A stretch of DNA of 64,000 nucleotides from Flavobacteriales bacterium (lineage in GTDB: Bacteria > Bacteroidota > Bacteroidia > CAIKAF01). Positions within the stretch are counted from its first letter, which is position 1, and each line of letters starts with the position of its first letter. The translations under genes and the position numbers were made by a program. The stretch spans positions 1,304,016 through 1,368,015 of the forward strand of contig JAGYKD010000001.1 of NCBI GenBank assembly GCA_018401695.1. The letters run 5' to 3'. The notes below the pieces were generated by a model that had not been told where the DNA came from, ran no database searches, and saw only the letters and a program-made list of their open reading frames with translations. This document shows positions 1-64,000 of this stretch, piece by piece.

Positions 1-308
1 CCGACTCAGTGCTTCCTGCCTCTTCCGGTCTGTTGCACCTCACTTCTTTCTTCCCTGTTGCTTGTCTCTATGGATGATAGGATAAGGACGAGACTAACTT
101 AACTCTCTATGGCCTGTTTTTGAATGAGGATGTGTTCCATTTCGTCATTTTTGAGCGGGGGCATTGGATACGGGGCTTCCCATTCGTCATTAGGGGTGCG
201 TTGATAATCAATACTTTATTGGCTTTGCCTTCCCGTTCGTGTTCTTTTACTCGTTTCGGTTGTCTTTGGGTTTCCCATTGGTCATTTCCGAAAAAATAAT
301 TCCAAAAC
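1..308. other. Left-edge region without a convincing gene
   Basis: No gene is supported here. A 67-codon minus-strand frame runs from 310 to 107, but it has no recognisable domain. It contains a duplicated piece (ATGACNAATGGGAA twice, about 100 bp apart) that looks more like repeat DNA than protein. The stretch may hold the promoter of the membrane protein gene that starts at 309. Confidence 0.4.
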
Positions 309-956
309 ATGCCTCAATTTTGGGCTATGAATGCTTGGATTATTTTACACGCTGCTGCCGGAACCCTCGGTTTAATCTGTGGACTGCCGGTTTTTTTTCT
401 TTCTCCTAAAGGGCCTTGGCACAAGAAAGTGGGACGGGTGTTTTTCTACAGTCTTTCCTTCTCCTTTATTACTGCCATTGGCATTGCCCTGGCAAAGCAA
501 ATTCCTTTTTTGTTGGTCATTGGTCTGTTTAGCAGTTATTTTTTGGCTGCCGGATTTATGGCCATTCATCCGGTGGGAAGAAGGCAAAATCGGTTTCAAA
601 ACCCGGCTTTTTGGGTCGATGTTTTTGGTTTAACGGTTGCCCTGGCCATGTTGTGCACCTTGCCGCTTTACCCTCAAGTGGGCATGCGTTGGGTGCAAGG
701 TGGGTTTGGGATTTTGCTCATGGTCAATAGCTTGCAAGCATTACGTCGACCGGTGTGGACCTTGGAGGCAGGCCAACGTTTTTCGCGGCACTTTGGCGGA
801 ATGGGTGGGGCCTGGATTGCTGCCTGTACGGCTATGTTGGTGGTGCAGTCGCCGCAATGGCCTTTTTGGATGGTTTGGTTTGGTCCCACCATGGTTTTGA
901 CCCCTTTGTTGGTTTGGAGGGGAGGGCATTATATAAGGAAAATGAGGATTGGTTAA
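309..956 (+). CDS. Seven-helix membrane protein, DUF2306-like
   Basis: The 215-residue product is almost entirely hydrophobic, with about seven membrane segments separated by short loops. The first segment contains HAAAGTLGLICG, followed by KGPWHKKVGRVFF. This HxxAG...KG..HKK.GR pattern is typical of a DUF2306-like family of small Bacteroidota membrane proteins. The biochemical role of the family is not known to me. The gene stands alone, with a palindrome array immediately downstream. The start ATG is the first possible one. Family assignment is from pattern recognition only. Confidence 0.7.
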   Translation: MPQFWAMNAWIILHAAAGTLGLICGLPVFFLSPKGPWHKKVGRVFFYSLSFSFITAIGIALAKQIPFLLVIGLFSSYFLAAGFMAIHPVGRRQNRFQNPAFWVDVFGLTVALAMLCTLPLYPQVGMRWVQGGFGILLMVNSLQALRRPVWTLEAGQRFSRHFGGMGGAWIAACTAMLVVQSPQWPFWMVWFGPTMVLTPLLVWRGGHYIRKMRIG

Positions 957-967
957 TGTGCACGTTA

Positions 968-1172
968 AGACGGGATGCCTCCCGTCTCCCCAGGTCGCAG
1001 TAAAGACGGGATGCCTCCCGTCTCGCAGTAAAGACGGGATGCCTCCCGTCTCCCCAGGTCGCAGTAAAGACGGGATGCCTCCCGTCTCTCAGTAAAGACG
1101 GGATGCCTCCCGTCTCTCAGTAAAGACGGGATGCCTCCCGTCTCATGCCTCCCGTCTCATGCCTCCCGTCTC
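968..1172. repeat. Tandem array of a 20-bp palindrome
   Basis: Six exact copies of AGACGGGATGCCTCCCGTCT begin at 968, 1004, 1032, 1068, 1096 and 1124. Two truncated half copies (ATGCCTCCCGTCT) follow to 1172. Each unit is a perfect 8-bp inverted repeat around TGCC. Spacers are of two kinds, a short CTCAGTAA or CGCAGTAA and a longer CCCCAGGTCGCAGTAA, so the array seems to have grown by duplicating one- and two-unit blocks. Its architecture (AGACG, two bases, ATGC, CGTCT) matches the palindrome embedded in the RAYT-like gene at 14.0 kb, so it is probably a REP-type repeat. Confidence 0.9.
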
Positions 1173-1186
1173 CGTCCTCTAATGGT

Positions 1187-2314
1187 TTAGGGCTTAGCTA
1201 GCACGGTCTTGAACCGTCGCCATGCTCCTTCGTGGGCTAAGGTCCACACATACACGCCATGGGCTAATTGTTTGGGAAAGGCAAAGAATCCGCCAGGCTG
1301 AACAGAGGCATCGGTAGCATAGACCACCCGCCCATTCAGGTCTAGGCATTGTAAGCTGTAGTTGCCGGCTTTTTTCCAAACAAATCCATCGCTACGCAAT
1401 TCCAACCATTCCGATATATCGCCTTCGTTTTGCGTGGATAAGGCGTTGCAGTTCTGCTGCACACCGTCTGAGCCGGGACTGTTCAAAACCGCTTCTACAG
1501 CAGCTCCTGACTCTCCCTTGAGCCAGGTGCCCAGCCAGGGTCTGAGCACACGAAAGGCCCTAACTTGCTGGCTCGTTCTATCCAAACTGGGCAGAGTTGC
1601 CAGTTCTCCCAAGTCGCATGGTGGATCCGGATTCATAAAATAACAATGTCCGCCACCATCGATAGAATACATGACTTTGCAGCCCGCCAAGTTGTTGTAA
1701 ATAGGTTGCTGGGTGGTAGCCGGAGGGGTTATGCCATCCTCAGATCCTGCCAGCAGCAGCGAAGGAATTGTGACTTGAGCAGCGGCCTGAGAAGAGGAGG
1801 GCGATGTTTCGGCTGCTGCAAAGGTAAAACTGCAGGTAAAGGGCTGTTGAGCTTGTGAGCTGGCCAAATAGGTGGCTCCGCCGCCCATGCTATGGCCTGC
1901 GGCCGCCATCCGCGGATCCACTTTTCCGAACCACATGGAATTGCTTTGTCCATGGGCTTGTTGTATGCGCTCGGCCAAAAAAACCATGTCTTGTCCCAAG
2001 GCGGCATGAGAGGGCGTAAAACCGGTTTCTGTGGCAGGAAGCAGTAAGATATAACCCAGCGGCACCAAAGAATCGGCTACGTTTTGATAGGGTGCGGTTC
2101 CCGTTAAAAATCCATGGGCGAGCACCACCACCGGAAAACTGCCTTGAGCAACGGCCACGTCTTGACCTGCGGCATCGGCCGGATACCAGCACACGTAGTC
2201 CACATCGCGGTTGCGGGCGGGGTCGTTCCAAGCCCCTTCGGTGTAGCCAATGGCAAAATTCTGTGCCTGCACAGCGGCGGCCAAGCTGAGAAAAAACAAG
2301 GTCGATCGAATCAT
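1187..2314 (-). CDS. Secreted alpha/beta hydrolase with T9SS sorting domain
   Basis: This is a 375-residue exported serine hydrolase. Residues 1-18 form a signal peptide ending in QAQ. A dienelactone-hydrolase/PET-hydrolase-like alpha/beta fold follows: oxyanion region VVLAHGFLTG, nucleophile elbow GHSMGG with Ser142, likely Asp193 in AGSEDG, and His223 in DGGGHCYF. The last 60 or so residues (YSLQCLDLNGRVV ... GVYVWTL) resemble a type IX secretion type A sorting domain, so the enzyme is probably delivered to the cell surface or released. The substrate cannot be told from sequence; an ester or polyester is likely. Confidence 0.85.
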   Translation of the reverse strand: MIRSTLFFLSLAAAVQAQNFAIGYTEGAWNDPARNRDVDYVCWYPADAAGQDVAVAQGSFPVVVLAHGFLTGTAPYQNVADSLVPLGYILLLPATETGFTPSHAALGQDMVFLAERIQQAHGQSNSMWFGKVDPRMAAAGHSMGGGATYLASSQAQQPFTCSFTFAAAETSPSSSQAAAQVTIPSLLLAGSEDGITPPATTQQPIYNNLAGCKVMYSIDGGGHCYFMNPDPPCDLGELATLPSLDRTSQQVRAFRVLRPWLGTWLKGESGAAVEAVLNSPGSDGVQQNCNALSTQNEGDISEWLELRSDGFVWKKAGNYSLQCLDLNGRVVYATDASVQPGGFFAFPKQLAHGVYVWTLAHEGAWRRFKTVLAKP

Positions 2315-2342
2315 ACTATAAAAATAAACAAAGTCGCAAAAT

Positions 2343-2500
2343 GTTCGGGGTGGCTAAACCGGGCTTTCGGCTTTAGTCCTCGGCTCCGGCTTGGGGGCGC
2401 TAAGCGGTACGGGGTCCCCCGAGAAATCGGGGGCCTCCGCCCGCCAAGCGCCCCCAAAGCCCGAGCCTGTGGGCTACCGCCTCTATCCCTGCCACAAATC
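2343..2500 (-). repeat. Palindromic intergenic element R1
   Basis: A long imperfect hairpin spans 2382-2467, with GGCTCCGGCTTGGGGGCGC pairing to GCGCCCCCAAAGCCCGAGCC. Its tip contains the 28-bp block 2411-2438, which recurs inverted at 2715-2742 with four mismatches. On the minus strand the outer ends read GATAGAGGCGGTAGCCC and CTAAAGCCGAAAGCCCGG. Both ends resemble those of R4, so R1 and R4 belong to one family. R1 lies between divergent genes. Confidence 0.75.
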
Positions 2501-2649
2501 CACCTCCGAAAAGGGAAACGACTCGGTGGCAAGACGCTCCATGTTTATTGAATTTAAATTTAGGGGATTAGGCCTGTAGGCTGGGGCTGTATCCTGAATA
2601 TTTTTAGTAAGGCTGTAGGCGGAATTCCTTTCCCTTCGGCGAATGGCTT

Positions 2650-2816
2650 CGTGTTCCCGGGGCCCGGACAGCACGGAAAGCCCGCAATTTGGGAGCTTAG
2701 GCTCCGTGTGCCGAGGAGGCCCCCGATCCTTCGGGGGACCCCGGAGGCCACTGGAGCCTTAGCTCCCAGATGAGGACTTGCAGAAATGGCCGGAACAGCC
2801 CCCAAAAAAAAACACC
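2650..2816. repeat. Palindromic intergenic element R2
   Basis: A 77-bp hairpin occupies 2691-2767: GGGAGCTTAGGCTCC on the left pairs with GGAGCCTTAGCTCCC on the right. The pairing continues inward to CCCCCGA/TCGGGGG around a short loop. The tip block 2715-2742 is an inverted near-copy of 2411-2438 in R1. The minus-strand end AAGTCCTCATC resembles the outer part of R8. Confidence 0.7.
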
Positions 2817-2858
2817 TGATTATCAAGTTAAATGCCTTAGGAACAACATGATACCATT

Positions 2859-2983
2859 GACGCGTTGTGTTTTCAAGGCGAATTAAGGCACGGACAAATA
2901 GAAAGGCCGGAGTTTACAATGGGTAAATGAGGACCTTGATATTTGGCCGTAACGCAAAGTCGCCGCCAGAAAAGCAACGCGTC
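2859..2983. mobile_element. MITE-like element with terminal inverted repeats
   Basis: The ends are imperfect inverted repeats of about 23 bp. The left end is GACGCGTTGTGTTTTC..GGCGA and the reverse complement of the right end is GACGCGTTGCTTTTCTGG.GGCGA. The 125-bp interior has no open frame. The right end (TCGCCGCCAGAAAAGCAACG) recurs at 62175 with few mismatches, which shows it is a dispersed repeat. No target-site duplication is obvious. Confidence 0.55.
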
Positions 2984-3012
2984 TACGGCACAACATTTGC
3001 TACCTTAGCGGT

Positions 3013-3963
3013 ATGGTGCTTCTCTTTTTTCGCAGGGTCTTCATGTTGGCTGCTTTGGGTCAGGTTTCTAGCCTAGCTGCACAAAGCTGGCAAGAGCCCT
3101 TCGTTTGGCAGTTGGATTATTCGGGTTTGTCTTTGGTTAAGGCCAAGCAGCGCAGCTACAGCTTGGGTAAGGGCCCTGAATGCGAACTTTTGGAGGTGTT
3201 GCATGGTCCGGCGCCGCATAAACGCTTTGAGATACAAGGTTTTTTTGCCTTGGAGGCTTGTGCGGGTGCCGCCGCTGCGCCGCATCCGGTACCTCCTTTT
3301 TCGCAAGACACCATGTATTTGTTGCTTCGGGTAGATCACCCCAAACGGCCTTTGCTGCCTACTCCGGGTACCGGTATGATTCCGGTGTCGCACCGAATTA
3401 CTGCGTTTGGAAGTTTGCACAGCATGTTTCCCATGTATGCACCCGAATCTTTTTTGATTTCCGGATTAAAGGCTTGGTTGGAGCGGGATTCCGCGGCCAT
3501 GCAAAGCTTGTTGAATCCGCTTTGGGAGCTCCCGTGCAGCGCGCCGGGAGGTGCCAACGACAGCCTGTTTTACATGCAGGTATTGGGCTTGGCTTGGGCC
3601 GGTGATTTGGCTTTGCCGGTCCCTAGGCGCTTTTTGCAACAGGCTTGGGAAAGTGCGCACCCGCCCATGCGATGGGGAGGGATTTGGGCAGCGGCCGGTT
3701 TGTCTGTGAAAGAAAGGGCGGATTTTTGGCAAGATGGCTTAATGCATCCCGATTGGACCGATGTAGAACAGTTTTTGGCGGTGCAGGGGCTCATGCGCCT
3801 GGGGCATCCTTATCCGGACTCGGTAAAAGAATCGGTAATGTTTCAAAGGGTTTCAGACCGTCCTACCCAACTTCCACTAGGGGTGCAAGATCCAAGGTAC
3901 TGCACCCGCTTTGGCTCCGTTAAATCTTTTCTCAACCTTTGGAAAGCCCAAGAAAAGCCATAG
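3013..3963 (+). CDS. Secreted protein of unknown function
   Basis: I do not recognise this 316-residue product. The N-terminus has a hydrophobic signal-like stretch ending at SLAAQ (residues 11-24), so export is likely. The mature part is rich in Trp, Pro and Leu and shows no repeat or catalytic motif. Start at 3013 is chosen because a TACCTTAG box lies just upstream. An ATG at 3043 would also leave a signal peptide but removes the positively charged RR. It lies 55 bases ahead of icd on the same strand. Confidence 0.65.
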
Positions 3964-4018
3964 GAAATCACAAAGTTTTTCTCATTTTTGCCGGGCATCG
4001 AATTTATATTTTTCATTC

Positions 4019-5248
4019 ATGGCCAAAATCCACGTAGCGAATCCCGTTGTAGAGCTCGACGGCGACGAAATGACCCGAATCATTTGGAAGTTTATTAAGG
4101 ACAAACTCATTTTGCCATACCTTGATTTGGATATCAAGTATTATGATTTGGGCATTGAGCACCGCGACGAAACCAACGATCAGGTAACGGTAGATGCCGC
4201 TATGGCCATTCGTAAATTTGGTGTGGGCATTAAGTGTGCCACCATTACCCCAGACGAAGCCAGGGTAGAGGAGTTTAAGCTAAAAAGCATGTGGCGCTCC
4301 CCCAACGGCACCATTCGTAATATTTTGGACGGCACCGTATTTCGCGAACCCATTGTAACTTCCAATGTGCCTCGATTGGTGCCCAATTGGACGGCTCCTA
4401 TTTGCATTGGCCGCCATGCTTTTGGCGATCAGTACCGCGCTACCGATTTTGTGGTGCCCGGCCCCGGAAAGTTGACCATGACTTACACTCCCGAAGGGGG
4501 AGGAGCGCCTATGGAATTTGAGGTTTATGACTTCAAAGGAGGAGGCGTTGCCTTGGGTATGTACAATACCGATGCCTCCATTCGCGGGTTTGCGCATGCT
4601 TGCTTTAACCAGGCACTCATGAAAAAGTGGCCTTTGTTTTTGTCAACCAAAAACACCATTCTTAAGAAGTACGACGGAAGATTCAAGGACATCTTTGAAG
4701 AAATTTACCAGAACGATTACAAAGCCCGTTTTGAGGCCGAAGGCATTTACTACGAGCATCGTTTGATTGATGACATGGTGGCTTCGGCGCTCAAAATGCA
4801 CGGGAATTTTGTGTGGGCTTGTAAAAATTACGATGGTGACGTACAATCAGATACCGTGGCTCAAGGCTTTGGCTCCTTGGGTTTGATGACCTCCACCTTG
4901 GTAACTCCGGACGGAGAAGTCTTAGAAGCAGAAGCGGCTCATGGTACGGTAACTCGCCACTTCCGCATGCATCAACAGGGCAAGCCAACCAGCACCAATC
5001 CGGTGGCTTCTATTTTTGCTTGGACACGCGGCCTGGCTTTCCGCGGCAAGTTGGACAACAACCAAGACTTGATAGACTTCTGCACCACCTTGGAACAAGT
5101 ATGCATAGACACCATCGAGGCCGGAAAGATGACTAAAGACTTGGCCATTTGCATTCACGGTGGTAAAGTGGAACATGGTACGCATTACTTGTATACCGAA
5201 GAGTTTTTGGCCGCTTTAGACACCGAGCTTAAGCAACGTCTGGCCTAA
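4019..5248 (+). CDS. icd: NADP-dependent isocitrate dehydrogenase, dimeric type
   Basis: This 409-residue enzyme converts isocitrate to 2-oxoglutarate and CO2 in the TCA cycle, reducing NADP. It is the eukaryote-like homodimeric subfamily, shown by [13 protein letters not shown] near the N-terminus, [19 protein letters not shown] in the substrate region, the metal-site sequence IDDMVA, and [12 protein letters not shown] for NADP binding. The length matches the family. The frame is open upstream to 3911, but ATG 4019 begins the conserved [17 protein letters not shown] and avoids overlapping the previous gene. Confidence 0.96.
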
Positions 5249-5274
5249 GCACGCATGGATTGCTGCATTGGTTG

Positions 5275-5282
5275 TACCTTTG
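5275..5282 (+). promoter_or_regulatory. TACCTTTG -7 box for gldB
   Basis: TACCTTTG matches the Bacteroidota -7 consensus TAnnTTTG and ends four bases before the gldB ATG. No TTG at the usual -33 spacing is seen. If used, the transcript would be leaderless or nearly so. Confidence 0.4.
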
Positions 5283-5286
5283 CTAA

Positions 5287-6312
5287 ATGAGTGCAAAGCA
5301 ATGGAATTCCGCCGCGGCTTTTGGTCTGCTTTTGTTTGTGCTGAGCCTGGCTTGGGGTTGCGGAGGAAATACGCCTCCCGACATTAGCAAGGTTGCTATA
5401 GATCAAGGGTTTTATAGGCTTGACGAACTTCTAATGGAAAGGGCCAAGGATTCCTTGGCCTTGGAGCAGTGCTTGGACAGTTTGGCGCTAGAGCATCCTG
5501 AATTTGTGCATTTATATGGTCCGGAGCTATTGGGTTTTGTGCCTCAGGTGCCCATAATGAGCCAATACCTCAGCTTTTTTAGCGACTCAGAGATTAGAGC
5601 CTTGTACGACAGTACCCAACAGGTGTTTGGTGATTTTGAAAAAGAAAAGGAGGCCTTTCATACCGCCTTTCGCTTCTACCGTCATTACCTTCCCGAAGCC
5701 CGAATGCCGGATATTGCCTTGTATTTGTTCGGGTTCAATTATGTAGTGGTTCCTTTGGATTCGGTGCTTTACATAGCCCCTGACCAATATTTAGGCCCCC
5801 AATCTACTTATTTAGCCCATCTGCCTGCCTACATTAAAGCTCGGAGAGGTCCGGAATACTTGGTATGTGATGGGATTAAGGCTTGGTGCACCCTGGAATT
5901 TGCCCCGGAAAAAGAAGGTGAATTGAGTTTGTTGGAAGAAATGATTTGGCAGGGAAAGGTTTTGGCCATTACCAAACGATGCATGCCCGAGGTGCCGGAC
6001 AGCGTTTTGTTTGGCTTCACCTCTGCTCAAGTGAAATTTTGCATTGAGCACGAATACCAAATTTGGGGACATTTGATTGAGGAGCAAAAGCTGTTTGCTA
6101 CCGACAGTAGAACTGTGCAGCGCTATATGGGCGAAGCCCCTTTTTCTTCCGGAATGCCGGCAGAATCTCCGGGGCGAGCAGCCACTTGGACAGGCTGGCG
6201 CATCGTAGAATCTTGGATGCACAAGCAAGACCAAAGCTTGGCTGCGCTCATCAATGAAAGCGATGCCCAAAAAATTTTAGAACAAAGCCAATACAAACCC
6301 AAACGAAGATGA
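5287..6312 (+). CDS. gldB: Gliding motility lipoprotein GldB
   Basis: The 341-residue product begins with a lipoprotein signal (LSLAWGCGG, lipidated Cys about residue 25). GldB family features follow: FYRLDELLMERAKDSLA, HPEFVHLYGPELLG and the C-terminal WTGWRIVESWM..QDQSLAALI...ILEQSQYKPKR. GldB is a lipoprotein needed for gliding and type IX secretion in Flavobacterium; its exact function is unresolved. Its stop overlaps the gldC start as ATGA, so the two are translationally coupled. Gliding itself is not proven for this organism, because non-gliding Bacteroidota also keep gldB. Confidence 0.9.
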   Translation: MSAKQWNSAAAFGLLLFVLSLAWGCGGNTPPDISKVAIDQGFYRLDELLMERAKDSLALEQCLDSLALEHPEFVHLYGPELLGFVPQVPIMSQYLSFFSDSEIRALYDSTQQVFGDFEKEKEAFHTAFRFYRHYLPEARMPDIALYLFGFNYVVVPLDSVLYIAPDQYLGPQSTYLAHLPAYIKARRGPEYLVCDGIKAWCTLEFAPEKEGELSLLEEMIWQGKVLAITKRCMPEVPDSVLFGFTSAQVKFCIEHEYQIWGHLIEEQKLFATDSRTVQRYMGEAPFSSGMPAESPGRAATWTGWRIVESWMHKQDQSLAALINESDAQKILEQSQYKPKRR

Positions 6313-6668
6313 GCGCCGGAAATATAGATCGGGAATCCGACATCCATTTGCATGTAGGATTAGACAAAGACAACAATCCCATTTCTTTAAGTTGGACAGC
6401 CGACGAAGGCGAAATGGAGCCGCGACGAGAAGTTAAGGCCATGATGTTGACCCTCTGGGATGTAAAAGAGAACAACACCATGCGCATCGATTTGTGGAAC
6501 AAAGATTTTATGGTAGAAGAGATGCGTACCATGGTGTATCAGAACCTCCTGAGCCTTGCAGATGTTCTTCAAAGGGCCACCCAAGACGAAGAAGCCGCTG
6601 AAGAAATGAGGCGTTTTGGAGGGCGACTGGCAGAATTGCTGGAACTTACCGGTGGATCTAAATCCTAA
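6309..6668 (+). CDS. gldC: Gliding motility protein GldC
   Basis: The 119-residue soluble protein matches GldC across its length: IHLHVGLDKDNNPISLSW, KAMMLTLWDVKENNTMRIDLW, LLSLADVLQRATQDEEAAE and a C-terminal FGGRLAELLEL. There is no signal peptide. GldC is a small accessory protein that accompanies GldB in gliding Bacteroidota. The ATG overlaps the gldB stop by four bases, and lepA follows after 45 bases on the same strand. Confidence 0.92.
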   Translation: MSAGNIDRESDIHLHVGLDKDNNPISLSWTADEGEMEPRREVKAMMLTLWDVKENNTMRIDLWNKDFMVEEMRTMVYQNLLSLADVLQRATQDEEAAEEMRRFGGRLAELLELTGGSKS

Positions 6669-6713
6669 ACGAAGGCTAGTACCGCATTTTTGCCGAAATT
6701 TGAGGCAGTATTT

Positions 6714-8504
6714 ATGAAGCATATCCGCAATTTCTGCATTATTGCACACATCGACCACGGAAAATCTACCCTGGCCGACCGTTTGTTGCAAGTAACCAAC
6801 ACCATTACTTCCAAGGAACTTAAAGAACAAACCTTGGACGATATGGATTTGGAACGCGAACGTGGCATTACCATTAAGAGTAAGGCCATTCAGATGGAGT
6901 ATGAGTTCGAGGGGACTCCATACATCCTGAACTTAATCGATACTCCCGGGCACGTAGATTTTTCCTATGAAGTTTCAAGATCGATTGCGGCTTGCGAAGG
7001 AGCTCTGCTCATAGTAGATGCCACCCAAGGCATTCAAGCGCAAACCATCTCTAACCTGTACCTGGCCATTGAGCATAACCTGGAAATTATTCCGGTGCTC
7101 AATAAAATGGATTTGCCCTCTGCTATGCCCGAGGAGGTTTCCGACCAAATCGTAGAACTTATAGGTTGCGATTTAAACGACATTTTGCCGGCCTCCGGAA
7201 AAACCGGCCAGGGGGTTGATAAAATTCTTGAAGCAATAATCCACCGCATTCCGCATCCCAAAGGAGATCCGGACGCTCCCCTTCAAGCCTTGATTTTTGA
7301 TTCGGTGTTTAATCCTTTTCGAGGCATTATTGCCTATTTCCGAGTCATGAACGGAACCTTGCACAAAGGCGATCGAGTCAAATTCTTGGCTACCCAAAAA
7401 GAATACGACGCCGATGAGGTGGGGGTGCTTAAACTCCAAATTTCTCCTCGAAAAAGCGTGGCTGCGGGAGATGTAGGATACATCGTTTCTGGCATAAAAA
7501 CAGCTCGAGAAGTTAAGGTGGGCGACACGCTTACCCATGTGGTCAATCCTTGCACCCAAATGATCCAGGGCTTTGAGAACGTAAAACCCATGGTGTTTGC
7601 CGGCATTTATCCGGTCGATACCGACGATTACGAAGAGCTCCGCGAGTGTATGTCCAAACTGCAACTCAACGACTCCAGCCTAACCTTTGAACCGGAATCT
7701 TCGGCCGCACTTGGTTTTGGTTTTCGGTGCGGATTCTTGGGCATGCTCCACATGGAAATTATCCAAGAACGCTTGGAACGGGAGTTCGACATGAACGTAA
7801 TTACCACCGTGCCTAACGTTAGTTATAAGGCCTACACCAAAAAGGGAGAGAACTTGGTGCTTACCAACCCCAGCGATTTGCCCGCGCCCAATTTGTTGGA
7901 ATACGTAGAAGAACCCTACATCAATGCCCAAATCATTACCAAATCGGAATTCGTTGGGCCGGTAATGACGCTATGTATGGAAAAGCGGGGCATTATGAAA
8001 AATCAAGTGTATCTTACTCAGGACAGGGTGGAATTGAGTTTTGAATTGCCCCTCGGCGAAATCGTGTTCGATTTTTATGACCGACTCAAAACCATATCCA
8101 AAGGCTATGCCTCTTTCGATTACCACCCCTCCGGCTACAAAACCTCTGTTCTGGTAAAGCTGGACATTATGCTCAATGGCGAACAAGTCGATGCGCTCTC
8201 CAGCCTTATTCACCGGGATAATGCATTTGATTTGGGCAAAAAACTTTGCCTAAAACTTAAGGAACTCTTGCCTCGACAACAGTTTGAGATTGCTATTCAA
8301 GCGGCCATTGGCGCCAAAGTAATTGCCCGCGAAACCGTTAAAGCCCTACGCAAAGATGTTACCGCTAAATGTTATGGGGGCGATATTAGCCGTAAGCGTA
8401 AACTGCTCGAAAAACAAAAGGAGGGTAAAAAACGCATGCGCCAGGTGGGAAGTGTAGAAATTCCTCAGCAAGCATTTTTGGCCGTACTTAAATTGGACAG
8501 TTGA
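6714..8504 (+). CDS. lepA: Elongation factor 4 (LepA)
   Basis: This 596-residue ribosome-associated GTPase acts on stalled or mistranslocated ribosomes. All G motifs are present: AHIDHGKST (G1), RGITI (G2), DTPGHVDF (G3), NKMD (G4) and SGKTG (G5). The LepA-specific C-terminal domain ends in [23 protein letters not shown] 6714 gives the conserved start [19 protein letters not shown]; an in-frame TTG at 6690 would add eight unsupported residues. The next gene starts directly after its TGA stop. Confidence 0.97.
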
Positions 8505-9284
8505 TTGCAAGGCTTTCAGTTTGTCTCCGACCTGCACCTGGAGTTTCCCGAAAACAGGGAATGGCTTAGGAAAAACCCTATTCCGGCCATTAAACCACTG
8601 CTCTGGTTGGGTGGCGATATCGTGCCTTTTACTCAAATGCACCAAGTGCCTTGGTTTTGGAAGGATTTAAGCCGAAAATTTGAAGCGGTCTATTGGCTGC
8701 CGGGAAACCATGAATACTATTATGGCAATGTAGCCGAAGCATTTGGCCCAAGAATCGAAGAGCTTTTTCCTAAAGTTTTTTTGGTCAATCAAGCTTCTTT
8801 CTCTAGCTATGGATTTCATTTCGTAGCAGCTACCCTTTGGACTTCCATAAGCCCTCACAACAAACGCCTACTGGAGAACCGTTTGTCCGATTTTAAATTG
8901 ATTCGTCATGGGAAAAATGCCTTTCAAGTCGAGCAAATGCAGGCCCTGCATCAAGACGATTGCCGTTTCTTATTGAAAGAGGGAGCGCAAAAGTCAGCGC
9001 AGCCCCGTATTTACCTTAGCCACCATGCACCCTTAACCTCGCTTTTGCCTTCTTCAACGGCAAGCGGGCCCATGCAACAAGCCTTGTGTGCTGACCTTGA
9101 CAATCAACTGGCCGCCTTTAATCCAGGCCTTTGGCTTTATGGACATACCCACATTCCCATGCCAAAAACCACCCACCATAACATACACTTTTTCCATAAT
9201 CAATTGGGCTATTTAAGGCATGGCCAAGGAAAAGAGTTCAAATTAGAATTGAGTTTCAGTCCTGAATCCTTACCTAAGGCTTAG
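8505..9284 (+). CDS. Calcineurin-like metallophosphoesterase
   Basis: This 259-residue protein has the complete metallophosphoesterase metal-site set in order: DLHLEF (residues 9-14), GGDI, GNHEYYYG, HHAP and GHTHIPMP. It is a predicted cytosolic two-metal phosphodiesterase or phosphatase of unknown substrate. The start must be the TTG immediately after the lepA stop: the next in-frame ATG (MHQVPW) lies beyond the first metal-binding motif. The zero-base junction suggests translation coupled to lepA. Confidence 0.87.
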   Translation: MQGFQFVSDLHLEFPENREWLRKNPIPAIKPLLWLGGDIVPFTQMHQVPWFWKDLSRKFEAVYWLPGNHEYYYGNVAEAFGPRIEELFPKVFLVNQASFSSYGFHFVAATLWTSISPHNKRLLENRLSDFKLIRHGKNAFQVEQMQALHQDDCRFLLKEGAQKSAQPRIYLSHHAPLTSLLPSSTASGPMQQALCADLDNQLAAFNPGLWLYGHTHIPMPKTTHHNIHFFHNQLGYLRHGQGKEFKLELSFSPESLPKA

Positions 9285-9347
9285 TTTAGGCGCGTACCTT
9301 TGGTAATACCTGGCCTCACATCGGCTGTAAATCCTTGGTAAAAGCTG

Positions 9348-9355
9348 TATTTTTG
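9348..9355 (+). promoter_or_regulatory. TATTTTTG -7 box for deoC
   Basis: TATTTTTG fits TAnnTTTG and ends four bases before the deoC ATG. No matching -33 TTG is seen at the standard distance. Confidence 0.35.
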
Positions 9356-9359
9356 TGCC

Positions 9360-10133
9360 ATGACACATGCAACACTAGAGCGGCTTTATGCCACCTTAGA
9401 CATAACTACCCTCAACGATTTAGACAGCCCCGCCAATGTACGCGAATGGTCCAGACGCATTCAACGCGTGGCCGAACGCTCCGGTCGAAAGCTGGTGCCC
9501 GGTGCTATTTGCGTCTTTGCTACCCATGTAGAAGCCGCCAAAGAGGTGTTTGGGCCCATGGGCATTCCCGTAGCCTCCGTGGCAGGAAATTTTCCCTCCG
9601 GAAAAGCAAGTATTCCCCTAAAAGTGCACGAAGTCAGCGCTGCTGTGCTCCGGGGAGCCGACGAAATTGATTTGGTTATTGACCGGGGACTTTTGTTGGA
9701 GCAAGGGCCCCAAGCTTGCTTCAAAGAAGTTCAAGCCGTTCGAGGAATCTGCGCAGGCAAAGTCCTAAAGGTTATTTTGGAATCCGGTCAAATTGCCGAC
9801 CCGCTATTGCTCGGAGAAACGGCACATGCCGTACTCGAAGCCGGTGCCGATTTTCTCAAAACCAGCACAGGAAAAAGCGATTTGGGAGCGACTCCTACCG
9901 CAGCTGCCATTTTTTGCCGAGCTTTGAATATCTGGGAAAAAGCCCACGGCGAACAACGTGGTTTTAAAGCTTCCGGTGGAATCCGAACCTTGGAAGATGC
10001 TCAAACCTATATGGATATTTACTTGGCGGAAACCGGTAGAAGCTATATAGACGCAGCCCATTTCCGGATTGGCGCCAGTGCATTGGCCAACGCCGTCATT
10101 GAAGCTTATAGCAAGGATTTGCCGGGCATTTAA
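9360..10133 (+). CDS. deoC: Deoxyribose-phosphate aldolase
   Basis: The 257-residue class I aldolase splits 2-deoxyribose 5-phosphate into acetaldehyde and glyceraldehyde 3-phosphate in deoxynucleoside breakdown. The Schiff-base lysine lies in FLKTSTGKS, the second essential lysine in GFKASGGIRT, and DEIDLVID carries the conserved acidic residues. No other deo genes are adjacent. The length fits the family. Confidence 0.93.
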   Translation: MTHATLERLYATLDITTLNDLDSPANVREWSRRIQRVAERSGRKLVPGAICVFATHVEAAKEVFGPMGIPVASVAGNFPSGKASIPLKVHEVSAAVLRGADEIDLVIDRGLLLEQGPQACFKEVQAVRGICAGKVLKVILESGQIADPLLLGETAHAVLEAGADFLKTSTGKSDLGATPTAAAIFCRALNIWEKAHGEQRGFKASGGIRTLEDAQTYMDIYLAETGRSYIDAAHFRIGASALANAVIEAYSKDLPGI

Positions 10134-10201
10134 AGCTTTTTTCCATTGCTTTTAACAGCTTTTTCACGAACCCTCAACTCAAATTTTCGTATAATTAGGC
10201 T

Positions 10202-10729
10202 ATGAAAACGTTTTCGCTGGTTTTATTCATGCTGTCTTTTTTGGGGCTAGGAGCCCAAACCGAAACCCCAAACTCTCCCAATTGGTACACCTTTGACAAA
10301 GCCGTAGAACTCAATAAAAAAGAACCACGTCCTGTCATCATTGATTTGTACACGGATTGGTGCGGCTGGTGTAAGGTTATGGACCAACGTACTTTTTCTA
10401 ATCCATATATTGCAACCTACCTAAACACGCATTTTTACCCGGTAAAATTCGACGCCGAACAATCCGAAAAAGTCAATTTTAAAGGCCGCGATTATGTATT
10501 TGTGGCCCAAGGTCGCCGCGGTTACCACGAACTCGCCGCCGCCCTCACCGGTGGGCAATTAAGCTACCCAACTTTGGTTTTTCTGGACAAAGACATGAAC
10601 CTCCTGCAACCGCTTCCAGGCTTTAAGGGCCCCAACGACTTGGAACCCGTCATGAAATTCTTCGGCTCAGGCGCCTACCTCAGCCAAAGCTACGAGGAGT
10701 TTATGCAAAACTTCAAAAGCGAACTCTAA
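10202..10729 (+). CDS. Exported thioredoxin-fold protein
   Basis: This 175-residue protein has a signal peptide (MKTFSLVLFMLSFLGLGAQ) followed by a thioredoxin_7/DUF255-like domain. The redox site is WCGWCK at about residues 56-61. After it, NPYIATYLNTHFYPVKFDAE and YPTLVFLD (with the expected cis-proline) are typical of the family. It is predicted to work as a periplasmic disulfide reductase or isomerase. Partners are not indicated by the neighbours; it is convergent with the glycine-rich protein gene. Confidence 0.85.
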   Translation: MKTFSLVLFMLSFLGLGAQTETPNSPNWYTFDKAVELNKKEPRPVIIDLYTDWCGWCKVMDQRTFSNPYIATYLNTHFYPVKFDAEQSEKVNFKGRDYVFVAQGRRGYHELAAALTGGQLSYPTLVFLDKDMNLLQPLPGFKGPNDLEPVMKFFGSGAYLSQSYEEFMQNFKSEL

Positions 10730-10740
10730 GCCTTAATTTC

Positions 10741-11030
10741 CTGCCTTGGGCTTGATTTTTGGGCCCTGTTCCATAGGGAAATCTGTTATTCTAACCGCCC
10801 CTGCGGCGGTCCTGCTTGCCCAATGGCCTGCTTGGTGCCCTGCGGGGGTTCCGCAAAGCTACACCTCCTCGACCGGGGCCAATGAACGTTCCAAGGTAAG
10901 ACCGCCTCAACTTTTTAAATGTACTACTTTCTTTGGCGTGCTTAGGCCCCTTGGCTACCAACCCCATGCCATTCCGCTGCGCAGGGCCCTCTGCCGGGCG
11001 GGGGGCAATTTTTCAAAGGTTCTTTCACGA
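10741..11030 (+). repeat. Palindromic intergenic element R3 (loop family)
   Basis: R3 fills the gap between two convergent genes, and no protein gene is supported. The opening GGGCCCTGTTCC...CTGTTATTCTAACCGCC matches the openings of R5 and R8. Arms near 10806-10841 (GGCGGTCCTGCTTG..AATGGCC) and 10873-10907 are complementary with gaps. The apical segment 10842-10872 (GCGGGGGTTCC..CCTCCTCGA) is a diverged form of the conserved loop. A second GC-rich block (10935-11020) ends in GGGCGGGGGGCAATTTTTC, like the ends of R5 and R8. Confidence 0.65.
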
Positions 11031-11046
11031 TAGGCTGCCGCAGCGC

Positions 11047-12594
11047 TTACCACGTAACCAATATTTGGCCGTTGCCCGATTGAAAGCCGGCTGTGTTGCT
11101 TGGATTGCTTCCGCTATTGAAGGAGCCGCCACCCCCACCGCCAAAGCCATTGGAAGATCCTCCGCCACCACCGGAATAGCCACCGCCGCCGCCGCCACCG
11201 TAGTTTCCACCGCCGCCACCACCGCCAAAGCCTCCGGCTCCGGCATGACCTCCGTTGCTTCCACCGACTCCACCGTTGGTAAAGCTTTGACCCGGACCAC
11301 CCACGGCGCTATCTCCGGGAGGTGCTAGTCCATTTCCTGAAAAACCACCACCACCGCGGCCGGAGTTCATTCCTCCGTTGTTGGAACCTCCATTGCCATT
11401 GGTTCCTCCCGAAGCTCCTCCGGGTCCTGAACCATTTACTCCATTGGGTGAGGTAGACGCATTAAGGCCACCCGAAATGCCGCCGCCGCCGCCGCCGCCA
11501 CCGGCTACAACCACTGCTTGTCCGTTGTTTACTACATAACTTCCACCACCGCCTCCGGTGCTTTGACCGCTGTGTCCTCCTGAGCTCGGATTATTTTGGC
11601 CTTTTTGGCCTACCAGTAGCTGAAAATTTTGACCGGGATTTACCGTGACTGTGCCTACCATGCGGGCACCCAATCCACCTGCTCCGGCGCTTCCGTCTCC
11701 TCCTTGGGCTCCTCGAACATCAAAGGTTACTTGGCAAACTCCTGCCGGTACGGTCCAGTTTTGAATACTTCCGGTATAATTAAAGGTGGCGTTACCTCCG
11801 GTAATGCAATTATTTACGGTTAGGGCAACCGTATCGCTGTTAAGGCATCCGTTGGCGTCGGTAATTTGATGAATAACGGTATAGGTCCCGGTTTGGTTCC
11901 AAGTGACGCTTGGGTTGCTGGCTACGGAGCTGGCAGGCGTACCTGAATTAAAGGTCCATTGGTGTTGACCACTGCTGTTTGGGTTAAAGGTGGCCGGGTT
12001 ATTTGCCGAAACCACACCGGGACTGGTGGAAAAACCGGCATCAGGGGCTTGTATCGACCATGCTTGGAGGTGTGGAGAAGAAAAGCCACAGCCGTTTTGA
12101 GCCCTAACTTCTAAATTTCCATTTACGGCTGCTGTTATATCCACCAATAGGGTGTCGCTGCCTTGACCCGAACGAATACTTAAACCGTTAGGAACAGTCC
12201 ATTGGTATCCGTTGGCGCCTGAAACCGGGGCCACCACTAAAACAATGGAAGTATCTCCAACGCATGGTGAGGGAATGGGGATCTGAATGTTGGTTGGAGC
12301 ATTGGGTGCTTGTGTACAGGCACAGGCCATCGTTACCCAACCATTATTCACAAAAAGTTCGGCACATTCGGTAGTGGTATTGAAAATGACTAGGCCGTCA
12401 TTTGGTCCTGAAATAAGGGTACGTTGTGCTGTAGTCAAACGGGGCAACAATAGTCCCTTGTCTGAAAAATCAATTTCCAAGCCGGCATCGGAACTGGGCG
12501 AGCCTGGTGAGGATCCAATGCGGACTCCCTGAGCTTGAGCCGAAGGGAAGTAAAGCACCAGAAAGAGGACGGAAAGGAAACATAGCTTGCGCAT
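11047..12594 (-). CDS. Secreted PKD and glycine-rich surface protein
   Basis: The product is 515 residues from the ATG that begins MRKLCFLS; an upstream frame extension to 12615 is unlikely. A signal peptide ends at AQAQG. Next come the common Bacteroidota surface motif GLLLPRLTTAQR, an Ig/PKD-like region (QHQWTFNSGTPASS...GTYTVIHQITDANGC), and a segment FNYTGSIQNWTVPAGVCQV leading into about 180 residues dominated by Gly, Ser and Asn. The last part resembles the glycine-rich domain known from ALK-like proteins and bacterial adhesins. No T9SS sorting domain is visible; the chain ends GNGQILVTW. The role is unknown, possibly surface or matrix. Confidence 0.8.
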   Translation of the reverse strand: MRKLCFLSVLFLVLYFPSAQAQGVRIGSSPGSPSSDAGLEIDFSDKGLLLPRLTTAQRTLISGPNDGLVIFNTTTECAELFVNNGWVTMACACTQAPNAPTNIQIPIPSPCVGDTSIVLVVAPVSGANGYQWTVPNGLSIRSGQGSDTLLVDITAAVNGNLEVRAQNGCGFSSPHLQAWSIQAPDAGFSTSPGVVSANNPATFNPNSSGQHQWTFNSGTPASSVASNPSVTWNQTGTYTVIHQITDANGCLNSDTVALTVNNCITGGNATFNYTGSIQNWTVPAGVCQVTFDVRGAQGGDGSAGAGGLGARMVGTVTVNPGQNFQLLVGQKGQNNPSSGGHSGQSTGGGGGSYVVNNGQAVVVAGGGGGGGGISGGLNASTSPNGVNGSGPGGASGGTNGNGGSNNGGMNSGRGGGGFSGNGLAPPGDSAVGGPGQSFTNGGVGGSNGGHAGAGGFGGGGGGGNYGGGGGGGYSGGGGGSSNGFGGGGGGSFNSGSNPSNTAGFQSGNGQILVTW

Positions 12595-12649
12595 AAAAAT
12601 ATTAATTTGTGACAAGTTACTATATTTAAAGCAGCCAATAAAGCCTCAT

Positions 12650-13621
12650 TTGTCTAGGATAAAGTATCATTACAATACCCGTACCCTAAAGTACGAACCC
12701 TACAAAGAAAGCTTGGGCAGAAAGCTGCTGCGCTTGGTTTTTGGTTTGGCTACGGGTATGGTCTTTGCCACGGCAGTGTTGTTGATAGCCTACAGGTATC
12801 TGGATTCTCCCAAAGAAAAGCAGCTCAAACGCGAAATAAGCTTTCAGGAATTGCAGTTGATGACCTTGAGTCATAAAATTCAGAATTTAGAAGCGGTATT
12901 GCAGGATTTAGAAGAACGCGACAATGTAGTATATCGCGCTATTTTTGCCGCCGAGCCCATTCCCAACGAAGTGCGGCAAGCAGGCGTGGGAGGTATGGAT
13001 AGGTACGCACAGCTCAAGGGCTATCCTTTATCGGATTTGCTAAGTGAAGTTTCTGAAAAAACCGATCGCCTCAGCCGCCGGTTGTACATTCAAAGCAGAT
13101 CATTAGATGAGATTTGGCAGTTGGCGCGTCAAAAGCAAGAAATGCTTCGATCCATTCCTGCCATTGTACCTCTGGCATTAAACGAACTCAAATACATGGC
13201 TAGCGGGTTTGGAGAGCGCATTGACCCCATCTACAAAACACGAAAGTTCCATGCAGGAATGGATTTTGTGGCTACAACAGGCACTCCTGTATACGCTACA
13301 GGCGATGGTAAAGTATTAAGTGCAGAGTCCGAAACCTCAGGCTACGGCAATTGCGTTCGGATTCAACATGGATTTGGTTACAGTACACTGTATGCTCACC
13401 TGTCGGCCATTAAAGTTAGAGAAGGGAAAAAGGTAAAACGCGGCGATTTGATAGGTCTGGTAGGAAGTACAGGAAAATCCGTTGGCCCGCATTTGCATTA
13501 CGAAGTGCACATCAAAGGCAAAGCTGTAAACCCAATAAATTTTTATTATTCTGATCTAAGTCCCGAGGAGCATAGCCAATTGTTGAAAGCCAGCCAAAGC
13601 CAAGGACAAGCTTTGGATTAA
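12650..13621 (+). CDS. M23 family peptidoglycan endopeptidase
   Basis: This 323-residue membrane-anchored protein has a cytoplasmic start, one membrane helix (LVFGLATGMVFATAVLLIAY), a coiled-coil stretch, then a LytM/M23 domain. The zinc ligands are in HAGMDFVA and HLHYEV, with the typical GYGNCVRIQHGFGYSTLYAH between. It is predicted to cut peptide cross-links in the periplasm during growth or division, or to activate amidases. The start is inferred as TTG 12650 because family members begin close to KYHYNTRTLKYE. It is divergent from the glycine-rich gene, 55 bases apart. Confidence 0.9.
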   Translation: MSRIKYHYNTRTLKYEPYKESLGRKLLRLVFGLATGMVFATAVLLIAYRYLDSPKEKQLKREISFQELQLMTLSHKIQNLEAVLQDLEERDNVVYRAIFAAEPIPNEVRQAGVGGMDRYAQLKGYPLSDLLSEVSEKTDRLSRRLYIQSRSLDEIWQLARQKQEMLRSIPAIVPLALNELKYMASGFGERIDPIYKTRKFHAGMDFVATTGTPVYATGDGKVLSAESETSGYGNCVRIQHGFGYSTLYAHLSAIKVREGKKVKRGDLIGLVGSTGKSVGPHLHYEVHIKGKAVNPINFYYSDLSPEEHSQLLKASQSQGQALD

Positions 13622-13695
13622 ACTTGGAACCCTAAAACATTTGTTCTTTTGTTTTCCAATGCCCTATGGTTGGTACTACTGTTTACCCATTCAGG

Positions 13696-14343
13696 CTATT
13701 TGTGGAATCTATCCTTCTTCCAATTGGCAGGGTTATTTTTTATGTATTGCGTGATTCGAAGAAAGGCCGGTTCATTTCGAATGATGTGGTCGTGATACCG
13801 CGATTGCCATGCAAAATTGGAATGGATTTGTTGGGCAGATACCTTTACCCCAATTTTAAAACCACGAATTATAGATCCCAAATTTTTGGATTGGGGACCA
13901 AATAGGTTTTTTGGTTTTTGTGCATTTGTTTTGGTATTTGCGGCGGCGGTTGCCGACGCATTTGCGTTGGTTGTTGCCAACGCATTTGCGTTGGTTGTAG
14001 AGACGCAATGCATTGCGTCTCTACCGCGTTGCGCGCCCCGTTTCCTATTGAATTGATTTTTCCCAATCCCAATAATGGCATGAAAATGATTGGGCATTAC
14101 CACATATTCACCCATCCATAAATGCATATCGGGTCGCATTTCAAATGTTTTTAACCATTCATTTTGTGTGATTTGTCCAATTTCAGACAAATACATAACC
14201 CCTTTCGTGATTTCTCCAAACCAATGCGACCGGTTTTGGGTACAAATGGTAATAAAATACAGGGCATTCCACCCATAATCCCAAAATGGTGCTCGGTTTG
14301 AGGGAATGCGGTATTTGTTTTGGAAACGTTCCATGTGCATCAT
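13696..14343 (-). CDS. REP-associated tyrosine transposase (RAYT-like)
   Basis: This 215-residue protein belongs to the Y1/HUH transposase superfamily. The metal-binding HUH motif is MPNHFHAI (His86, His88). The probable catalytic tyrosine is Tyr183 in SRYHDHIIRNE, and FITICTQNR near residue 30 is also typical. It should nick and join single-stranded DNA at REP palindromes. Residues 104-142 are an atypical insert (GRDAMHCVST and a Thr/Asn/Ala-rich tract). The DNA of this insert consists of three palindromes (13953-13970, 13977-13994, 13997-14024) that keep the frame open. Start codon is uncertain (14343, 14340 or 14334). No flanking terminal repeats were found. Confidence 0.87.
   Translation of the reverse strand: MMHMERFQNKYRIPSNRAPFWDYGWNALYFITICTQNRSHWFGEITKGVMYLSEIGQITQNEWLKTFEMRPDMHLWMGEYVVMPNHFHAIIGIGKNQFNRKRGAQRGRDAMHCVSTTNANALATTNANASATAAANTKTNAQKPKNLFGPQSKNLGSIIRGFKIGVKVSAQQIHSNFAWQSRYHDHIIRNEPAFLRITQYIKNNPANWKKDRFHK
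13953..14024. repeat. Three palindromes inside the RAYT-like coding region
   Basis: CCGACGCATTTGCGTTGG and CCAACGCATTTGCGTTGG are tandem hairpins of about 18 bp. They are followed by a 28-bp perfect palindrome (13997-14024) with core AGACGCAATGCATTGCGTCT. The core shares layout with the tandem array unit at 968-1143, AGACG..ATGC.T..CGTCT. All three lie in frame in the insert of the transposase gene. Confidence 0.9.
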
Positions 14344-14867
14344 TTTTAAAATTAGCGGTGGATTTCCTTGTTTTATTTGTTTTAGGCCTTCGGATTTTAT
14401 TTGAATGCCCTTGCAATTTGTTCATAGTGGTTTTTTGGCCTTTGAATACACCCATTCCGGCAAAAAGGAATCCACGGCAATTTACTACTTTAGGGAGATT
14501 TTTGTGAAGCATAGGCGTTTGATAAACGATTATAAACGTTTAGTTATTTGCCTTTCGGTGGAGGTTTTTCGTTCGTTTCAAATGCTTACACCTTACCGAA
14601 GCTTAAAAATGGATCGTTTTCCACGCAATAAAAAGCGATAGATATTTACCCTGATTCGGTAAAGCTTAGATTTATGTATTTGTGCACGTAGATAGGCCAC
14701 ACGGAGGATGTCTCCACATTAAGGCCGCATCATGAGCTCCGGTTTGTTTAGAAAAGTAAAGCTAGAAAAGGAATTTCTGGTATTGGTTTTGGTGCGGATT
14801 AGTTTTAGAAAAAACGCATATTTGTCTCCTGAAGAAGACACGTCGTTTTCTTAATTAAACCTTAAAT
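14344..14867. other. AT-rich gap without a recognisable gene
   Basis: No gene is supported in about 520 bases. A possible 40-codon plus-strand frame at 14732 (MSSGLFRKVKLEKEF...) has no known match and no convincing start context. The stretch looks like decayed accessory DNA next to the transposase. Confidence 0.4.
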
Positions 14868-15164
14868 ATGATTTATGTAATAGAAAAAACAATAGAGTTT
14901 GATACGTAGTTACAAAAGCTAAAGGACAGGAATGCCAAGGCAAAAATCCTATTTCGCATACAGCGTATTCAAGCAACAGGAAATTTTGGTGATCACGTAT
15001 TTCTAAGAGATGGAGTTGGAGAGTTAAGGATTCATTTTGCCAAAGGCTATAGCGTTTATTACATGGTGAAAAAGGAACATAAAGTTGTGTTATTGTTTGG
15101 CGGAAGCAAGGCGACGCAAAAAAAAGACATGCTTAAAGCCATGAACCTAAAAAACAAAATTTAA
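14868..15164 (+). pseudogene. RelE/HigB-type toxin gene with early TAG stop
   Basis: Reading from ATG 14868 gives MIYVIEKTIEFDT, then TAG at 14907-14909, then an open frame to the TAA at 15162. The joined 98-codon product matches the addiction-module killer family: LQKLKDRNAKAKILFRIQR, GNFGDHVFLRDGVGELRIHF, YSVYYMVKKEHKVVLLFGG and SKATQKKDM. The stop takes the place where family members usually have Trp (FxxWL), so a single TGG-to-TAG change explains it. Apart from this stop the frame is intact, which suggests a recent loss. The antitoxin gene follows 20 bases later. Confidence 0.82.
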
Positions 15165-15184
15165 AGTTGAAAATAATTGATTAA

Positions 15185-15472
15185 ATGAGCACGAGTCCTT
15201 TTAATATTGCCGATTACCTAAACAATCAGGAAATGATTGTGGCTTACTTAAATCAGGTTTTGGAGGAGGGGGATGAACAGGATTTGCTGGTCGCCATTGG
15301 ACATGTAGCCAAAGCCATTGGAATGACCCAAATTGCAGAGGAAACCGGAATGAGCAGGTCTAGCTTGTATAAAGCCTTGAGCGAGGAGACCAAACCAAGG
15401 TTCGAAACCATAATTAACGTGCTACGTGCTGTTGGAGGGGAAATTCAAATAGTACCCGCACAAAAATCATAA
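15185..15472 (+). CDS. Addiction-module antidote protein (HTH)
   Basis: The 95-residue protein belongs to the antidote family paired with HigB/RelE-like killers. It opens with FNIADYLNNQEMIVAYLNQVLEEGD. A helix-turn-helix follows at about residues 52-75, MTQIAEETGMSRSSLYKALS, then KPRFETIINVLRAVGGEIQI. It should bind the toxin and repress its own operon. Gene order is toxin then antitoxin, as in HigBA. With the toxin interrupted, this gene may persist as a free regulator. Confidence 0.87.
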   Translation: MSTSPFNIADYLNNQEMIVAYLNQVLEEGDEQDLLVAIGHVAKAIGMTQIAEETGMSRSSLYKALSEETKPRFETIINVLRAVGGEIQIVPAQKS

Positions 15473-15548
15473 CCCCATTAATGTGTTCAAGGTAAGATAA
15501 ATGGCCCTGGTTCACTTGGGAGTATCCGGGCTTTTTATTTTGGAGCAC

Positions 15549-15702
15549 GATTAGGCCCTCGATGGAGGCGGTAGCTCTGTGCAGTGCCCGCCTTTTGGGG
15601 CTTACTGAGCCGGGCGGAGCGCCAGCAAGCCACGGCGAAGTTTAGCCCCAAAGAGCGGGCACAAACAGACTATAAGCCGAGAGCGGGATTAGGCCCCAAA
15701 AA
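15549..15702 (+). repeat. Palindromic intergenic element R4 (end family)
   Basis: A stem pairs GTGCCCGCCTTTTGGGGCT (15584-15602) with AGCCCCAAAGAGCGGGCAC (15644-15662). The direct repeat GATTAGGCCC flanks it at 15549 and 15687. Outer parts GATGGAGGCGGTAGCTC and GACTATAAGCCGAGAGCGGG match the ends of R1, and more weakly R7 and R10, while the stem sequence differs from theirs. Confidence 0.75.
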
Positions 15703-15739
15703 CTCACCCTTTCCCATTTATTTCCTCTGTTTCGTTCGC

Positions 15740-15747
15740 TACCTTTG
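15740..15747 (+). promoter_or_regulatory. TACCTTTG box upstream of alaS
   Basis: TACCTTTG fits the -7 consensus and lies 62 bases before the alaS ATG, just after element R4. No -33 TTG is visible at the usual spacing. Confidence 0.35.
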
Positions 15748-15809
15748 CGGCTTGCCGGGCAAGTTTCTTCTTGGAATGCTTGCCGGCAAAACGGATTAAC
15801 GCTAGAGCT

Positions 15810-18434
15810 ATGCAGGCCAAACAAGTGCGAGATACTTTTTTGCAATTTTTTGAAAATAAGAAACATAAGCTCGTCCCTTCTGCACCAATGGTGCTAAAGG
15901 ACGACCCAACCCTTATGTTTACCAATGCCGGTATGAATCAGTTTAAGGATTGGTTTACCGGGCACGAGGCCGCTGCCTTTCCACGGGTGGCCGATACCCA
16001 AAAGTGCCTGCGCGTCAGTGGAAAACACAACGATTTAGAAGAAGTGGGTAAGGATACCTACCACCATACCATGTTCGAAATGCTGGGCAACTGGTCATTT
16101 GGCGATTATTTTAAACGTGAGGCCATCGATTGGGCCTGGGAATTGCTTACGGAAGTCTATCAAATTCCTAAAGAACAGCTTTACGCCACCTATTTTGAAG
16201 GAGATGCTTCGGAGAATTTGCCCGAAGACAGCGAGGCCAAAGCCTATTGGTTGGAAAAATTGCCGGCCGAACGCGTGCTTCCCGGAAATAAAAAGGACAA
16301 TTTTTGGGAGATGGGCGATACCGGACCCTGCGGACCCTGCTCCGAAATTCACGTGGACATTCGCCCCGAAATGGATCGCCAACAATCGCCTGGGGCTGCA
16401 CTGGTGAACCAAGACCATCCCCAAGTAGTAGAAATTTGGAATTTGGTGTTTATGCAATTCAACCGCTTGGCCAACGGTAGTTTGCAGCCTTTGCCTCAAA
16501 CCCACGTCGATACCGGCATGGGCTTGGAGCGCTTGTGCATGGTGCTTCAAGGCAAAAGCTCCAATTACGATACGGATCTTTTTCAGCCCTACATTCAGGC
16601 CTTGGAAAAGGCAACAGGTCGCAGCTATGGTCGCGACGAGGTCACCGATGTGGCCATGCGGGTGGTGGCCGACCACCTTCGGGCCGTGGCTTTGGCCATT
16701 ACGGACGGACAGCTGCCCTCCAACACCGGTGCAGGCTATGTAATTCGTCGCATTTTGCGTCGGGCCATTCGCTACGGATTTAGTTTCTTAGACCTTAAGC
16801 AGCCTTTTATCCACGACTTGGTGCCGCTGCTCGCACAATCTCTTGGAACCGCTTTTCCCGAATTAACAAAGCAAGAGGCTTTTGTAAAAGAAGTGATTTT
16901 CGAAGAAGAAACCGCCTTTTTGCGCACCTTAGAGACGGGTTTGACCCGACTCAATGAGTTGTTTTCTACGCTTCCGACAGGAGCTACCGTTTCCGGTGAA
17001 AAAGCTTTTGAACTCTACGATACTTTTGGTTTCCCTTACGACCTTACGGCGCTTATTGCCTCGGAGGCCGGTTATGGAGTGGATGCGGTCGGGTTCCAAC
17101 AAGCCCTGGCCGAGCAAAAGACCCGTTCCCGCGCGGCAGGAAAAGTAGAGGCCGGGGACTGGATTGAACTCCTTTCCGATACCGAAAGTCGTTTTGTGGG
17201 CTACGATGCCACCGAGTGGACGGGCTGTCGCATCGTAAAATACCGGGAGGTCAGCCAAAAAGGCAAGAAGGGCATTCAATTGGTGCTCGATCAAAGTCCT
17301 TTTTATCCCGAAGGCGGTGGTCAGGTGGGCGACCAAGGCGTGTTGGTTTCCACCAAAGAGCAAATTCAGGTGTTGGATACCAAACGTGAAAACAATTTAT
17401 TGGTGCATTGGACCGATCGACTACCTGAGTTTCCGGAAGAGGTGTTCACCGCTCAAGTGAACAAAACGCGTCGTTTGGATGCCGCGCGCAACCACTCGGC
17501 TACCCATTTGTTGCATGCGGCTTTGCGCGAAATTCTGGGCACCCATGTAGAGCAGCGCGGTTCTTTGGTGCACCCCGACTACCTGCGCTTTGACTTTTCG
17601 CATCCGGGAAAAATTGATGCTGAAACCCTTGCAGGCATTGAGGAACGGGTGCAAGAGAAAATTTTAGAGAACCATCCCCTGGAGGAACACCGCTCCATAC
17701 CCTTTCAAGAAGCGCTGGATGCCGGTGCTATGGCTTTGTTTGGGGAGAAGTATGGCGATACCGTGCGAATGATTGTGTTTGAGCCCGGGTTTTCCATGGA
17801 ATTGTGCGGTGGAACCCATGTGCAAAGCACAGGCGCCATTGGCCTGTTTCGGCTGGTGTCGGAAGGTTCGGTGGCGGCCGGCATTCGTCGCATAGAGGCG
17901 CAAACCGGCCGGGGTGCCAAAGCCGCCTTGCAAGAAGTTGAAGCCGAATGGAAAGCCATTGGCCAAACCCTAAAGCAGCCCAAAACCCCACTTCGAGCGG
18001 TAGAACAATTGCTTGAGGGACAAGAGCAAATGAGGCAGCAGTTGGAATCTTTGCAAGCCAAAGCTGCTGCTGAGGAACTGAAAGGATGGCTAGCCACAGC
18101 CCAAGCATTGGGAGGAGTTCGTTTGGTGACCGCTGAAACAGATTTGCCCGCAGCGATGCTGCGCGATTTGATGTTTGGACTGCGCAAGGAAGCCACCAAA
18201 ACTGTGGCACTACTTGCCACCAACCAAGAGGGCAAGGCCGGACTTACCGCTTTTGTTAGCGATGACCTAGTAGATCAAGGCTGGGACGCACGGCAGCTGA
18301 TTAAGGCCGTTTCAAGCCATATTCAGGGCGGCGGTGGCGGCCAGGCCTTTTTGGCCAATGCCGGTGGCAAGCGACCGGAAGGCATTGCGGAGGCTTTGGC
18401 TGCTGGGCGTGACTGGGTAGTGGAGCAGACTTAA
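15810..18434 (+). CDS. alaS: Alanyl-tRNA synthetase
   Basis: The 874-residue class II synthetase charges tRNA-Ala. N-terminal class II motifs include FTNAGMNQFKDWF and RVSGKHNDLEEVGKD. The editing domain has the zinc/hydrolytic motifs HSATHLLHAAL and CGGTHV. The C-terminal C-Ala domain ends with the Gly-rich GGGGGQAFLANAGGK. ATG 15810 matches the family start (MQAKQVRDTFLQFF); a TTG 39 bases upstream is not needed. Full length, no oddities. Confidence 0.97.
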   Translation: MQAKQVRDTFLQFFENKKHKLVPSAPMVLKDDPTLMFTNAGMNQFKDWFTGHEAAAFPRVADTQKCLRVSGKHNDLEEVGKDTYHHTMFEMLGNWSFGDYFKREAIDWAWELLTEVYQIPKEQLYATYFEGDASENLPEDSEAKAYWLEKLPAERVLPGNKKDNFWEMGDTGPCGPCSEIHVDIRPEMDRQQSPGAALVNQDHPQVVEIWNLVFMQFNRLANGSLQPLPQTHVDTGMGLERLCMVLQGKSSNYDTDLFQPYIQALEKATGRSYGRDEVTDVAMRVVADHLRAVALAITDGQLPSNTGAGYVIRRILRRAIRYGFSFLDLKQPFIHDLVPLLAQSLGTAFPELTKQEAFVKEVIFEEETAFLRTLETGLTRLNELFSTLPTGATVSGEKAFELYDTFGFPYDLTALIASEAGYGVDAVGFQQALAEQKTRSRAAGKVEAGDWIELLSDTESRFVGYDATEWTGCRIVKYREVSQKGKKGIQLVLDQSPFYPEGGGQVGDQGVLVSTKEQIQVLDTKRENNLLVHWTDRLPEFPEEVFTAQVNKTRRLDAARNHSATHLLHAALREILGTHVEQRGSLVHPDYLRFDFSHPGKIDAETLAGIEERVQEKILENHPLEEHRSIPFQEALDAGAMALFGEKYGDTVRMIVFEPGFSMELCGGTHVQSTGAIGLFRLVSEGSVAAGIRRIEAQTGRGAKAALQEVEAEWKAIGQTLKQPKTPLRAVEQLLEGQEQMRQQLESLQAKAAAEELKGWLATAQALGGVRLVTAETDLPAAMLRDLMFGLRKEATKTVALLATNQEGKAGLTAFVSDDLVDQGWDARQLIKAVSSHIQGGGGGQAFLANAGGKRPEGIAEALAAGRDWVVEQT

Positions 18435-18441
18435 ATGCTTG

Positions 18442-18933
18442 TTACCATGGATTGTTTAACCAATCCAAAAACAATTGTACTTGCTTCCGACTCCGCAGCA
18501 TTTCATTGCCCGAACTGTCAAGCAGCCGGGCATGGGTTATGCGCACCATGATTTCGCCTCTGGATTCCGCTTTCGCCTTTTGTTTTTCGTGTCTTTTTGC
18601 ATCTGCGGGCTTGTAATAAAAGCCCATTCTTGCATTTTTTTCCCCAACACGGAAATAACCATCCGAAATTTTTAATGTTAGTTGTTGGCCCAATCCTTGA
18701 ATTTCGAGCCCTCGAAAAACCCATTGGCCATCGCTCAGCTCCGGCGTACCTCCTAAGCGGTTGCCAAGCTTGTTGCTCCAAGCCTCTGCATTTTCCTCGG
18801 TGGCATATATGGTGAAGGTGGAGTCTCCCGAAGTTTCGGTGCCCCAGCCCATGAGGAGGAAGGGATGTTCTTTTCCCTGCGCAAAAAGCCCGGAGGATAA
18901 GGTCAAAACCAGTATTAAAAGGATATGTTTCAT
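18442..18933 (-). CDS. Small secreted protein of unknown function
   Basis: The 163-residue product has a clear signal peptide (MKHILLILVLTLSSGLFAQ) and a mixed, rather polar mature part without known motifs. It contains a basic segment at residues 109-125 (KPADAKRHEKQKAKAES). I do not recognise the family. It is convergent with alaS, seven bases apart. A GGATTG/CAATCC hairpin near 18449-18466 could serve both as a weak terminator. Confidence 0.65.
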   Translation of the reverse strand: MKHILLILVLTLSSGLFAQGKEHPFLLMGWGTETSGDSTFTIYATEENAEAWSNKLGNRLGGTPELSDGQWVFRGLEIQGLGQQLTLKISDGYFRVGEKNARMGFYYKPADAKRHEKQKAKAESRGEIMVRITHARLLDSSGNEMLRSRKQVQLFLDWLNNPW

Positions 18934-19353
18934 GGGTTAAATTTAGAGTAGAACGGCTAAAATAGGATCCCATTGCCCGGATTTAGGGTGCACCGGGTAA
19001 AGAACGTCGATGTAGAGATTTTGAAAAAGTTAAATATCTGAAAGTCAAATAAATATACTTTTTTATGTAGAGATTTTTTTGGCTTTGGGCCCCGGTTCCA
19101 AATCGGGATTATCTTCCAGATCGGCCATTGGGCTGCTGCCCCCCTGCGGAGCGTCCTATATCGGGCAAGCCCTTGCGGGGGCTTCCTGTGGTCGCCTCCT
19201 CAGGGCGCCCGTTATGGACGCTTGCTTGGGTGGCATTCGCTTATGGCCGGGGGCCATTCTCTGAAGCGTTTCGTCAAGGGGCTGAAAGTGTTTAACCCAT
19301 CCTTACCCATCAAACTTTATCCGCTTCGCCGCCCTTCTATGGTTTCAAAAATT
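18934..19353. other. Gap holding repeat R5 and a 13-bp direct repeat
   Basis: No gene is supported. ATGTAGAGATTTT occurs at 19010-19022 and again at 19065-19077, just before R5 begins. This could be a duplicated insertion target or a chance AT-rich repeat. R5 follows, then about 80 bases before the rodA stop. Confidence 0.5.
19079..19275 (+). repeat. Palindromic intergenic element R5 (loop family)
   Basis: Arms GGCCATTGGGCTGCTGCC...GCGTCC and GGACGC...GGTGGCATTCG...GGCC are complementary with interruptions. Between them lies the 29-nt segment 19175-19203, which begins GCGGGGGCTTCCTGTGGTCG. That segment is identical in 28 of 29 positions to the one in R8, although the arms of the two copies differ. 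Opening GGGCCCCGGTTCC and ending GGCCGGGGGCCATT match R8 and R9. R5 lies just downstream of rodA. Confidence 0.8.
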
Positions 19354-20631
19354 TTACCGTAGCACCTCTTTGTTGTGGGCGTCCAATTTAATAAAGGTGA
19401 ACAAGAGCAAGGTAAAGCCCAGCAAGCTGGAGCCGCCATAGCTTACAAAAGGTAGGGGCACTCCCACGGCGGGTGCCAAACCAATGGTAGTTCCCACATT
19501 CATAAAGAAGTGGAAGAATAAAATACAGGCCACTAAATAGCCAAAAACTTTTGCGAAGGTAGATCGTTGGGCTTCGGCTTTCCAAACCAATCGGTACAAT
19601 AGGCCCAGATAAAGCAAGATAACAAAGGAGGTTCCAAGGAATCCCCATTGCTCCCCAATGGCCGAAAAAATAAAGTCGGTATGTTGTTTGGGAACAAATT
19701 TGAGTTGGGTTAAAGAGCCTTTTAAAAAGCCTTTGCCGGCCAAGCCCCCTGAGCCCAGTGCCATTTTAGAATTGTTTACATTCCACCCGCTGCCTCTGGG
19801 GTCCAAATCCGGATTAAACAAAACTTTAATTCGGGTTTGCTGGTGGGGGAGCAAAACGGTATCGAATACCCATCGGCCGGCCAGTGTAAAAGCACTCAAT
19901 CCTGCCGTAATAAGTAGCATGGGCCAAAGGGATTGCTTATTTCTTCGGAAAACGAAGAACCAAACCAATGCAGCCACCGTTATAATCAACAATACCAATA
20001 ACCAAGGCTGAACAAACAAAGAGCTTAAGAACAGGGCTGCAACCAAAATGCCCAAGAACAAAAGTGCCCGATTCAAACCAAAGCGAAAAAGGGCCAAAAC
20101 AAAACCCGCATAAACCAGGGTTGAGCCGGTGTCTTTTTCAAGCAAAACCAACATGGCCGGGAGTAAAATAATTCCAAACACCCAAAGCCACTGTTTGTTG
20201 ATGCGTGGGTTAAATTGCTGGGTAGACATAAATCCGGCCAGCATGAGCGCAGTAGCATATTTGGCAAATTCGGAGGGCTGAATTTTGATGGAGCTGCCCA
20301 AAACAATCCAACTTTTATTTCCTCCCACTTCTTGACCAATGATGAGCACCAAAATCAAAAGTCCAAGGGAGGCTGCGTAAGCAAAGCTGCGAAAGGCAGG
20401 AAAAACTTTTGTATCCAAAAGCATAAGCACCAGAGCAACTCCCGAACATATGCCCATCCAAATCAATTGTTTACCGGGTTCATAGGTGGGGTCAAAAGGC
20501 GATGGCCTAATCTGCGATTCTGCGGCAGACCAAACGTGAAGCCAACCCAAAAGGCAAAGCACCACATAAATGATCACCAAAAGACCATCGGCTTTGCCGG
20601 TAATCCGTTCCCTTTGCATGCGCTTGCTCAT
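19354..20631 (-). CDS. rodA: Rod-shape SEDS glycosyltransferase RodA
   Basis: This 425-residue polytopic SEDS protein polymerises lipid II glycan strands for side-wall growth together with PBP2. About ten membrane helices are visible, with the SEDS motifs QPSEFAKYATALML, GFLGTSFVILLYLGLLYRL and GVPLPFVSYGGSSLLGF near the C-terminus. The start MSKRMQRERITGKADGLL overlaps the mrdA stop as ATGA, which indicates coupled translation. A longer frame upstream is not needed. It is the last gene of the mreBCD-mrdA-rodA operon. Confidence 0.95.
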   Translation of the reverse strand: MSKRMQRERITGKADGLLVIIYVVLCLLGWLHVWSAAESQIRPSPFDPTYEPGKQLIWMGICSGVALVLMLLDTKVFPAFRSFAYAASLGLLILVLIIGQEVGGNKSWIVLGSSIKIQPSEFAKYATALMLAGFMSTQQFNPRINKQWLWVFGIILLPAMLVLLEKDTGSTLVYAGFVLALFRFGLNRALLFLGILVAALFLSSLFVQPWLLVLLIITVAALVWFFVFRRNKQSLWPMLLITAGLSAFTLAGRWVFDTVLLPHQQTRIKVLFNPDLDPRGSGWNVNNSKMALGSGGLAGKGFLKGSLTQLKFVPKQHTDFIFSAIGEQWGFLGTSFVILLYLGLLYRLVWKAEAQRSTFAKVFGYLVACILFFHFFMNVGTTIGLAPAVGVPLPFVSYGGSSLLGFTLLLFTFIKLDAHNKEVLR

Positions 20632-22451
20632 TGTAGGGTGTCGATTAACACACCGTTTCGGATGCGGTCGTGCAGCCAAGGCCGAGAAATGGTGTCGGTT
20701 AAGTACTGCTCAATCATTAGCGAGGCAATGGGCGCAGCCCAAGTGGCACCAAAGCCACCATTTTCTACCAAAACGCCTATGGCAATTTTAGGATGTTGCA
20801 TGGGTGCAAAAGCCATAAAAACGGAGTGGTCTTTGCCGTGCGGGTTTTGAGCCGTACCTGTTTTACCACAAATTTGTAAGCTGTCAACACGTGCAATCCG
20901 GGCTGTTCCTCCTGCTCCGTGCACGGCTCCGTACATACCCTCATAAACTACGCTAAAATGTGCCGTATCGATGCCTGTTTCGTGTCGCTTAAACAGCTGT
21001 TGAGAAAGGGAAGAACCTTTTACCGATTTTCCTATATGCGGAGTAATAAAGTAGCCTTTATTGGCAACAATGGCGGCTAAATTGGCAATTTGGAGTGCAT
21101 TGGCTTTTAGTTCACCCTGACCTATGGCTAAAGAGATTACCGTTAGCCCGCGCCATCTGCCTTTTCCGTATCGATTATCATAATATTCCGGAGGAGGAAG
21201 CAAACCCCCTTTGGCCTCCGGTAAGTCTGCATCTAAGTTGGTGCCAAAGCCAAATTTTAAAGCCCTTTGGTACCAAACGCTATAACCTTCTCTTGCTGTG
21301 GGATATTTTTTGGTGATTTCGTTAAATACATGGCAATAATAGGCGTTGCATGAAGTGGTAATGGAAAAATGGAGGTTGGCGTCCGGGTGCCCGTGGCAAC
21401 CAACGGTATGCGAGGCCGATAACCGAAAACCACCGCGGCATGGAACCACCGTATTTCTATGAATAACCCCTTCTTGTTGGCCAACCAAGGCATTCATTAC
21501 CTTAAAAATAGATCCGGGAGGGTAGCCATCCATTACTGCTCTATTGAGCATGGGTAGGTTTTTGTCCTTAATAAGGTCGCCATAATGTACCCGCAGATTC
21601 CGACCCACCATCCAGTTGGGATCGTAGTTGGGTGCCGAAACCAAGGCCAAAATTTCGCCTGTTGATGGTTCAATGGCTACAATGGCTCCTTTTTTGCCTT
21701 GCATGAGTTCCTCTCCAAACATTTGCAAGGACAAGTCAAGGGTGGTGGTGAGGTCATACCCGGCAACCGAAGCAGTATCCAGAGCTCCTTGCATGAAGGG
21801 GCCTTTTTCATTGTTTCGTACATCTACAAATACTTTTCGTACTCCTTTTTGCCCCCGGAGCAGCTCTTCGTAGGATTTTTCAATGCCGGCTACTCCAATA
21901 TAGTCGCCGGCTTGGTAATAGGGGTTGTTTTCAATCGCCTTTTTGTCGGCCTCCCGTATATAGCCCAAGGCATGTGCTGCAGTAGGCGTAGGATAGCGCC
22001 TTACGGAGCGTTTGCTCAAAAAGTATCCGGGAAACAAGTACATTTTTTCTTTGAATGCTGCCATGGATTTTAGGGTAAGTTCCCTAACCAAGGCCTGAGG
22101 TTGCTTGCTGTGGTTTTGGCCGCTTTCTAAATTGCTTTCGACTTTGGCATAGGCTTTTCTAAAATCCTTCATAGAAACCCCGGTCAAGGAGCTGAGCAAA
22201 AAGGTATCTACTTCTCCTGCTTCGGCAGGAATAAGCATTAGGTCGTAGGCAAATTCGTTGGTGGCCAAAACTTCTCCGTTTCTGTCCAAAATATTTCCTC
22301 GAACCGGGTGGTCTACCAGCCGCCGAATGGTGTATCCTTCCGCAGCAACTTTATAGGAATCGTCTATAACTTGCAAAAAGAACAGGCGAATTAAAAAAAT
22401 GAAGGCCACCAAGCCAAACATTATAAAATACATATACCTGCGGCTTTCCAT
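20628..22451 (-). CDS. mrdA: Penicillin-binding protein 2
   Basis: The 607-residue class B transpeptidase cross-links side-wall peptidoglycan with RodA. An N-terminal membrane helix (YFIMFGLVAFIFLIRLFFLQ) is followed by a dimerisation domain and the transpeptidase domain. Active-site motifs are present: GSIFK with the acylated Ser, SCN in TTSCNAYY, and KTGTAQNP. ATG 22451 lies two bases after the mreD stop, and the frame upstream of it would only duplicate mreD sequence. The chain ends VLIDTLQ. Confidence 0.96.
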   Translation of the reverse strand: MESRRYMYFIMFGLVAFIFLIRLFFLQVIDDSYKVAAEGYTIRRLVDHPVRGNILDRNGEVLATNEFAYDLMLIPAEAGEVDTFLLSSLTGVSMKDFRKAYAKVESNLESGQNHSKQPQALVRELTLKSMAAFKEKMYLFPGYFLSKRSVRRYPTPTAAHALGYIREADKKAIENNPYYQAGDYIGVAGIEKSYEELLRGQKGVRKVFVDVRNNEKGPFMQGALDTASVAGYDLTTTLDLSLQMFGEELMQGKKGAIVAIEPSTGEILALVSAPNYDPNWMVGRNLRVHYGDLIKDKNLPMLNRAVMDGYPPGSIFKVMNALVGQQEGVIHRNTVVPCRGGFRLSASHTVGCHGHPDANLHFSITTSCNAYYCHVFNEITKKYPTAREGYSVWYQRALKFGFGTNLDADLPEAKGGLLPPPEYYDNRYGKGRWRGLTVISLAIGQGELKANALQIANLAAIVANKGYFITPHIGKSVKGSSLSQQLFKRHETGIDTAHFSVVYEGMYGAVHGAGGTARIARVDSLQICGKTGTAQNPHGKDHSVFMAFAPMQHPKIAIGVLVENGGFGATWAAPIASLMIEQYLTDTISRPWLHDRIRNGVLIDTLQ

Positions 22452-22453
22452 AA

Positions 22454-22957
22454 CTACCGACGTACAAACAGTCCATGAATAAGAACCATCACCACCAGAG
22501 AAAGCAAGCTCCCTGTAATCCATTTAAGCCCAAGCATCACCATCAAGTCTGCCCTAAACATGGCATACAGATGAAAAAACAGTTGGTGAATCAATACCAA
22601 AATACCAAAATTGAGTAAAAATTTGGCCAAGCCTAGGCGAGTGATGCTTGGTCTGCCCATATCTTCAAGGTCGTCTTTTGTAAAATACAATCCAAACACA
22701 GCAGGCCTAAAAAAGCAAAAGGCCGAAGCAGCAGCGGCATGTAAACCACCTGTCTGTAAAAAGAGGTCTACAATAAGTCCAAAAGCAAAACCTGTAAACA
22801 GATACCAGCCTTTGGGCATGGTGGCCGGTAAGCGAAATAGAAATAAGGGGTAAATCATTAGTGGCCCTAAGGGCGACATAGAAATGCGGCTAAACAATCC
22901 CAGTTCCAAAAGCATAAAGGCAATGCCTGATAATACAAGCCCAATGGTCTGTTTCAT
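22454..22957 (-). CDS. mreD: Rod shape-determining protein MreD
   Basis: The 167-residue membrane protein has about five helices and the MreD-like segment GWYLFTGFAFGLIVDLFLQTGGLHAAAASA. MreD bridges MreC and the RodA/PBP2 machine. Its start overlaps the mreC stop by four bases. The family diverges strongly, so the operon position is part of the evidence. Confidence 0.9.
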   Translation of the reverse strand: MKQTIGLVLSGIAFMLLELGLFSRISMSPLGPLMIYPLFLFRLPATMPKGWYLFTGFAFGLIVDLFLQTGGLHAAAASAFCFFRPAVFGLYFTKDDLEDMGRPSITRLGLAKFLLNFGILVLIHQLFFHLYAMFRADLMVMLGLKWITGSLLSLVVMVLIHGLFVRR

Positions 22958-23787
22958 AAGCCTTGCACTTCCTCCTCCAAGCTGTCTTTTTCTTGTTGCA
23001 GCAAATAGTCGACCACATAAACACTATGCAATCGCCCAAAATGGGTAAATAATTTAAGGTACAAACGCTGGCCGGGTTCGTTTCCCAGACTCTCGCTGTG
23101 GTCTACGGAGCCTACAGCAATTCCAGGAGGAAATAAGGTGGACAGCCTACTTGTTTCTACGGTATCGCCTGGTGCCACTGCCACATGGCTTCCTACGTTT
23201 TCTACCCAAGCACAGCATGGATTGTTTCCATCCCAAACTAGGGTTCCGTAGTCGCCTTCTTTGCGCAATTGAACAGAAAGCTGCATTTCTCCTCTGGAGT
23301 TTAACAAGCTAATTCCCCCCGAAAAATGGTCGCTCACCCGCGTAACTACTCCAACAACTCCTTCGGGGGCCAACACCCCCATATTGGGTCGTACACCATG
23401 CTTTTGACCTACATTTAAAGTAAAATAATTGGTGGCTTGTCGGGTGCTTAGGTACAGCACTTTCGCCGGTAAAAACCGGTAGGCTTGGCTTAAGCTGCTG
23501 TCTTTGCCCCAAGAGTTGCCGTATTCCAAATACTTTGAGCTGCGCAGATGTCCTCGCAATTCGGCGTTTTCTCTTCTTAGGGCCTCTACTTCTTTAGTTA
23601 AATGCAAGTATTGAACAGCATCTTGGTAGCCTCCCCAAAACCAGCCGGTTAGGCCTGATGTTAAATCGTTTACAACCGATCTTTGGTAAGCAAATTGCCT
23701 AGATATCCAAAAAATAGCCAATCCTTGCAAAACCAAAAAAAAGAGGAAGCGCCGAAAACGAAACAGGAACTTCAGTAGGTTTTGCAT
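22954..23787 (-). CDS. mreC: Rod shape-determining protein MreC
   Basis: The 277-residue bitopic protein has a short cytoplasmic tail, a membrane helix (FLFFLVLQGLAIFWIS), a coiled coil near residues 60-80, and a beta-rich periplasmic domain. That domain carries YFTLNVGQKHGVRPNMGVLAPEGVVGVV, typical of MreC. It scaffolds the Rod complex in the periplasm. It starts 13 bases after mreB. Confidence 0.94.
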   Translation of the reverse strand: MQNLLKFLFRFRRFLFFLVLQGLAIFWISRQFAYQRSVVNDLTSGLTGWFWGGYQDAVQYLHLTKEVEALRRENAELRGHLRSSKYLEYGNSWGKDSSLSQAYRFLPAKVLYLSTRQATNYFTLNVGQKHGVRPNMGVLAPEGVVGVVTRVSDHFSGGISLLNSRGEMQLSVQLRKEGDYGTLVWDGNNPCCAWVENVGSHVAVAPGDTVETSRLSTLFPPGIAVGSVDHSESLGNEPGQRLYLKLFTHFGRLHSVYVVDYLLQQEKDSLEEEVQGL

Positions 23788-23800
23788 ACGGGGAATGGAC

Positions 23801-24823
23801 TCAACGGATCAAGAAAGTGTATTTATCCATGTTTTTGAGCGCAATACCTGTGCCCCGAGCCACGGCACGCAAAGGATCCTCTGCAATGTGCACAGGCAGT
23901 TTGGTCTTTTGGGAAATTCGAGTGTCTAAACCTCTCAATAGAGCTCCACCTCCGGCCAAATAAATGCCGGTTCTAAAAATATCAGCAGCCAATTCCGGGG
24001 GAGTCATTTCTAATGCCGAATGTATAGCCGCCTCAATTTTTGAAATGGTTTTGTCAATGGCAAAAGCAATTTCTTGGTAAGAAACCGTAATTTCCTTAGG
24101 AATACCTGTCATAAGATCCCTACCGTGTACCGCAAAATCGGCGGGGGGATCTTCCAGTTCCTGCAGGGCAGCGCCCACTTCTATTTTTATGCGTTCTGCC
24201 GTTCGTTCCCCAATATTGATGTTGTGCTGCCGACGCATGTAGTCTTCTATGTCGTGGGTTAAATCGTCTCCGGCCACCCGAATGGATTTGTCGCACACAA
24301 TACCACCCAATGAGATTACGGCAATTTCCGAAGTGCCTCCGCCAATATCTATAATCATATTGCCGTTGGGCTCTTCTACATTGATGCCAATACCTAAGGC
24401 CGCAGCCATAGGTTCGTGAATCAAACAAACTTCCTTGCCTCCGGCATGTTCTGCCGAATCTTTTACAGCACGTTTTTCTACTTCTGTTATGCCCGAGGGT
24501 ATACAAATTACCATGCGGAGCGATGGCTTCACCCAACGTTTGCGCTCGTTGATTTTTTTTATCATGCCTCGAATCATTTCTTCGGCGGCATAAAAATCAG
24601 CAATTACTCCATCCTTTAACGGGCGAATGGTTTCAATGTTGGCATTGGTTTTGCCATGCATCAATAAGGCTTCTTTACCAATGGCAATTACCTTACTGGT
24701 GCGGCGATCCACAGCTACAATGGATGGTTCGTCCACAACCACCTTATCGTTATGTATGATTAAGGTATTGGCAGTACCCAAATCAATGGCAATATCCTGG
24801 GTTAAAAAATTAAACAGGCCCAA
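23801..24823 (-). CDS. mreB: Rod shape-determining actin MreB
   Basis: This 340-residue actin-like ATPase polymerises under the inner membrane and orients wall synthesis. Actin-fold motifs are clear: DLGTANTLI (phosphate 1), EPMAAALG, IIDIGGGTSEIAVISLGG (phosphate 2) and YLAGGGALLRGLDTRI (adenosine). The start is a TTG at 24823 giving MGLFNFLTQDIAIDLGTANT, which fits the family; no ATG is available. It is the first gene of the rod-shape operon, with purH 203 bases upstream on the same strand. Confidence 0.96.
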   Translation of the reverse strand: MGLFNFLTQDIAIDLGTANTLIIHNDKVVVDEPSIVAVDRRTSKVIAIGKEALLMHGKTNANIETIRPLKDGVIADFYAAEEMIRGMIKKINERKRWVKPSLRMVICIPSGITEVEKRAVKDSAEHAGGKEVCLIHEPMAAALGIGINVEEPNGNMIIDIGGGTSEIAVISLGGIVCDKSIRVAGDDLTHDIEDYMRRQHNINIGERTAERIKIEVGAALQELEDPPADFAVHGRDLMTGIPKEITVSYQEIAFAIDKTISKIEAAIHSALEMTPPELAADIFRTGIYLAGGGALLRGLDTRISQKTKLPVHIAEDPLRAVARGTGIALKNMDKYTFLIR

Positions 24824-25026
24824 TGGCTCAAATATTAGCTATCCAACAAAAAATGCTCCTCCTAAAAGGAATCCTCACAAAACTACATTAAAATCGGAGC
24901 ATTCTTTGCTTCGTTTGCTCGAAAAGGGAAAATGATTGGCTTCTTTTGGTTTTTTTATGCGCTATAAAAGAAGGCTCTTTTTTTGTTGGATTGTTTTGCC
25001 TTTTGCAAATTAGGGTCCTCCTCGAT

Positions 25027-26544
25027 TTAGCCATGCCTAAAGTGCCGAACACCTCCCATAACCATACTCATGTTATGGGTTTCTGCAGCCTCAATTGACG
25101 CTTGGTCACGCAAGCTGCCTCCCGGCTGCCATATGGCTGTTATGCCCGCCTCTGCGGCTAAATCTACGCAGTCCGGAAAAGGGAAAAAAGCATCGGAAGC
25201 CATAACTGCCCCCTTAAGCTCATGCCCAAACTCTTTGGCTTTTTGCAAGGCAAAACGCGCCGCATCAATCCTACTTACATGTCCTGAGCCCGTGCCAATG
25301 AGCTTTTGGTTTTTTACCACTACAATGGCATTGCTTCGGGCATGCTTCACCAAAAGCCGCGCTAAGGCAAGGTCATCGGTTTCTTCCGGACGCAAGGGGC
25401 GGCTAGTAACCAACCGATCTTCCGGAATTCCCTGGTCTCGCTCTTGCCACAATGCACCTCCCAACAATTGTTTTTGTTTCCAAGAAGGGAAGGCGACTTT
25501 TTGAGTCAACTTTAATAGTATTCTGGTTTTCTTCTGTTTTAAAATTTCCAAGGCCTCTGCCTCAAAATCAGGCGCTGCCAATAACTCAAAGAATACTTCA
25601 TCCATCGCTTTGGCCATGGCTTTTGTCACTTTACGGCCACTAATAATAACCCCTCCAAATGCACTTAGGGGGTCACCCGATAAGGCCTCCTTCCAAGCTT
25701 CAACGCCATCCATGGCCTTGCTAAAACCACAGGCCACGTTGTGCTTTAACACCATCAAGGAATGCTCTCCTGCGTCAGATAGCAAATCTAAGCCTGCCTC
25801 CAGATCTAAGAGGTTGTTAAAAGACAAGGGTTTGCCGCTCAAAACCTCAAACCAGTCTGCGGTTCGTCCCTTCCAAAAGGCTCTTTGATGTGGGTTTTCT
25901 CCATAGCGGAGGCTTTGCCAATCCTGACTTTCCAATGTATGGCTAAGTACTTGACCGGTAGCAAACCAGGCTTCAATTTGAGCATCGTAGGTCGCGGTCC
26001 GTTGGAAGGCTCGCCCAGCCATGGAACGACGAAATGCTAAGCTACTTTCGCCCCCATGTTGGTTTAAATGATCCATTAGCTCGTGCAAATCTTCCGTAGA
26101 AGACATGACCAAAACATCGCTAAAATTTTTGGCGGCAGCTCGAATCAGCGATACCCCACCGATATCTATTTTTTCTATAATTTCTTGCTCCGAAGCTCCT
26201 TGGTGAACCGTTGCGGCAAAGGGATACAATTCCACTACCACCAAATCAATGGGGGCTATATTATGCGTTTGCGCTTCACCCAGGTCTTGGGCATGGTTCC
26301 TCCGCTGCAACAATCCTCCAAACACCACCGGATGCAAGGTTTTTACTCGACCTCCAAATACCTCGGGGAATCCGGTAAGGGTTTCCACCCCGGTCCAGGG
26401 TAAGCCCCATGATTCCAATTGTTTCCCGGTTCCCCCTGTACTTATAAGCTCTACGCCAAAGGCGTGCAACTGCCTGGCCAAGGGCTCCAGTTTGTCTTTA
26501 TAATAGACCGACAACAACGCACGTTTTGGCCGAACACTTTCCAT
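25027..26544 (-). CDS. purH: Bifunctional AICAR transformylase/IMP cyclohydrolase
   Basis: The 505-residue enzyme catalyses the last two steps of de novo IMP synthesis. The N-terminal MGS-like cyclohydrolase domain shows STGGTGKQLESWGL, GFPEVFGGRVKTLHP and KIDIGGVSLIRAAAKN. The C-terminal transformylase domain shows LRYGENPHQRAFW, LKHNVACG, DPLSAFGGVI and DAFFPFPDCVDLAAEAG. Full length. Upstream of mreB on the same strand, but the 203-base gap suggests separate expression. Confidence 0.96.
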   Translation of the reverse strand: MESVRPKRALLSVYYKDKLEPLARQLHAFGVELISTGGTGKQLESWGLPWTGVETLTGFPEVFGGRVKTLHPVVFGGLLQRRNHAQDLGEAQTHNIAPIDLVVVELYPFAATVHQGASEQEIIEKIDIGGVSLIRAAAKNFSDVLVMSSTEDLHELMDHLNQHGGESSLAFRRSMAGRAFQRTATYDAQIEAWFATGQVLSHTLESQDWQSLRYGENPHQRAFWKGRTADWFEVLSGKPLSFNNLLDLEAGLDLLSDAGEHSLMVLKHNVACGFSKAMDGVEAWKEALSGDPLSAFGGVIISGRKVTKAMAKAMDEVFFELLAAPDFEAEALEILKQKKTRILLKLTQKVAFPSWKQKQLLGGALWQERDQGIPEDRLVTSRPLRPEETDDLALARLLVKHARSNAIVVVKNQKLIGTGSGHVSRIDAARFALQKAKEFGHELKGAVMASDAFFPFPDCVDLAAEAGITAIWQPGGSLRDQASIEAAETHNMSMVMGGVRHFRHG

Positions 26545-26655
26545 AATTAATGAATTTTAAGGCCCGCTTTTCCAGACCTTGATGTACCTTCGATGAGTTA
26601 CAAAGGTCTATTTTTTTATAATCCCACGTAAGATTTTATACATTTTTGTCCCCAA

Positions 26656-27903
26656 ATGCGCCTATTGTTCCCCTTGCTTGAGCCCGCTCGTTTCGCCTTT
26701 CGAAGCCTTACGGCCAATAAATTGCGCAGTTTACTCTCCCTTTTGGGGATGGTTATTGGAATTTTTCTCATCATCTCCATCAACACTTTGGTCGATGGGC
26801 TTCAACGCGGAATCAACCAGTCGCTGTCCAGCCTCGGCGACGACGTGATTTTTGTCCAAAAGTGGCCCTGGTCCGGAGGCTTTGACCAACCCTGGTGGAA
26901 ATACATCAACCGTCCTCAGCCGAGCCAGAAGGAATCCAGATGGCTTCGCGATAGAGTGGGTTCTTTTGCTCACGTATCCTTTCGTAGTTACGACGATGCA
27001 CAGCTCAGCTACTTAAATCGGTCCATGAATAATACCAACATTGTGGGTATGGGAGAGGGAATAAAAGAGGTGCTCGACATTAAACTAAACCAAGGCCGCT
27101 TTTTTAACGATGCCGAACTCGCTAAGGGCAGCCCAGGAGCAGTTATTGGGTCCGAAGTCGCACGTATGCTTTTCCCCGGTGGCAAGGCCCTAGGTCAAGA
27201 GTTCCGCATTGGCTCCGGCAAATTCACTGTTATTGGGGTGCTCGAAGAAAAAGGTCAAAGCCTAATTGATTTTGGCGAGGACGAACGGGTGCATATTGCC
27301 TATCCCAACTTTAAATCCATGTTCAATACCCGTGGGCGCTACCGCCAGCGCGAAATTTTGGCACGGCCAAAACAAGGCATTGCCCTCGCATATCTGCGGA
27401 GCGAACTCAAAGGCGCCATGCGGGCCATACGCAAAATTCACCCTTTAGAAGAAGACGATTTTGCCCTCAACGAGTCGGGCCTATTGCAGGAGCAAAGCGC
27501 AAGCCTCACCGGCATCCTCAACACGGTGGGGCTATTCATCGGTGGAATTGCTATTTTGGTTGGCGCTTTTGGTGTCGCTAACATCTTGTTCGTTTCTGTG
27601 CGTGAACGTACCCCAATCATTGGATTGCAAAAGGCATTAGGCGCCAAACGCAGCTTTATTCTGTTGCAATTTATGATGGAGGCTTTGTCCCTATCCATCG
27701 TGGGCGGACTCCTTGGGCTACTTTTGGTGGCCCTGGTTGCCTACGCCGTCCGAAGCTTGGATATTTTTGATATGCAGTTGAGCCTCAGTAACATCATAAG
27801 CGGGCTGTGGATAGCAGCCTTGGTAGGATTAATTGCAGGAATTTTTCCTGCCTGGAGTGCCAGTCGACTGGCTCCGGTCGAAGCCATACGTCGCGGTCAA
27901 TAA
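26656..27903 (+). CDS. MacB/FtsX-type ABC transporter permease
   Basis: This 415-residue permease has the MacB layout. A first membrane helix (LLSLLGMVIGIFLIISINTLVDGLQ) is followed by a large periplasmic domain (residues about 45-270), then three helices in the FtsX domain with GAFGVANILFVSVRERTPIIGLQKALGAK. Such permeases drive mechanotransmission for export of lipoproteins, peptides or small molecules. No ABC ATPase gene is adjacent, so its partner lies elsewhere. It diverges from purH. Confidence 0.88.
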   Translation: MRLLFPLLEPARFAFRSLTANKLRSLLSLLGMVIGIFLIISINTLVDGLQRGINQSLSSLGDDVIFVQKWPWSGGFDQPWWKYINRPQPSQKESRWLRDRVGSFAHVSFRSYDDAQLSYLNRSMNNTNIVGMGEGIKEVLDIKLNQGRFFNDAELAKGSPGAVIGSEVARMLFPGGKALGQEFRIGSGKFTVIGVLEEKGQSLIDFGEDERVHIAYPNFKSMFNTRGRYRQREILARPKQGIALAYLRSELKGAMRAIRKIHPLEEDDFALNESGLLQEQSASLTGILNTVGLFIGGIAILVGAFGVANILFVSVRERTPIIGLQKALGAKRSFILLQFMMEALSLSIVGGLLGLLLVALVAYAVRSLDIFDMQLSLSNIISGLWIAALVGLIAGIFPAWSASRLAPVEAIRRGQ

Positions 27904-27943
27904 TTTGGTTTCTTTATTTTATATTTTGTAGCTTTCGTACTAA

Positions 27944-28112
27944 TTGCCTGAGGGTTGGGGCGGCTGCAAAGCACCGGGTTGTCCCTCCATACCGCCTCAG
28001 CGCAAGCGCAGCCCCTAAGGCTTTGGGTTTTTGCTAAAGCTCCAAATCCTCGCCTAAGGGGCTGCAAGCTTGCGCTTTTGGCGGGTATTCCGCTCCACCC
28101 CTGCCGCATGAT
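27944..28112 (-). repeat. Palindromic intergenic element R6 (end family)
   Basis: Arms at 27992-28020 (CCGCCTCAGCGCAAGCGCAG..) and 28051-28084 pair almost fully. Their outer flanks are ACCGGGTTGTCC..CTCCATAC and GTATTCCGCTCCACCCCTGC. The same flanks, around a different hairpin, occur in R10 (ACCGGGCTCTCC and GCTCCATCCCTGC). R6 lies between the permease and the SRPBCC gene. Confidence 0.75.
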
Positions 28113-28148
28113 TTTCTATCGCTATTTTTAAACCTATAATTTAAATAT

Positions 28149-29180
28149 ATGAAATTTCTGAAGTATTTTATGCTGGTTCTGGTCGCATTGGTGGCAATAG
28201 CACTGGTCTATGGGGCTATATTGCCCAATAAGGCGACAGTTACTCAGACCGTTTCTACCAAAGCCGACCCTCAGCGTGTGTTTTACCTCATCAATGACCT
28301 CAAAAATTGGTCTGCTTGGTCTGAATGGCGCAAAGCCGACCCCAAAGCCAAATACACCTTCTCGGAGAACACCAGAGGAAAAGGCGCCTGGATGGCCTGG
28401 GAAGGAAAAGAAGTTGGAAAAGGAAAGCTATCTGTAAGCGATATGGTTCCCAACCACAGATTGGAATATACCATGGAATTTATGGAGCCTTGGACTTCGG
28501 TATCCAATGGGTTTATTGAGCTAAAAAGCGCCGAAGAACAGCTTACCATCACTTGGCAAGATGTGGTGGAACTTCCCAACATTGTTTCTCGCCTCTTTTT
28601 TAAACTGGGCAATGTAGAAGAACAGATTGCATCGGATTTTCAAAAGAACATGCTTAATATGGCAGGTATGGCAGAAAAATTCGGCCCGGTGCCCTCCTAC
28701 AACATTCGAACCGAGGAACGCCCCGCTTTACGCATTTTTGGGCGCCGAGAAACCGTTTTGGGGGCGCAAGAAATGAACCAAGCTTTTGTGCGTATGTATA
28801 CAGAGCTGTATACTCAATTGTTTACCCATGGAATTAGCCCCGATAGCAATCACTGGGTAACCGCTATATACCATACCTACCACAAAGACACTTCCGATGT
28901 AGAGGCCGCAATTGCATTTAAACCGCCTTTTCCTGAAGCGTTTGAAAGCGATTATGCCTCGTTTAGGGATTTGGAAACTACTACTTGTTTGTTTACCGAA
29001 CACCGGGGGCCTTACGAAACTATGGAAAAAGCCTATGAAGCATTAAGAATACATTTGGTAAACCATGCCTTTGTAGAGGTTGGGCCTCCTATGGAAGTGT
29101 ACATCACCGATCCCGAAAAAGAGCCCAATCCGGAACAATGGATTACCTGGATTTACTGGCCTGTTCAAAGCCTTCAGTAA
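28149..29180 (+). CDS. SRPBCC plus GyrI-like effector-binding protein
   Basis: The 343-residue product has one N-terminal membrane helix (residues 5-22). A START/SRPBCC ligand-binding domain follows (PQRVFYLINDLKNWSAWSEW...LTITWQDVVELPNIVSRLFF). The C-terminal half is a GyrI-like/AraC-effector domain (residues 185-343) with FTEHRGPYETMEKAYEALRIHL and PMEVYITDPEKEPNPEQWITWIYWPV. This fusion is common in Bacteroidota and may sense or bind a small hydrophobic ligand. No HTH is present, so it is not itself a DNA-binding regulator. Confidence 0.85.
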   Translation: MKFLKYFMLVLVALVAIALVYGAILPNKATVTQTVSTKADPQRVFYLINDLKNWSAWSEWRKADPKAKYTFSENTRGKGAWMAWEGKEVGKGKLSVSDMVPNHRLEYTMEFMEPWTSVSNGFIELKSAEEQLTITWQDVVELPNIVSRLFFKLGNVEEQIASDFQKNMLNMAGMAEKFGPVPSYNIRTEERPALRIFGRRETVLGAQEMNQAFVRMYTELYTQLFTHGISPDSNHWVTAIYHTYHKDTSDVEAAIAFKPPFPEAFESDYASFRDLETTTCLFTEHRGPYETMEKAYEALRIHLVNHAFVEVGPPMEVYITDPEKEPNPEQWITWIYWPVQSLQ

Positions 29181-29359
29181 ATACGCTCGGGGACATCGTT
29201 GCGGTAGCGCACCCGCACATAACTCTGAGTTTCGGGGTCAAACCGAATCACAAAGCGGGTCGCTTTTCCATTTAAATAGCCCCAATACACCACCTCACGT
29301 TCCGGCTGCTTTGGCTTTACCGATGAACTGCTTTGTATTTTTGTGCCTACTGGGTTCAT
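29174..29359 (-). CDS. Small protein of unknown function
   Basis: A 61-codon frame begins MNPVGTKIQSSSSVKPKQPE and continues with EREVVYWGYLNGKATRFVIRF and YVRVRYRNDVPERIY. The regular alternation of hydrophobic and charged residues looks like a real small beta protein. It converges with the SRPBCC gene and overlaps its last seven bases. No family recognised; it could still be spurious. Confidence 0.5.
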   Translation of the reverse strand: MNPVGTKIQSSSSVKPKQPEREVVYWGYLNGKATRFVIRFDPETQSYVRVRYRNDVPERIY

Positions 29360-29480
29360 ACTTCTAATGTATAGCCTTTGGTCTACTTGAGCAATGACTT
29401 TTTTGGACGTTTATCTGTATATTTAGACACCGAAATCCTGCCAATTGTTGCGTTTCCCCGCCCGTTTAAATGCTTTTAAC

Positions 29481-29834
29481 ATGAAAACGGCAAAACAGCA
29501 AACAGGAAGCAAAGGCGAAGAAGCCGCTGCGCAATGGTTAGAGCAACAAGGCTATACCTTGCTCCACAAGAATTGGACCCGAGGCCATGGAGACATTGAC
29601 CTTATTTTGGCTAAAGACGATTTTTTGGTTTTTATGGAAGTGAAAACCCGCTATGGTTTGGCCAATTTAGAAGAGGCCTTACCTAGTAGAAAGCAACAGC
29701 AAAGTTTATTGGAACAAGCCGAAAGGTTTATTCAGCAACAAGCCGAACCCAGGGAGTATCGATTCGATTTGGTAGTAGTTAACTACATGGATGGTGGAGT
29801 GGCGTTTCACCATTTTCCGGGGGTCTTTCCTTAA
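29481..29834 (+). CDS. YraN family protein (UPF0102)
   Basis: The 117-residue protein matches YraN, a predicted endonuclease-like fold related to Holliday-junction resolvases. It shows GSKGEEAAAQWLEQQGYTLLHKNW, RGHGDIDLILAKDDFLVFMEVKTR (the PD-ExK-like core) and YRFDLVVV. The ATG at 29481 gives the expected start; the frame open to 29445 adds twelve unsupported residues. The function in vivo is not established. Confidence 0.92.
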   Translation: MKTAKQQTGSKGEEAAAQWLEQQGYTLLHKNWTRGHGDIDLILAKDDFLVFMEVKTRYGLANLEEALPSRKQQQSLLEQAERFIQQQAEPREYRFDLVVVNYMDGGVAFHHFPGVFP

Positions 29835-29938
29835 GCTTTGGCATAAAGGGTCTGGCGGGGGCTATATTCCTTTAAGGGGTTTGCAAGGCGGGGTCATCCT
29901 TTGGTAAGACTCCATGATAAGGCTCGCTTCCTTTTGCC

Positions 29939-29946
29939 TACTTTTG
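29939..29946 (+). promoter_or_regulatory. TACTTTTG box upstream of the pseudouridine synthase
   Basis: TACTTTTG fits TAnnTTTG and lies 18 bases before the ATG at 29965. No properly spaced -33 TTG is visible. Confidence 0.35.
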
Positions 29947-29964
29947 CAAAAAGTAAAGTACCAT

Positions 29965-30882
29965 ATGTCCCAAGACAAAAATCAAAGAGGTACCTCCTCC
30001 CGGTCATCTACTACACGGGGAAATAAGCCCACCGGAAATACATCCTCGGGGAGTAAGCCCCCGACCCATAAATCTTCGGGCAGCAAACCATTTGCAAACA
30101 AAGCCGGAGGATCCAGGCCTTCCAATAGGCCCAAAAAAATAAAGACCCAGCGAAATAGGGAGGATTCTGACCGTCCGGGCGTGCGTCTTAATAAGTTTTT
30201 AGCCAATGCAGGACTTTGTTCAAGACGTGAGGCCGATGAGCTTATTAAAACAGGAGCAGTAAGTATTAATGGAGAGGTGGTAACCGAAATGGGCTTGCGG
30301 GTCATGCCCGGGGATAAAGTGCTTTTGGGCGATAAGCGTGTTATGGGTGAAAAACCTGCCTACGTTTTGCTCAATAAACCCAAAGACTACATTACTACCA
30401 CTAAAGATCCCAACAATCGAAAAACGGTAATGCACCTAGTGCATGAAATTTGTAAGGAAAGGGTTTATCCGGTGGGTCGTTTGGACCGTCAAACTACAGG
30501 AGTGCTCTTGTTTACCAACGATGGAGGCTTGGCCGACAAATTGCTTCATCCATCGGGAAAAGTAGGCAAGATTTACCATGCCGAACTAGACAAGAGGCTC
30601 AGTCCTGAGCATTTGGAGGCATTGCGCAAAGGGATTAAGCTCGAAGATGGGTTCATTAAACCCGACGAAATTGAGCAGGTAGAAGGGGCTGATGCCAAAC
30701 ACATAGGTTTGAAAATTCACTCCGGCAAAAATCGAATTGTGCGCCGCCTGTTTGAGCACCTAGGATATAGAGTGGTTAAATTGGATAGGGTGTGGTTTGC
30801 GGGTCTTACCAAAAAAGGACTAAAACGAGGGCAGGCGCGTCACTTGACTCCTGAAGAGCTTGTGTTTCTAAAACGTTTATGA
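29965..30882 (+). CDS. RsuA/RluB-type pseudouridine synthase
   Basis: The 305-residue enzyme converts a uridine in rRNA to pseudouridine. After a basic low-complexity tail (residues 1-70, rich in Ser, Gly, Lys) comes an S4 RNA-binding domain (VRLNKFLANAGLCSRREADELI). The catalytic domain follows, with Asp in VGRLDRQTTGVLLFTNDG and the KTYHAEL-like KIYHAELD. Substrate is probably 23S rRNA (RluB type), but RluE/F cannot be ruled out. The tail is longer than in E. coli enzymes; such tails are usual in Bacteroidota. GH3 follows nine bases later. Confidence 0.9.
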   Translation: MSQDKNQRGTSSRSSTTRGNKPTGNTSSGSKPPTHKSSGSKPFANKAGGSRPSNRPKKIKTQRNREDSDRPGVRLNKFLANAGLCSRREADELIKTGAVSINGEVVTEMGLRVMPGDKVLLGDKRVMGEKPAYVLLNKPKDYITTTKDPNNRKTVMHLVHEICKERVYPVGRLDRQTTGVLLFTNDGGLADKLLHPSGKVGKIYHAELDKRLSPEHLEALRKGIKLEDGFIKPDEIEQVEGADAKHIGLKIHSGKNRIVRRLFEHLGYRVVKLDRVWFAGLTKKGLKRGQARHLTPEELVFLKRL

Positions 30883-30891
30883 ACCTAAGCT

Positions 30892-32439
30892 ATGGATTTG
30901 CTGGGTAATGTAGTAAAACGTGCCTTAAAACTTCGGAAAACCTTGCATAAGGTAAGGCGCAGTGCTTCTCCGGAGTCTATGCAACGCAAAACCTTAATTA
31001 AGCTTCTACGCAAGGCAAGGCAGACCGAATTTGGCAGTTATTACGGTTTTGGAAGTATATTGGCTGCGCAAGACCCATTGCGTACGTTTCAAGAAAGAGT
31101 GCCTATTGTAGACTATAACCAAATTCATGAGTCTTGGTGGCATAAAAGCTTACAAGGGGAGGCCAATGTGTGCTGGCCGGGTCGTGTAAAGTACTTTGCG
31201 TTGAGTTCCGGCACCAGTGGTTCGGCTTCCAAGCAATTGCCCATAACCAATTCCATGATTCGTTCTATCCGGAAAACTTCCATTCGGCAGATTTTATCCT
31301 TGGTCCATTACGATTTGCCCGAAGACTTTTTTAGAAAAGGGGTACTGGTGGTGGGCGGGTCTTCCGATCTAACCCGAGTGGGCAACCATTATATCGGTGA
31401 TTTAAGCGGAATTAGCCAGGCAAAAATGCCTTTTTATACTGCTCCTTTTTACAAACCGGGTAAGCAAATTGCCAAGTTCAAGGATTGGAATTTAAAAATT
31501 GAAGAGATTGTAAAGCATGCGCCAAAATGGGATATTGGCATAATTACAGGGGTTCCTGCCTGGAATCAAATCATTTTGGAGCGCATTATTCAAACCTATC
31601 AATTAAAGCACATCCATGAGTTGTGGCCCAACCTCTCCATGTTTATTTATGGAGGGGTAGCTCTAGAGCCCTACAAAAAGTCTTTTGAAAGCCTCTTGGG
31701 CAAAAAGGTACATTATTTGGAAACCTACCTTGCCAGCGAGGGTTTTATTGCCTACCAAAGCCGCAAGGACATAAAGGGCATGGAGTTGGTTATGAACAAT
31801 GGGATATTTTTAGAATTTATTCCCTTTGATTCCCAACACTTTGAGCCGGATGGGCAGCTCAAAAAGGATGCTCCCCGGCCTTTGCTTATTCATGAAGTGG
31901 AAGAAGGACAGGAATATGCTCTTTTACTTAGCACCAACGCTGGAGCTTGGCGCTACCTTATTGGCGACACCCTACGGTTTAGTTCCTTGGGGCAAAACGA
32001 AATAATAATTACCGGACGCACCAAGCACTTTTTGAGTCTCTGCGGGGAGCATTTATCCGTAGACAATATGATAAAGGCTTTGGAAATGCTGGGGGAGGAG
32101 TTCAATTGTGCCATTCCTGAGTTTACCGTTGTTCCTGAGCAAATTGGCAATTTATTTGGCCACAAATGGTATTTGGGTATCCAGGGAGAAATACCTTTTT
32201 CGTCCGAAGAAGTGGCCCAGAAAATCGACGCTTATTTAAAGGAGCTCAACGACGATTATGCGGTTGAACGCGCCCATGCGCTGAAAGAGGTAAAGGTAGA
32301 GTTGTTATCGCCCGAGCTCTTTTATGGCTGGATGGAGGCTCAGGGTAAAATGGGTTCTCAAAACAAATTTCCAAGGGTGTTGAGGGAAAAGCAACTGGAT
32401 AGTTGGAGCCAATATTTGCATGAGCGGAAAAGCAAGTAA
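30892..32439 (+). CDS. GH3 family acyl-amido synthetase-like protein
   Basis: The 515-residue protein belongs to the GH3 branch of adenylating enzymes, named for plant auxin-responsive proteins. Visible motifs are the phosphate loop SSGTSGSASKQLPIT (near residue 105), ETYLASEGFIAYQ in place of the YxxSEG motif, and WRYLIGDTLRFSS for the YRxGD motif. Plant members join amino acids to jasmonate or auxin through an acyl-AMP. The bacterial substrate is unknown. It lies nine bases after the pseudouridine synthase gene. Confidence 0.9.
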   Translation: MDLLGNVVKRALKLRKTLHKVRRSASPESMQRKTLIKLLRKARQTEFGSYYGFGSILAAQDPLRTFQERVPIVDYNQIHESWWHKSLQGEANVCWPGRVKYFALSSGTSGSASKQLPITNSMIRSIRKTSIRQILSLVHYDLPEDFFRKGVLVVGGSSDLTRVGNHYIGDLSGISQAKMPFYTAPFYKPGKQIAKFKDWNLKIEEIVKHAPKWDIGIITGVPAWNQIILERIIQTYQLKHIHELWPNLSMFIYGGVALEPYKKSFESLLGKKVHYLETYLASEGFIAYQSRKDIKGMELVMNNGIFLEFIPFDSQHFEPDGQLKKDAPRPLLIHEVEEGQEYALLLSTNAGAWRYLIGDTLRFSSLGQNEIIITGRTKHFLSLCGEHLSVDNMIKALEMLGEEFNCAIPEFTVVPEQIGNLFGHKWYLGIQGEIPFSSEEVAQKIDAYLKELNDDYAVERAHALKEVKVELLSPELFYGWMEAQGKMGSQNKFPRVLREKQLDSWSQYLHERKSK

Positions 32440-32473
32440 GGGTGTGCCGGACTTTTGGTAAATTGCGGCCCTA

Positions 32474-33112
32474 ATGCCGCAAGTGATTGCCACCGGAATT
32501 CTAATGGGACTTACCCTCAGCATAGCTGCAGGTCCTGTGATGTTTGCCCTTATTCAAACATCAATTCGTGAGGGCTTTTGGCGCACTTTTGCCATGGAAT
32601 TGGGCATTTTAACCAGCGATGCCGGTTTTATTTTACTCGCTTTTTATTCCTTGGGGAATTATTTGGACAACCACCCCGAAATCATAACCTGGGTTAGTTT
32701 GGGTGGAGGTGTTTTGCTTATTGCCATGGGCTTGTTTAAATGGTTTTCTAAAGGTCGTGAAGCCAAAAAAGTGCGCGATATGATGCGCGGACGCAAAAGC
32801 AATTACCTTAAATTATATGGCGAGGGTTTTTTTTACAATACTGTTAACCCGTCGGTACTGCTATTTTGGATGGGTACTTTTGCCTTTGTTTCGGCGGAGT
32901 TTAATAACAATCCGGAACACATTAAATGGCATTTTATACTCACGTTGAGCACTTTATTGACTTTAGATGTGCTCAAGATTTATTTTGCCGGCAAGCTCAA
33001 ATTCTTTTTTACTCCACGTAGAATGGTTATGATGAACCGAATCTTAGGTCTGGTTTTTTTAGCTTTTGGAATCTTTTTATTAGGAAGGACGGCCTGGTTA
33101 GCGTTTGGGTAA
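32474..33112 (+). CDS. LysE family amino-acid exporter
   Basis: The 212-residue protein has six membrane helices and the LysE-type start GILMGLTLSIAAGPVMFALIQTSIREG. The helix-three region is WVSLGGGVLLIAMGLFKW. FFYNTVNPSVLLFWMGTFAFV carries the conserved N-x-x-NP motif. It likely exports amino acids or derivatives. Whether it exports a product of the neighbouring GH3-like enzyme is speculation. Confidence 0.85.
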   Translation: MPQVIATGILMGLTLSIAAGPVMFALIQTSIREGFWRTFAMELGILTSDAGFILLAFYSLGNYLDNHPEIITWVSLGGGVLLIAMGLFKWFSKGREAKKVRDMMRGRKSNYLKLYGEGFFYNTVNPSVLLFWMGTFAFVSAEFNNNPEHIKWHFILTLSTLLTLDVLKIYFAGKLKFFFTPRRMVMMNRILGLVFLAFGIFLLGRTAWLAFG

Positions 33113-33276
33113 CCCGGCGCCCTGATGGAGCAAGGTAGCTTTTGAACAAAGCGGGTTTGGCAGCGCTTGGCTTGTGGCGGCTTGCCCGAATCATCGGGCA
33201 AGACCCCGCAAGCCTAGCGCTGCCTCCCGATTTGGAAAAACTACCTGCGAGAGCAGGAATAGCGCCCCAAAAAAAA
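33113..33276. repeat. Palindromic intergenic element R7, nested hairpin
   Basis: This is the longest palindrome of the window. The tip CTTGCCCGA-ATCA-TCGGGCAAG sits inside arms GGCAGCGCTTGGCTTGTGG and CCGCAAGCCTAGCGCTGCC (33159-33224). These sit inside outer arms AGGTAGCTTTTGAACAAAG...CGGG and CCCG...CTACCT, and GGCGC..GCGCC closes the ends. The ends GATGGAGCAAGGTAG and GAGAGCAGGAATAGCGCCCC resemble those of R4 and R10. Confidence 0.85.
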
Positions 33277-33349
33277 ATCAGGTGTTTATACCCTTCGCAC
33301 CGCTTTTTCGTTGTTTCTTTTAATGAAGCAAAAGCTGCAATTTTGACCT

Positions 33350-35908
33350 ATGCCAAATGCTGTTGCAAAAAAATGGATGCGTCGACTTTGGAAGACCTTG
33401 GCTTGGGTGACGGGTTCCGTGCTTGTTCTTATGGCGCTGCTCCTGGGCTTGGTTTATGTTTTTCAAGACGATATTAAGGCTTATGTGCTGGATTCTTTAA
33501 ATCGGCATTTAACGGCCCGGATTGAGGTTGCCGAGGTAGAAGTCAATGTTTGGCATAGTTTTCCTTTTGCCTCGCTTAACTTGCAAGATGTTAAGGCCTA
33601 CGAAGGCGGGGCCTTGGCTCGAGAAGACAGTTTGCTCTTAGAGGCGGCAGATGTTTTTTTACAGTTTAATATTTGGGACGTTGTATATCAAAAGTATACA
33701 ATTCGAAGATTGGAGTTGCGCCAGGGGCGTTTGAATGTGCGTACGGCAGGTGCCGAACAAAATAATTTTTCTATTTGGAAGGAAGATAGCCTTAAAACAG
33801 AGGATGGTGAGCCGGTGCATTTTGAGCTAAGGGCTCTTATTTTGTATGCCATGGATCTTCATTGGGAGGATGTGGATAAAGCCTTTAAGTTGGCATTGCA
33901 TGCCGATGAGGCATTTGCCAAGGGTAGATTAGAAAAGAAGCAATGGGAGCTTGACCTGGAATGGCAAGGAGTGTTGCAAGCCCTGGGCAATACAAAATAC
34001 CCCTGGTTTAAGGATAGGGCATTAGTTTTGGACGCAGTTCTTAGCTTGGATTTGGAACAAAATCGCTATGCCTTGGAGCAGGGTTTTTTAGAAACCCCGG
34101 GTTTGGGAGTGATGCTTACCGGCCAATGGGAAGGTATGAATACGCCACGTTTTGGGCTTAATTTTGCCACCGAAAAGACCAATATTAGTGAAGCCTTGGC
34201 TTTGCTGCCGCCGGATTGGCAATTGATGCCTGAAGACTACAATGGAAAAGGTTTTGCCACCGCCTCAGGAAGTATTGAGGGAACGATGAACCAGGCAGAA
34301 ACCTTTTTGTTTGACCTGAAGTTTGCGGTAGAAGAGGGGGCTTTAATCCACAAGCAGAGCGGTTTGGAGCTCGAAGGGCTTAGCTTTAAGGGCACGCTTC
34401 AAAAGCAAGGGAAGGGAGCTTTACGGTTGGATATCCCTCAGTTAACTGCCTTAATGGAAGACAGGCCTATAAAGGTCTCCCTGGCTTGGGAAGAAGGCAA
34501 ACCTCAGCATTTAGACTTGCGTTTGCAGGGAACGATAGACTTACATCATTGGGAGCAGTTTTTGCCCTTCGACAGCGTTTTGGCCATGAATGGCTTGGCT
34601 CATTTGGATTTGGAATACCACGGCCCCATTCAATCGCGTGCTTCAATGCTGCTGGAGGGCAGCAGCACAGGAAAAGTGGAGCTGGAGCAGGTGTCTTTGG
34701 ATTGGAAAAAGTCGGGCTATGGCCTAAGCGAAATGACCGGGCGGTTGGAATTAGACAAGACCGGATTCCATACCAAAGATTTGCGTGGAAAAAGCCAAAG
34801 CACTAGCTTTCGATTGACCGCCAAACTCCATAATTTACCTGCTTTTGTTTTGGGTCAAACAGCTTTGCTAATGCTAAACGGCAGTGTACACATGGACCGT
34901 TTGCTGCTGGACGAATGGTTGAAAACGCAGGAGGGAGGAAAAGCAACAGAGGCTGCGTTTATGTTGCCTGGTTTTTTGCAGGGGAGTGCTGATTTTTCTA
35001 TAGATGCGTTCAGCTATCGAAAATTCAAAGCCAGAAAGGTGCAAGGAAAGGCCTGGATTCGCCCGGGGAGGATTGATGTTCAAGAGGTGGAGCTCCTGGC
35101 CTGCGAAGGAAGCATGGGCATGGATGGGCAAATACGGGCTTTGGATCAGGGCGGCTTTGCCTTGGTGAGTGAGCTCCGCTTGAACGATGTGAATGTGCAA
35201 CAGCTGTTTTATGCTACCGAGAATTTTGGCCAGCATAGCCTGAGCCACCAGCATGTGGAAGGGAAGTTAACTTCTAAGGCCAGGTATAGTGGGACTTTAG
35301 CTCAGGATTTGTCGCCCGATATGCCGGCTACAGTGGCTTGGTCGCATGTAGAGATAAAAAAGGGGCGCTTACGAGAGTTTGAGCCTATAAAAGCCCTTTC
35401 TGCTTTTATAAAATTAGAAGAACTCAACGATGTGCGTTTCGAAACCATTTCCAACGATATTGAAATTGCCGATTCGGAGGTCATTATTCCAACCATGAAT
35501 ATTCGAAGCAGTGCACTTGATTTAGAATTGTCGGGAAGGCATGGTTTCGACAACAGGGTTGATTATCGTTTTAACCTGCTGCTGAAGGATTTGTTGGCCA
35601 GCAAGTACCGCATTTTGAAGCAAAACAAGCAAGAGGAGTTTGGAGAGCTCGAAGAAAGCCAAGGAGGCGCCAGGCTGTTTTTAAAAATGACAGGCACCAT
35701 GGACAACCCTAAAATTAGCTACGATATGGCTTCTACGGTGCAAAAAATTAAGCAAGATTTAAAGGAGGAGAAAAAGACCTTGAGAACGCTATTGCGCGAA
35801 GATTTTGGCCTGTTTAAGAGAGATACCACCCTAGACGCCGAAGACCCCTTGCCGGAGCGACCTAACCCAAATCGGGTGCGCTCAAACGATGATTTTGAGT
35901 TTGAATAA
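33350..35908 (+). CDS. AsmA-like envelope protein
   Basis: The 852-residue protein has one N-terminal membrane helix (TLAWVTGSVLVLMALLLGLVYVF). A long beta-rich periplasmic chain follows, with the AsmA-like start LNRHLTARIEVAEVEVNVWHSFPFASLNLQDV. The C-terminal AsmA_2-like region has SALDLELSGRHGFDNRVDYRFNLLLKDL. AsmA-like proteins are thought to move phospholipids between membranes or help outer-membrane assembly. No tandem genes of the same family are nearby. The last 40 residues are acidic and charged. Confidence 0.85.
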   Translation: MPNAVAKKWMRRLWKTLAWVTGSVLVLMALLLGLVYVFQDDIKAYVLDSLNRHLTARIEVAEVEVNVWHSFPFASLNLQDVKAYEGGALAREDSLLLEAADVFLQFNIWDVVYQKYTIRRLELRQGRLNVRTAGAEQNNFSIWKEDSLKTEDGEPVHFELRALILYAMDLHWEDVDKAFKLALHADEAFAKGRLEKKQWELDLEWQGVLQALGNTKYPWFKDRALVLDAVLSLDLEQNRYALEQGFLETPGLGVMLTGQWEGMNTPRFGLNFATEKTNISEALALLPPDWQLMPEDYNGKGFATASGSIEGTMNQAETFLFDLKFAVEEGALIHKQSGLELEGLSFKGTLQKQGKGALRLDIPQLTALMEDRPIKVSLAWEEGKPQHLDLRLQGTIDLHHWEQFLPFDSVLAMNGLAHLDLEYHGPIQSRASMLLEGSSTGKVELEQVSLDWKKSGYGLSEMTGRLELDKTGFHTKDLRGKSQSTSFRLTAKLHNLPAFVLGQTALLMLNGSVHMDRLLLDEWLKTQEGGKATEAAFMLPGFLQGSADFSIDAFSYRKFKARKVQGKAWIRPGRIDVQEVELLACEGSMGMDGQIRALDQGGFALVSELRLNDVNVQQLFYATENFGQHSLSHQHVEGKLTSKARYSGTLAQDLSPDMPATVAWSHVEIKKGRLREFEPIKALSAFIKLEELNDVRFETISNDIEIADSEVIIPTMNIRSSALDLELSGRHGFDNRVDYRFNLLLKDLLASKYRILKQNKQEEFGELEESQGGARLFLKMTGTMDNPKISYDMASTVQKIKQDLKEEKKTLRTLLREDFGLFKRDTTLDAEDPLPERPNPNRVRSNDDFEFE

Positions 35909-36028
35909 GGCAAGGAAAATGCAAAGGCTATAAGGTTTTGCATGCACCGGCCGGTAGGAGTACCTGCTTATCATTTCTCAGAATTCAGAATAAAATGGCA
36001 ACTTTGCCCTAAACCAAAGGATTGAGGT

Positions 36029-38176
36029 ATGCGCATGTTGTTTAGTAAATCGTTTGTTGCCCTTTTGGGCATTTGGTTCATTACATCCCTGCGGCTTTTT
36101 GCCGTTGAGGGCATGTGGTTGCCTATTTTGCTTAAACAGCTCAACGAAGCTCAAATGAAAGAAATGGGCATGCGCATTTCTGCCGAAGATCTTTATTCCA
36201 TTAACGAAGGCAGTCTAAAGGATGCCGTTTTTTTGTTTGGTGGCGGATGTACCTCGGAAATTATTTCTTCCGAAGGCTTGCTTCTTACCAACCATCATTG
36301 CGGTTATTCGTATATCCAACGCCACAGTTCGGTAGAAAAAAACTATTTGCGCGATGGATTCACGGCTAAAACCAGAGTGGATGAAATTCCCAACCCGGGA
36401 CTCACGGCCACCCGAATTGTTCGCATGGAGGATGTAACCCTAGCGGTATTGGCCGGTGCTGAAAATCAGGATGGAAGCTTGAATCAGGAGGTAATCCAAA
36501 GCAATATGGCGCGCATGGTGGCTCAAACCGAAGAAGGAAGCCATTACAAAGCCGAGGTAAAGCCTTTCTTTTATGGCAACCAGTATTTTTTGTTTGTTAC
36601 CGAAACCTTCGAAGATGTGCGTTTGGTTATGGCGCCACCTTCGTATATAGGTAAATTTGGCTACGATGCAGACAACTGGATGTGGCCTCGCCATACCGGC
36701 GATTTTTCAGTGTTTAGGATTTATGCCAACCAAAACAATGAACCGGCACCCTATGCCATGAGCAACAAACCCTACAGTCCGCACCGTTCCCTAAAGGTTA
36801 GTCTGGCAGGTGTAAAGGAAGGAGACTTTACTTTGGTTTACGGATTTCCCGGAAGAACCGAAGAGTATTTACCCAGCCAGGCTATTGATCTTTTGACGCA
36901 AACCACCAATCCTGGAAGAATTGAAATCCGGGAAAAAGCCCTAAGTGTAATAAATAAGGCCATGCTGCAAAGCGAAGAGATGCGCATTAAGTATGCAGCA
37001 AAGCAGAGCCGAATAGCCAATTATTGGAAAAAGTGGATAGGAGAAAACCGCGGCCTTAAAAAACTCAATGCTGTTAAAGCAAGACAGGTATTTGAGGCCG
37101 GCTTTGTTCAGGCCGGTGGCGACCAGGGCCACTTAACGCGATTTAAAAGCTTTTATCAGGAACGTGGCCAATTACTGGCCGCCTACAACTTTTACCTGGA
37201 GCTGTTGTATTCAGGTCCGGAAATCCTCCGCTTTGCTCAAAACTATTCGAAATTGGTGGAGCAAGCCGAATCTCTTTCCGCAAAGGGCACCCTCGACGGC
37301 GAAGTAGAAAAATTAAAGCAGCAAACCCAAAGTTTTTATAAAAACTACGTGCCAGCTATTGACCGCCAGATATTGGAAGTGGTGTTGCCGGTGTTTTTAA
37401 ACCATACTGCAAAGGATTTACTGCCGGAGAACTTAGCCTCCGATGTTCAAAAGGAAGGCGCGGAGTCTTTTGCACGGAAGCTTTTTGAGTCCTCGGTATT
37501 TAATCATCCCGAAGATTTAGAAGAGGTGCTTGCCGATTTTTATCCCAAAGGGGTTAAACGCCTGAGCACCGATCCTCTGATTTTGTTTAGCAATCGAATT
37601 TATAAGGCTATTCAAACCCGTATTGTACCTGGGCATAATACCGCAGAAGCCGAATTGGAACTCCTCATGCGCCCCTACATGAAATCCCTTATGGCTGTTT
37701 TAGATGGCAAAATGAGGTTTTATCCCGATGCCAACCGAACCTTAAGGGTGGCGTATGGAAAAGTGGAAGGCTATCAGCCCTCAGATGGGGTACGCTATGG
37801 TTGGCAAACCTTAACCACTGGGATTCTGCAAAAGTACCGTCCCAACCATCCCGACTTTCATTTGCCCGAACGTTTTGTGGACCTTCTTAACGCACAAGAT
37901 TTTGCTCCCTACGGTAAAGGGAAATCCTTACCCGTTGCTTTTGTGGCTTCGAATCACACCACCGGAGGAAATTCAGGAAGTCCCGTACTCAATGCGGATG
38001 GCCATTTAATAGGCTTAAATTTTGACCGCTCTTGGGAAAGTACCATGAGCGACATTATGTATGATCCCGAGCGTTGCCGGAATATTGCCGTAGACGCACG
38101 TTATTTGTGCTGGGTAATGGACAAAGTGATGGATGGCAAACATTTAGTAGACGAATTAGACTTAGTATATCCATAA
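36029..38176 (+). CDS. S46 dipeptidyl-peptidase, DPP11-like
   Basis: The 715-residue exported serine peptidase has a signal peptide (to about residue 26) and the S46 catalytic His in LLTNHHCGYSYIQ. The catalytic Ser649 lies in GGNSGSPV. Eighteen residues after it is Arg667 in LNFDRSW; at the equivalent position (Arg673) the Porphyromonas DPP11 enzyme uses Arg to select Asp/Glu at P1, where DPP7 has Gly. It should release acidic dipeptides from peptides in the periplasm. The lipoprotein gene follows 18 bases later. Confidence 0.93.
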   Translation: MRMLFSKSFVALLGIWFITSLRLFAVEGMWLPILLKQLNEAQMKEMGMRISAEDLYSINEGSLKDAVFLFGGGCTSEIISSEGLLLTNHHCGYSYIQRHSSVEKNYLRDGFTAKTRVDEIPNPGLTATRIVRMEDVTLAVLAGAENQDGSLNQEVIQSNMARMVAQTEEGSHYKAEVKPFFYGNQYFLFVTETFEDVRLVMAPPSYIGKFGYDADNWMWPRHTGDFSVFRIYANQNNEPAPYAMSNKPYSPHRSLKVSLAGVKEGDFTLVYGFPGRTEEYLPSQAIDLLTQTTNPGRIEIREKALSVINKAMLQSEEMRIKYAAKQSRIANYWKKWIGENRGLKKLNAVKARQVFEAGFVQAGGDQGHLTRFKSFYQERGQLLAAYNFYLELLYSGPEILRFAQNYSKLVEQAESLSAKGTLDGEVEKLKQQTQSFYKNYVPAIDRQILEVVLPVFLNHTAKDLLPENLASDVQKEGAESFARKLFESSVFNHPEDLEEVLADFYPKGVKRLSTDPLILFSNRIYKAIQTRIVPGHNTAEAELELLMRPYMKSLMAVLDGKMRFYPDANRTLRVAYGKVEGYQPSDGVRYGWQTLTTGILQKYRPNHPDFHLPERFVDLLNAQDFAPYGKGKSLPVAFVASNHTTGGNSGSPVLNADGHLIGLNFDRSWESTMSDIMYDPERCRNIAVDARYLCWVMDKVMDGKHLVDELDLVYP

Positions 38177-38194
38177 ACTGCAAACACCACCTTT

Positions 38195-38626
38195 ATGAAA
38201 AACCGACTCCTATTTTCTGCGCTTGCTTTGGCCGGCTTGTTGCTTGCATGCGAAGCCTCTGATCTGTTGGGTTCTCTTACAGCTACCATTGATGGCGAAA
38301 GCTTTACTTCTGATGTGGCATCGGCACGTCGTGAAGGGGACTACTTGGTAATTGCCGGCTACAATGACGGCACTGCTGTTTTGGTTTCTGTGCCGGACTC
38401 CATTGGAAATTACACTATGACCGGACTTACCGATACGGTGCCTAAGGTGGTATTTATTCCCGATACGGCCTTGGCAGACAACAGCTACTTTAGCTTTGAA
38501 GGTTACGTGAACTTAGACGAGCTTAGCAGCAGTCGACTTTCCGGAAGTTTTTCTGCAAAAGCGGTGAACACCAACCAAGATACCATTGACTTAAACGGAG
38601 AGTTTAAGAATATTTTGATGCCCTGA
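38195..38626 (+). CDS. Small lipoprotein, DUF6252-like
   Basis: The 143-residue product has a lipoprotein signal (LAGLLLACEAS, lipid Cys about residue 19). It then shows LTATIDGESFTSDVASARREGDYLVIAGY and a later beta-rich half ending LNGEFKNIL. This pattern is typical of small Bacteroidota DUF6252-type lipoproteins of unknown role. It lies close behind the S46 peptidase. Its last 23 bases overlap the opposite-strand PqiA-like gene. Confidence 0.75.
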   Translation: MKNRLLFSALALAGLLLACEASDLLGSLTATIDGESFTSDVASARREGDYLVIAGYNDGTAVLVSVPDSIGNYTMTGLTDTVPKVVFIPDTALADNSYFSFEGYVNLDELSSSRLSGSFSAKAVNTNQDTIDLNGEFKNILMP

Positions 38627-39110
38627 GCGTAAGCTGAGCGGATAGGGTAGAAAGCAATACATAGGAGGCAAAAAAGTAAAAGCCCGCTTCGGTTTGGGCT
38701 TTTATGCTTGCCCCTGATTCAAAACTGCTCAAGCCTGCAATAATAATTCCTACGGCAAATACATCTGCCATGGCCCATTTAGAAACCGAGGCCACACCAT
38801 TCCGTATAGAACCCGTTTGGGCTCCCTTGGGCTTAAGTTGCACATAAAATAACAAGCCGGCTTTTAGGAGGGGTATGGCCAAAGAGAAAAAGGAAATAAG
38901 GAGCACCACCGTCCATTGTTCCAAAGCGGCAAGCTCTTTTATGCTTTCCCATACCGATAGTTCTACCTTTTCTGACATGCCCAGCATCGAAGAAAAGAAA
39001 CCACCACCACCCCCTAAGCTAAAGGCAAAGGAAACAATCGGGTACATGAAAACTCCCGGAATCCATAATAAGATAGAAACCAGGTGAAGGGTAAGAGGGA
39101 TGTAACGCAT
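38604..39110 (-). CDS. PqiA-like membrane protein
   Basis: The 168-residue protein has four membrane helices and the paraquat-inducible protein A signature KWAMADVFAVGIIIAGL, followed by AGFYFFASYVLLSTLSAQLTL. It is about the size of a single PqiA domain. PqiA-type proteins are linked to lipid transport across the envelope with PqiB/C, which are not nearby. Function here is unproven. Confidence 0.82.
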   Translation of the reverse strand: MRYIPLTLHLVSILLWIPGVFMYPIVSFAFSLGGGGGFFSSMLGMSEKVELSVWESIKELAALEQWTVVLLISFFSLAIPLLKAGLLFYVQLKPKGAQTGSIRNGVASVSKWAMADVFAVGIIIAGLSSFESGASIKAQTEAGFYFFASYVLLSTLSAQLTLRASKYS

Positions 39111-39178
39111 ATGGGCAAGCTATTTATGCCCCTAAATATACAATGGCTTAAAGGCAAATCAAGAACTTCCTGAAGCCT

Positions 39179-40063
39179 TTAAATATGTTTTTCGGCATGG
39201 TACGAGGAACGAACCAAAGGCCCGCTTTCCACATGGGTAAAGCCGAGAGCTTTGGCCTGCTCACCCAATAAGGCAAACTTTTCCGGTGTTATAAACTCCT
39301 GCACTGCCAAGTGTTGCTTCGTGGGTTGCAAATATTGACCCATGGTCACAATGCTCACGCCCACGCTCCTCATATCCTCCAAAGTTTCCAAAATTTCGTC
39401 GTCTGACTCGCCCAAGCCCAACATAATACCGGATTTGGTAGTAACACCTGAGTCATACAAGCGTTTTAAAACCTCCAAAGACCGATCGTAGCGGGCTTGA
39501 ATACGCACCATGCGCGTAAGGCGCCTAACGGTTTCTAAATTGTGGGATACGATTTCCGGCTTAACCGCAACAATTTTGGACAAGTTTTCCCATTTTCCTT
39601 GGAAATCAGGAATTAAGGTTTCAATGGTAATGCCGGGGTTTAGTTTGCGCGTGACCTCAACGGTTTTGGCCCAAATTTCAGAACCGCCGTCTTTTAAATC
39701 ATCGCGGTCCACACTGGTAATAACGGCGTGTTTTAGCCCCATGAGTTTTATAGACTTGGCGACCCTTAGAGGCTCAAAAGGATCCTCCTCCGCAGGTTTT
39801 CCTGTGGCTACCGCACAAAAACCGCAAGACCGGGTACACACATTGCCCAAAATCATAAAGGTGGCTGTGCCGTTGCCCCAGCATTCACCCATATTCGGAC
39901 AATTGCCACTTTCGCAAATGGTATGCAGCTTATGGTCGCTAACTACTTGCCTAACTTCACGATATTCTTGGCCTGTTGGCAGCTTTACGCGAAGCCAGTC
40001 GGGTTTCTTTTTCCGATCTCTTTGTTCTTGTCTTTGTATTATGGGGGTGGAAGTTGTTTCCAT
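39179..40063 (-). CDS. lipA: Lipoyl synthase
   Basis: The 294-residue radical SAM enzyme inserts two sulfurs into octanoyl groups on lipoyl domains. The auxiliary cluster motif [12 protein letters not shown] lies at residues about 50-61, and the radical SAM motif CTRSCGFC at about 76-83. The C-terminal SYHAEKH includes the conserved RSSYHA. Full length. No lipB is adjacent. Confidence 0.97.
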
Positions 40064-40197
40064 GCCTATATAACAATCGTTTCAATGCTAGAGTTCAAAG
40101 ATAGGCAATGCCTTTGGAATCATATCAAAAGCCTGAACCTGCTTTGTCCTCAAGATTAGCCTTGAATTCATGCAAAGCACGTACCTTTAAAATAAAA

Positions 40198-40623
40198 ATG
40201 GCTTCCATTCGCTTAAGTTCCAAGGGGCAAAAACGGTTTTCGCTTTGTCATGCCTCAGGTGCCGAAATTGAAACCGATGCTCCCCTCGACAACCATGGCA
40301 AAGGAGAGGCTTTTTCGCCTACCGATTTGCTGGCCGCCTCCTTGGCAGCTTGTATGCTTACCATTTTAGAAATTGAAATGGAAAAAAGCGGCGAAAAATT
40401 AGCTTGGGCAAAAGCCGAACTTAAAAAGTCCATGCAGGCTTCACCGCGTAAAGTGGCTAAGGTGGAAATCGACATTTATTTGCCTAAAGATCTGGAAACC
40501 AAATACCAATGGACAAGGTGGAAGGATGCAATGGAGCATTGTCCGGTAGCACTTTCATTGCATCCGGAGCTGGTTCAAATGATTAATTACCGATTTGAAG
40601 GAGAAACCTTGGAAAATGGCTAA
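40198..40623 (+). CDS. OsmC family protein
   Basis: The 141-residue protein has both OsmC peroxidatic cysteines, in SLAACMLTILEIEMEK and EHCPVALSLHPE. It also has the conserved FSPTDLLAASLAAC. Members reduce organic hydroperoxides or handle thiols; this one is closer to the YhfA/OsmC-like group than to Ohr. ATG 40198 gives the normal N-terminus; the frame open to 40108 is unsupported. TACCTTTA lies nine bases upstream. Confidence 0.9.
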   Translation: MASIRLSSKGQKRFSLCHASGAEIETDAPLDNHGKGEAFSPTDLLAASLAACMLTILEIEMEKSGEKLAWAKAELKKSMQASPRKVAKVEIDIYLPKDLETKYQWTRWKDAMEHCPVALSLHPELVQMINYRFEGETLENG

Positions 40624-40624
40624 T

Positions 40625-40756
40625 TCAGCCTTTTCTGTCTACACCCTGTTCGGTGGGTGCTTCGCCGTAAGCGGGACAATGTTCGCCGGATTTGCAAGAG
40701 CTAAAACCAATTGCTACAAAAAGAAATAAACCAAAAGCAAGGAGGGCACGTTTCAT
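40625..40756 (-). CDS. Tiny lipoprotein (43 residues)
   Basis: The minus-strand frame reads MKRALLAFGLFLFVAIGFSS, then CKSGEHCPAYGEA and a short hydrophilic tail ending DRKG. The basic n-region, hydrophobic core and FSSC lipobox make a convincing signal-peptidase-II substrate of only about 24 mature residues. A second Cys follows six residues after the lipid Cys. Similar tiny lipoproteins are frequent in Bacteroidota and usually unannotated. It is convergent with the OsmC gene. Confidence 0.7.
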   Translation of the reverse strand: MKRALLAFGLFLFVAIGFSSCKSGEHCPAYGEAPTEQGVDRKG

Positions 40757-40831
40757 GGGTGGACTCAATGATATATTAATAAAACAAATTTAGAACATTT
40801 TAGTTGCCCTTCAAGGTTTATTTCCATTTTA

Positions 40832-40861
40832 TTGGGCCTTTTTATTAACGTACTACTTTTG
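40832..40861 (+). promoter_or_regulatory. Bacteroidota-type promoter for ung
   Basis: TTG at 40832-40834 and TACTTTTG at 40854-40861 are 19 bases apart, matching the TTG-N19-TAnnTTTG consensus. Transcription would start within a few bases of the ung ATG at 40870. This is the only box in the window where I find both elements at consensus spacing. Confidence 0.55.
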
Positions 40862-40869
40862 AACCTGGT

Positions 40870-41565
40870 ATGTCCGAATCAAAAAATAATACAATTAGCC
40901 CACAACTGGAGGCTTCTTGGCTTCAACTCCTTCACGATGTTTTTCAGACCGAAAACTTTGCCCTACTCAAGCAGTTTTTAATAAAAGAACGTAACGAACA
41001 CACCGTATATCCTCCCGGGAGTTTAATGTTTAGAGCATTCAATGAAACTCTTGTTCATAGAGTTAAGGTGGTTATTCTGGGGCAAGATCCATACCACGGC
41101 CCCGGGCAGGCAGAGGGGCTTTCCTTTAGTGTTCCTCCAAATCTTCCCGTCCCCCCTTCCTTAAAAAATGTATACAAAGAACTGCACGACGATTTGGCTT
41201 GCTCCATACCTTCTCATGGGCATTTAGGACAATGGGCACGCCAAGGGGTTTTATTGCTTAATGCCATGTTGTCTGTGCGTGCCGGTGCGCCGAGCTCCCA
41301 CCAAAACAAAGGCTGGGAATTTTTTACCGATGAGCTTATTCGCCGCCTTTCCCGACATCAAGACACGCTGGTTTTTTTACTTTGGGGTAAATTTGCTCAA
41401 TCCAAGGCCAGCCTCATTGACGAAACCAAGCATTTGATTCTTAAAGCACCACATCCTTCGCCTTTTTCTGCCCATACCGGTTTTTTCGGTTGCCGGCACT
41501 TTTCCCAAGCCAATGAGTATCTTGAAGACCACGGCTTAATGCCCATACATTGGCAAATTTCTTAA
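40870..41565 (+). CDS. ung: Uracil-DNA glycosylase
   Basis: The 231-residue family 1 enzyme removes uracil from DNA. The catalytic GQDPYHGPGQAEGLSFSV and the minor-groove loop HPSPFSAHTGFFGCRHFSQAN are intact, with LLLNAMLSVRAGAPSSH in between. Length is normal. The Omp85-like gene overlaps its end by 16 bases. Confidence 0.97.
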   Translation: MSESKNNTISPQLEASWLQLLHDVFQTENFALLKQFLIKERNEHTVYPPGSLMFRAFNETLVHRVKVVILGQDPYHGPGQAEGLSFSVPPNLPVPPSLKNVYKELHDDLACSIPSHGHLGQWARQGVLLLNAMLSVRAGAPSSHQNKGWEFFTDELIRRLSRHQDTLVFLLWGKFAQSKASLIDETKHLILKAPHPSPFSAHTGFFGCRHFSQANEYLEDHGLMPIHWQIS

Positions 41566-43229
41566 CATACCTCTTGGCCTTCCTCTGCTCCACAGCAATA
41601 CATGCACAGCTGTGGGTGCAACCCTCTCCTTTGAGCCGGTGGCCTACCAAGGGATTCTTTGCCTCAGATGCTGCGCAAGCCGCTCAAAAACTCCATCAAA
41701 AAGCCCAAAAATGGCAACAACGGGGCTTCCTTTTGGCCGGGGTGGACTCCTTATATGCCCAAGAAGACACCCTTTGGGCCCATACCTATCTTGGTCCTCA
41801 ATGGAAACATTGGCGCGTAGTCCCGGGCGACAGCCTAACCGCGGTCTGGATAAATTATACCCAAAGCCTTCGTTTAAAAAAGCAAGAGCAACTGACGCTA
41901 TGGAGACGTCAACAGCTCAATCAACTGCTCGATTTAGGCTATCCGGCAGCAAAATTTAACCTTCAAACCGACACAAACCTCACCGACACTTTAGTGTTTT
42001 ATGCTTTTATGCAGCCCGGCCCGCAGGTGTTCATAGACTCGGTTACCCTTAGCCCAAATGAGGCCCTAAGGCCAAACCCCTTGTACCGCATTACCGGTCT
42101 TCGACCGGGCAATCCATACCGCAGCAGCGACTTGCTAAAAGCACAAACCAAGCTCAAGCAAACCGGCTTTGTTCAGCTAACAGGCCCCCCCGAGCTTCGC
42201 TGGCAAAAGCAAAAACTACGCATTGGTTTTTCCGCCGAAAAAAATCGACCCAGCTCCTTTACCGGTATTCTTGGACTCATGCCGGCCAACGACCAAAGCG
42301 GGGAACTGTTGCTTACCGGAGAACTGGATTTGCGGCTGCGCAATTTACTGGGCTATGCCGAACGCTTGCAAATCCACTGGCAACGCCTGCAAGTGGCCAC
42401 CCAACAGTTAGAAATTCAAATGGCCACGCCTTTTTTGTTTGGCACAGGCTTTGGACTCGAAGGCAACCTCAGTTTTTTTCGCATCGATACCGCTTTTTAC
42501 CAACTCAACCTTCGCGGCGGATTTAGTTACCATCTCGGCGGCGACGATTTTCTTTCCGCCTTTGTGCAGTACGACGAGGCCCGCCAGCTCAGCAATAGCC
42601 AAGTGACCCAACTCAACAATAGTCCGGATGCCACAGCCCTCGGCTTTGGACTTCAGCTAAGGCTAAACCACCTCAACGACCCCGTAACCCCGCGCCGCGG
42701 CTATCAACTCCTCAGCCGCTGGAGCACCGGAACCCGAAGCCTTCCCTCCGACAGCCTGGCTCAACTGGTGGGAAGCCGACAACAAACCCTGCAAACCGAA
42801 GCATCCCTTGACCTTCATTATTTTTGGCCCTTTGGCAAGCGCATGACTTTACTCGCTCGTGCTCAGGGACTTTGGCTATACAACCCACAGTTGTTGCTCA
42901 ACCAAAGCCATCGATTGGGTGGTTTGCATAGCCTGCGCGGTTTCGATGAGCGCAGCCTCTTTGTGAGCTGGTATGGCATTGGAACCCTGGAATACCGTTT
43001 CATTTTGGAGCAAGGAAGTTGGCTTCTGCTGTTTGTCGATGGCGGGCCGCAAGGAAGAGAAGCACTCCAAGCAACAAGCGCTCAGTGGCTTTTGGGAACC
43101 GGCGCAGGCATGGTATTCCAAACCGCCGCCGGACAATTCGCAGTCCACTATGCTTTAGGTTTCGGCGGGCAACAAGCGGAGGGATTCAACCGTTCCAAAC
43201 TTCACTTTGGCTATTTAGCTAGGTTTTGA
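41550..43229 (+). CDS. Omp85/BamA-like outer-membrane protein
   Basis: The 559-residue product has a signal-like start (LLAFLCSTAIHAQ) and a POTRA-like region (residues about 155-215, FIDSVTL...YRITGLRPGNPYRSSDLLKAQTKL). A C-terminal 16-strand-type barrel follows, with the conserved LHSLRGFDERSLF (VRGF/Y-type motif) and a terminal Phe. It may be a TamA-like or surface-antigen family member. The essential BamA is larger, so this is an accessory Omp85. The start is uncertain: a TTG at 41550, inside the end of ung, is the best candidate. Confidence 0.85.
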   Translation: MANFLTYLLAFLCSTAIHAQLWVQPSPLSRWPTKGFFASDAAQAAQKLHQKAQKWQQRGFLLAGVDSLYAQEDTLWAHTYLGPQWKHWRVVPGDSLTAVWINYTQSLRLKKQEQLTLWRRQQLNQLLDLGYPAAKFNLQTDTNLTDTLVFYAFMQPGPQVFIDSVTLSPNEALRPNPLYRITGLRPGNPYRSSDLLKAQTKLKQTGFVQLTGPPELRWQKQKLRIGFSAEKNRPSSFTGILGLMPANDQSGELLLTGELDLRLRNLLGYAERLQIHWQRLQVATQQLEIQMATPFLFGTGFGLEGNLSFFRIDTAFYQLNLRGGFSYHLGGDDFLSAFVQYDEARQLSNSQVTQLNNSPDATALGFGLQLRLNHLNDPVTPRRGYQLLSRWSTGTRSLPSDSLAQLVGSRQQTLQTEASLDLHYFWPFGKRMTLLARAQGLWLYNPQLLLNQSHRLGGLHSLRGFDERSLFVSWYGIGTLEYRFILEQGSWLLLFVDGGPQGREALQATSAQWLLGTGAGMVFQTAAGQFAVHYALGFGGQQAEGFNRSKLHFGYLARF

Positions 43230-43425
43230 GGGGCCCTGCTCCGTTTTAAGTCCTGTTATTCTTCTCCGGCCTTTTACTGCTGCCAACCTTTGCAAGGCCC
43301 ACGCAGGGGCAAAACTTCCGGGGGCTTCCTGTGGTCGCCTCCTCAGTTAGCCCCTACGGGCCCTTGCTTTGGTTGGCATCCGTCGGGCCGAGGGGCTATT
43401 TTCCGGAGTTCTTTTTTCTTATGGG
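43225..43425 (+). repeat. Palindromic intergenic element R8 (loop family)
   Basis: Arms TGCCAACCTTTGCAAGG..GGGGC and GCCCC..CCTTGCTTTGGTTGGCA pair over about 30 bases. They enclose the 29-nt loop 43318-43346 (CCGGGGGCTTCCTGTGGTCG..), which is 28/29 identical to that of R5. Opening GGGGCCCTGCTCC..CTGTTATTCTTC matches R3, and ending GGGCCGAGGGGC matches R5. R8 fills the convergent gap between the Omp85 and M1 genes and may act as a two-way terminator. Confidence 0.8.
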
Positions 43426-45290
43426 CTAGGTTTTACCCACTTCAATACACCCAAGAGACCCCCGTCTTTATACAAATGAATAAGGTAAATCCCGGGTCTA
43501 AGCTCTTTAGGAGCTTGAATGGGACTGCCATGCATGGCTTCTAGAGAATGGCTAAGGCTTCGGCCGCTAAGGTCGGTTAGTTGATACGTGTAGCTGCCTA
43601 CACTTTGCTCCATCATGGGTAGCCATAGAAGGGGCTGTAGCCCGGGGTTTGGAAAAAGCAAGGCTTGGTTCTCCACCTCGGTTTCCATTTTTTCAATGGA
43701 TTTCCACCTGGCCAGCATGTCTTTTTCAGGGTCGGGTTCCCAGCGCACTACAGGGAAAGGGAATGCAAAGACATACACACTATCTTTTCCTGTTAATCGA
43801 AACTCAACTAAGCTGTCTCTTTCAGGGCCAATAACAGCAATGCGCACAGGAATGGGATATGCTTCCGGGCCGCCTTCCACTGAGGGACTTTGCTCCAAAT
43901 GGATTTCTAAAGACCGAAACCCCTTTTGTTGCCATGAAGCATGCAACTCCGGGAATCCTTCGCCGTATACCCAAGTACTAAAAAAGTGTTCCAAGGGCTT
44001 ACCTGAGGCGGCTTCCAAATGCTGCCTCAAATCCTTAGTTTGAGCAAACCCCCACCTCAATTCAGGATCGCTCAAATAGTGTTTTAATCCTGCTTGGAAC
44101 GATGAGTCTCCAATCCACCACCTCAGCTGATGCAATACCAGGGCGGCCTTTTTGTAGGACCATCGACTTGAAAAGATACGTGATACCTCTAGGCTGTCCC
44201 TCACAAATACGGCACCTTCCGGATTTTCCCAAACGCTTTGTTGGGTTTTGCTTTTCCAGGATTTCCAATCTTGCGGATAATAACGCTCAAACCCCATGCC
44301 GGAGAGATACGTGGCAAAACCTTCGTTTAGCCAAATGTCGGCCCAAGACCCACAGGTAACCATATTGCCAAACCAGTGATGGGCCAGTTCGTGCATGGTG
44401 AGTTCAAACCCGAAGCTTCCCATAAAACTCATGGTAGGGTGCTCCATGCCTCCGCCTCGACTAAATTGGGCATGTCCGTATTTTTCAGGGTAGTAGGGGT
44501 AGGGTTCTAAAAATGAGCAAAGAAACTCCATGGATTCCCTTAAGTATTTCGTATCGCGAACAACGTCGGCACTATCGTCCGGATACACCAACTGATAAAG
44601 CTCCACCGGCAGGCCACAGCTATGGTTCCAAATTTCATTGAGATGCACATAATTGGCCACAGAAAATGCCACCAAATAAGCAGGTATGGGGAAACGGTGC
44701 ATCCAAACCTCTCTTCCGGCAGAGTCTAGGCTTAAGCTGCCGGGAGCCGCAGATGTGTAAGACGAATCTGTCTTTATAACCAGTCGCACACTATCTGCTT
44801 TATCGCCTAAAGCATCCTTCACGGGCCACCAGGTATGTCCTGCAAAAGGCTGAGATAAGGTCCAGACTTCCGGACTTCCTTTACGAACAGCATGGGTATA
44901 GCCCCCTAATCCGGTACCCATGGGGGGAAAGCCTTGGTACCAAACTCCTGAAATATAGAGGCTGTCTGCATGTATTTCTTGGAGAAGCTCCAAACAAACA
45001 CTTCCATTTCCGGGCCTGCTAAAAGAAACCATAGTTCCATTGAGCATGGCCGAATCTACCCTTAAGCTGTCGTGTAAATCATAACATAACAAACTGTCCG
45101 ATGCTAAGGCCCGAAACCTGGTTTCTACAAAACCTTGCAAATATCCATCGGACATCCGCGGTTCCAATTCAAGATGCCAAAAATGCACATCTGTTTCCGG
45201 TCTTGCTTTTGAGAGGCCTGGAACATAGCTGTTTTGTCCCCATAGCGCACCAAAAAACAACCATAGAATAAGAAAAGTAAGGCGACTCAT
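43419..45290 (-). CDS. Secreted M1 family aminopeptidase with T9SS domain
   Basis: The 623-residue gluzincin has a signal peptide (to ALWGQ), the zinc motif HELAH at residues 300-304 and the third ligand Glu323, with exact HEXXH-X18-E spacing. The exopeptidase motif GAMEN is replaced by GGMEH (residues 280-284). The last 80 residues (LFPNPGLQPLLW ... YQLTDLSGRSLSH ... PGIYLIHLY) form a type IX sorting domain. It is predicted to be surface-exposed or released. ATG 45290 is chosen because it starts the signal peptide. It sits 11 bases behind the small membrane protein gene. Confidence 0.9.
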   Translation of the reverse strand: MSRLTFLILWLFFGALWGQNSYVPGLSKARPETDVHFWHLELEPRMSDGYLQGFVETRFRALASDSLLCYDLHDSLRVDSAMLNGTMVSFSRPGNGSVCLELLQEIHADSLYISGVWYQGFPPMGTGLGGYTHAVRKGSPEVWTLSQPFAGHTWWPVKDALGDKADSVRLVIKTDSSYTSAAPGSLSLDSAGREVWMHRFPIPAYLVAFSVANYVHLNEIWNHSCGLPVELYQLVYPDDSADVVRDTKYLRESMEFLCSFLEPYPYYPEKYGHAQFSRGGGMEHPTMSFMGSFGFELTMHELAHHWFGNMVTCGSWADIWLNEGFATYLSGMGFERYYPQDWKSWKSKTQQSVWENPEGAVFVRDSLEVSRIFSSRWSYKKAALVLHQLRWWIGDSSFQAGLKHYLSDPELRWGFAQTKDLRQHLEAASGKPLEHFFSTWVYGEGFPELHASWQQKGFRSLEIHLEQSPSVEGGPEAYPIPVRIAVIGPERDSLVEFRLTGKDSVYVFAFPFPVVRWEPDPEKDMLARWKSIEKMETEVENQALLFPNPGLQPLLWLPMMEQSVGSYTYQLTDLSGRSLSHSLEAMHGSPIQAPKELRPGIYLIHLYKDGGLLGVLKWVKPSP

Positions 45291-45301
45291 GCAGTGGTGT
45301 C

Positions 45302-45622
45302 TCACCCGGTTCTTTGCTGACGATAGCGCCGGCCGGTTTTTTTGTTGCGAACCAATGGCCACATTAGTACCGCTATGGAACCTAAATCAATAAGTACCCA
45401 CAACATTTTTTTGTTTAAATGCACCAAAGAAATTGGGTTATAGACCACAACTACTGCCAAGCAAGCAATAGAAAGGTAAGTAAGTCCGGTGCGGTAGTCC
45501 TCAAAAAAGGCCAGCAATGCCGTTCCTGTTACCACAGCCCTTAAAATCGTGTAGTAACTCTCCGACATAGGAAACAAAGCCAAAAGCAACATTACTATGG
45601 CCAAAATCCGAACAAACTTCAT
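45302..45622 (-). CDS. Small membrane protein, DUF6804-like
   Basis: The 106-residue protein has about four hydrophobic helices: MKFVRILAIVMLLLALFP, VTGTALLAFF, IACLAVVVVYNPI and VLIDLGSIAVLMWPL, with a basic tail. The pattern (YTILRAVVT...NPISLVHLNKKMLW) resembles DUF6804. ATG 45622 is preferred over 45637. It precedes and is probably co-transcribed with the M1 peptidase gene. Confidence 0.75.
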   Translation of the reverse strand: MKFVRILAIVMLLLALFPMSESYYTILRAVVTGTALLAFFEDYRTGLTYLSIACLAVVVVYNPISLVHLNKKMLWVLIDLGSIAVLMWPLVRNKKTGRRYRQQRTG

Positions 45623-46061
45623 CTTACTAAAATACAAAAAAGTATGGACAAGTAGGCTTTTTGTTTATTTCCAGATACCAAATAGAGCCCCTTGGCGCAT
45701 GGTTTTTTCTAGTCGGAGTGCTTAACCCAAAAATGCTGACCCTGCCCTAGTACCAAGCCTCAGATTGCTAAATTCAGAACAAAGAGTCAGGAAGGCAATG
45801 GCACCAGACTAGCACCGCATCCACAGTCTCTTTTAATGCAAAAGGTATGGTTTTGGCACAAACCTTAGGTTTTTTGCGGCAAAAGCCATGAAGAGGCTGG
45901 TGGGTAAGGAGCATAGACGAAGCCGGGAAACCACTAACTGAATTAGCCGGACAACTTAGGACATATTATAGGCGTACCAAAGGTTGCGAAGAATGACAAC
46001 CGGTTTTTCCTATCCATTTAGTCTCGGGCTATTTCCTATTTTAGCGTCATATTTTTAGGGT
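45623..46061. other. Gap between divergent genes, nothing recognised
   Basis: No gene, RNA or strong repeat is seen in about 440 bases. It separates the minus-strand DUF6804 gene from the plus-strand Wzz-like gene and should contain the promoters of both. No clear TAnnTTTG box is close to either start. Confidence 0.4.
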
Positions 46062-47099
46062 ATGAATGAACAACAAGGTTTTTCCACGAGTTCCCACGGA
46101 CTCATGGCATTTATAATGCAATGGTGGAAACCCATTGGGATAACAACGTTGATGGGAGGTTTGATTGCCTTGGCCGTCAGTTATACCATTAAGCCTAGGT
46201 ATAAAAGCACCGCCATTTTTTATCCTGCCGTTACCCAATCGGTATCGAATCTGATGGATGTTAAGGGAGGCTCAGGAAAGGACTTTTTGGTTTATGGCGA
46301 AGAAGAAGAGGCCGAACGGGTCATACAAATCCTAAATGCCAACGAAATACGAGAATATATTATTGAGCAATACAACCTTTGGGACCATTACCGAATAAGC
46401 CAAAGTTCGCCAAAGGCCAAAACCAAAATGTACAAAAAGTTCAACGAAAACATCTCTTTCCGAAGAACAGAATATAATTCCGTTGAAATTTCTGTTTTGG
46501 ATACGGAACCAGAGCGTGCGGCAGGAATGGCCAACGACATGTTGTTGATGCTAGACAGCCTAAAAAACAGAATTCAAAAAGAACGCGCTGCCGAGGGGTT
46601 TAGGGTGGTTCTATCCAAGTACGAAGAAATGGAGCAACGGATTCAAGCAATAGCAGATAGCTTGAGCGGCATTCGAGCCAAAGGCGTAAATGATTATGAA
46701 AGTCAATCCGAGGTGTTGAATAAAGAATTGGCCGCTGCATTAGCCAAAAACAACCAAGCGGGTGTACGCGCCCTTCAAGCCCAATTGGATACATTGGCCA
46801 AATATGGCTCTGCCTATTTAGCACTTTCCGGACAACTGGAATTGCTTACCGAACAGCAAATTTTGTTGGAAAGAAAGCTGGAAGAGGTAAAAGCCGATGC
46901 AGAAAGCTCTATTAAGCAAATCATGCCCATTGATTTTGCCTACCCTGCCGACTCTAAAACATACCCGAAGCGGAGTTTGATTGCCATTGGAGCTTCCTTC
47001 TTTAGCTTTGTTTTGAGTGTTTTCTTCTTGATTTTCCTTCAAAATTTCAGAGGGTATAAAGATCAGTTGAAAAGGACGGCAGGCGCTCAAGAGCAGTAG
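46062..47099 (+). CDS. Wzz/GumC-like polysaccharide chain-length protein
   Basis: The 345-residue protein has two membrane helices: near residues 22-42 (PIGITTLMGGLIALAVSYTI) and near the C-terminus (SLIAIGASFFSFVLSVFFLIFL). A long coiled-coil periplasmic domain lies between, and the Pro-rich PKRS stretch precedes the second helix, as in Wzz. It likely controls chain length of an exported polysaccharide. No kinase domain is present. The ligase gene follows five bases later. Confidence 0.88.
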   Translation: MNEQQGFSTSSHGLMAFIMQWWKPIGITTLMGGLIALAVSYTIKPRYKSTAIFYPAVTQSVSNLMDVKGGSGKDFLVYGEEEEAERVIQILNANEIREYIIEQYNLWDHYRISQSSPKAKTKMYKKFNENISFRRTEYNSVEISVLDTEPERAAGMANDMLLMLDSLKNRIQKERAAEGFRVVLSKYEEMEQRIQAIADSLSGIRAKGVNDYESQSEVLNKELAAALAKNNQAGVRALQAQLDTLAKYGSAYLALSGQLELLTEQQILLERKLEEVKADAESSIKQIMPIDFAYPADSKTYPKRSLIAIGASFFSFVLSVFFLIFLQNFRGYKDQLKRTAGAQEQ

Positions 47100-47104
47100 G
47101 ACTC

Positions 47105-48571
47105 ATGCTTGACCTTAGCCAAAAATGGAAGTTTGGAATCTTTGCAAGTCTTATTACCGTCTTGCAAGCACTGTTTGTTTATCAACAGTTTTATTGGTAT
47201 CTACTTTTACCCATTGGGCTCATTCTTTTGGTTTGGCTTATCAGTTCCGTAGATAAGTTTTTTCTGTTTGCAGTATTTGTTACTCCCTTGTCCATTGAAT
47301 TAAAGGAGTCTGACCTGGGAGCTGCTTTAAGTTTGCCTTCTGAGGCGCTAATTATTCTTATGACCGTGCTTTTTTACTTTAAACTATTTGTAGAAAAGTC
47401 GATTCCCGCAAGTTTTTGGAAGCACCCCATTACTTTGACTGTATTGTTCCATGTAGGTTGGATGTTGCTCAGCAGTTTTACCAGCACCATGCCCATTGTA
47501 TCCCTCAAAGCCACGGCAACCCGTATTTGGTTTGTTTCTGCCTTTTATTTTTTAGGGACCCAACTGTTTTTGGATAAAAGAAACATTCCTCGTTTTTTTT
47601 GGATGTATGTGGTTCCTTTGGCTGGTATTGTAATTTATGCCACTTACCGATTGGCCGTGTTTAATTTTGAGAAACAGCCGGCCCATTGGGTTATGGATCC
47701 ATTTTACAACGACCATACCCATTATGGAGCTGTTTTGGCCATGTTTGTGCCTTTTGTTATTGGGGCTACTTTATTTGCGCGTTTTTCTTCCGGCTGGAGA
47801 ATCTTTTCTTTACTTATGGCACTGCTTATTTGTGCAGGCTTGTTTTTTTCCATCAGCAGGGCTGCTTGGTTAAGCGTTATAGCAGCTGCTGGATTGTGGG
47901 TGATTATGCTGCTTAAAATCCGCTGGACGGTGGTTTTTGGAACCTCAGTTGCCCTTGCTGGGCTCTTTTTTCTGTTTCAAACCGAAATAATAATGAGTTT
48001 GGAACAAAACAAACAAGAGTCTAGCGGGGATGTGGGTCAGCATTTTCGGTCGGCCACAAATATTTCTAGCGACGCCAGCAATTTGGAGCGTATTTTGCGG
48101 TGGAAGGCCGCTGTTCGTATGTTCAAAGAACGACCCATTATGGGCTTTGGACCGGGGACCTATGCCTTCCAATACGCCCCCTATCAGCGATCGAATGAAC
48201 TCACCATTATCAGCACCAATTTTGGCTCTTTGGGTAGTGCACATTCTGAATACCTTCTTCCTTTGTCCGAGCAAGGCTTGCCGGGCATGCTCAGTTTTAT
48301 TCTTTTGGGGGTGGTCATTGTTTGGGTAGGCTGTCGTGTGATTTTTTTGCCCGGGGCAAATCAGTCTACCAAAGTGCTGGCTTATGCAGCTCTTCTGGGG
48401 CTTGCTACCTATTTTATCCATGCGTTTTTGAATAATTTCTTAGACACAGACGAGGCATCTGTTCCCTTTTGGGGAATGGCCGCCGTATTAACAGCCCTAG
48501 ATTTAAATAGTGAAGTCAAACCTATCGAAAAAGGCCTCTCCCATACCTCTGATTTTTCGGAAGACCCTTAA
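47105..48571 (+). CDS. O-antigen ligase/polymerase (Wzy_C family)
   Basis: The 488-residue membrane protein has about twelve helices. The Wzy_C/WaaL region includes NDHTHYGAVLAMFVPFVIG, a large periplasmic loop with IMGFGPGTYAFQYAPYQ, and SAHSEYLLPLSEQGLPGMLSF with the conserved His-Ser-Glu. It is predicted to ligate or polymerise surface glycans. Coupling to the Wzz-like gene supports a polysaccharide role, but no glycosyltransferases are in the window. Confidence 0.88.
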   Translation: MLDLSQKWKFGIFASLITVLQALFVYQQFYWYLLLPIGLILLVWLISSVDKFFLFAVFVTPLSIELKESDLGAALSLPSEALIILMTVLFYFKLFVEKSIPASFWKHPITLTVLFHVGWMLLSSFTSTMPIVSLKATATRIWFVSAFYFLGTQLFLDKRNIPRFFWMYVVPLAGIVIYATYRLAVFNFEKQPAHWVMDPFYNDHTHYGAVLAMFVPFVIGATLFARFSSGWRIFSLLMALLICAGLFFSISRAAWLSVIAAAGLWVIMLLKIRWTVVFGTSVALAGLFFLFQTEIIMSLEQNKQESSGDVGQHFRSATNISSDASNLERILRWKAAVRMFKERPIMGFGPGTYAFQYAPYQRSNELTIISTNFGSLGSAHSEYLLPLSEQGLPGMLSFILLGVVIVWVGCRVIFLPGANQSTKVLAYAALLGLATYFIHAFLNNFLDTDEASVPFWGMAAVLTALDLNSEVKPIEKGLSHTSDFSEDP

Positions 48572-48614
48572 TCTTTTTTTGGTTGAAATACTCTACCTGA
48601 GAAAGATTTTGGAT

Positions 48615-49568
48615 TCAACTATGAGCGGCCAGTATTTTTTGTGCCAAGATTACAGAAATCTTTTCCCAACTCTCATGGGTCCATCCTGCTGTATGCGGGC
48701 TAAGCAATACCTCAGGCCTTTCAACCAACCTATTCCAGAGCTTAGCCCTTTCTTTAGAGCCAATATGTTCAAATCCAAGCCCCTCCCAATCGAGTACATC
48801 TAAGCATGCGCCCGAAATCCATTTGTTTTCTAAGGCCTCAAGCAATTGTTCGGTAGGAACCACTTTCCCTCGGGAGGTATTTATAATTACCGGTTGTTGT
48901 TGTAGTTTTTGGTACCAATCCCGATTGGCCAAGCCGTTGGTTTCATGGGAAAGAGGAACATGAAAGCTCACCACATGCGATTTGGCGCACAACGCTTCCA
49001 TGCGCACCTGTTGCACATAAGCGGGCCAGGTTTCTTTTCGGTAAGGGTCTACCGCAAGGAGTTCTACATCAAATCCTTGTAGTTTTTTAGCTAATTGAGC
49101 TCCTGTATTTCCCAAGCCTACAATTCCTATGGTTTTGCCCATGAGCTCTGTACCGCGATTGCTTATCCTGTCCCAAATGCCTTCCCTTACTTCTTTATTT
49201 GATTTGGGAAGATGCTGCCACAAGCTTAACAACATGCCTATTACTTGCTCAGCAACGGCATCCCTATTTCCTTCCGGTGAATTAAAGCAAATGATGCCCA
49301 AGGCATTGGCCACCTTTTGGTCTACTTGCTCCATTCCTGCTCCCGCTCTACCAATATACTTGAGTTTGGTAGCCCGTTTAAGCAATTCATGGTCAATATT
49401 AAAGGAGCTGCGGATAAGCAGGACTTCTACTTCTTCAATGGTTTCAAAGAGAGCCCTTCGGTTTCCGTAGGGCTCTAAGGCTTTGACTTCAAAGCCGGCT
49501 TCTTTAAAAAGCGTAATGGCTTTGGGATGTAGAGGGTCTGCCTCAAGGACCTTTAGCGGCTTAGGCAT
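48615..49568 (-). CDS. D-2-hydroxyacid (phosphoglycerate) dehydrogenase
   Basis: The 317-residue NAD-dependent enzyme has the dinucleotide motif GIVGLGNTG, the catalytic Arg in NTSRGKVV, a Glu in the following helix region, and the catalytic His in SPHTAGWT. The N-terminal part ([27 protein letters not shown]) is close to serine-pathway 3-phosphoglycerate dehydrogenases. It lacks the C-terminal ACT domain, as do many Bacteroidota SerA-like proteins. It overlaps the rimK stop by eight bases as last gene of the dtd operon. Confidence 0.85.
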
Positions 49569-50469
49569 TTACCCGGTCTTTTTGAATGCGTTGCCTGTAT
49601 TGGTTGCGCTCCATATATTGAATAATTTTTGAAGCGATGTCTTTGCCTGTAGCTTTTTCAATACCCTCTAATCCGGGCGAAGAATTTACTTCCATTACTA
49701 ATGGACCCCGATGGGACTGCAGCATATCTACTCCTGCAATACCCAATCCCATGGCTTTTGCCGCATTTTTTGCCGTTTCTTTTTCCTCATTACTGAGTCT
49801 AACAACGGCTGCGGTTCCCCCACGGTGCAAATTTGACCGAAATTCGCCTTCTTTTGCTTGGCGTTTCATGGCACCAACCACCTTTCCGTCTACCACCAAG
49901 GCTCGTATGTCTGCCCCCCCGGCTTCTTTAATAAACTCTTGAATAATGATTCTCACTTTTAAGCTATGGAAAGCTTCTACCACAGAAACGGCCGCATTCT
50001 TGTTTTCGGCAAGCACCACTCCCAGGCCTTGGGTGCCCTCTAAAATTTTGATTACTACCGGATAAGAGCCAATTTCCTCCAAAACTTCATCGATGTTGCG
50101 CGCAAAATTGGTAAAAACGGTTTTGGGTAAACCAATTCCGGCTCTACTTAAAATTTGGAGGCTTCTAAGCTTGTCTCTCGAGCGAATCAAGGCTTGACTT
50201 TCGACCGCAGTAAACACTTTGCGCATTTCAAACTGGCGCACCACCGCAGAGCCATAAAAGGTAACCGATGCACCAATCCGGGGAATAATTCCTTCTATTT
50301 GGTCCAAGTATTCGTTTTGGTAATAAATTCTCGGATTCCGTTTCTCCATAACCAAGTTGCACCTAAGGGCATCAACTACTTTGATGTCATGGCCACGTTG
50401 TTTTGCAGCTTCTACCAACCTTTTGGTAGAATACAAATTGGGGTTTCGGGAAAGAATACCAAGTTTCAT
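49561..50469 (-). CDS. rimK: RimK-type glutamate ligase (ATP-grasp)
   Basis: The 302-residue ATP-grasp ligase matches RimK, which adds glutamates to the C-terminus of ribosomal protein S6. Motifs: [74 protein letters not shown] and [15 protein letters not shown] related role, such as glutamylating another protein or F420, is possible. Middle gene of a four-gene operon. Confidence 0.93.
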
Positions 50470-50481
50470 GGGAGCGCAATG

Positions 50482-50805
50482 CTAAAGTTTAGGGTTGTTT
50501 AGGTGCCGGGTATTATCCCTTGCGGTTTTCTTACTTAAATTCGATTCAAAAGCTTCGGTCAAATCTACATCTGTTTGATTTGCCAGACAAATTAATACCC
50601 ACAAGACATCGGCCATTTCGTCGGCCAATTCTTTTTTTTCTGCCCCGGGTTTATAGGACTGCTCACCATAAGTTCTGGCCATGTGTCTTGCAAGCTCTCC
50701 TACCTCTTCGGTTAGAATGGCCATATTGGTAAGCTCCGAAAAATAGCGTTTGCCATAAGTCATTATCCAATGGTCTACTTTTTTTTGTGCTTCTGCCAGC
50801 GTCAT
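50482..50805 (-). CDS. MazG-like nucleotide pyrophosphohydrolase
   Basis: The 107-residue all-alpha NTP pyrophosphatase shows MAILTEEVGELARHMARTYGE and KKELADEMADVLWVLICLAN, the EExxE and ExxD metal motifs of the MazG/dUTPase-2 superfamily. It should hydrolyse non-canonical nucleoside triphosphates. The start overlaps the dtd stop by four bases, and rimK follows 12 bases later. Confidence 0.9.
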   Translation of the reverse strand: MTLAEAQKKVDHWIMTYGKRYFSELTNMAILTEEVGELARHMARTYGEQSYKPGAEKKELADEMADVLWVLICLANQTDVDLTEAFESNLSKKTARDNTRHLNNPKL

Positions 50806-51260
50806 AAGTCTTTTATTTTGGAATCCAGTAGTAAGGTAACCGGGCCGTCGTTGAGCAGTTCCACCTGCATATCGGCGCCAAAGGCTCCTTGTTCCACTTT
50901 AGAATTGGTTTCTTTCTCTAAAGTTTTTATAAAAATTTCATACATCATTCGTGCAAATTCAGGTTTTGCACTGCGGGCAAAGGAAGGGCGATGCCCTTTT
51001 TTTACGGAACCGAATAAAGTAAATTGACTCACCACCAGACATCGTATATCCATTAGGTCGTGCATGCTCTTTTGCATACGGCCTTGGTTGTCCGGGAATA
51101 TGCGTAACCGGGCTATTTTGTAGCAAAGATGGGAGATGTCGTCAAAGCTGTCCCCTTCTTCTACTCCCAACAAAATAAGCATACCTCTACCTATTTCTCC
51201 AAGACGTTGACCTTGGCTGTGCACACTAGCGTGTTGCACCCTCTGTATAACTGCTCTCAT
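50802..51260 (-). CDS. dtd: D-aminoacyl-tRNA deacylase
   Basis: The 152-residue protein frees tRNAs charged with D-amino acids. It has MRAVIQRVQHASVHSQG, the SQFTLFGSVKKGHRPSF motif and the Gly-cisPro-like NDGPVTLLLDS, all DTD signatures. ATG 51260 is the family start; the frame open to 51269 adds three residues. It is the first gene of an operon with mazG, rimK and the dehydrogenase. Confidence 0.96.
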   Translation of the reverse strand: MRAVIQRVQHASVHSQGQRLGEIGRGMLILLGVEEGDSFDDISHLCYKIARLRIFPDNQGRMQKSMHDLMDIRCLVVSQFTLFGSVKKGHRPSFARSAKPEFARMMYEIFIKTLEKETNSKVEQGAFGADMQVELLNDGPVTLLLDSKIKDL

Positions 51261-51266
51261 GGGCAG

Positions 51267-51274
51267 CAAAGGTA
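51267..51274 (-). promoter_or_regulatory. TACCTTTG -7 box for the dtd operon
   Basis: On the minus strand TACCTTTG ends six bases before the dtd ATG, so the transcript would be leaderless or nearly so. No -33 TTG at standard spacing is seen. Confidence 0.4.
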
Positions 51275-51298
51275 CAAATCGGACTTTGGTACCTTAGC

Positions 51299-51901
51299 TT
51301 ATTTAGATACCCTCTTTATGGTGCAACCTACGGCCTTTGTTTCGGCAGGATCAATAGCTTCTCCTTGACTTAGGTGTTTAATAGCTTTCTCCAGGAACTT
51401 TTCTTTAACGGCACCGGCATCTCTGTGGCTGTCGTCAATGGCACCTTTGTACACCAGTTTATCTTCGGCATCGAATAAAAAAACATCCGGGGTTCGAGTG
51501 GCGCCAAAGGCGTCTGCCAATGCATGGTTTTCATCCATTACATAAGGGAAGGTATAGCTTTGGTCTTTGGCGTATTCTTGCATGGCTGCATAGGAGTCAA
51601 CCCCCATGCGCTGCGCCTCGTTGGAGTTTACTACCATTAAGCCTAGCCCATTGGCTTTGGCCATTTTGGCAACTGCCTGGTATCTGTCTTGAGTAGCAAT
51701 TACAAAGGGGCAGGTATTGCAAGAAAAAATCACCAAGGTTCCTTTATCCCCTTTCACGTCTTTTAAACTCAGCAATTTGCCGGAAACGTCTTTCATTTGT
51801 GCATCGGCCATAGGCATGGGATCTCCAATTCCTATGCCCTCATCGAGGGTGTAGAATGCCAAAGAAAGGGAAGCCAAAGTGGCCAAAAGCATAAATTTCA
51901 T
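51299..51901 (-). CDS. Exported thioredoxin/peroxiredoxin-like protein
   Basis: The 200-residue product starts MKFMLLATLASLSLAFY, a signal peptide or membrane anchor. An AhpC/TSA-type fold follows with redox motif SCNTCPF, the strand VVNSNEAQRMGVDSY and TRTPDVFLFD with cis-Pro. The CxxC may be reduced by another thioredoxin. Located just upstream (by position) of the katG terminator; transcription is separate. Confidence 0.85.
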   Translation of the reverse strand: MKFMLLATLASLSLAFYTLDEGIGIGDPMPMADAQMKDVSGKLLSLKDVKGDKGTLVIFSCNTCPFVIATQDRYQAVAKMAKANGLGLMVVNSNEAQRMGVDSYAAMQEYAKDQSYTFPYVMDENHALADAFGATRTPDVFLFDAEDKLVYKGAIDDSHRDAGAVKEKFLEKAIKHLSQGEAIDPAETKAVGCTIKRVSK

Positions 51902-51994
51902 AGCCTTACAATTTTGCATTAAGGTAGGCTTTTTTTGTGGATTTATTAAAGGCTAATTTCACTTGAATTTAGCCGTAAGGGGACAAACAAAGGC

Positions 51995-52042
51995 AAAAAA
52001 AAACCTCGGTTTGGTGTGTAAAGAACCAAACCGAAGGTTTTA
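51995..52042 (-). terminator. Rho-independent terminator of katG
   Basis: On the minus strand AAACCTTCGGTTTGGT pairs with ACCAAACCGAGGTTT (one bulge) around a nine-base loop and is followed by a run of nine Ts. It lies about 70 bases beyond the katG stop. Confidence 0.85.
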
Positions 52043-52113
52043 ATTTGTGTGTTTTATAGGAATCCGGCAGCATTTAGATGAAAGCCGGAATGGTGGTACT
52101 CCAACAAGCTTGC

Positions 52114-54417
<2,304 letters not shown>

Positions 54418-54480
54418 TTATTGTAACTACAGCAGAATATACATCAAATGAAGCAAAATGTTGCATTGCCGCCTAGCCCC

Positions 54481-54496
54481 TGTGACTTTTGTCACC
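54481..54496. promoter_or_regulatory. Possible Crp/Fnr-family operator
   Basis: TGTGA-CTTTTG-TCACC matches the Crp consensus TGTGA-N6-TCACA except in the last base. It lies 76 bases upstream of the katG start, a plausible activation or repression distance. No regulator gene is in the window. Confidence 0.4.
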
Positions 54497-54657
54497 TAAG
54501 TGCACAAGTGCTATTTTTCTTCAAAAGGACTTTATGTTTCTTATAATCAAAAAGATGCATAAGGGTGGTGCTTTTTTAGATTGCTTTTTGGAGTACGAAT
54601 CTTGCCTCATTGTGTCAAAAAAACCAATGGGAAAGAAGTCGGAGGGTGATTTTGCTA

Positions 54658-54793
54658 GGGAGCCCCCGGCCAGCCGTAGGAGCCCTGCCCCATCGATTGC
54701 CGCAGCTGCACCGGGAGGAGGCGACCAAAGAAGCCCCCGCACCGGTTTGCAACTGCGTGCATTGGAGGGGCAGGCGCCGGAGGAAAGGGCCGG
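54658..54793 (-). repeat. Palindromic intergenic element R9 (loop family)
   Basis: On the minus strand the arms CCTGCCCC..TGCACGCAG..GCAAACCGG and CCGGTGCAGCTGCGGCA..GGGGCAGG pair well. They enclose 54711-54740, whose minus strand reads GCGGGGGCTTCTTTGGTCGC and on, a variant of the R5/R8 loop. The ends GGCCCTTTCC and GGCCGGGGGC also match R5. R9 lies between divergent katG and the TetR-like gene. Confidence 0.75.
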
Positions 54794-54916
54794 TTAATAT
54801 GGGTGCACAACTACTGGAAGAAGGCGCCTAAGTCTCCTTTTTCTATTAAATTTCCTTAACACGGAGCAGGCATCCAACATTTGGTGGGTTTTTGCGTTCT
54901 TTTCTAAAACAAAACT

Positions 54917-55570
54917 ATGTCTGAAGCACAGGAAATTAGTATAGGCAGGGCGCAAGTTACGGAGGCTTATGTTGCTTATTTTGAGCGAAATGGCCACAAG
55001 CCCGGGAGTATGCTTTCTTTTTGCAGGGATTCCAACTTATCGGAGGGGCAGGTATATCCGTTGTTTTCCTCTTTGGATAGAATTGAACAAGCGTGTTGGG
55101 AGCAGTTGTTTGAGGAAGTGGTTCAAAAGCTTCACGAAGATGAGACATTTCGTCAGTATTCGGTTCGTGAAAAGACCTTGGCATTTTTCTTTACTTTTTT
55201 CCAAGACGCCTTGCCCCACCGCAGCTTTGTGCTGGCTACAGCAGGGAGTTTGCGTGAGCCGAAACTGCTTCAATGGAAGCATGTTAAGCATGCGTTTAAA
55301 GATTTTTTCAGGTCATTGGCCGAAGAAGCAGTGGAAAGAGAGGAGTTGCCTTCCCGTTTCAATATGCAGCGGTTTTATTCCGAGGGGGCTTGGGTTCAAT
55401 TTTTGTTTTTAATCAATTTTTGGATGAACGACGATTCGGAGGGTTTTGCTTCAACCGACGAGGCCATTGAGCGCAGTGTGAACCTTATTTTTGATTTAGG
55501 AGCCAACCGTACCTTGGATCAGGGCTTAGATTTTGCTCGTTTTTTGTTTCGTAATTACCGTCAATCGTGA
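54917..55570 (+). CDS. TetR-like transcriptional regulator
   Basis: The 217-residue protein has a divergent TetR-type HTH at the N-terminus (VTEAYVAYFERNGHKPGSMLSFC..SNLSEGQVYPLFSSLDRIEQ). Its alpha-helical C-terminal domain resembles TetR_C_23. The HTH is weaker than usual, so DNA binding needs proof. Its stop overlaps the next gene's GTG start (GTGA), which suggests the two act together. Confidence 0.8.
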   Translation: MSEAQEISIGRAQVTEAYVAYFERNGHKPGSMLSFCRDSNLSEGQVYPLFSSLDRIEQACWEQLFEEVVQKLHEDETFRQYSVREKTLAFFFTFFQDALPHRSFVLATAGSLREPKLLQWKHVKHAFKDFFRSLAEEAVEREELPSRFNMQRFYSEGAWVQFLFLINFWMNDDSEGFASTDEAIERSVNLIFDLGANRTLDQGLDFARFLFRNYRQS

Positions 55571-56880
55571 AATCACAGTCGGGAATACCCAGCTCCAAGG
55601 TGGCGCGTGCTACGCGTTTTGCGGGTACAGGCGCCAAAGTAGGTGCCAACTATTTAAAATATTATGCCAAAAAGGCACTGAATCCGGACACCGACCGGTC
55701 GGAGCTCAACAAGGCCAATGCGGAGGATATTTATAAAACCTTGAGTGCGCTCAAGGGAAGCGCACTCAAAATGGCCCAAATGTTGGCTAGCGATAAGAAT
55801 TTATTGCCTACCGAGTACTTTGAAGCTTTTCGTCAGTCGCAATACAAAGCGCCTCCACTTTCGGGGCCATTGATTGCTCAGGTATTTAATAAAACGGTGG
55901 GCAAAAGCCCCCAAGAAATCTTTGATGTATTTGAGCCGGAGGCGGTCAATGCGGCCAGTATTGGGCAGGTGCACCGCGCCTGGAAAGACGGCAAGGCCTA
56001 CGCTGTAAAAATTCAGTATCCCGGGGTTGCCGATTCCATTAAAAGCGATCTCAAGTTGGTAAAGCCCTTTGCTTTGCGGCTTATGAATATGAAGGAGGCC
56101 GATATAAAGCCGTATTTCGATGAAGTAGAGGCCAAACTGCAAGAAGAGGCCGATTATTTGCTCGAAATTGAACAATCTATGGCCTTAACCGAAGCTTGTC
56201 GGGGCATTGAGGGCATGGTTTTTCCCCATTACTATCCGGAATGGTCCTCGGAAAAGGTAATTGTAATGGACTGGATAGAAGGGCAAGCTTTGGTGGAGTG
56301 GGTGGATGGAGACCACGATTCGGAAACCCGCAATGCCCTGGGTCAAAAAATGTGGGATTTTTATGAATACCAAATGCACGAGTTACGTTGGTTGCATGCA
56401 GATCCACACCCCGGAAATTTTTTGGTAACTCCCGATAATAAATTAGCAGTCATTGATTTCGGTTGCACAAAAAAAGTGCCTGAAGATTTTTACCATGCCT
56501 ACTTTGCTATGTTGGACTCCTCAAACCTTTCCAACGATGAGGTAATGGAAAAAAACCTTCAACGACTGGATATTTTGCAAGAACAGAGCGGTCCCGAGGA
56601 AAAACTATTTTTTATAGATTCTTTTAGGCGGCTTAGCGGCTTATTGAGAAAGCCTTTTGATACCGAGTATTTTGATTTTGGCGACGACGCCTACTTTAAG
56701 GAAATCAATGCTTTGGGCGAAAGCTTAGGCAAAGACCCAAGGTCCAGGAAGTATGGCAGCGCTAGAGGTTCCAGACATACCATATATGTCAATAGAACGT
56801 ATTTCGGCTTGTTTAATATACTCAACCGCATTGGAGCCTCGGTGCTCACCGGCGAAGGGTATGTCCAAGCCATAGATTAA
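55567..56880 (+). CDS. ABC1/AarF/UbiB family atypical kinase
   Basis: The 437-residue protein shows the ABC1 motifs: KxGQ-like KGSALKMAQMLA, EAVNAASIGQVHRA (Ala-rich nucleotide loop), AVKIQYPGV with the Lys, EADYLLEIEQ and the metal region HADPHPGNFLVTPDNKLAVIDFGCTKKV. Members support ubiquinone or menaquinone synthesis or lipid homeostasis. The GTG start overlaps the TetR-like stop. Confidence 0.92.
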   Translation: MKSQSGIPSSKVARATRFAGTGAKVGANYLKYYAKKALNPDTDRSELNKANAEDIYKTLSALKGSALKMAQMLASDKNLLPTEYFEAFRQSQYKAPPLSGPLIAQVFNKTVGKSPQEIFDVFEPEAVNAASIGQVHRAWKDGKAYAVKIQYPGVADSIKSDLKLVKPFALRLMNMKEADIKPYFDEVEAKLQEEADYLLEIEQSMALTEACRGIEGMVFPHYYPEWSSEKVIVMDWIEGQALVEWVDGDHDSETRNALGQKMWDFYEYQMHELRWLHADPHPGNFLVTPDNKLAVIDFGCTKKVPEDFYHAYFAMLDSSNLSNDEVMEKNLQRLDILQEQSGPEEKLFFIDSFRRLSGLLRKPFDTEYFDFGDDAYFKEINALGESLGKDPRSRKYGSARGSRHTIYVNRTYFGLFNILNRIGASVLTGEGYVQAID

Positions 56881-56951
56881 TTCCGGAAAAAGATACATGG
56901 AGACCAATGACGGGAGACTATTCTGGCGGCATCTAAGTTAGGGCCAAAGCT

Positions 56952-57028
56952 CAAGCTTTTTAAAAGCTTGAAAACGCCTCACGTCAACAGTCTCAGAACC
57001 TTGAAAACGCCTCCTGTCAACGGACTCA
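56952..57028. repeat. Palindrome and tandem 29-bp direct repeat
   Basis: CAAGCTTTTTAAAAGCTTG at 56952-56970 is a near-perfect palindrome between two convergent genes and could end transcription in both directions. It is followed by CTTGAAAACGCCTC..GTCAAC..ACTC at 56967 and again at 57000, two copies about 33 bases apart with a few mismatches. Confidence 0.55.
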
Positions 57029-58672
57029 TTACCAAATCCGATAGCGAAGGGATAAGGTTCCACCCATCATGTGGTAACGCTGGTCAAGCACATGGCTTTG
57101 GGCATAAATGGATTGCAAGCCATATTGCATTCGGAATCCGGCGGCAGCTTCCCAGCGTTTAGCAAATTTCCAACCCAGGTTAAATCCGGTAATTAAATCC
57201 ATCCCAAAATCATTCCAACGGTCGTTCTGAAGCGGGCTGAATGGAGCCAAATTAGAGGCGTCTTCTTGCATGTAACCCAAAGCATTTCCTGAACTTCTAA
57301 TGGACAAATGAATACCGGCTTCGACTTCTGCAAACCAAGTTCCACGCTCGTAACGTGCACCCATCACCAAAGGGATTTGAAGGTATTCCACCCTAGAGCG
57401 GTTGTTGTAGCGAACCGTATCGATGGCATCGACCAAATGTGCTTGTTGGTGGTTTACGAATACGGTTGTGTCTGTCCCCTGGGCATTGGTAAAATGCAGG
57501 GTGTCTGTGACGTTTGTGTACACCGTTTGTCCGTAATGTTTGAAACTGAAGGCTTGTTCCTGAAAATTAAGATGGGTGTATTGGAGTCCTGTTTTAAAGA
57601 AGGCCCATTTGTAGCTAAGGGCTAAGCCCGCTCCTGCACCGAAGGCAAAGTCAGGTTGGTTAAACGCTTCTCTCTGATTTAAGTGTTGTTCGGCATTGAG
57701 AAGGCTACTTTCTTTTCCTTCAAAGCCCTCCGATTTCGCAAGGCGCTGAGAAACGCTAAAGGCAGAGAACTCTGTCCATGCACGTAAAGAAAACTTGGGT
57801 TGTCGAAACACCGGATTTAGAGAATAAGGTTCAAGCATGGGCTTGGGAAAACGGACCTCAGGTTCCATTCTCAATATTTCGCTTTGAGGGGTGGTAACCA
57901 CGGGCTGTTCAAAGATGCGGTCTGCTTTAGGGGCTTCGCCATAGGCGTCTCCTTTTCGTTTTTTGTTTGGGGTCTCGCCGGAAGCCTCCCTTTTGCTTTT
58001 GGCTTTCATGCCTTCGGGGTACCCTCTGTTTGGTTTATGAGTTCCTGCATTTTTTCTGCGTCTAGAAACAGCGTTTGGGGTTCCGGCATCGTTGTCGGCG
58101 GAGGTATCAAGGTTAAGGTCAGCTTCCATAGGGGAGCCGTTTGCCAGGTAGTTTGGATTTCCCTTAGCTGCCTGTGCCCTGGCCCTGGTTTGAGATTGGG
58201 TTTTAGGTTCTTGTGCTAAGCCGAGGCTAGAATTTCCCATGCCTGCCATTTTGGTTTTAGGGGCGGAAGAGGGGCCGGATTCTGCAGAGCTTTGATTTTG
58301 GTTGGTTTTAAGGCTTACTAGTCCGGCAGCTTGACCAGCATTGGGGGAAGTTGGATTGGACTCTAAGGAATCCCCAGATTGCGGTACTTGGAATTGCCCT
58401 AAAGGACTTGTGGGATTAAGTTCATTCGCCTGTTGTTGCCTTAGTTGCAAGGCAAGTTCTTCCGAAGAGGTGCTTGAATGAGGGAAGAACAGGAGCCAAG
58501 CAGCAAGCCCGGCAGCAACCGAAAGACCGGCAGAGCTCCAAACCCAACCGAAACGGCGTTTAGGTTTTTGGCCTGCCATACGCTCCAAAATGGAGTCGAA
58601 GAGCTGCTCCGAAGGTTGCAGCTCAAAGCCCTCGGCTTTGTTACGCAGAATATCGAATCGTTTTTCCTCCAT
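57029..58672 (-). CDS. Membrane/outer-membrane barrel protein paired with ECF sigma
   Basis: The 547-residue product starts with a short cytoplasmic part (residues 1-40). One membrane helix follows (VWSSAGLSVAAGLAAWLLFF), then a long low-complexity Ser/Asn/Gln/Lys-rich linker (70-275). A C-terminal region (about 300-547) is rich in alternating aromatic strands ending YHMMGGTLSLRYRIW, like a PF13568-type outer-membrane barrel. Its start overlaps the sigma gene by 32 bases. The N-terminus may act as anti-sigma; the barrel part is unusual for that role. Confidence 0.75.
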   Translation of the reverse strand: MEEKRFDILRNKAEGFELQPSEQLFDSILERMAGQKPKRRFGWVWSSAGLSVAAGLAAWLLFFPHSSTSSEELALQLRQQQANELNPTSPLGQFQVPQSGDSLESNPTSPNAGQAAGLVSLKTNQNQSSAESGPSSAPKTKMAGMGNSSLGLAQEPKTQSQTRARAQAAKGNPNYLANGSPMEADLNLDTSADNDAGTPNAVSRRRKNAGTHKPNRGYPEGMKAKSKREASGETPNKKRKGDAYGEAPKADRIFEQPVVTTPQSEILRMEPEVRFPKPMLEPYSLNPVFRQPKFSLRAWTEFSAFSVSQRLAKSEGFEGKESSLLNAEQHLNQREAFNQPDFAFGAGAGLALSYKWAFFKTGLQYTHLNFQEQAFSFKHYGQTVYTNVTDTLHFTNAQGTDTTVFVNHQQAHLVDAIDTVRYNNRSRVEYLQIPLVMGARYERGTWFAEVEAGIHLSIRSSGNALGYMQEDASNLAPFSPLQNDRWNDFGMDLITGFNLGWKFAKRWEAAAGFRMQYGLQSIYAQSHVLDQRYHMMGGTLSLRYRIW

Positions 58673-59225
58673 GGTAAATATTGTCTTGCTGGAATTCGTT
58701 TTCTAAAAGTTTTTTAAGTGCCGATTTGGCACGGGCAAACTGGGAACGGGAAGTACTTTCGGTAATTCCTAGTTTTTCTCCAATTTCTTTATGGCTCAGG
58801 CCCTCAATAGCGAAAAGGTTGATAACCAGACGATAGCCGTCGGGCAGTTGGCTGATGCAACGGAATAAGCGCTCGCTTTCCATTTCACGAATTAAGGCTT
58901 GGTCGGGTTCGTCGTCGAAAGCAATTTCTACCTCGTTTAGCTCTTCGGAAAAAAGGGTACGTTGCGATCGATTCACAAAATTTAGCGCCGTATTTACTGT
59001 AATTCGTTTCATCCAGCCTTCAAAAGAACCTTGGTGTTCGAATGTCTCCAATTTGGAGAATATCTTTATAAAGGATTGTTGTAATATCTCCTCGGCATCG
59101 TCTTTGCAACTGCTGTAGCGAAAACAAATACCTAACAAAATGGGCGCATAGTGGTCGAACAGCTTACGTTGAGCCGCAGGGTTGTTTTTGAGGCAACCGG
59201 CAATAATGTGCTCCAAACCGTCCAT
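58641..59225 (-). CDS. ECF RNA polymerase sigma factor
   Basis: The 194-residue sigma-70 family protein shows region 2 (DHYAPILLGICFRYSSCKDDAEEILQQSFIKIF, SFEGWMKRITVNTALNFV) and region 4 (LPDGYRLVINLFAIEGLSHKEIGEKLGITESTSRSQFARAKSALKKLL). Bacteroidota ECF factors of this type usually pair with a membrane anti-sigma encoded directly downstream, as here. Target genes are unknown. Confidence 0.94.
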   Translation of the reverse strand: MDGLEHIIAGCLKNNPAAQRKLFDHYAPILLGICFRYSSCKDDAEEILQQSFIKIFSKLETFEHQGSFEGWMKRITVNTALNFVNRSQRTLFSEELNEVEIAFDDEPDQALIREMESERLFRCISQLPDGYRLVINLFAIEGLSHKEIGEKLGITESTSRSQFARAKSALKKLLENEFQQDNIYHGGKTIRYSA

Positions 59226-59276
59226 ACTCCTAATTTAACCATTACCCTGAGCCCCGTCAAATAATGGCTGATTATT

Positions 59277-60737
59277 TTATTGGTTTATCCATTTAAATTG
59301 TTGACCATATTTTGGCAATTGAATCAAATAAATGCCTTTTTCCAGCGCCTCAGCTGCGTTAAGTGATGTGGAATGATTCCATAAACCTTCCCAGAGCACA
59401 CGACCGCTCAAGTCAAGCAATCGAACTTCAACCGAAGCCTCCATGCCTACGGGCGTCCTTAAAAACAAGCCTTTGCCTTGGCTTGGATTGGGGAAAAGCA
59501 TCCAAGGACTTTTGGAATTCTCTGTTTCAAATCCCGTTACTTCTTGCCTGGAAAAGGCTATAAATTTGGTGCTTACCCCGTTCAATTGGGTAAAAGCCCC
59601 CGCCAAGAATATTTTTCCATCAGCTTCCATTACTTCATAAATGGTAGAGTCTGCCCAGGTGTCGCCATGCATCCCTTGCACCATATCTACACGGGCGGCA
59701 TTTTTACCACGCCTTCCTACTTGAGGTGAGGGCTCATACAAAAAGTCTCCGCCTGCATATAAAACCTGCTGACTTTGAAAGTCAGGGTGTTCGTTGGTTA
59801 TCACATTAAGGGTTCTTATACCCATGCGGTGCAATGTACTTGCCGGCAAAGTGCCGTTGTGATTAAACGTTTGTATAGATAGTTTGGACTCCCAATTGCC
59901 GTATAGAGTGTCCAGGACAACTAAGCCAAACGTATCCGTGGCAGAAACAATAGAACCTCCGGCCCATAGCTTGTTTTGGTGAACCGCCAAGGCATGCACC
60001 GGGCCTCCGGGATGATCAATGGCCATTCCGTCTTGGCCGTCCCACAGATATATATGTGCCGCATCTTCGATGCCGGCATGCAAAAAATCCCCACCAATAA
60101 CTAAATACTGACCCCAAACGGTCATAGCACGTACCCTGCCGTTAAAAGCAAAGCCTGGCGAAGACCATTGGTTTTGTTGCCATTTGGCCAAATGCATAAA
60201 GGCAAAACCAGGCACATTATGTACAAAACTACCTCCGGCAAAAAGCGACCCTTGAAATTCTTGCAACACAAAAACGGTATCGTTTAAGTAGCCGGCCGGC
60301 CTCCATCCTGTAGGCGTTAGCTTGGCAACACCAGTCGGAATTCCGGTTAGTCCCTCAAAATAACCTGCCGCATACAGGGTATCCTCAAACATAATTACAT
60401 CGTATACATCACCGTTTAAGCCTTCCCCCACCTCTTCCCACTCCATGGTGGTTAAGTCTAGCGCAGCTACATGTCCATCGCCTTGAGTAGTTCCTGACAA
60501 AAAACTGGTGAATGCTCCACCAGCATACAACATATTGGAATTGGAGTTGTAGTGGAGGCTGTAAATGGAACCATTCGGCCCATCGGGTATACCATAAAAA
60601 AGACTATAAGCCGGAACACCCGCTTCAGGGCCTTGCACATCACCGGATCCTGACTCCGGTTGACTTTGACCCCAAAGGCCAATAAATAAAGCCCAAAAGC
60701 CAATAAAAGGTGTTGTTTTTGCGTATATCCGGTACAT
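59277..60737 (-). CDS. T9SS cargo protein with propeller-like repeats
   Basis: The 486-residue product has a signal peptide (to LWGQ). It then has repeated AGG.F motifs (YAGGAFTSF, AAGYFEGL, AGGSFVHN, IGGDFLHA, AGGSIVSA, AGGDFLYE, LAGAFTQL), suggesting a beta-propeller. The C-terminal T9SS sorting domain reads LFPNPSQGKGLFL..VEVRLLDLSGRVLWEG..KGIYLIQL. It should be carried across the outer membrane. Binding partner unknown. Confidence 0.85.
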   Translation of the reverse strand: MYRIYAKTTPFIGFWALFIGLWGQSQPESGSGDVQGPEAGVPAYSLFYGIPDGPNGSIYSLHYNSNSNMLYAGGAFTSFLSGTTQGDGHVAALDLTTMEWEEVGEGLNGDVYDVIMFEDTLYAAGYFEGLTGIPTGVAKLTPTGWRPAGYLNDTVFVLQEFQGSLFAGGSFVHNVPGFAFMHLAKWQQNQWSSPGFAFNGRVRAMTVWGQYLVIGGDFLHAGIEDAAHIYLWDGQDGMAIDHPGGPVHALAVHQNKLWAGGSIVSATDTFGLVVLDTLYGNWESKLSIQTFNHNGTLPASTLHRMGIRTLNVITNEHPDFQSQQVLYAGGDFLYEPSPQVGRRGKNAARVDMVQGMHGDTWADSTIYEVMEADGKIFLAGAFTQLNGVSTKFIAFSRQEVTGFETENSKSPWMLFPNPSQGKGLFLRTPVGMEASVEVRLLDLSGRVLWEGLWNHSTSLNAAEALEKGIYLIQLPKYGQQFKWINQ

Positions 60738-60935
60738 AAACTCTTCCCTATGTTACTAAAGACAATCCATTTTGTAAAACGTTGCACCGCTTTTCATTTT
60801 TTCGGTGTTTATTTTCAGCCCCAACAGAATACACCCCTCCCTTTTGTTTCATAATTTCTGCCTGTGGAGGGTAGAAAAGCTTAAAAAACCTTGCTTTCCT
60901 TACGGTTCTACGTTTCGCCGCCGTATTTTTAGGCC

Positions 60936-61943
60936 ATGGCTGTTCCTACTGCATTGGTCACAGGTGCCAACGGCTTGCTTGGTGCTCACTTACTTAAGCA
61001 TTTGCTAAGTTCGGGTATCGCTGTGCGAGCTATGGTGCGGCCCCAAGCTAATTTGGGGCTTTGGCAGAATCTTTGGCCCGATGGCCCCAAATCTTGGCCT
61101 TTTGAACTTTTTCAAGGCGACTTTTTGGACATGTTTGACCTGGAAAGTGCCCTAGAGGGCATAGATGCTGTGTTCCATACGGCCGGAATGGTCTCTTTTT
61201 ACCGAAAAGACCACCCGGCAATGATGGAAGTAAATGCGCGCGGAACCGCTGGGCTGGTCAATGCCTTGTTGGCGGTTCAACCCAAGGCCTGGCTTTGCCA
61301 CGTAAGCAGCATTGCCGCTTTAGGACGAAGCAATAAGCCCGAAAAAATCAACGAAAATCGAAGCTGGAAAAAAGATCCGGCCAATACAGGCTATGCCCGA
61401 AGTAAATACGCCGCCGAATTGGAAGTGTGGAGAGGAGTAGAGGAGGGGCTTAATGCCGTCGTGGTGAACCCCTCCGTCATTTTGGGACGCGTGCCCGATT
61501 GGAACAAGAATACCGGAAAATTATTTACCCAAGTAAATCAAGGCTTAAGCTTTGCACCTCCCGGTACTTCCGGCTTTGTGGATGTTTTAGACGTTGTGGC
61601 CATCATGCATGCCCTTTACGAAAAGCGCTGCACCAACCAAAGATTTATCCTCAACGGCGAAAATGTTTCGTGGATGCAAATACTTTGCACCATTGCCGCA
61701 GAAATAGGTAAGCCGGAGCCCCGAAAAAAGGCCGGAAAAAGCTTGTTGAGCCTATTGCCCTACCTCCACTTTTTGCCCGGATTACCCCACATTAGCCGCG
61801 AAATGGTAAGCAACAGTATCCAAGAAAACAAGTACAGCTCCGAAAAAATTACGGAATACCTCAACTTTAGGTTTACTCCTGTCAATCAAACCATTGCACG
61901 TGTTGCCAATGCCTTTTTGATGGACATTAACACCAAAAATTAG
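60936..61943 (+). CDS. NAD-dependent epimerase/reductase (extended SDR)
   Basis: The 335-residue protein has the TGANGLLGAHL Rossmann motif, FHTAGMVSFYRKD, the catalytic YARSKYAAE (YxxxK) and a substrate domain with FVDVLDVV. It belongs to the dihydroflavonol/3-beta-HSD-like group of extended SDRs. Substrate unknown. TATTTTTA lies nine bases before the ATG. Confidence 0.86.
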   Translation: MAVPTALVTGANGLLGAHLLKHLLSSGIAVRAMVRPQANLGLWQNLWPDGPKSWPFELFQGDFLDMFDLESALEGIDAVFHTAGMVSFYRKDHPAMMEVNARGTAGLVNALLAVQPKAWLCHVSSIAALGRSNKPEKINENRSWKKDPANTGYARSKYAAELEVWRGVEEGLNAVVVNPSVILGRVPDWNKNTGKLFTQVNQGLSFAPPGTSGFVDVLDVVAIMHALYEKRCTNQRFILNGENVSWMQILCTIAAEIGKPEPRKKAGKSLLSLLPYLHFLPGLPHISREMVSNSIQENKYSSEKITEYLNFRFTPVNQTIARVANAFLMDINTKN

Positions 61944-62148
61944 GTTTGTTTTGGGGCGCAACCGGGCTCTCCCGGCTAGTTGGCTTGTCCGGCTCCCTTT
62001 GGGCATGGCCCTGCGGTAGTTTGCTGCGCGCCACTTCCTCGGGCCTGCCCAAATGGGGCCGGTCTGCGCCAAGCTAGCTCGCTCCATCCCTGCGCCAGAT
62101 TCCTTATTCTAGAGGGGCGGGCTACGCACCAAAAATCCCAATAGCTAA
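61944..62148 (-). repeat. Palindromic intergenic element R10 (end family)
   Basis: An inner stem pairs TTTGGGCATGGCCC (61998-62011) with GGGCCTGCCCAAA (62041-62053), and an outer stem pairs GCTAGTTGG with CCAAGCTAGC (61975-62078). The flanks GGGGCGCAACCGGGCTCTCC and GCTCCATCCCTGCGCC match R6, while the inner arms are unrelated. It occupies most of the gap between the SDR gene and rdgB; no gene is present. Confidence 0.75.
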
Positions 62149-62152
62149 ACCC

Positions 62153-62199
62153 TGACGCTGCGGTCAGGACAGGATCGCCGCCAGAATAGCAGCGCGTCA
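62153..62199. repeat. Short relative of the 2859-2983 mini-element
   Basis: TGACGCTGC and GCAGCGCGTCA form imperfect inverted ends of a 47-bp piece. The right half, TCGCCGCCAGAATAGCAGCG and on (62175-62203), matches the right end of the element at 2859-2983. It looks like a deletion derivative. Confidence 0.55.
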
Positions 62200-62293
62200 A
62201 CGGTCTCTTATCTCTCAATAGGTTTCTCCTAGGCTTGGTTTATGCCTATAAGCCCGGAAAGGACAAGAAATGCCTAAATCTTCTTATAGACCT

Positions 62294-62301
62294 TACCTTT
62301 G
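62294..62301 (+). promoter_or_regulatory. TACCTTTG box for rdgB
   Basis: TACCTTTG fits TAnnTTTG and ends 13 bases before the rdgB ATG at 62315. No standard -33 TTG is present. Confidence 0.4.
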
Positions 62302-62314
62302 CAAAAAAGCACCC

Positions 62315-62911
62315 ATGGAGCAGACCTTAGTAATGGCCACCCAAAACCCCTTTAAGTTAGCCGAAGCCAAACAGATTTTAGAGCCTTTGGGCTTTCGTGT
62401 ATTACATCCTAAAGAGGCCGGATATTCGGGTGACTTAACGGAAACCGGTACCAGTCTTGAAGCCAATGCCACCCAAAAGGCAGAGCAGCTCTATAAGGCC
62501 ACCGGTTTTCATGCATTTGCCGACGATACCGGACTGGAAGTGTATTCTCTTCGAGGGCAACCCGGCGTGTATTCTGCTCGTTATGCCGGCGAAATGGCCA
62601 ATGCCGAGGACAATATGAAAAAGCTTTTGTTGGAAATGGCGCCAATGGACGAGCGCAAAGCGCGATTCCGCACGGTAATTGCTTTGTTTCTAAACGGTTG
62701 CCTGCACCTGTTTGAGGGTTCTGTAGACGGGCACATCAACAAGGCTCCCAAAGGCGCCGGCGGTTTTGGCTACGATCCGGTGTTTGTGCCCGAAGGCGGT
62801 GACCGCACTTTTGCAGAATTCGAGTCGGAAGAGAAAAATGACATATCGCATAGAGGAAGAGCCCTGCGTGCCATGGAGCATTACCTCAAACATTTGGAAA
62901 ATATGCCATGA
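62315..62911 (+). CDS. rdgB: XTP/dITP diphosphatase (RdgB/HAM1)
   Basis: The 198-residue enzyme hydrolyses deaminated purine triphosphates to keep them out of nucleic acids. It has MATQNPFKLAEAKQIL, ADDTGLEVYSLRGQPGVYSARYAGE and GGFGYDPVFVPEG, all family signatures. ATG 62315 fits the family; the upstream frame to 62270 is not conserved-looking. Its stop overlaps the next gene's start (ATGA). Confidence 0.96.
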   Translation: MEQTLVMATQNPFKLAEAKQILEPLGFRVLHPKEAGYSGDLTETGTSLEANATQKAEQLYKATGFHAFADDTGLEVYSLRGQPGVYSARYAGEMANAEDNMKKLLLEMAPMDERKARFRTVIALFLNGCLHLFEGSVDGHINKAPKGAGGFGYDPVFVPEGGDRTFAEFESEEKNDISHRGRALRAMEHYLKHLENMP

Positions 62912-64000
62912 GGCGCCTCCTCCCTATTTTGGTCTCTCTGTTTTGTGTTGCTATTTCAGCACAAACCACCCAACGGTCTAAGGTAGAGGATGCCGGCGAT
63001 ACTGCAGCCGTTCGTGTTCTCAAGTATGCTTCCTTTGCCTCTACCGGCAAATTCAGCGACGATACCCTAAAGCTCACCATGAGGCAATTTAGATTTTTAG
63101 ATCCGGCCATGCAATCGGCAAGATTAAATGCTTCTTTGGGAAACTTAGGAACCGCAGCCTACCCCATACGTCCTCAATTTTTGGAAGGTTTAGGTCCTCG
63201 CTTGGGTTGGACCGCTTTTTTACCCAATCAATACCTTCCCGAAGAGGTGCCCTATTTCAAAACCTCTCGTCCTTTTAGCCAAATGACGTATCAATTGGGC
63301 AGCGCAAGCGAACATTATTTTCAGGCCCTACACACCCAAAGTCTGCTTCCCGGTTGGCAGGCCGGTTTGCGCTTTAGACATCAAAACTCGGTGGGCCTTT
63401 ATCAAAGACAGGATGCCGTACACAGCAATGCCCAAGTGCTGACCCGCTACCTATCCAAGGCCAAAACCTATGCAATTACTGCCCATTTTACCCACAACAC
63501 ACATGGCGTTCAAGAAAATGGCGGACTTCGAAACGATTCAAGCCTAATTCTGGGCGGATTGTTTGGAGCCAATGGAAGTTTTTTACCCAACACCAACCGA
63601 AGCACCTATCCGGTCAGGTTTGCCGCAGCTCAGCGACAAGGATTTAGAAATACTGCCGGACTCCGACAGGTTTGGGCTCCTTGGGGACTGCCGCAGCTCA
63701 ACGATTCAGGCGTTACCGGAGGGCGGTTTACTTTAGTGCATGCGTTGGTCTATGATAATTTTGAGGATCGATTTTCGGACGAGGCTCCGGATACTTCTTA
63801 TTATCCGGCCTTATTGGTAGACAGCCTTCAAAGCAGACATAGCTTGGGCTACGAAACGCTGCGAAATGAAGTGGGAATTAAAATGTACCTCAACAAAAAA
63901 AGCTTGAGCGGTAGTCCTTTAAGCCTCCAGCTAGGCCATATAGCCTATGGCTTGTATAGTACCTTAGACACCCTTCAGCAAGCCGATACTACCTTGCAGG
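62908..64000 (+). CDS. Putative outer-membrane porin, cut by the window end
   Basis: The frame is open from ATG 62908 to the window edge (364 codons). The start MRRLLPILVSLFCVAISAQ is a signal peptide. The rest has the pattern of the Bacteroidota 'putative porin' family (PF14121-like): FRFLDPAMQSARLNASLGNLGTAAYP, GPRLGW, YQLGSASEHYFQALHTQ and LRFRHQNSVGLYQRQ. It overlaps the rdgB stop by four bases. The C-terminus is missing, so barrel closure cannot be judged. Confidence 0.8.
   Translation, partial: MRRLLPILVSLFCVAISAQTTQRSKVEDAGDTAAVRVLKYASFASTGKFSDDTLKLTMRQFRFLDPAMQSARLNASLGNLGTAAYPIRPQFLEGLGPRLGWTAFLPNQYLPEEVPYFKTSRPFSQMTYQLGSASEHYFQALHTQSLLPGWQAGLRFRHQNSVGLYQRQDAVHSNAQVLTRYLSKAKTYAITAHFTHNTHGVQENGGLRNDSSLILGGLFGANGSFLPNTNRSTYPVRFAAAQRQGFRNTAGLRQVWAPWGLPQLNDSGVTGGRFTLVHALVYDNFEDRFSDEAPDTSYYPALLVDSLQSRHSLGYETLRNEVGIKMYLNKKSLSGSPLSLQLGHIAYGLYSTLDTLQQADTTLQ

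Follow-up and report, generated by a model that had tools for sequence, protein, structure and literature searches.

A RAYT gene of a Flavobacteriales bacterium with a double-foot GTAG REP in frame in its own coding sequence

The window, by which we mean the whole 64-kb stretch of DNA analysed here, contains a gene for a REP-associated tyrosine transposase (RAYT, also TnpAREP). Its open reading frame, reconfirmed as 215 codons, includes a palindrome-rich stretch between the two catalytic motifs. The features of the locus, together with two neighbouring frames, are collected in Table 1.

Table 1. Features of the RAYT locus (positions in the window)
Feature	Position	Strand	Remarks
RAYT/TnpAREP gene, 215 aa	13696..14343	-	HUH residues 86-88, WQ 179-180, conserved Tyr 200
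Variable loop, residues 101-146	13906..14043	-	residues 109-142 have pLDDT < 50 in the model
24-bp tandem repeat, including the second and third palindromes (18 bp each)	13936..13998	.	local only
Third palindrome	13953..13970		imperfect, one mismatched pair
Second palindrome	13977..13994		CCAACGCAAATGCGTTGG; perfect 8-bp arms
Double-foot GTAG REP, perfect 28-bp palindrome	13997..14024	.	encodes GRDAMHCVST, residues 107-116
Toxin-like frame	14868..15163		in-frame TAG at codon 14
Addiction-module antidote gene	15185..15472		intact; PF21716

The assignment to the RAYTs, proposed earlier from the letters of the sequence, agrees with several kinds of evidence. The residues H86, H88, W179, Q180 and Y200 are invariant in an alignment of 36 sequences, all of which match the NCBIfam REP_Tyr_transpos model (E <= 0.001). 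This model of REP-associated tyrosine transposases (NF047646) is the sole significant family match of the window protein (E 8e-15; 54.9 bits, with a curated cutoff of 80); the protein scores under the curated cutoff of Pfam Y1_Tnp too, in both cases presumably because the insert splits the profile match. A search of the PDB by sequence gave a spurious match only; the top structural match of the AlphaFold model in the PDB is 4ER8 (E 4.7e-6, TM 0.59 by target length), the E. coli TnpAREP with a bound REP hairpin. The window protein is 88% identical to its closest relative, L005: between the two, the core has a dN of 0.041 and a dS of 0.145 (dN/dS ~0.28). For the part of the loop that follows the REP, dN is 0.163 and dS 0.212 (dN/dS ~0.77); few changes underlie these dS values. 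The low ratio of the core indicates that the enzyme is under constraint. From its sequence and model, the gene is identified as encoding an HUH/Tyr REP-associated transposase, with REP cleavage itself being predicted; a literature search found no biochemistry for this enzyme or a close relative.

The most conspicuous element of the gene is a perfect 28-bp palindrome, GTAGAGACGCAATGCATTGCGTCTCTAC, which lies in frame and has the feet of a REP at both ends (GTAG...CTAC) around an ATGCAT core: this is what the earlier note had taken for the probable substrate of the enzyme. It is the longest palindrome of the window, the runner-up having 16 bp, and by simple arithmetic the chance expectation for one of this length is ~64000 x 4^-14 = 2e-4. 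Since H86/H88 constitute the HUH motif and Y200 is the conserved Tyr, 114 residues apart as counted from H86, the insert sits between the two motifs and leaves both intact, as had been noted. The AlphaFold model is confident apart from the N-terminus and the residues of low pLDDT in the loop; in it the loop is preceded by a strand (86-93), followed by a helix (155-172) and predicted to be disordered. At the DNA level the hairpin has a folding energy of -20.1 kcal/mol (z -4.7 for a 61-nt stretch). Three palindromes had been described here, and all are present, one of them imperfect; one is the REP, and the remaining two form part of a local tandem repeat of 24 bp. Further copies of this repeat were sought genome-wide and none was found; hence, its two palindromes are not REPs, and their being a second REP family was ruled out, as they are present in the window gene alone. 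Tandem amino-acid repeats (e.g. GIDAN, DADA, GGAVDGAV) likewise adjoin the loop REP in L013, L028, L037, L051 and L063.

A REP within a RAYT gene, which the earlier note regarded as exceptional, is already a published hallmark: genes of TnpAREP subclass 2.4 carry in-frame REPs in the region that separates HUH from Tyr (PMC6006769; Quentin et al., 2018). The window gene has every testable feature listed for the subclass: the NH[IFV]H, WQ and YIxNNP motifs (NHFH, WQ and YIKNNP in the window protein); a variable loop between beta3 and alphaC with a long HuH-Tyr distance, for which the published median is 88, compared with 114 in the window; the double-foot GT[AG]G...C[CT]AC REP in frame between HuH and Tyr; and a host range that includes Bacteroidetes and other phyla. 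No difference in kind was found, the window gene adding a tandem repeat of 24 bp next to its REP. The in-gene REP is thus real, widespread and well supported, and of a kind described in 2018 for this subclass. It is related to the GTAG REPs and REPtrons, in which a GTAG-tagged palindrome is tied to a RAYT and REPs can sit within genes, at times supplying TAG stop codons (Di Nocera et al., 2013; PMC3733652). Whereas a classical REP has a single, unpaired GTAG tail and such REPs are mostly intergenic, flanking the RAYT (PMC3733652), the window REP has feet at both ends and lies inside the RAYT. The Rickettsia palindromic elements (RPE, cited in PMC3733652) are similarly read in frame within coding genes; the sources consulted here associate no transposase with them, whereas in the window it is the transposase gene that hosts the insert.

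The genome possesses three RAYTs of the same kind, whose internal REPs all differ: the window gene with its ATGCAT core, a second at C1:426 kb of the AAAATATT type and a third at C12:592 kb with GTAGGGACGTTGCATGCAACGTCCCTAC. The host genome was searched for further intergenic copies of the exact 28-mer with its ATGCAT core, as the earlier note had proposed, and none was found, the sole copy being that within the window gene. Related elements with a AAAATATT core go with the second RAYT. The assembly has four exact foot-to-foot REPs, of which three are situated within these RAYT genes or at their ends. In the second RAYT (L073), a REP in the loop is accompanied by another at the gene end, and its stop codon appears to be the TAG supplied by a GTAG foot. 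Elsewhere in the same genome, outside the window, AGACGGAATGCCTTCCGTCT occurs seven times within 600 bp (C1:1377743-1378322), some copies being 36 bp apart.

A first set of 67 homologous loci was found partly with the peptide GRDAMHCV, which is part of the REP. In this set the loop often holds the same or a related palindrome, read in two frames (as GRDAMHCVST or VETQCIASL); several relatives are without the insert, and L022, L023, L033-L035, L046 and L047 have no intact internal REP. Because such a query is biased toward REP carriers, rates were taken only from a loop-free search, in which residues 1-94 alone served as the query against 296 genomes of the phylum; 129 loci were read, and the rates refer to the 100 genes with both halves recognised, their loop boundaries being set by HMM. 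Counting by gene rather than by base, which avoids the effect of a REP lengthening its own loop, a foot-tagged palindrome is present in the loop of 46 of the 100 genes, in the 500 bp upstream of 11 and in the 500 bp downstream of 12. The density of palindromes with at least 12 of 14 pairs in these genes falls from 5.9 per kb in the loop to 1.7 per kb in the 100 bp adjoining it upstream and 1.1 per kb in those downstream, and is 0.1 per kb in the remaining coding sequence and ~0.1 beyond 400-500 bp. Among the group-A genes, 47 of 87 have a loop palindrome at this threshold, where shuffled loops give 0.1. The alignment of homologues suggested earlier thus finds the insert both variable and palindrome-bearing. 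Across genomes, REPs are observed in 65 of 91 that are RAYT-positive as against 43 of 205 others (odds ratio 9.4, uncorrected for relatedness); in these 43, no RAYT reaches the threshold used.

Proteins of the NHMH...RNYYEHI type (among L120-L214), used as a negative control from a presumably different subclass, failed as such: 7 of 13 have loop palindromes too. Hence, in-gene REPs may extend beyond subclass 2.4, contrary to the published description. In L019, L021, L031, L038, L045, L049 and L063, a second in-frame REP insertion site is observed in addition to the post-HUH loop: the turn after FG[ED][IV], which corresponds to residues ~42-48 of the window protein.

The palindrome is conserved as DNA. 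When the left foot (GT[AG]G[AG]G[AG]C) is the only criterion for calling a site, which leaves complementarity unselected, 39 of 71 have a fully complementary 12-13-bp core (expected 0.1%) and 61 of 71 at least five of six pairs (expected < 1%). Among 42 distinct 28-mers, 9 of the 14 pairs vary on both sides and covariation is 0.615, compared with 0.206 after shuffling (reached by 0 of 500 shuffles) and at most 0.20 with slid partners; this value is somewhat favourable, because 5 of the 47 left-foot 28-mers, poorly paired ones among them, were dropped by hand, an omission from which the left-foot count is free. The sites use two reading frames, 56 as GTA GAG (frame 0) and 16 as.GT AGA (frame 1), and none the TAG-starting frame, which contains a stop. 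The earlier note had held that a peptide kept while its palindrome was destroyed would count against its reading; the opposite is seen, self-complementarity being kept while the peptide changes. This bears on the view that GRDAMHCVST is a repeat or linker motif of the protein, with the DNA palindrome incidental. The peptide does recur across phyla, but the same DNA is read in two frames, the unbiased loops contain 41 different foot-tagged palindromes, and the element is found outside genes too; two-frame use and covariation refute this view, and we give it next to no credence.

Several comparisons bear on insertion and turnover of the REP. In Tenacibaculum, the core protein of L018 shares 96% identity with that of L033/L035, and L018 has 36 extra bases with a REP, flanked by TACCAC on either side, which are absent in L033/L035: either insertion with duplication or deletion via the short repeat could account for the difference. 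L196 and L205 differ by a 60-base REP-bearing stretch, and in other pairs pieces of the REP are duplicated in multiples of three. Some relatives retain decayed internal REPs. Among sister pairs, both members have an internal REP in seven and only one member in another seven. At loci with both in-gene and flanking REPs, the cores are identical in 5 of 10, where 0.68 is expected (permutation p = 0.0003).

In the account that we consider likely, the window gene is a subclass 2.4 RAYT, and a double-foot GTAG...CTAC REP would have been inserted in frame into the disordered loop that links the HUH strand to the next helix. The disorder of the loop, and the fact that a REP can be read through in two of its three frames, would let such insertions survive. 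REP copies would then build up in and beside the gene, the simplest reason being that the enzyme acts close to the site at which it is encoded. They would turn over as copies are inserted or duplicated, decay, or give way to other palindromes. On this account the enzyme would move the REP and prefer nearby DNA, and carriage of the REP would be mostly tolerated rather than required. Against it count the lack of a dispersed copy of the exact REP type in the genome, which leaves present-day mobility conjectural, the scores of the window protein under both profile cutoffs, and the 43 REP-positive genomes in which no RAYT reaches the threshold. Nor is it obvious how pure tolerance would explain loop REPs being ~4x as frequent as those of each whole 500-bp flank.

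This enrichment leans slightly toward more than tolerance, and with it toward the idea that the internal REP is maintained as useful, either as a permanently linked substrate or as a hairpin in ssDNA or mRNA of the gene itself, by which the enzyme would limit its own expression. The transposase gene would then be its own REP carrier, with the linked substrate renewed palindrome-for-palindrome while the core of the enzyme is conserved, and perhaps with self-limitation too. The excess of the loop over both flanks (46 against 11 and 12 of 100 genes), the keeping of the palindrome while its sequence changes, the 28/28 identity of the REP between the window gene and L005 while the adjacent loop diverged, and the stable DNA hairpin speak in favour of this. 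However, frequent loss and decay lean the opposite way: many relatives are without an intact internal REP or have decayed ones, so that it is not essential, and the sister pairs divide evenly. On balance we think usefulness of this sort rather unlikely. Still more doubtful is that the palindromes are a general selfish repeat of the RPE kind, entering many genes and not moved by this transposase, even though in-frame palindromic inserts are known from unrelated genes (PMC3733652) and 43 genomes with REPs have no detected RAYT. Palindrome density is highest in the RAYT loop and drops to background within ~400 bp, cores match by locus, RAYT and REP co-occur across genomes, and in vitro the E. coli TnpAREP both recognises GTAG REPs and cleaves them (PMC8266576).

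To our knowledge, the following are new: the excess of REPs in the loop over those in the flanks when counted by gene, the covariation of the palindrome arms, the use of two reading frames, the filled/empty pair and the match of cores within a locus; the supplementary figures of the 2018 study may overlap with them. How REPs spread and why REP-RAYT linkage persists are in general not yet settled. Where, as in this subclass, the substrate is housed in the gene of its own enzyme, more often than elsewhere and at a defined position, the subclass offers natural filled/empty pairs, and its dozens of matched enzyme-REP combinations are usable for tests of REP recognition, mobility and self-regulation.

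In the window, the toxin-like frame interrupted by an in-frame TAG and the intact antidote gene directly downstream of it (Table 1) are probably a decayed toxin-antitoxin pair, the toxin being called from its position and look.
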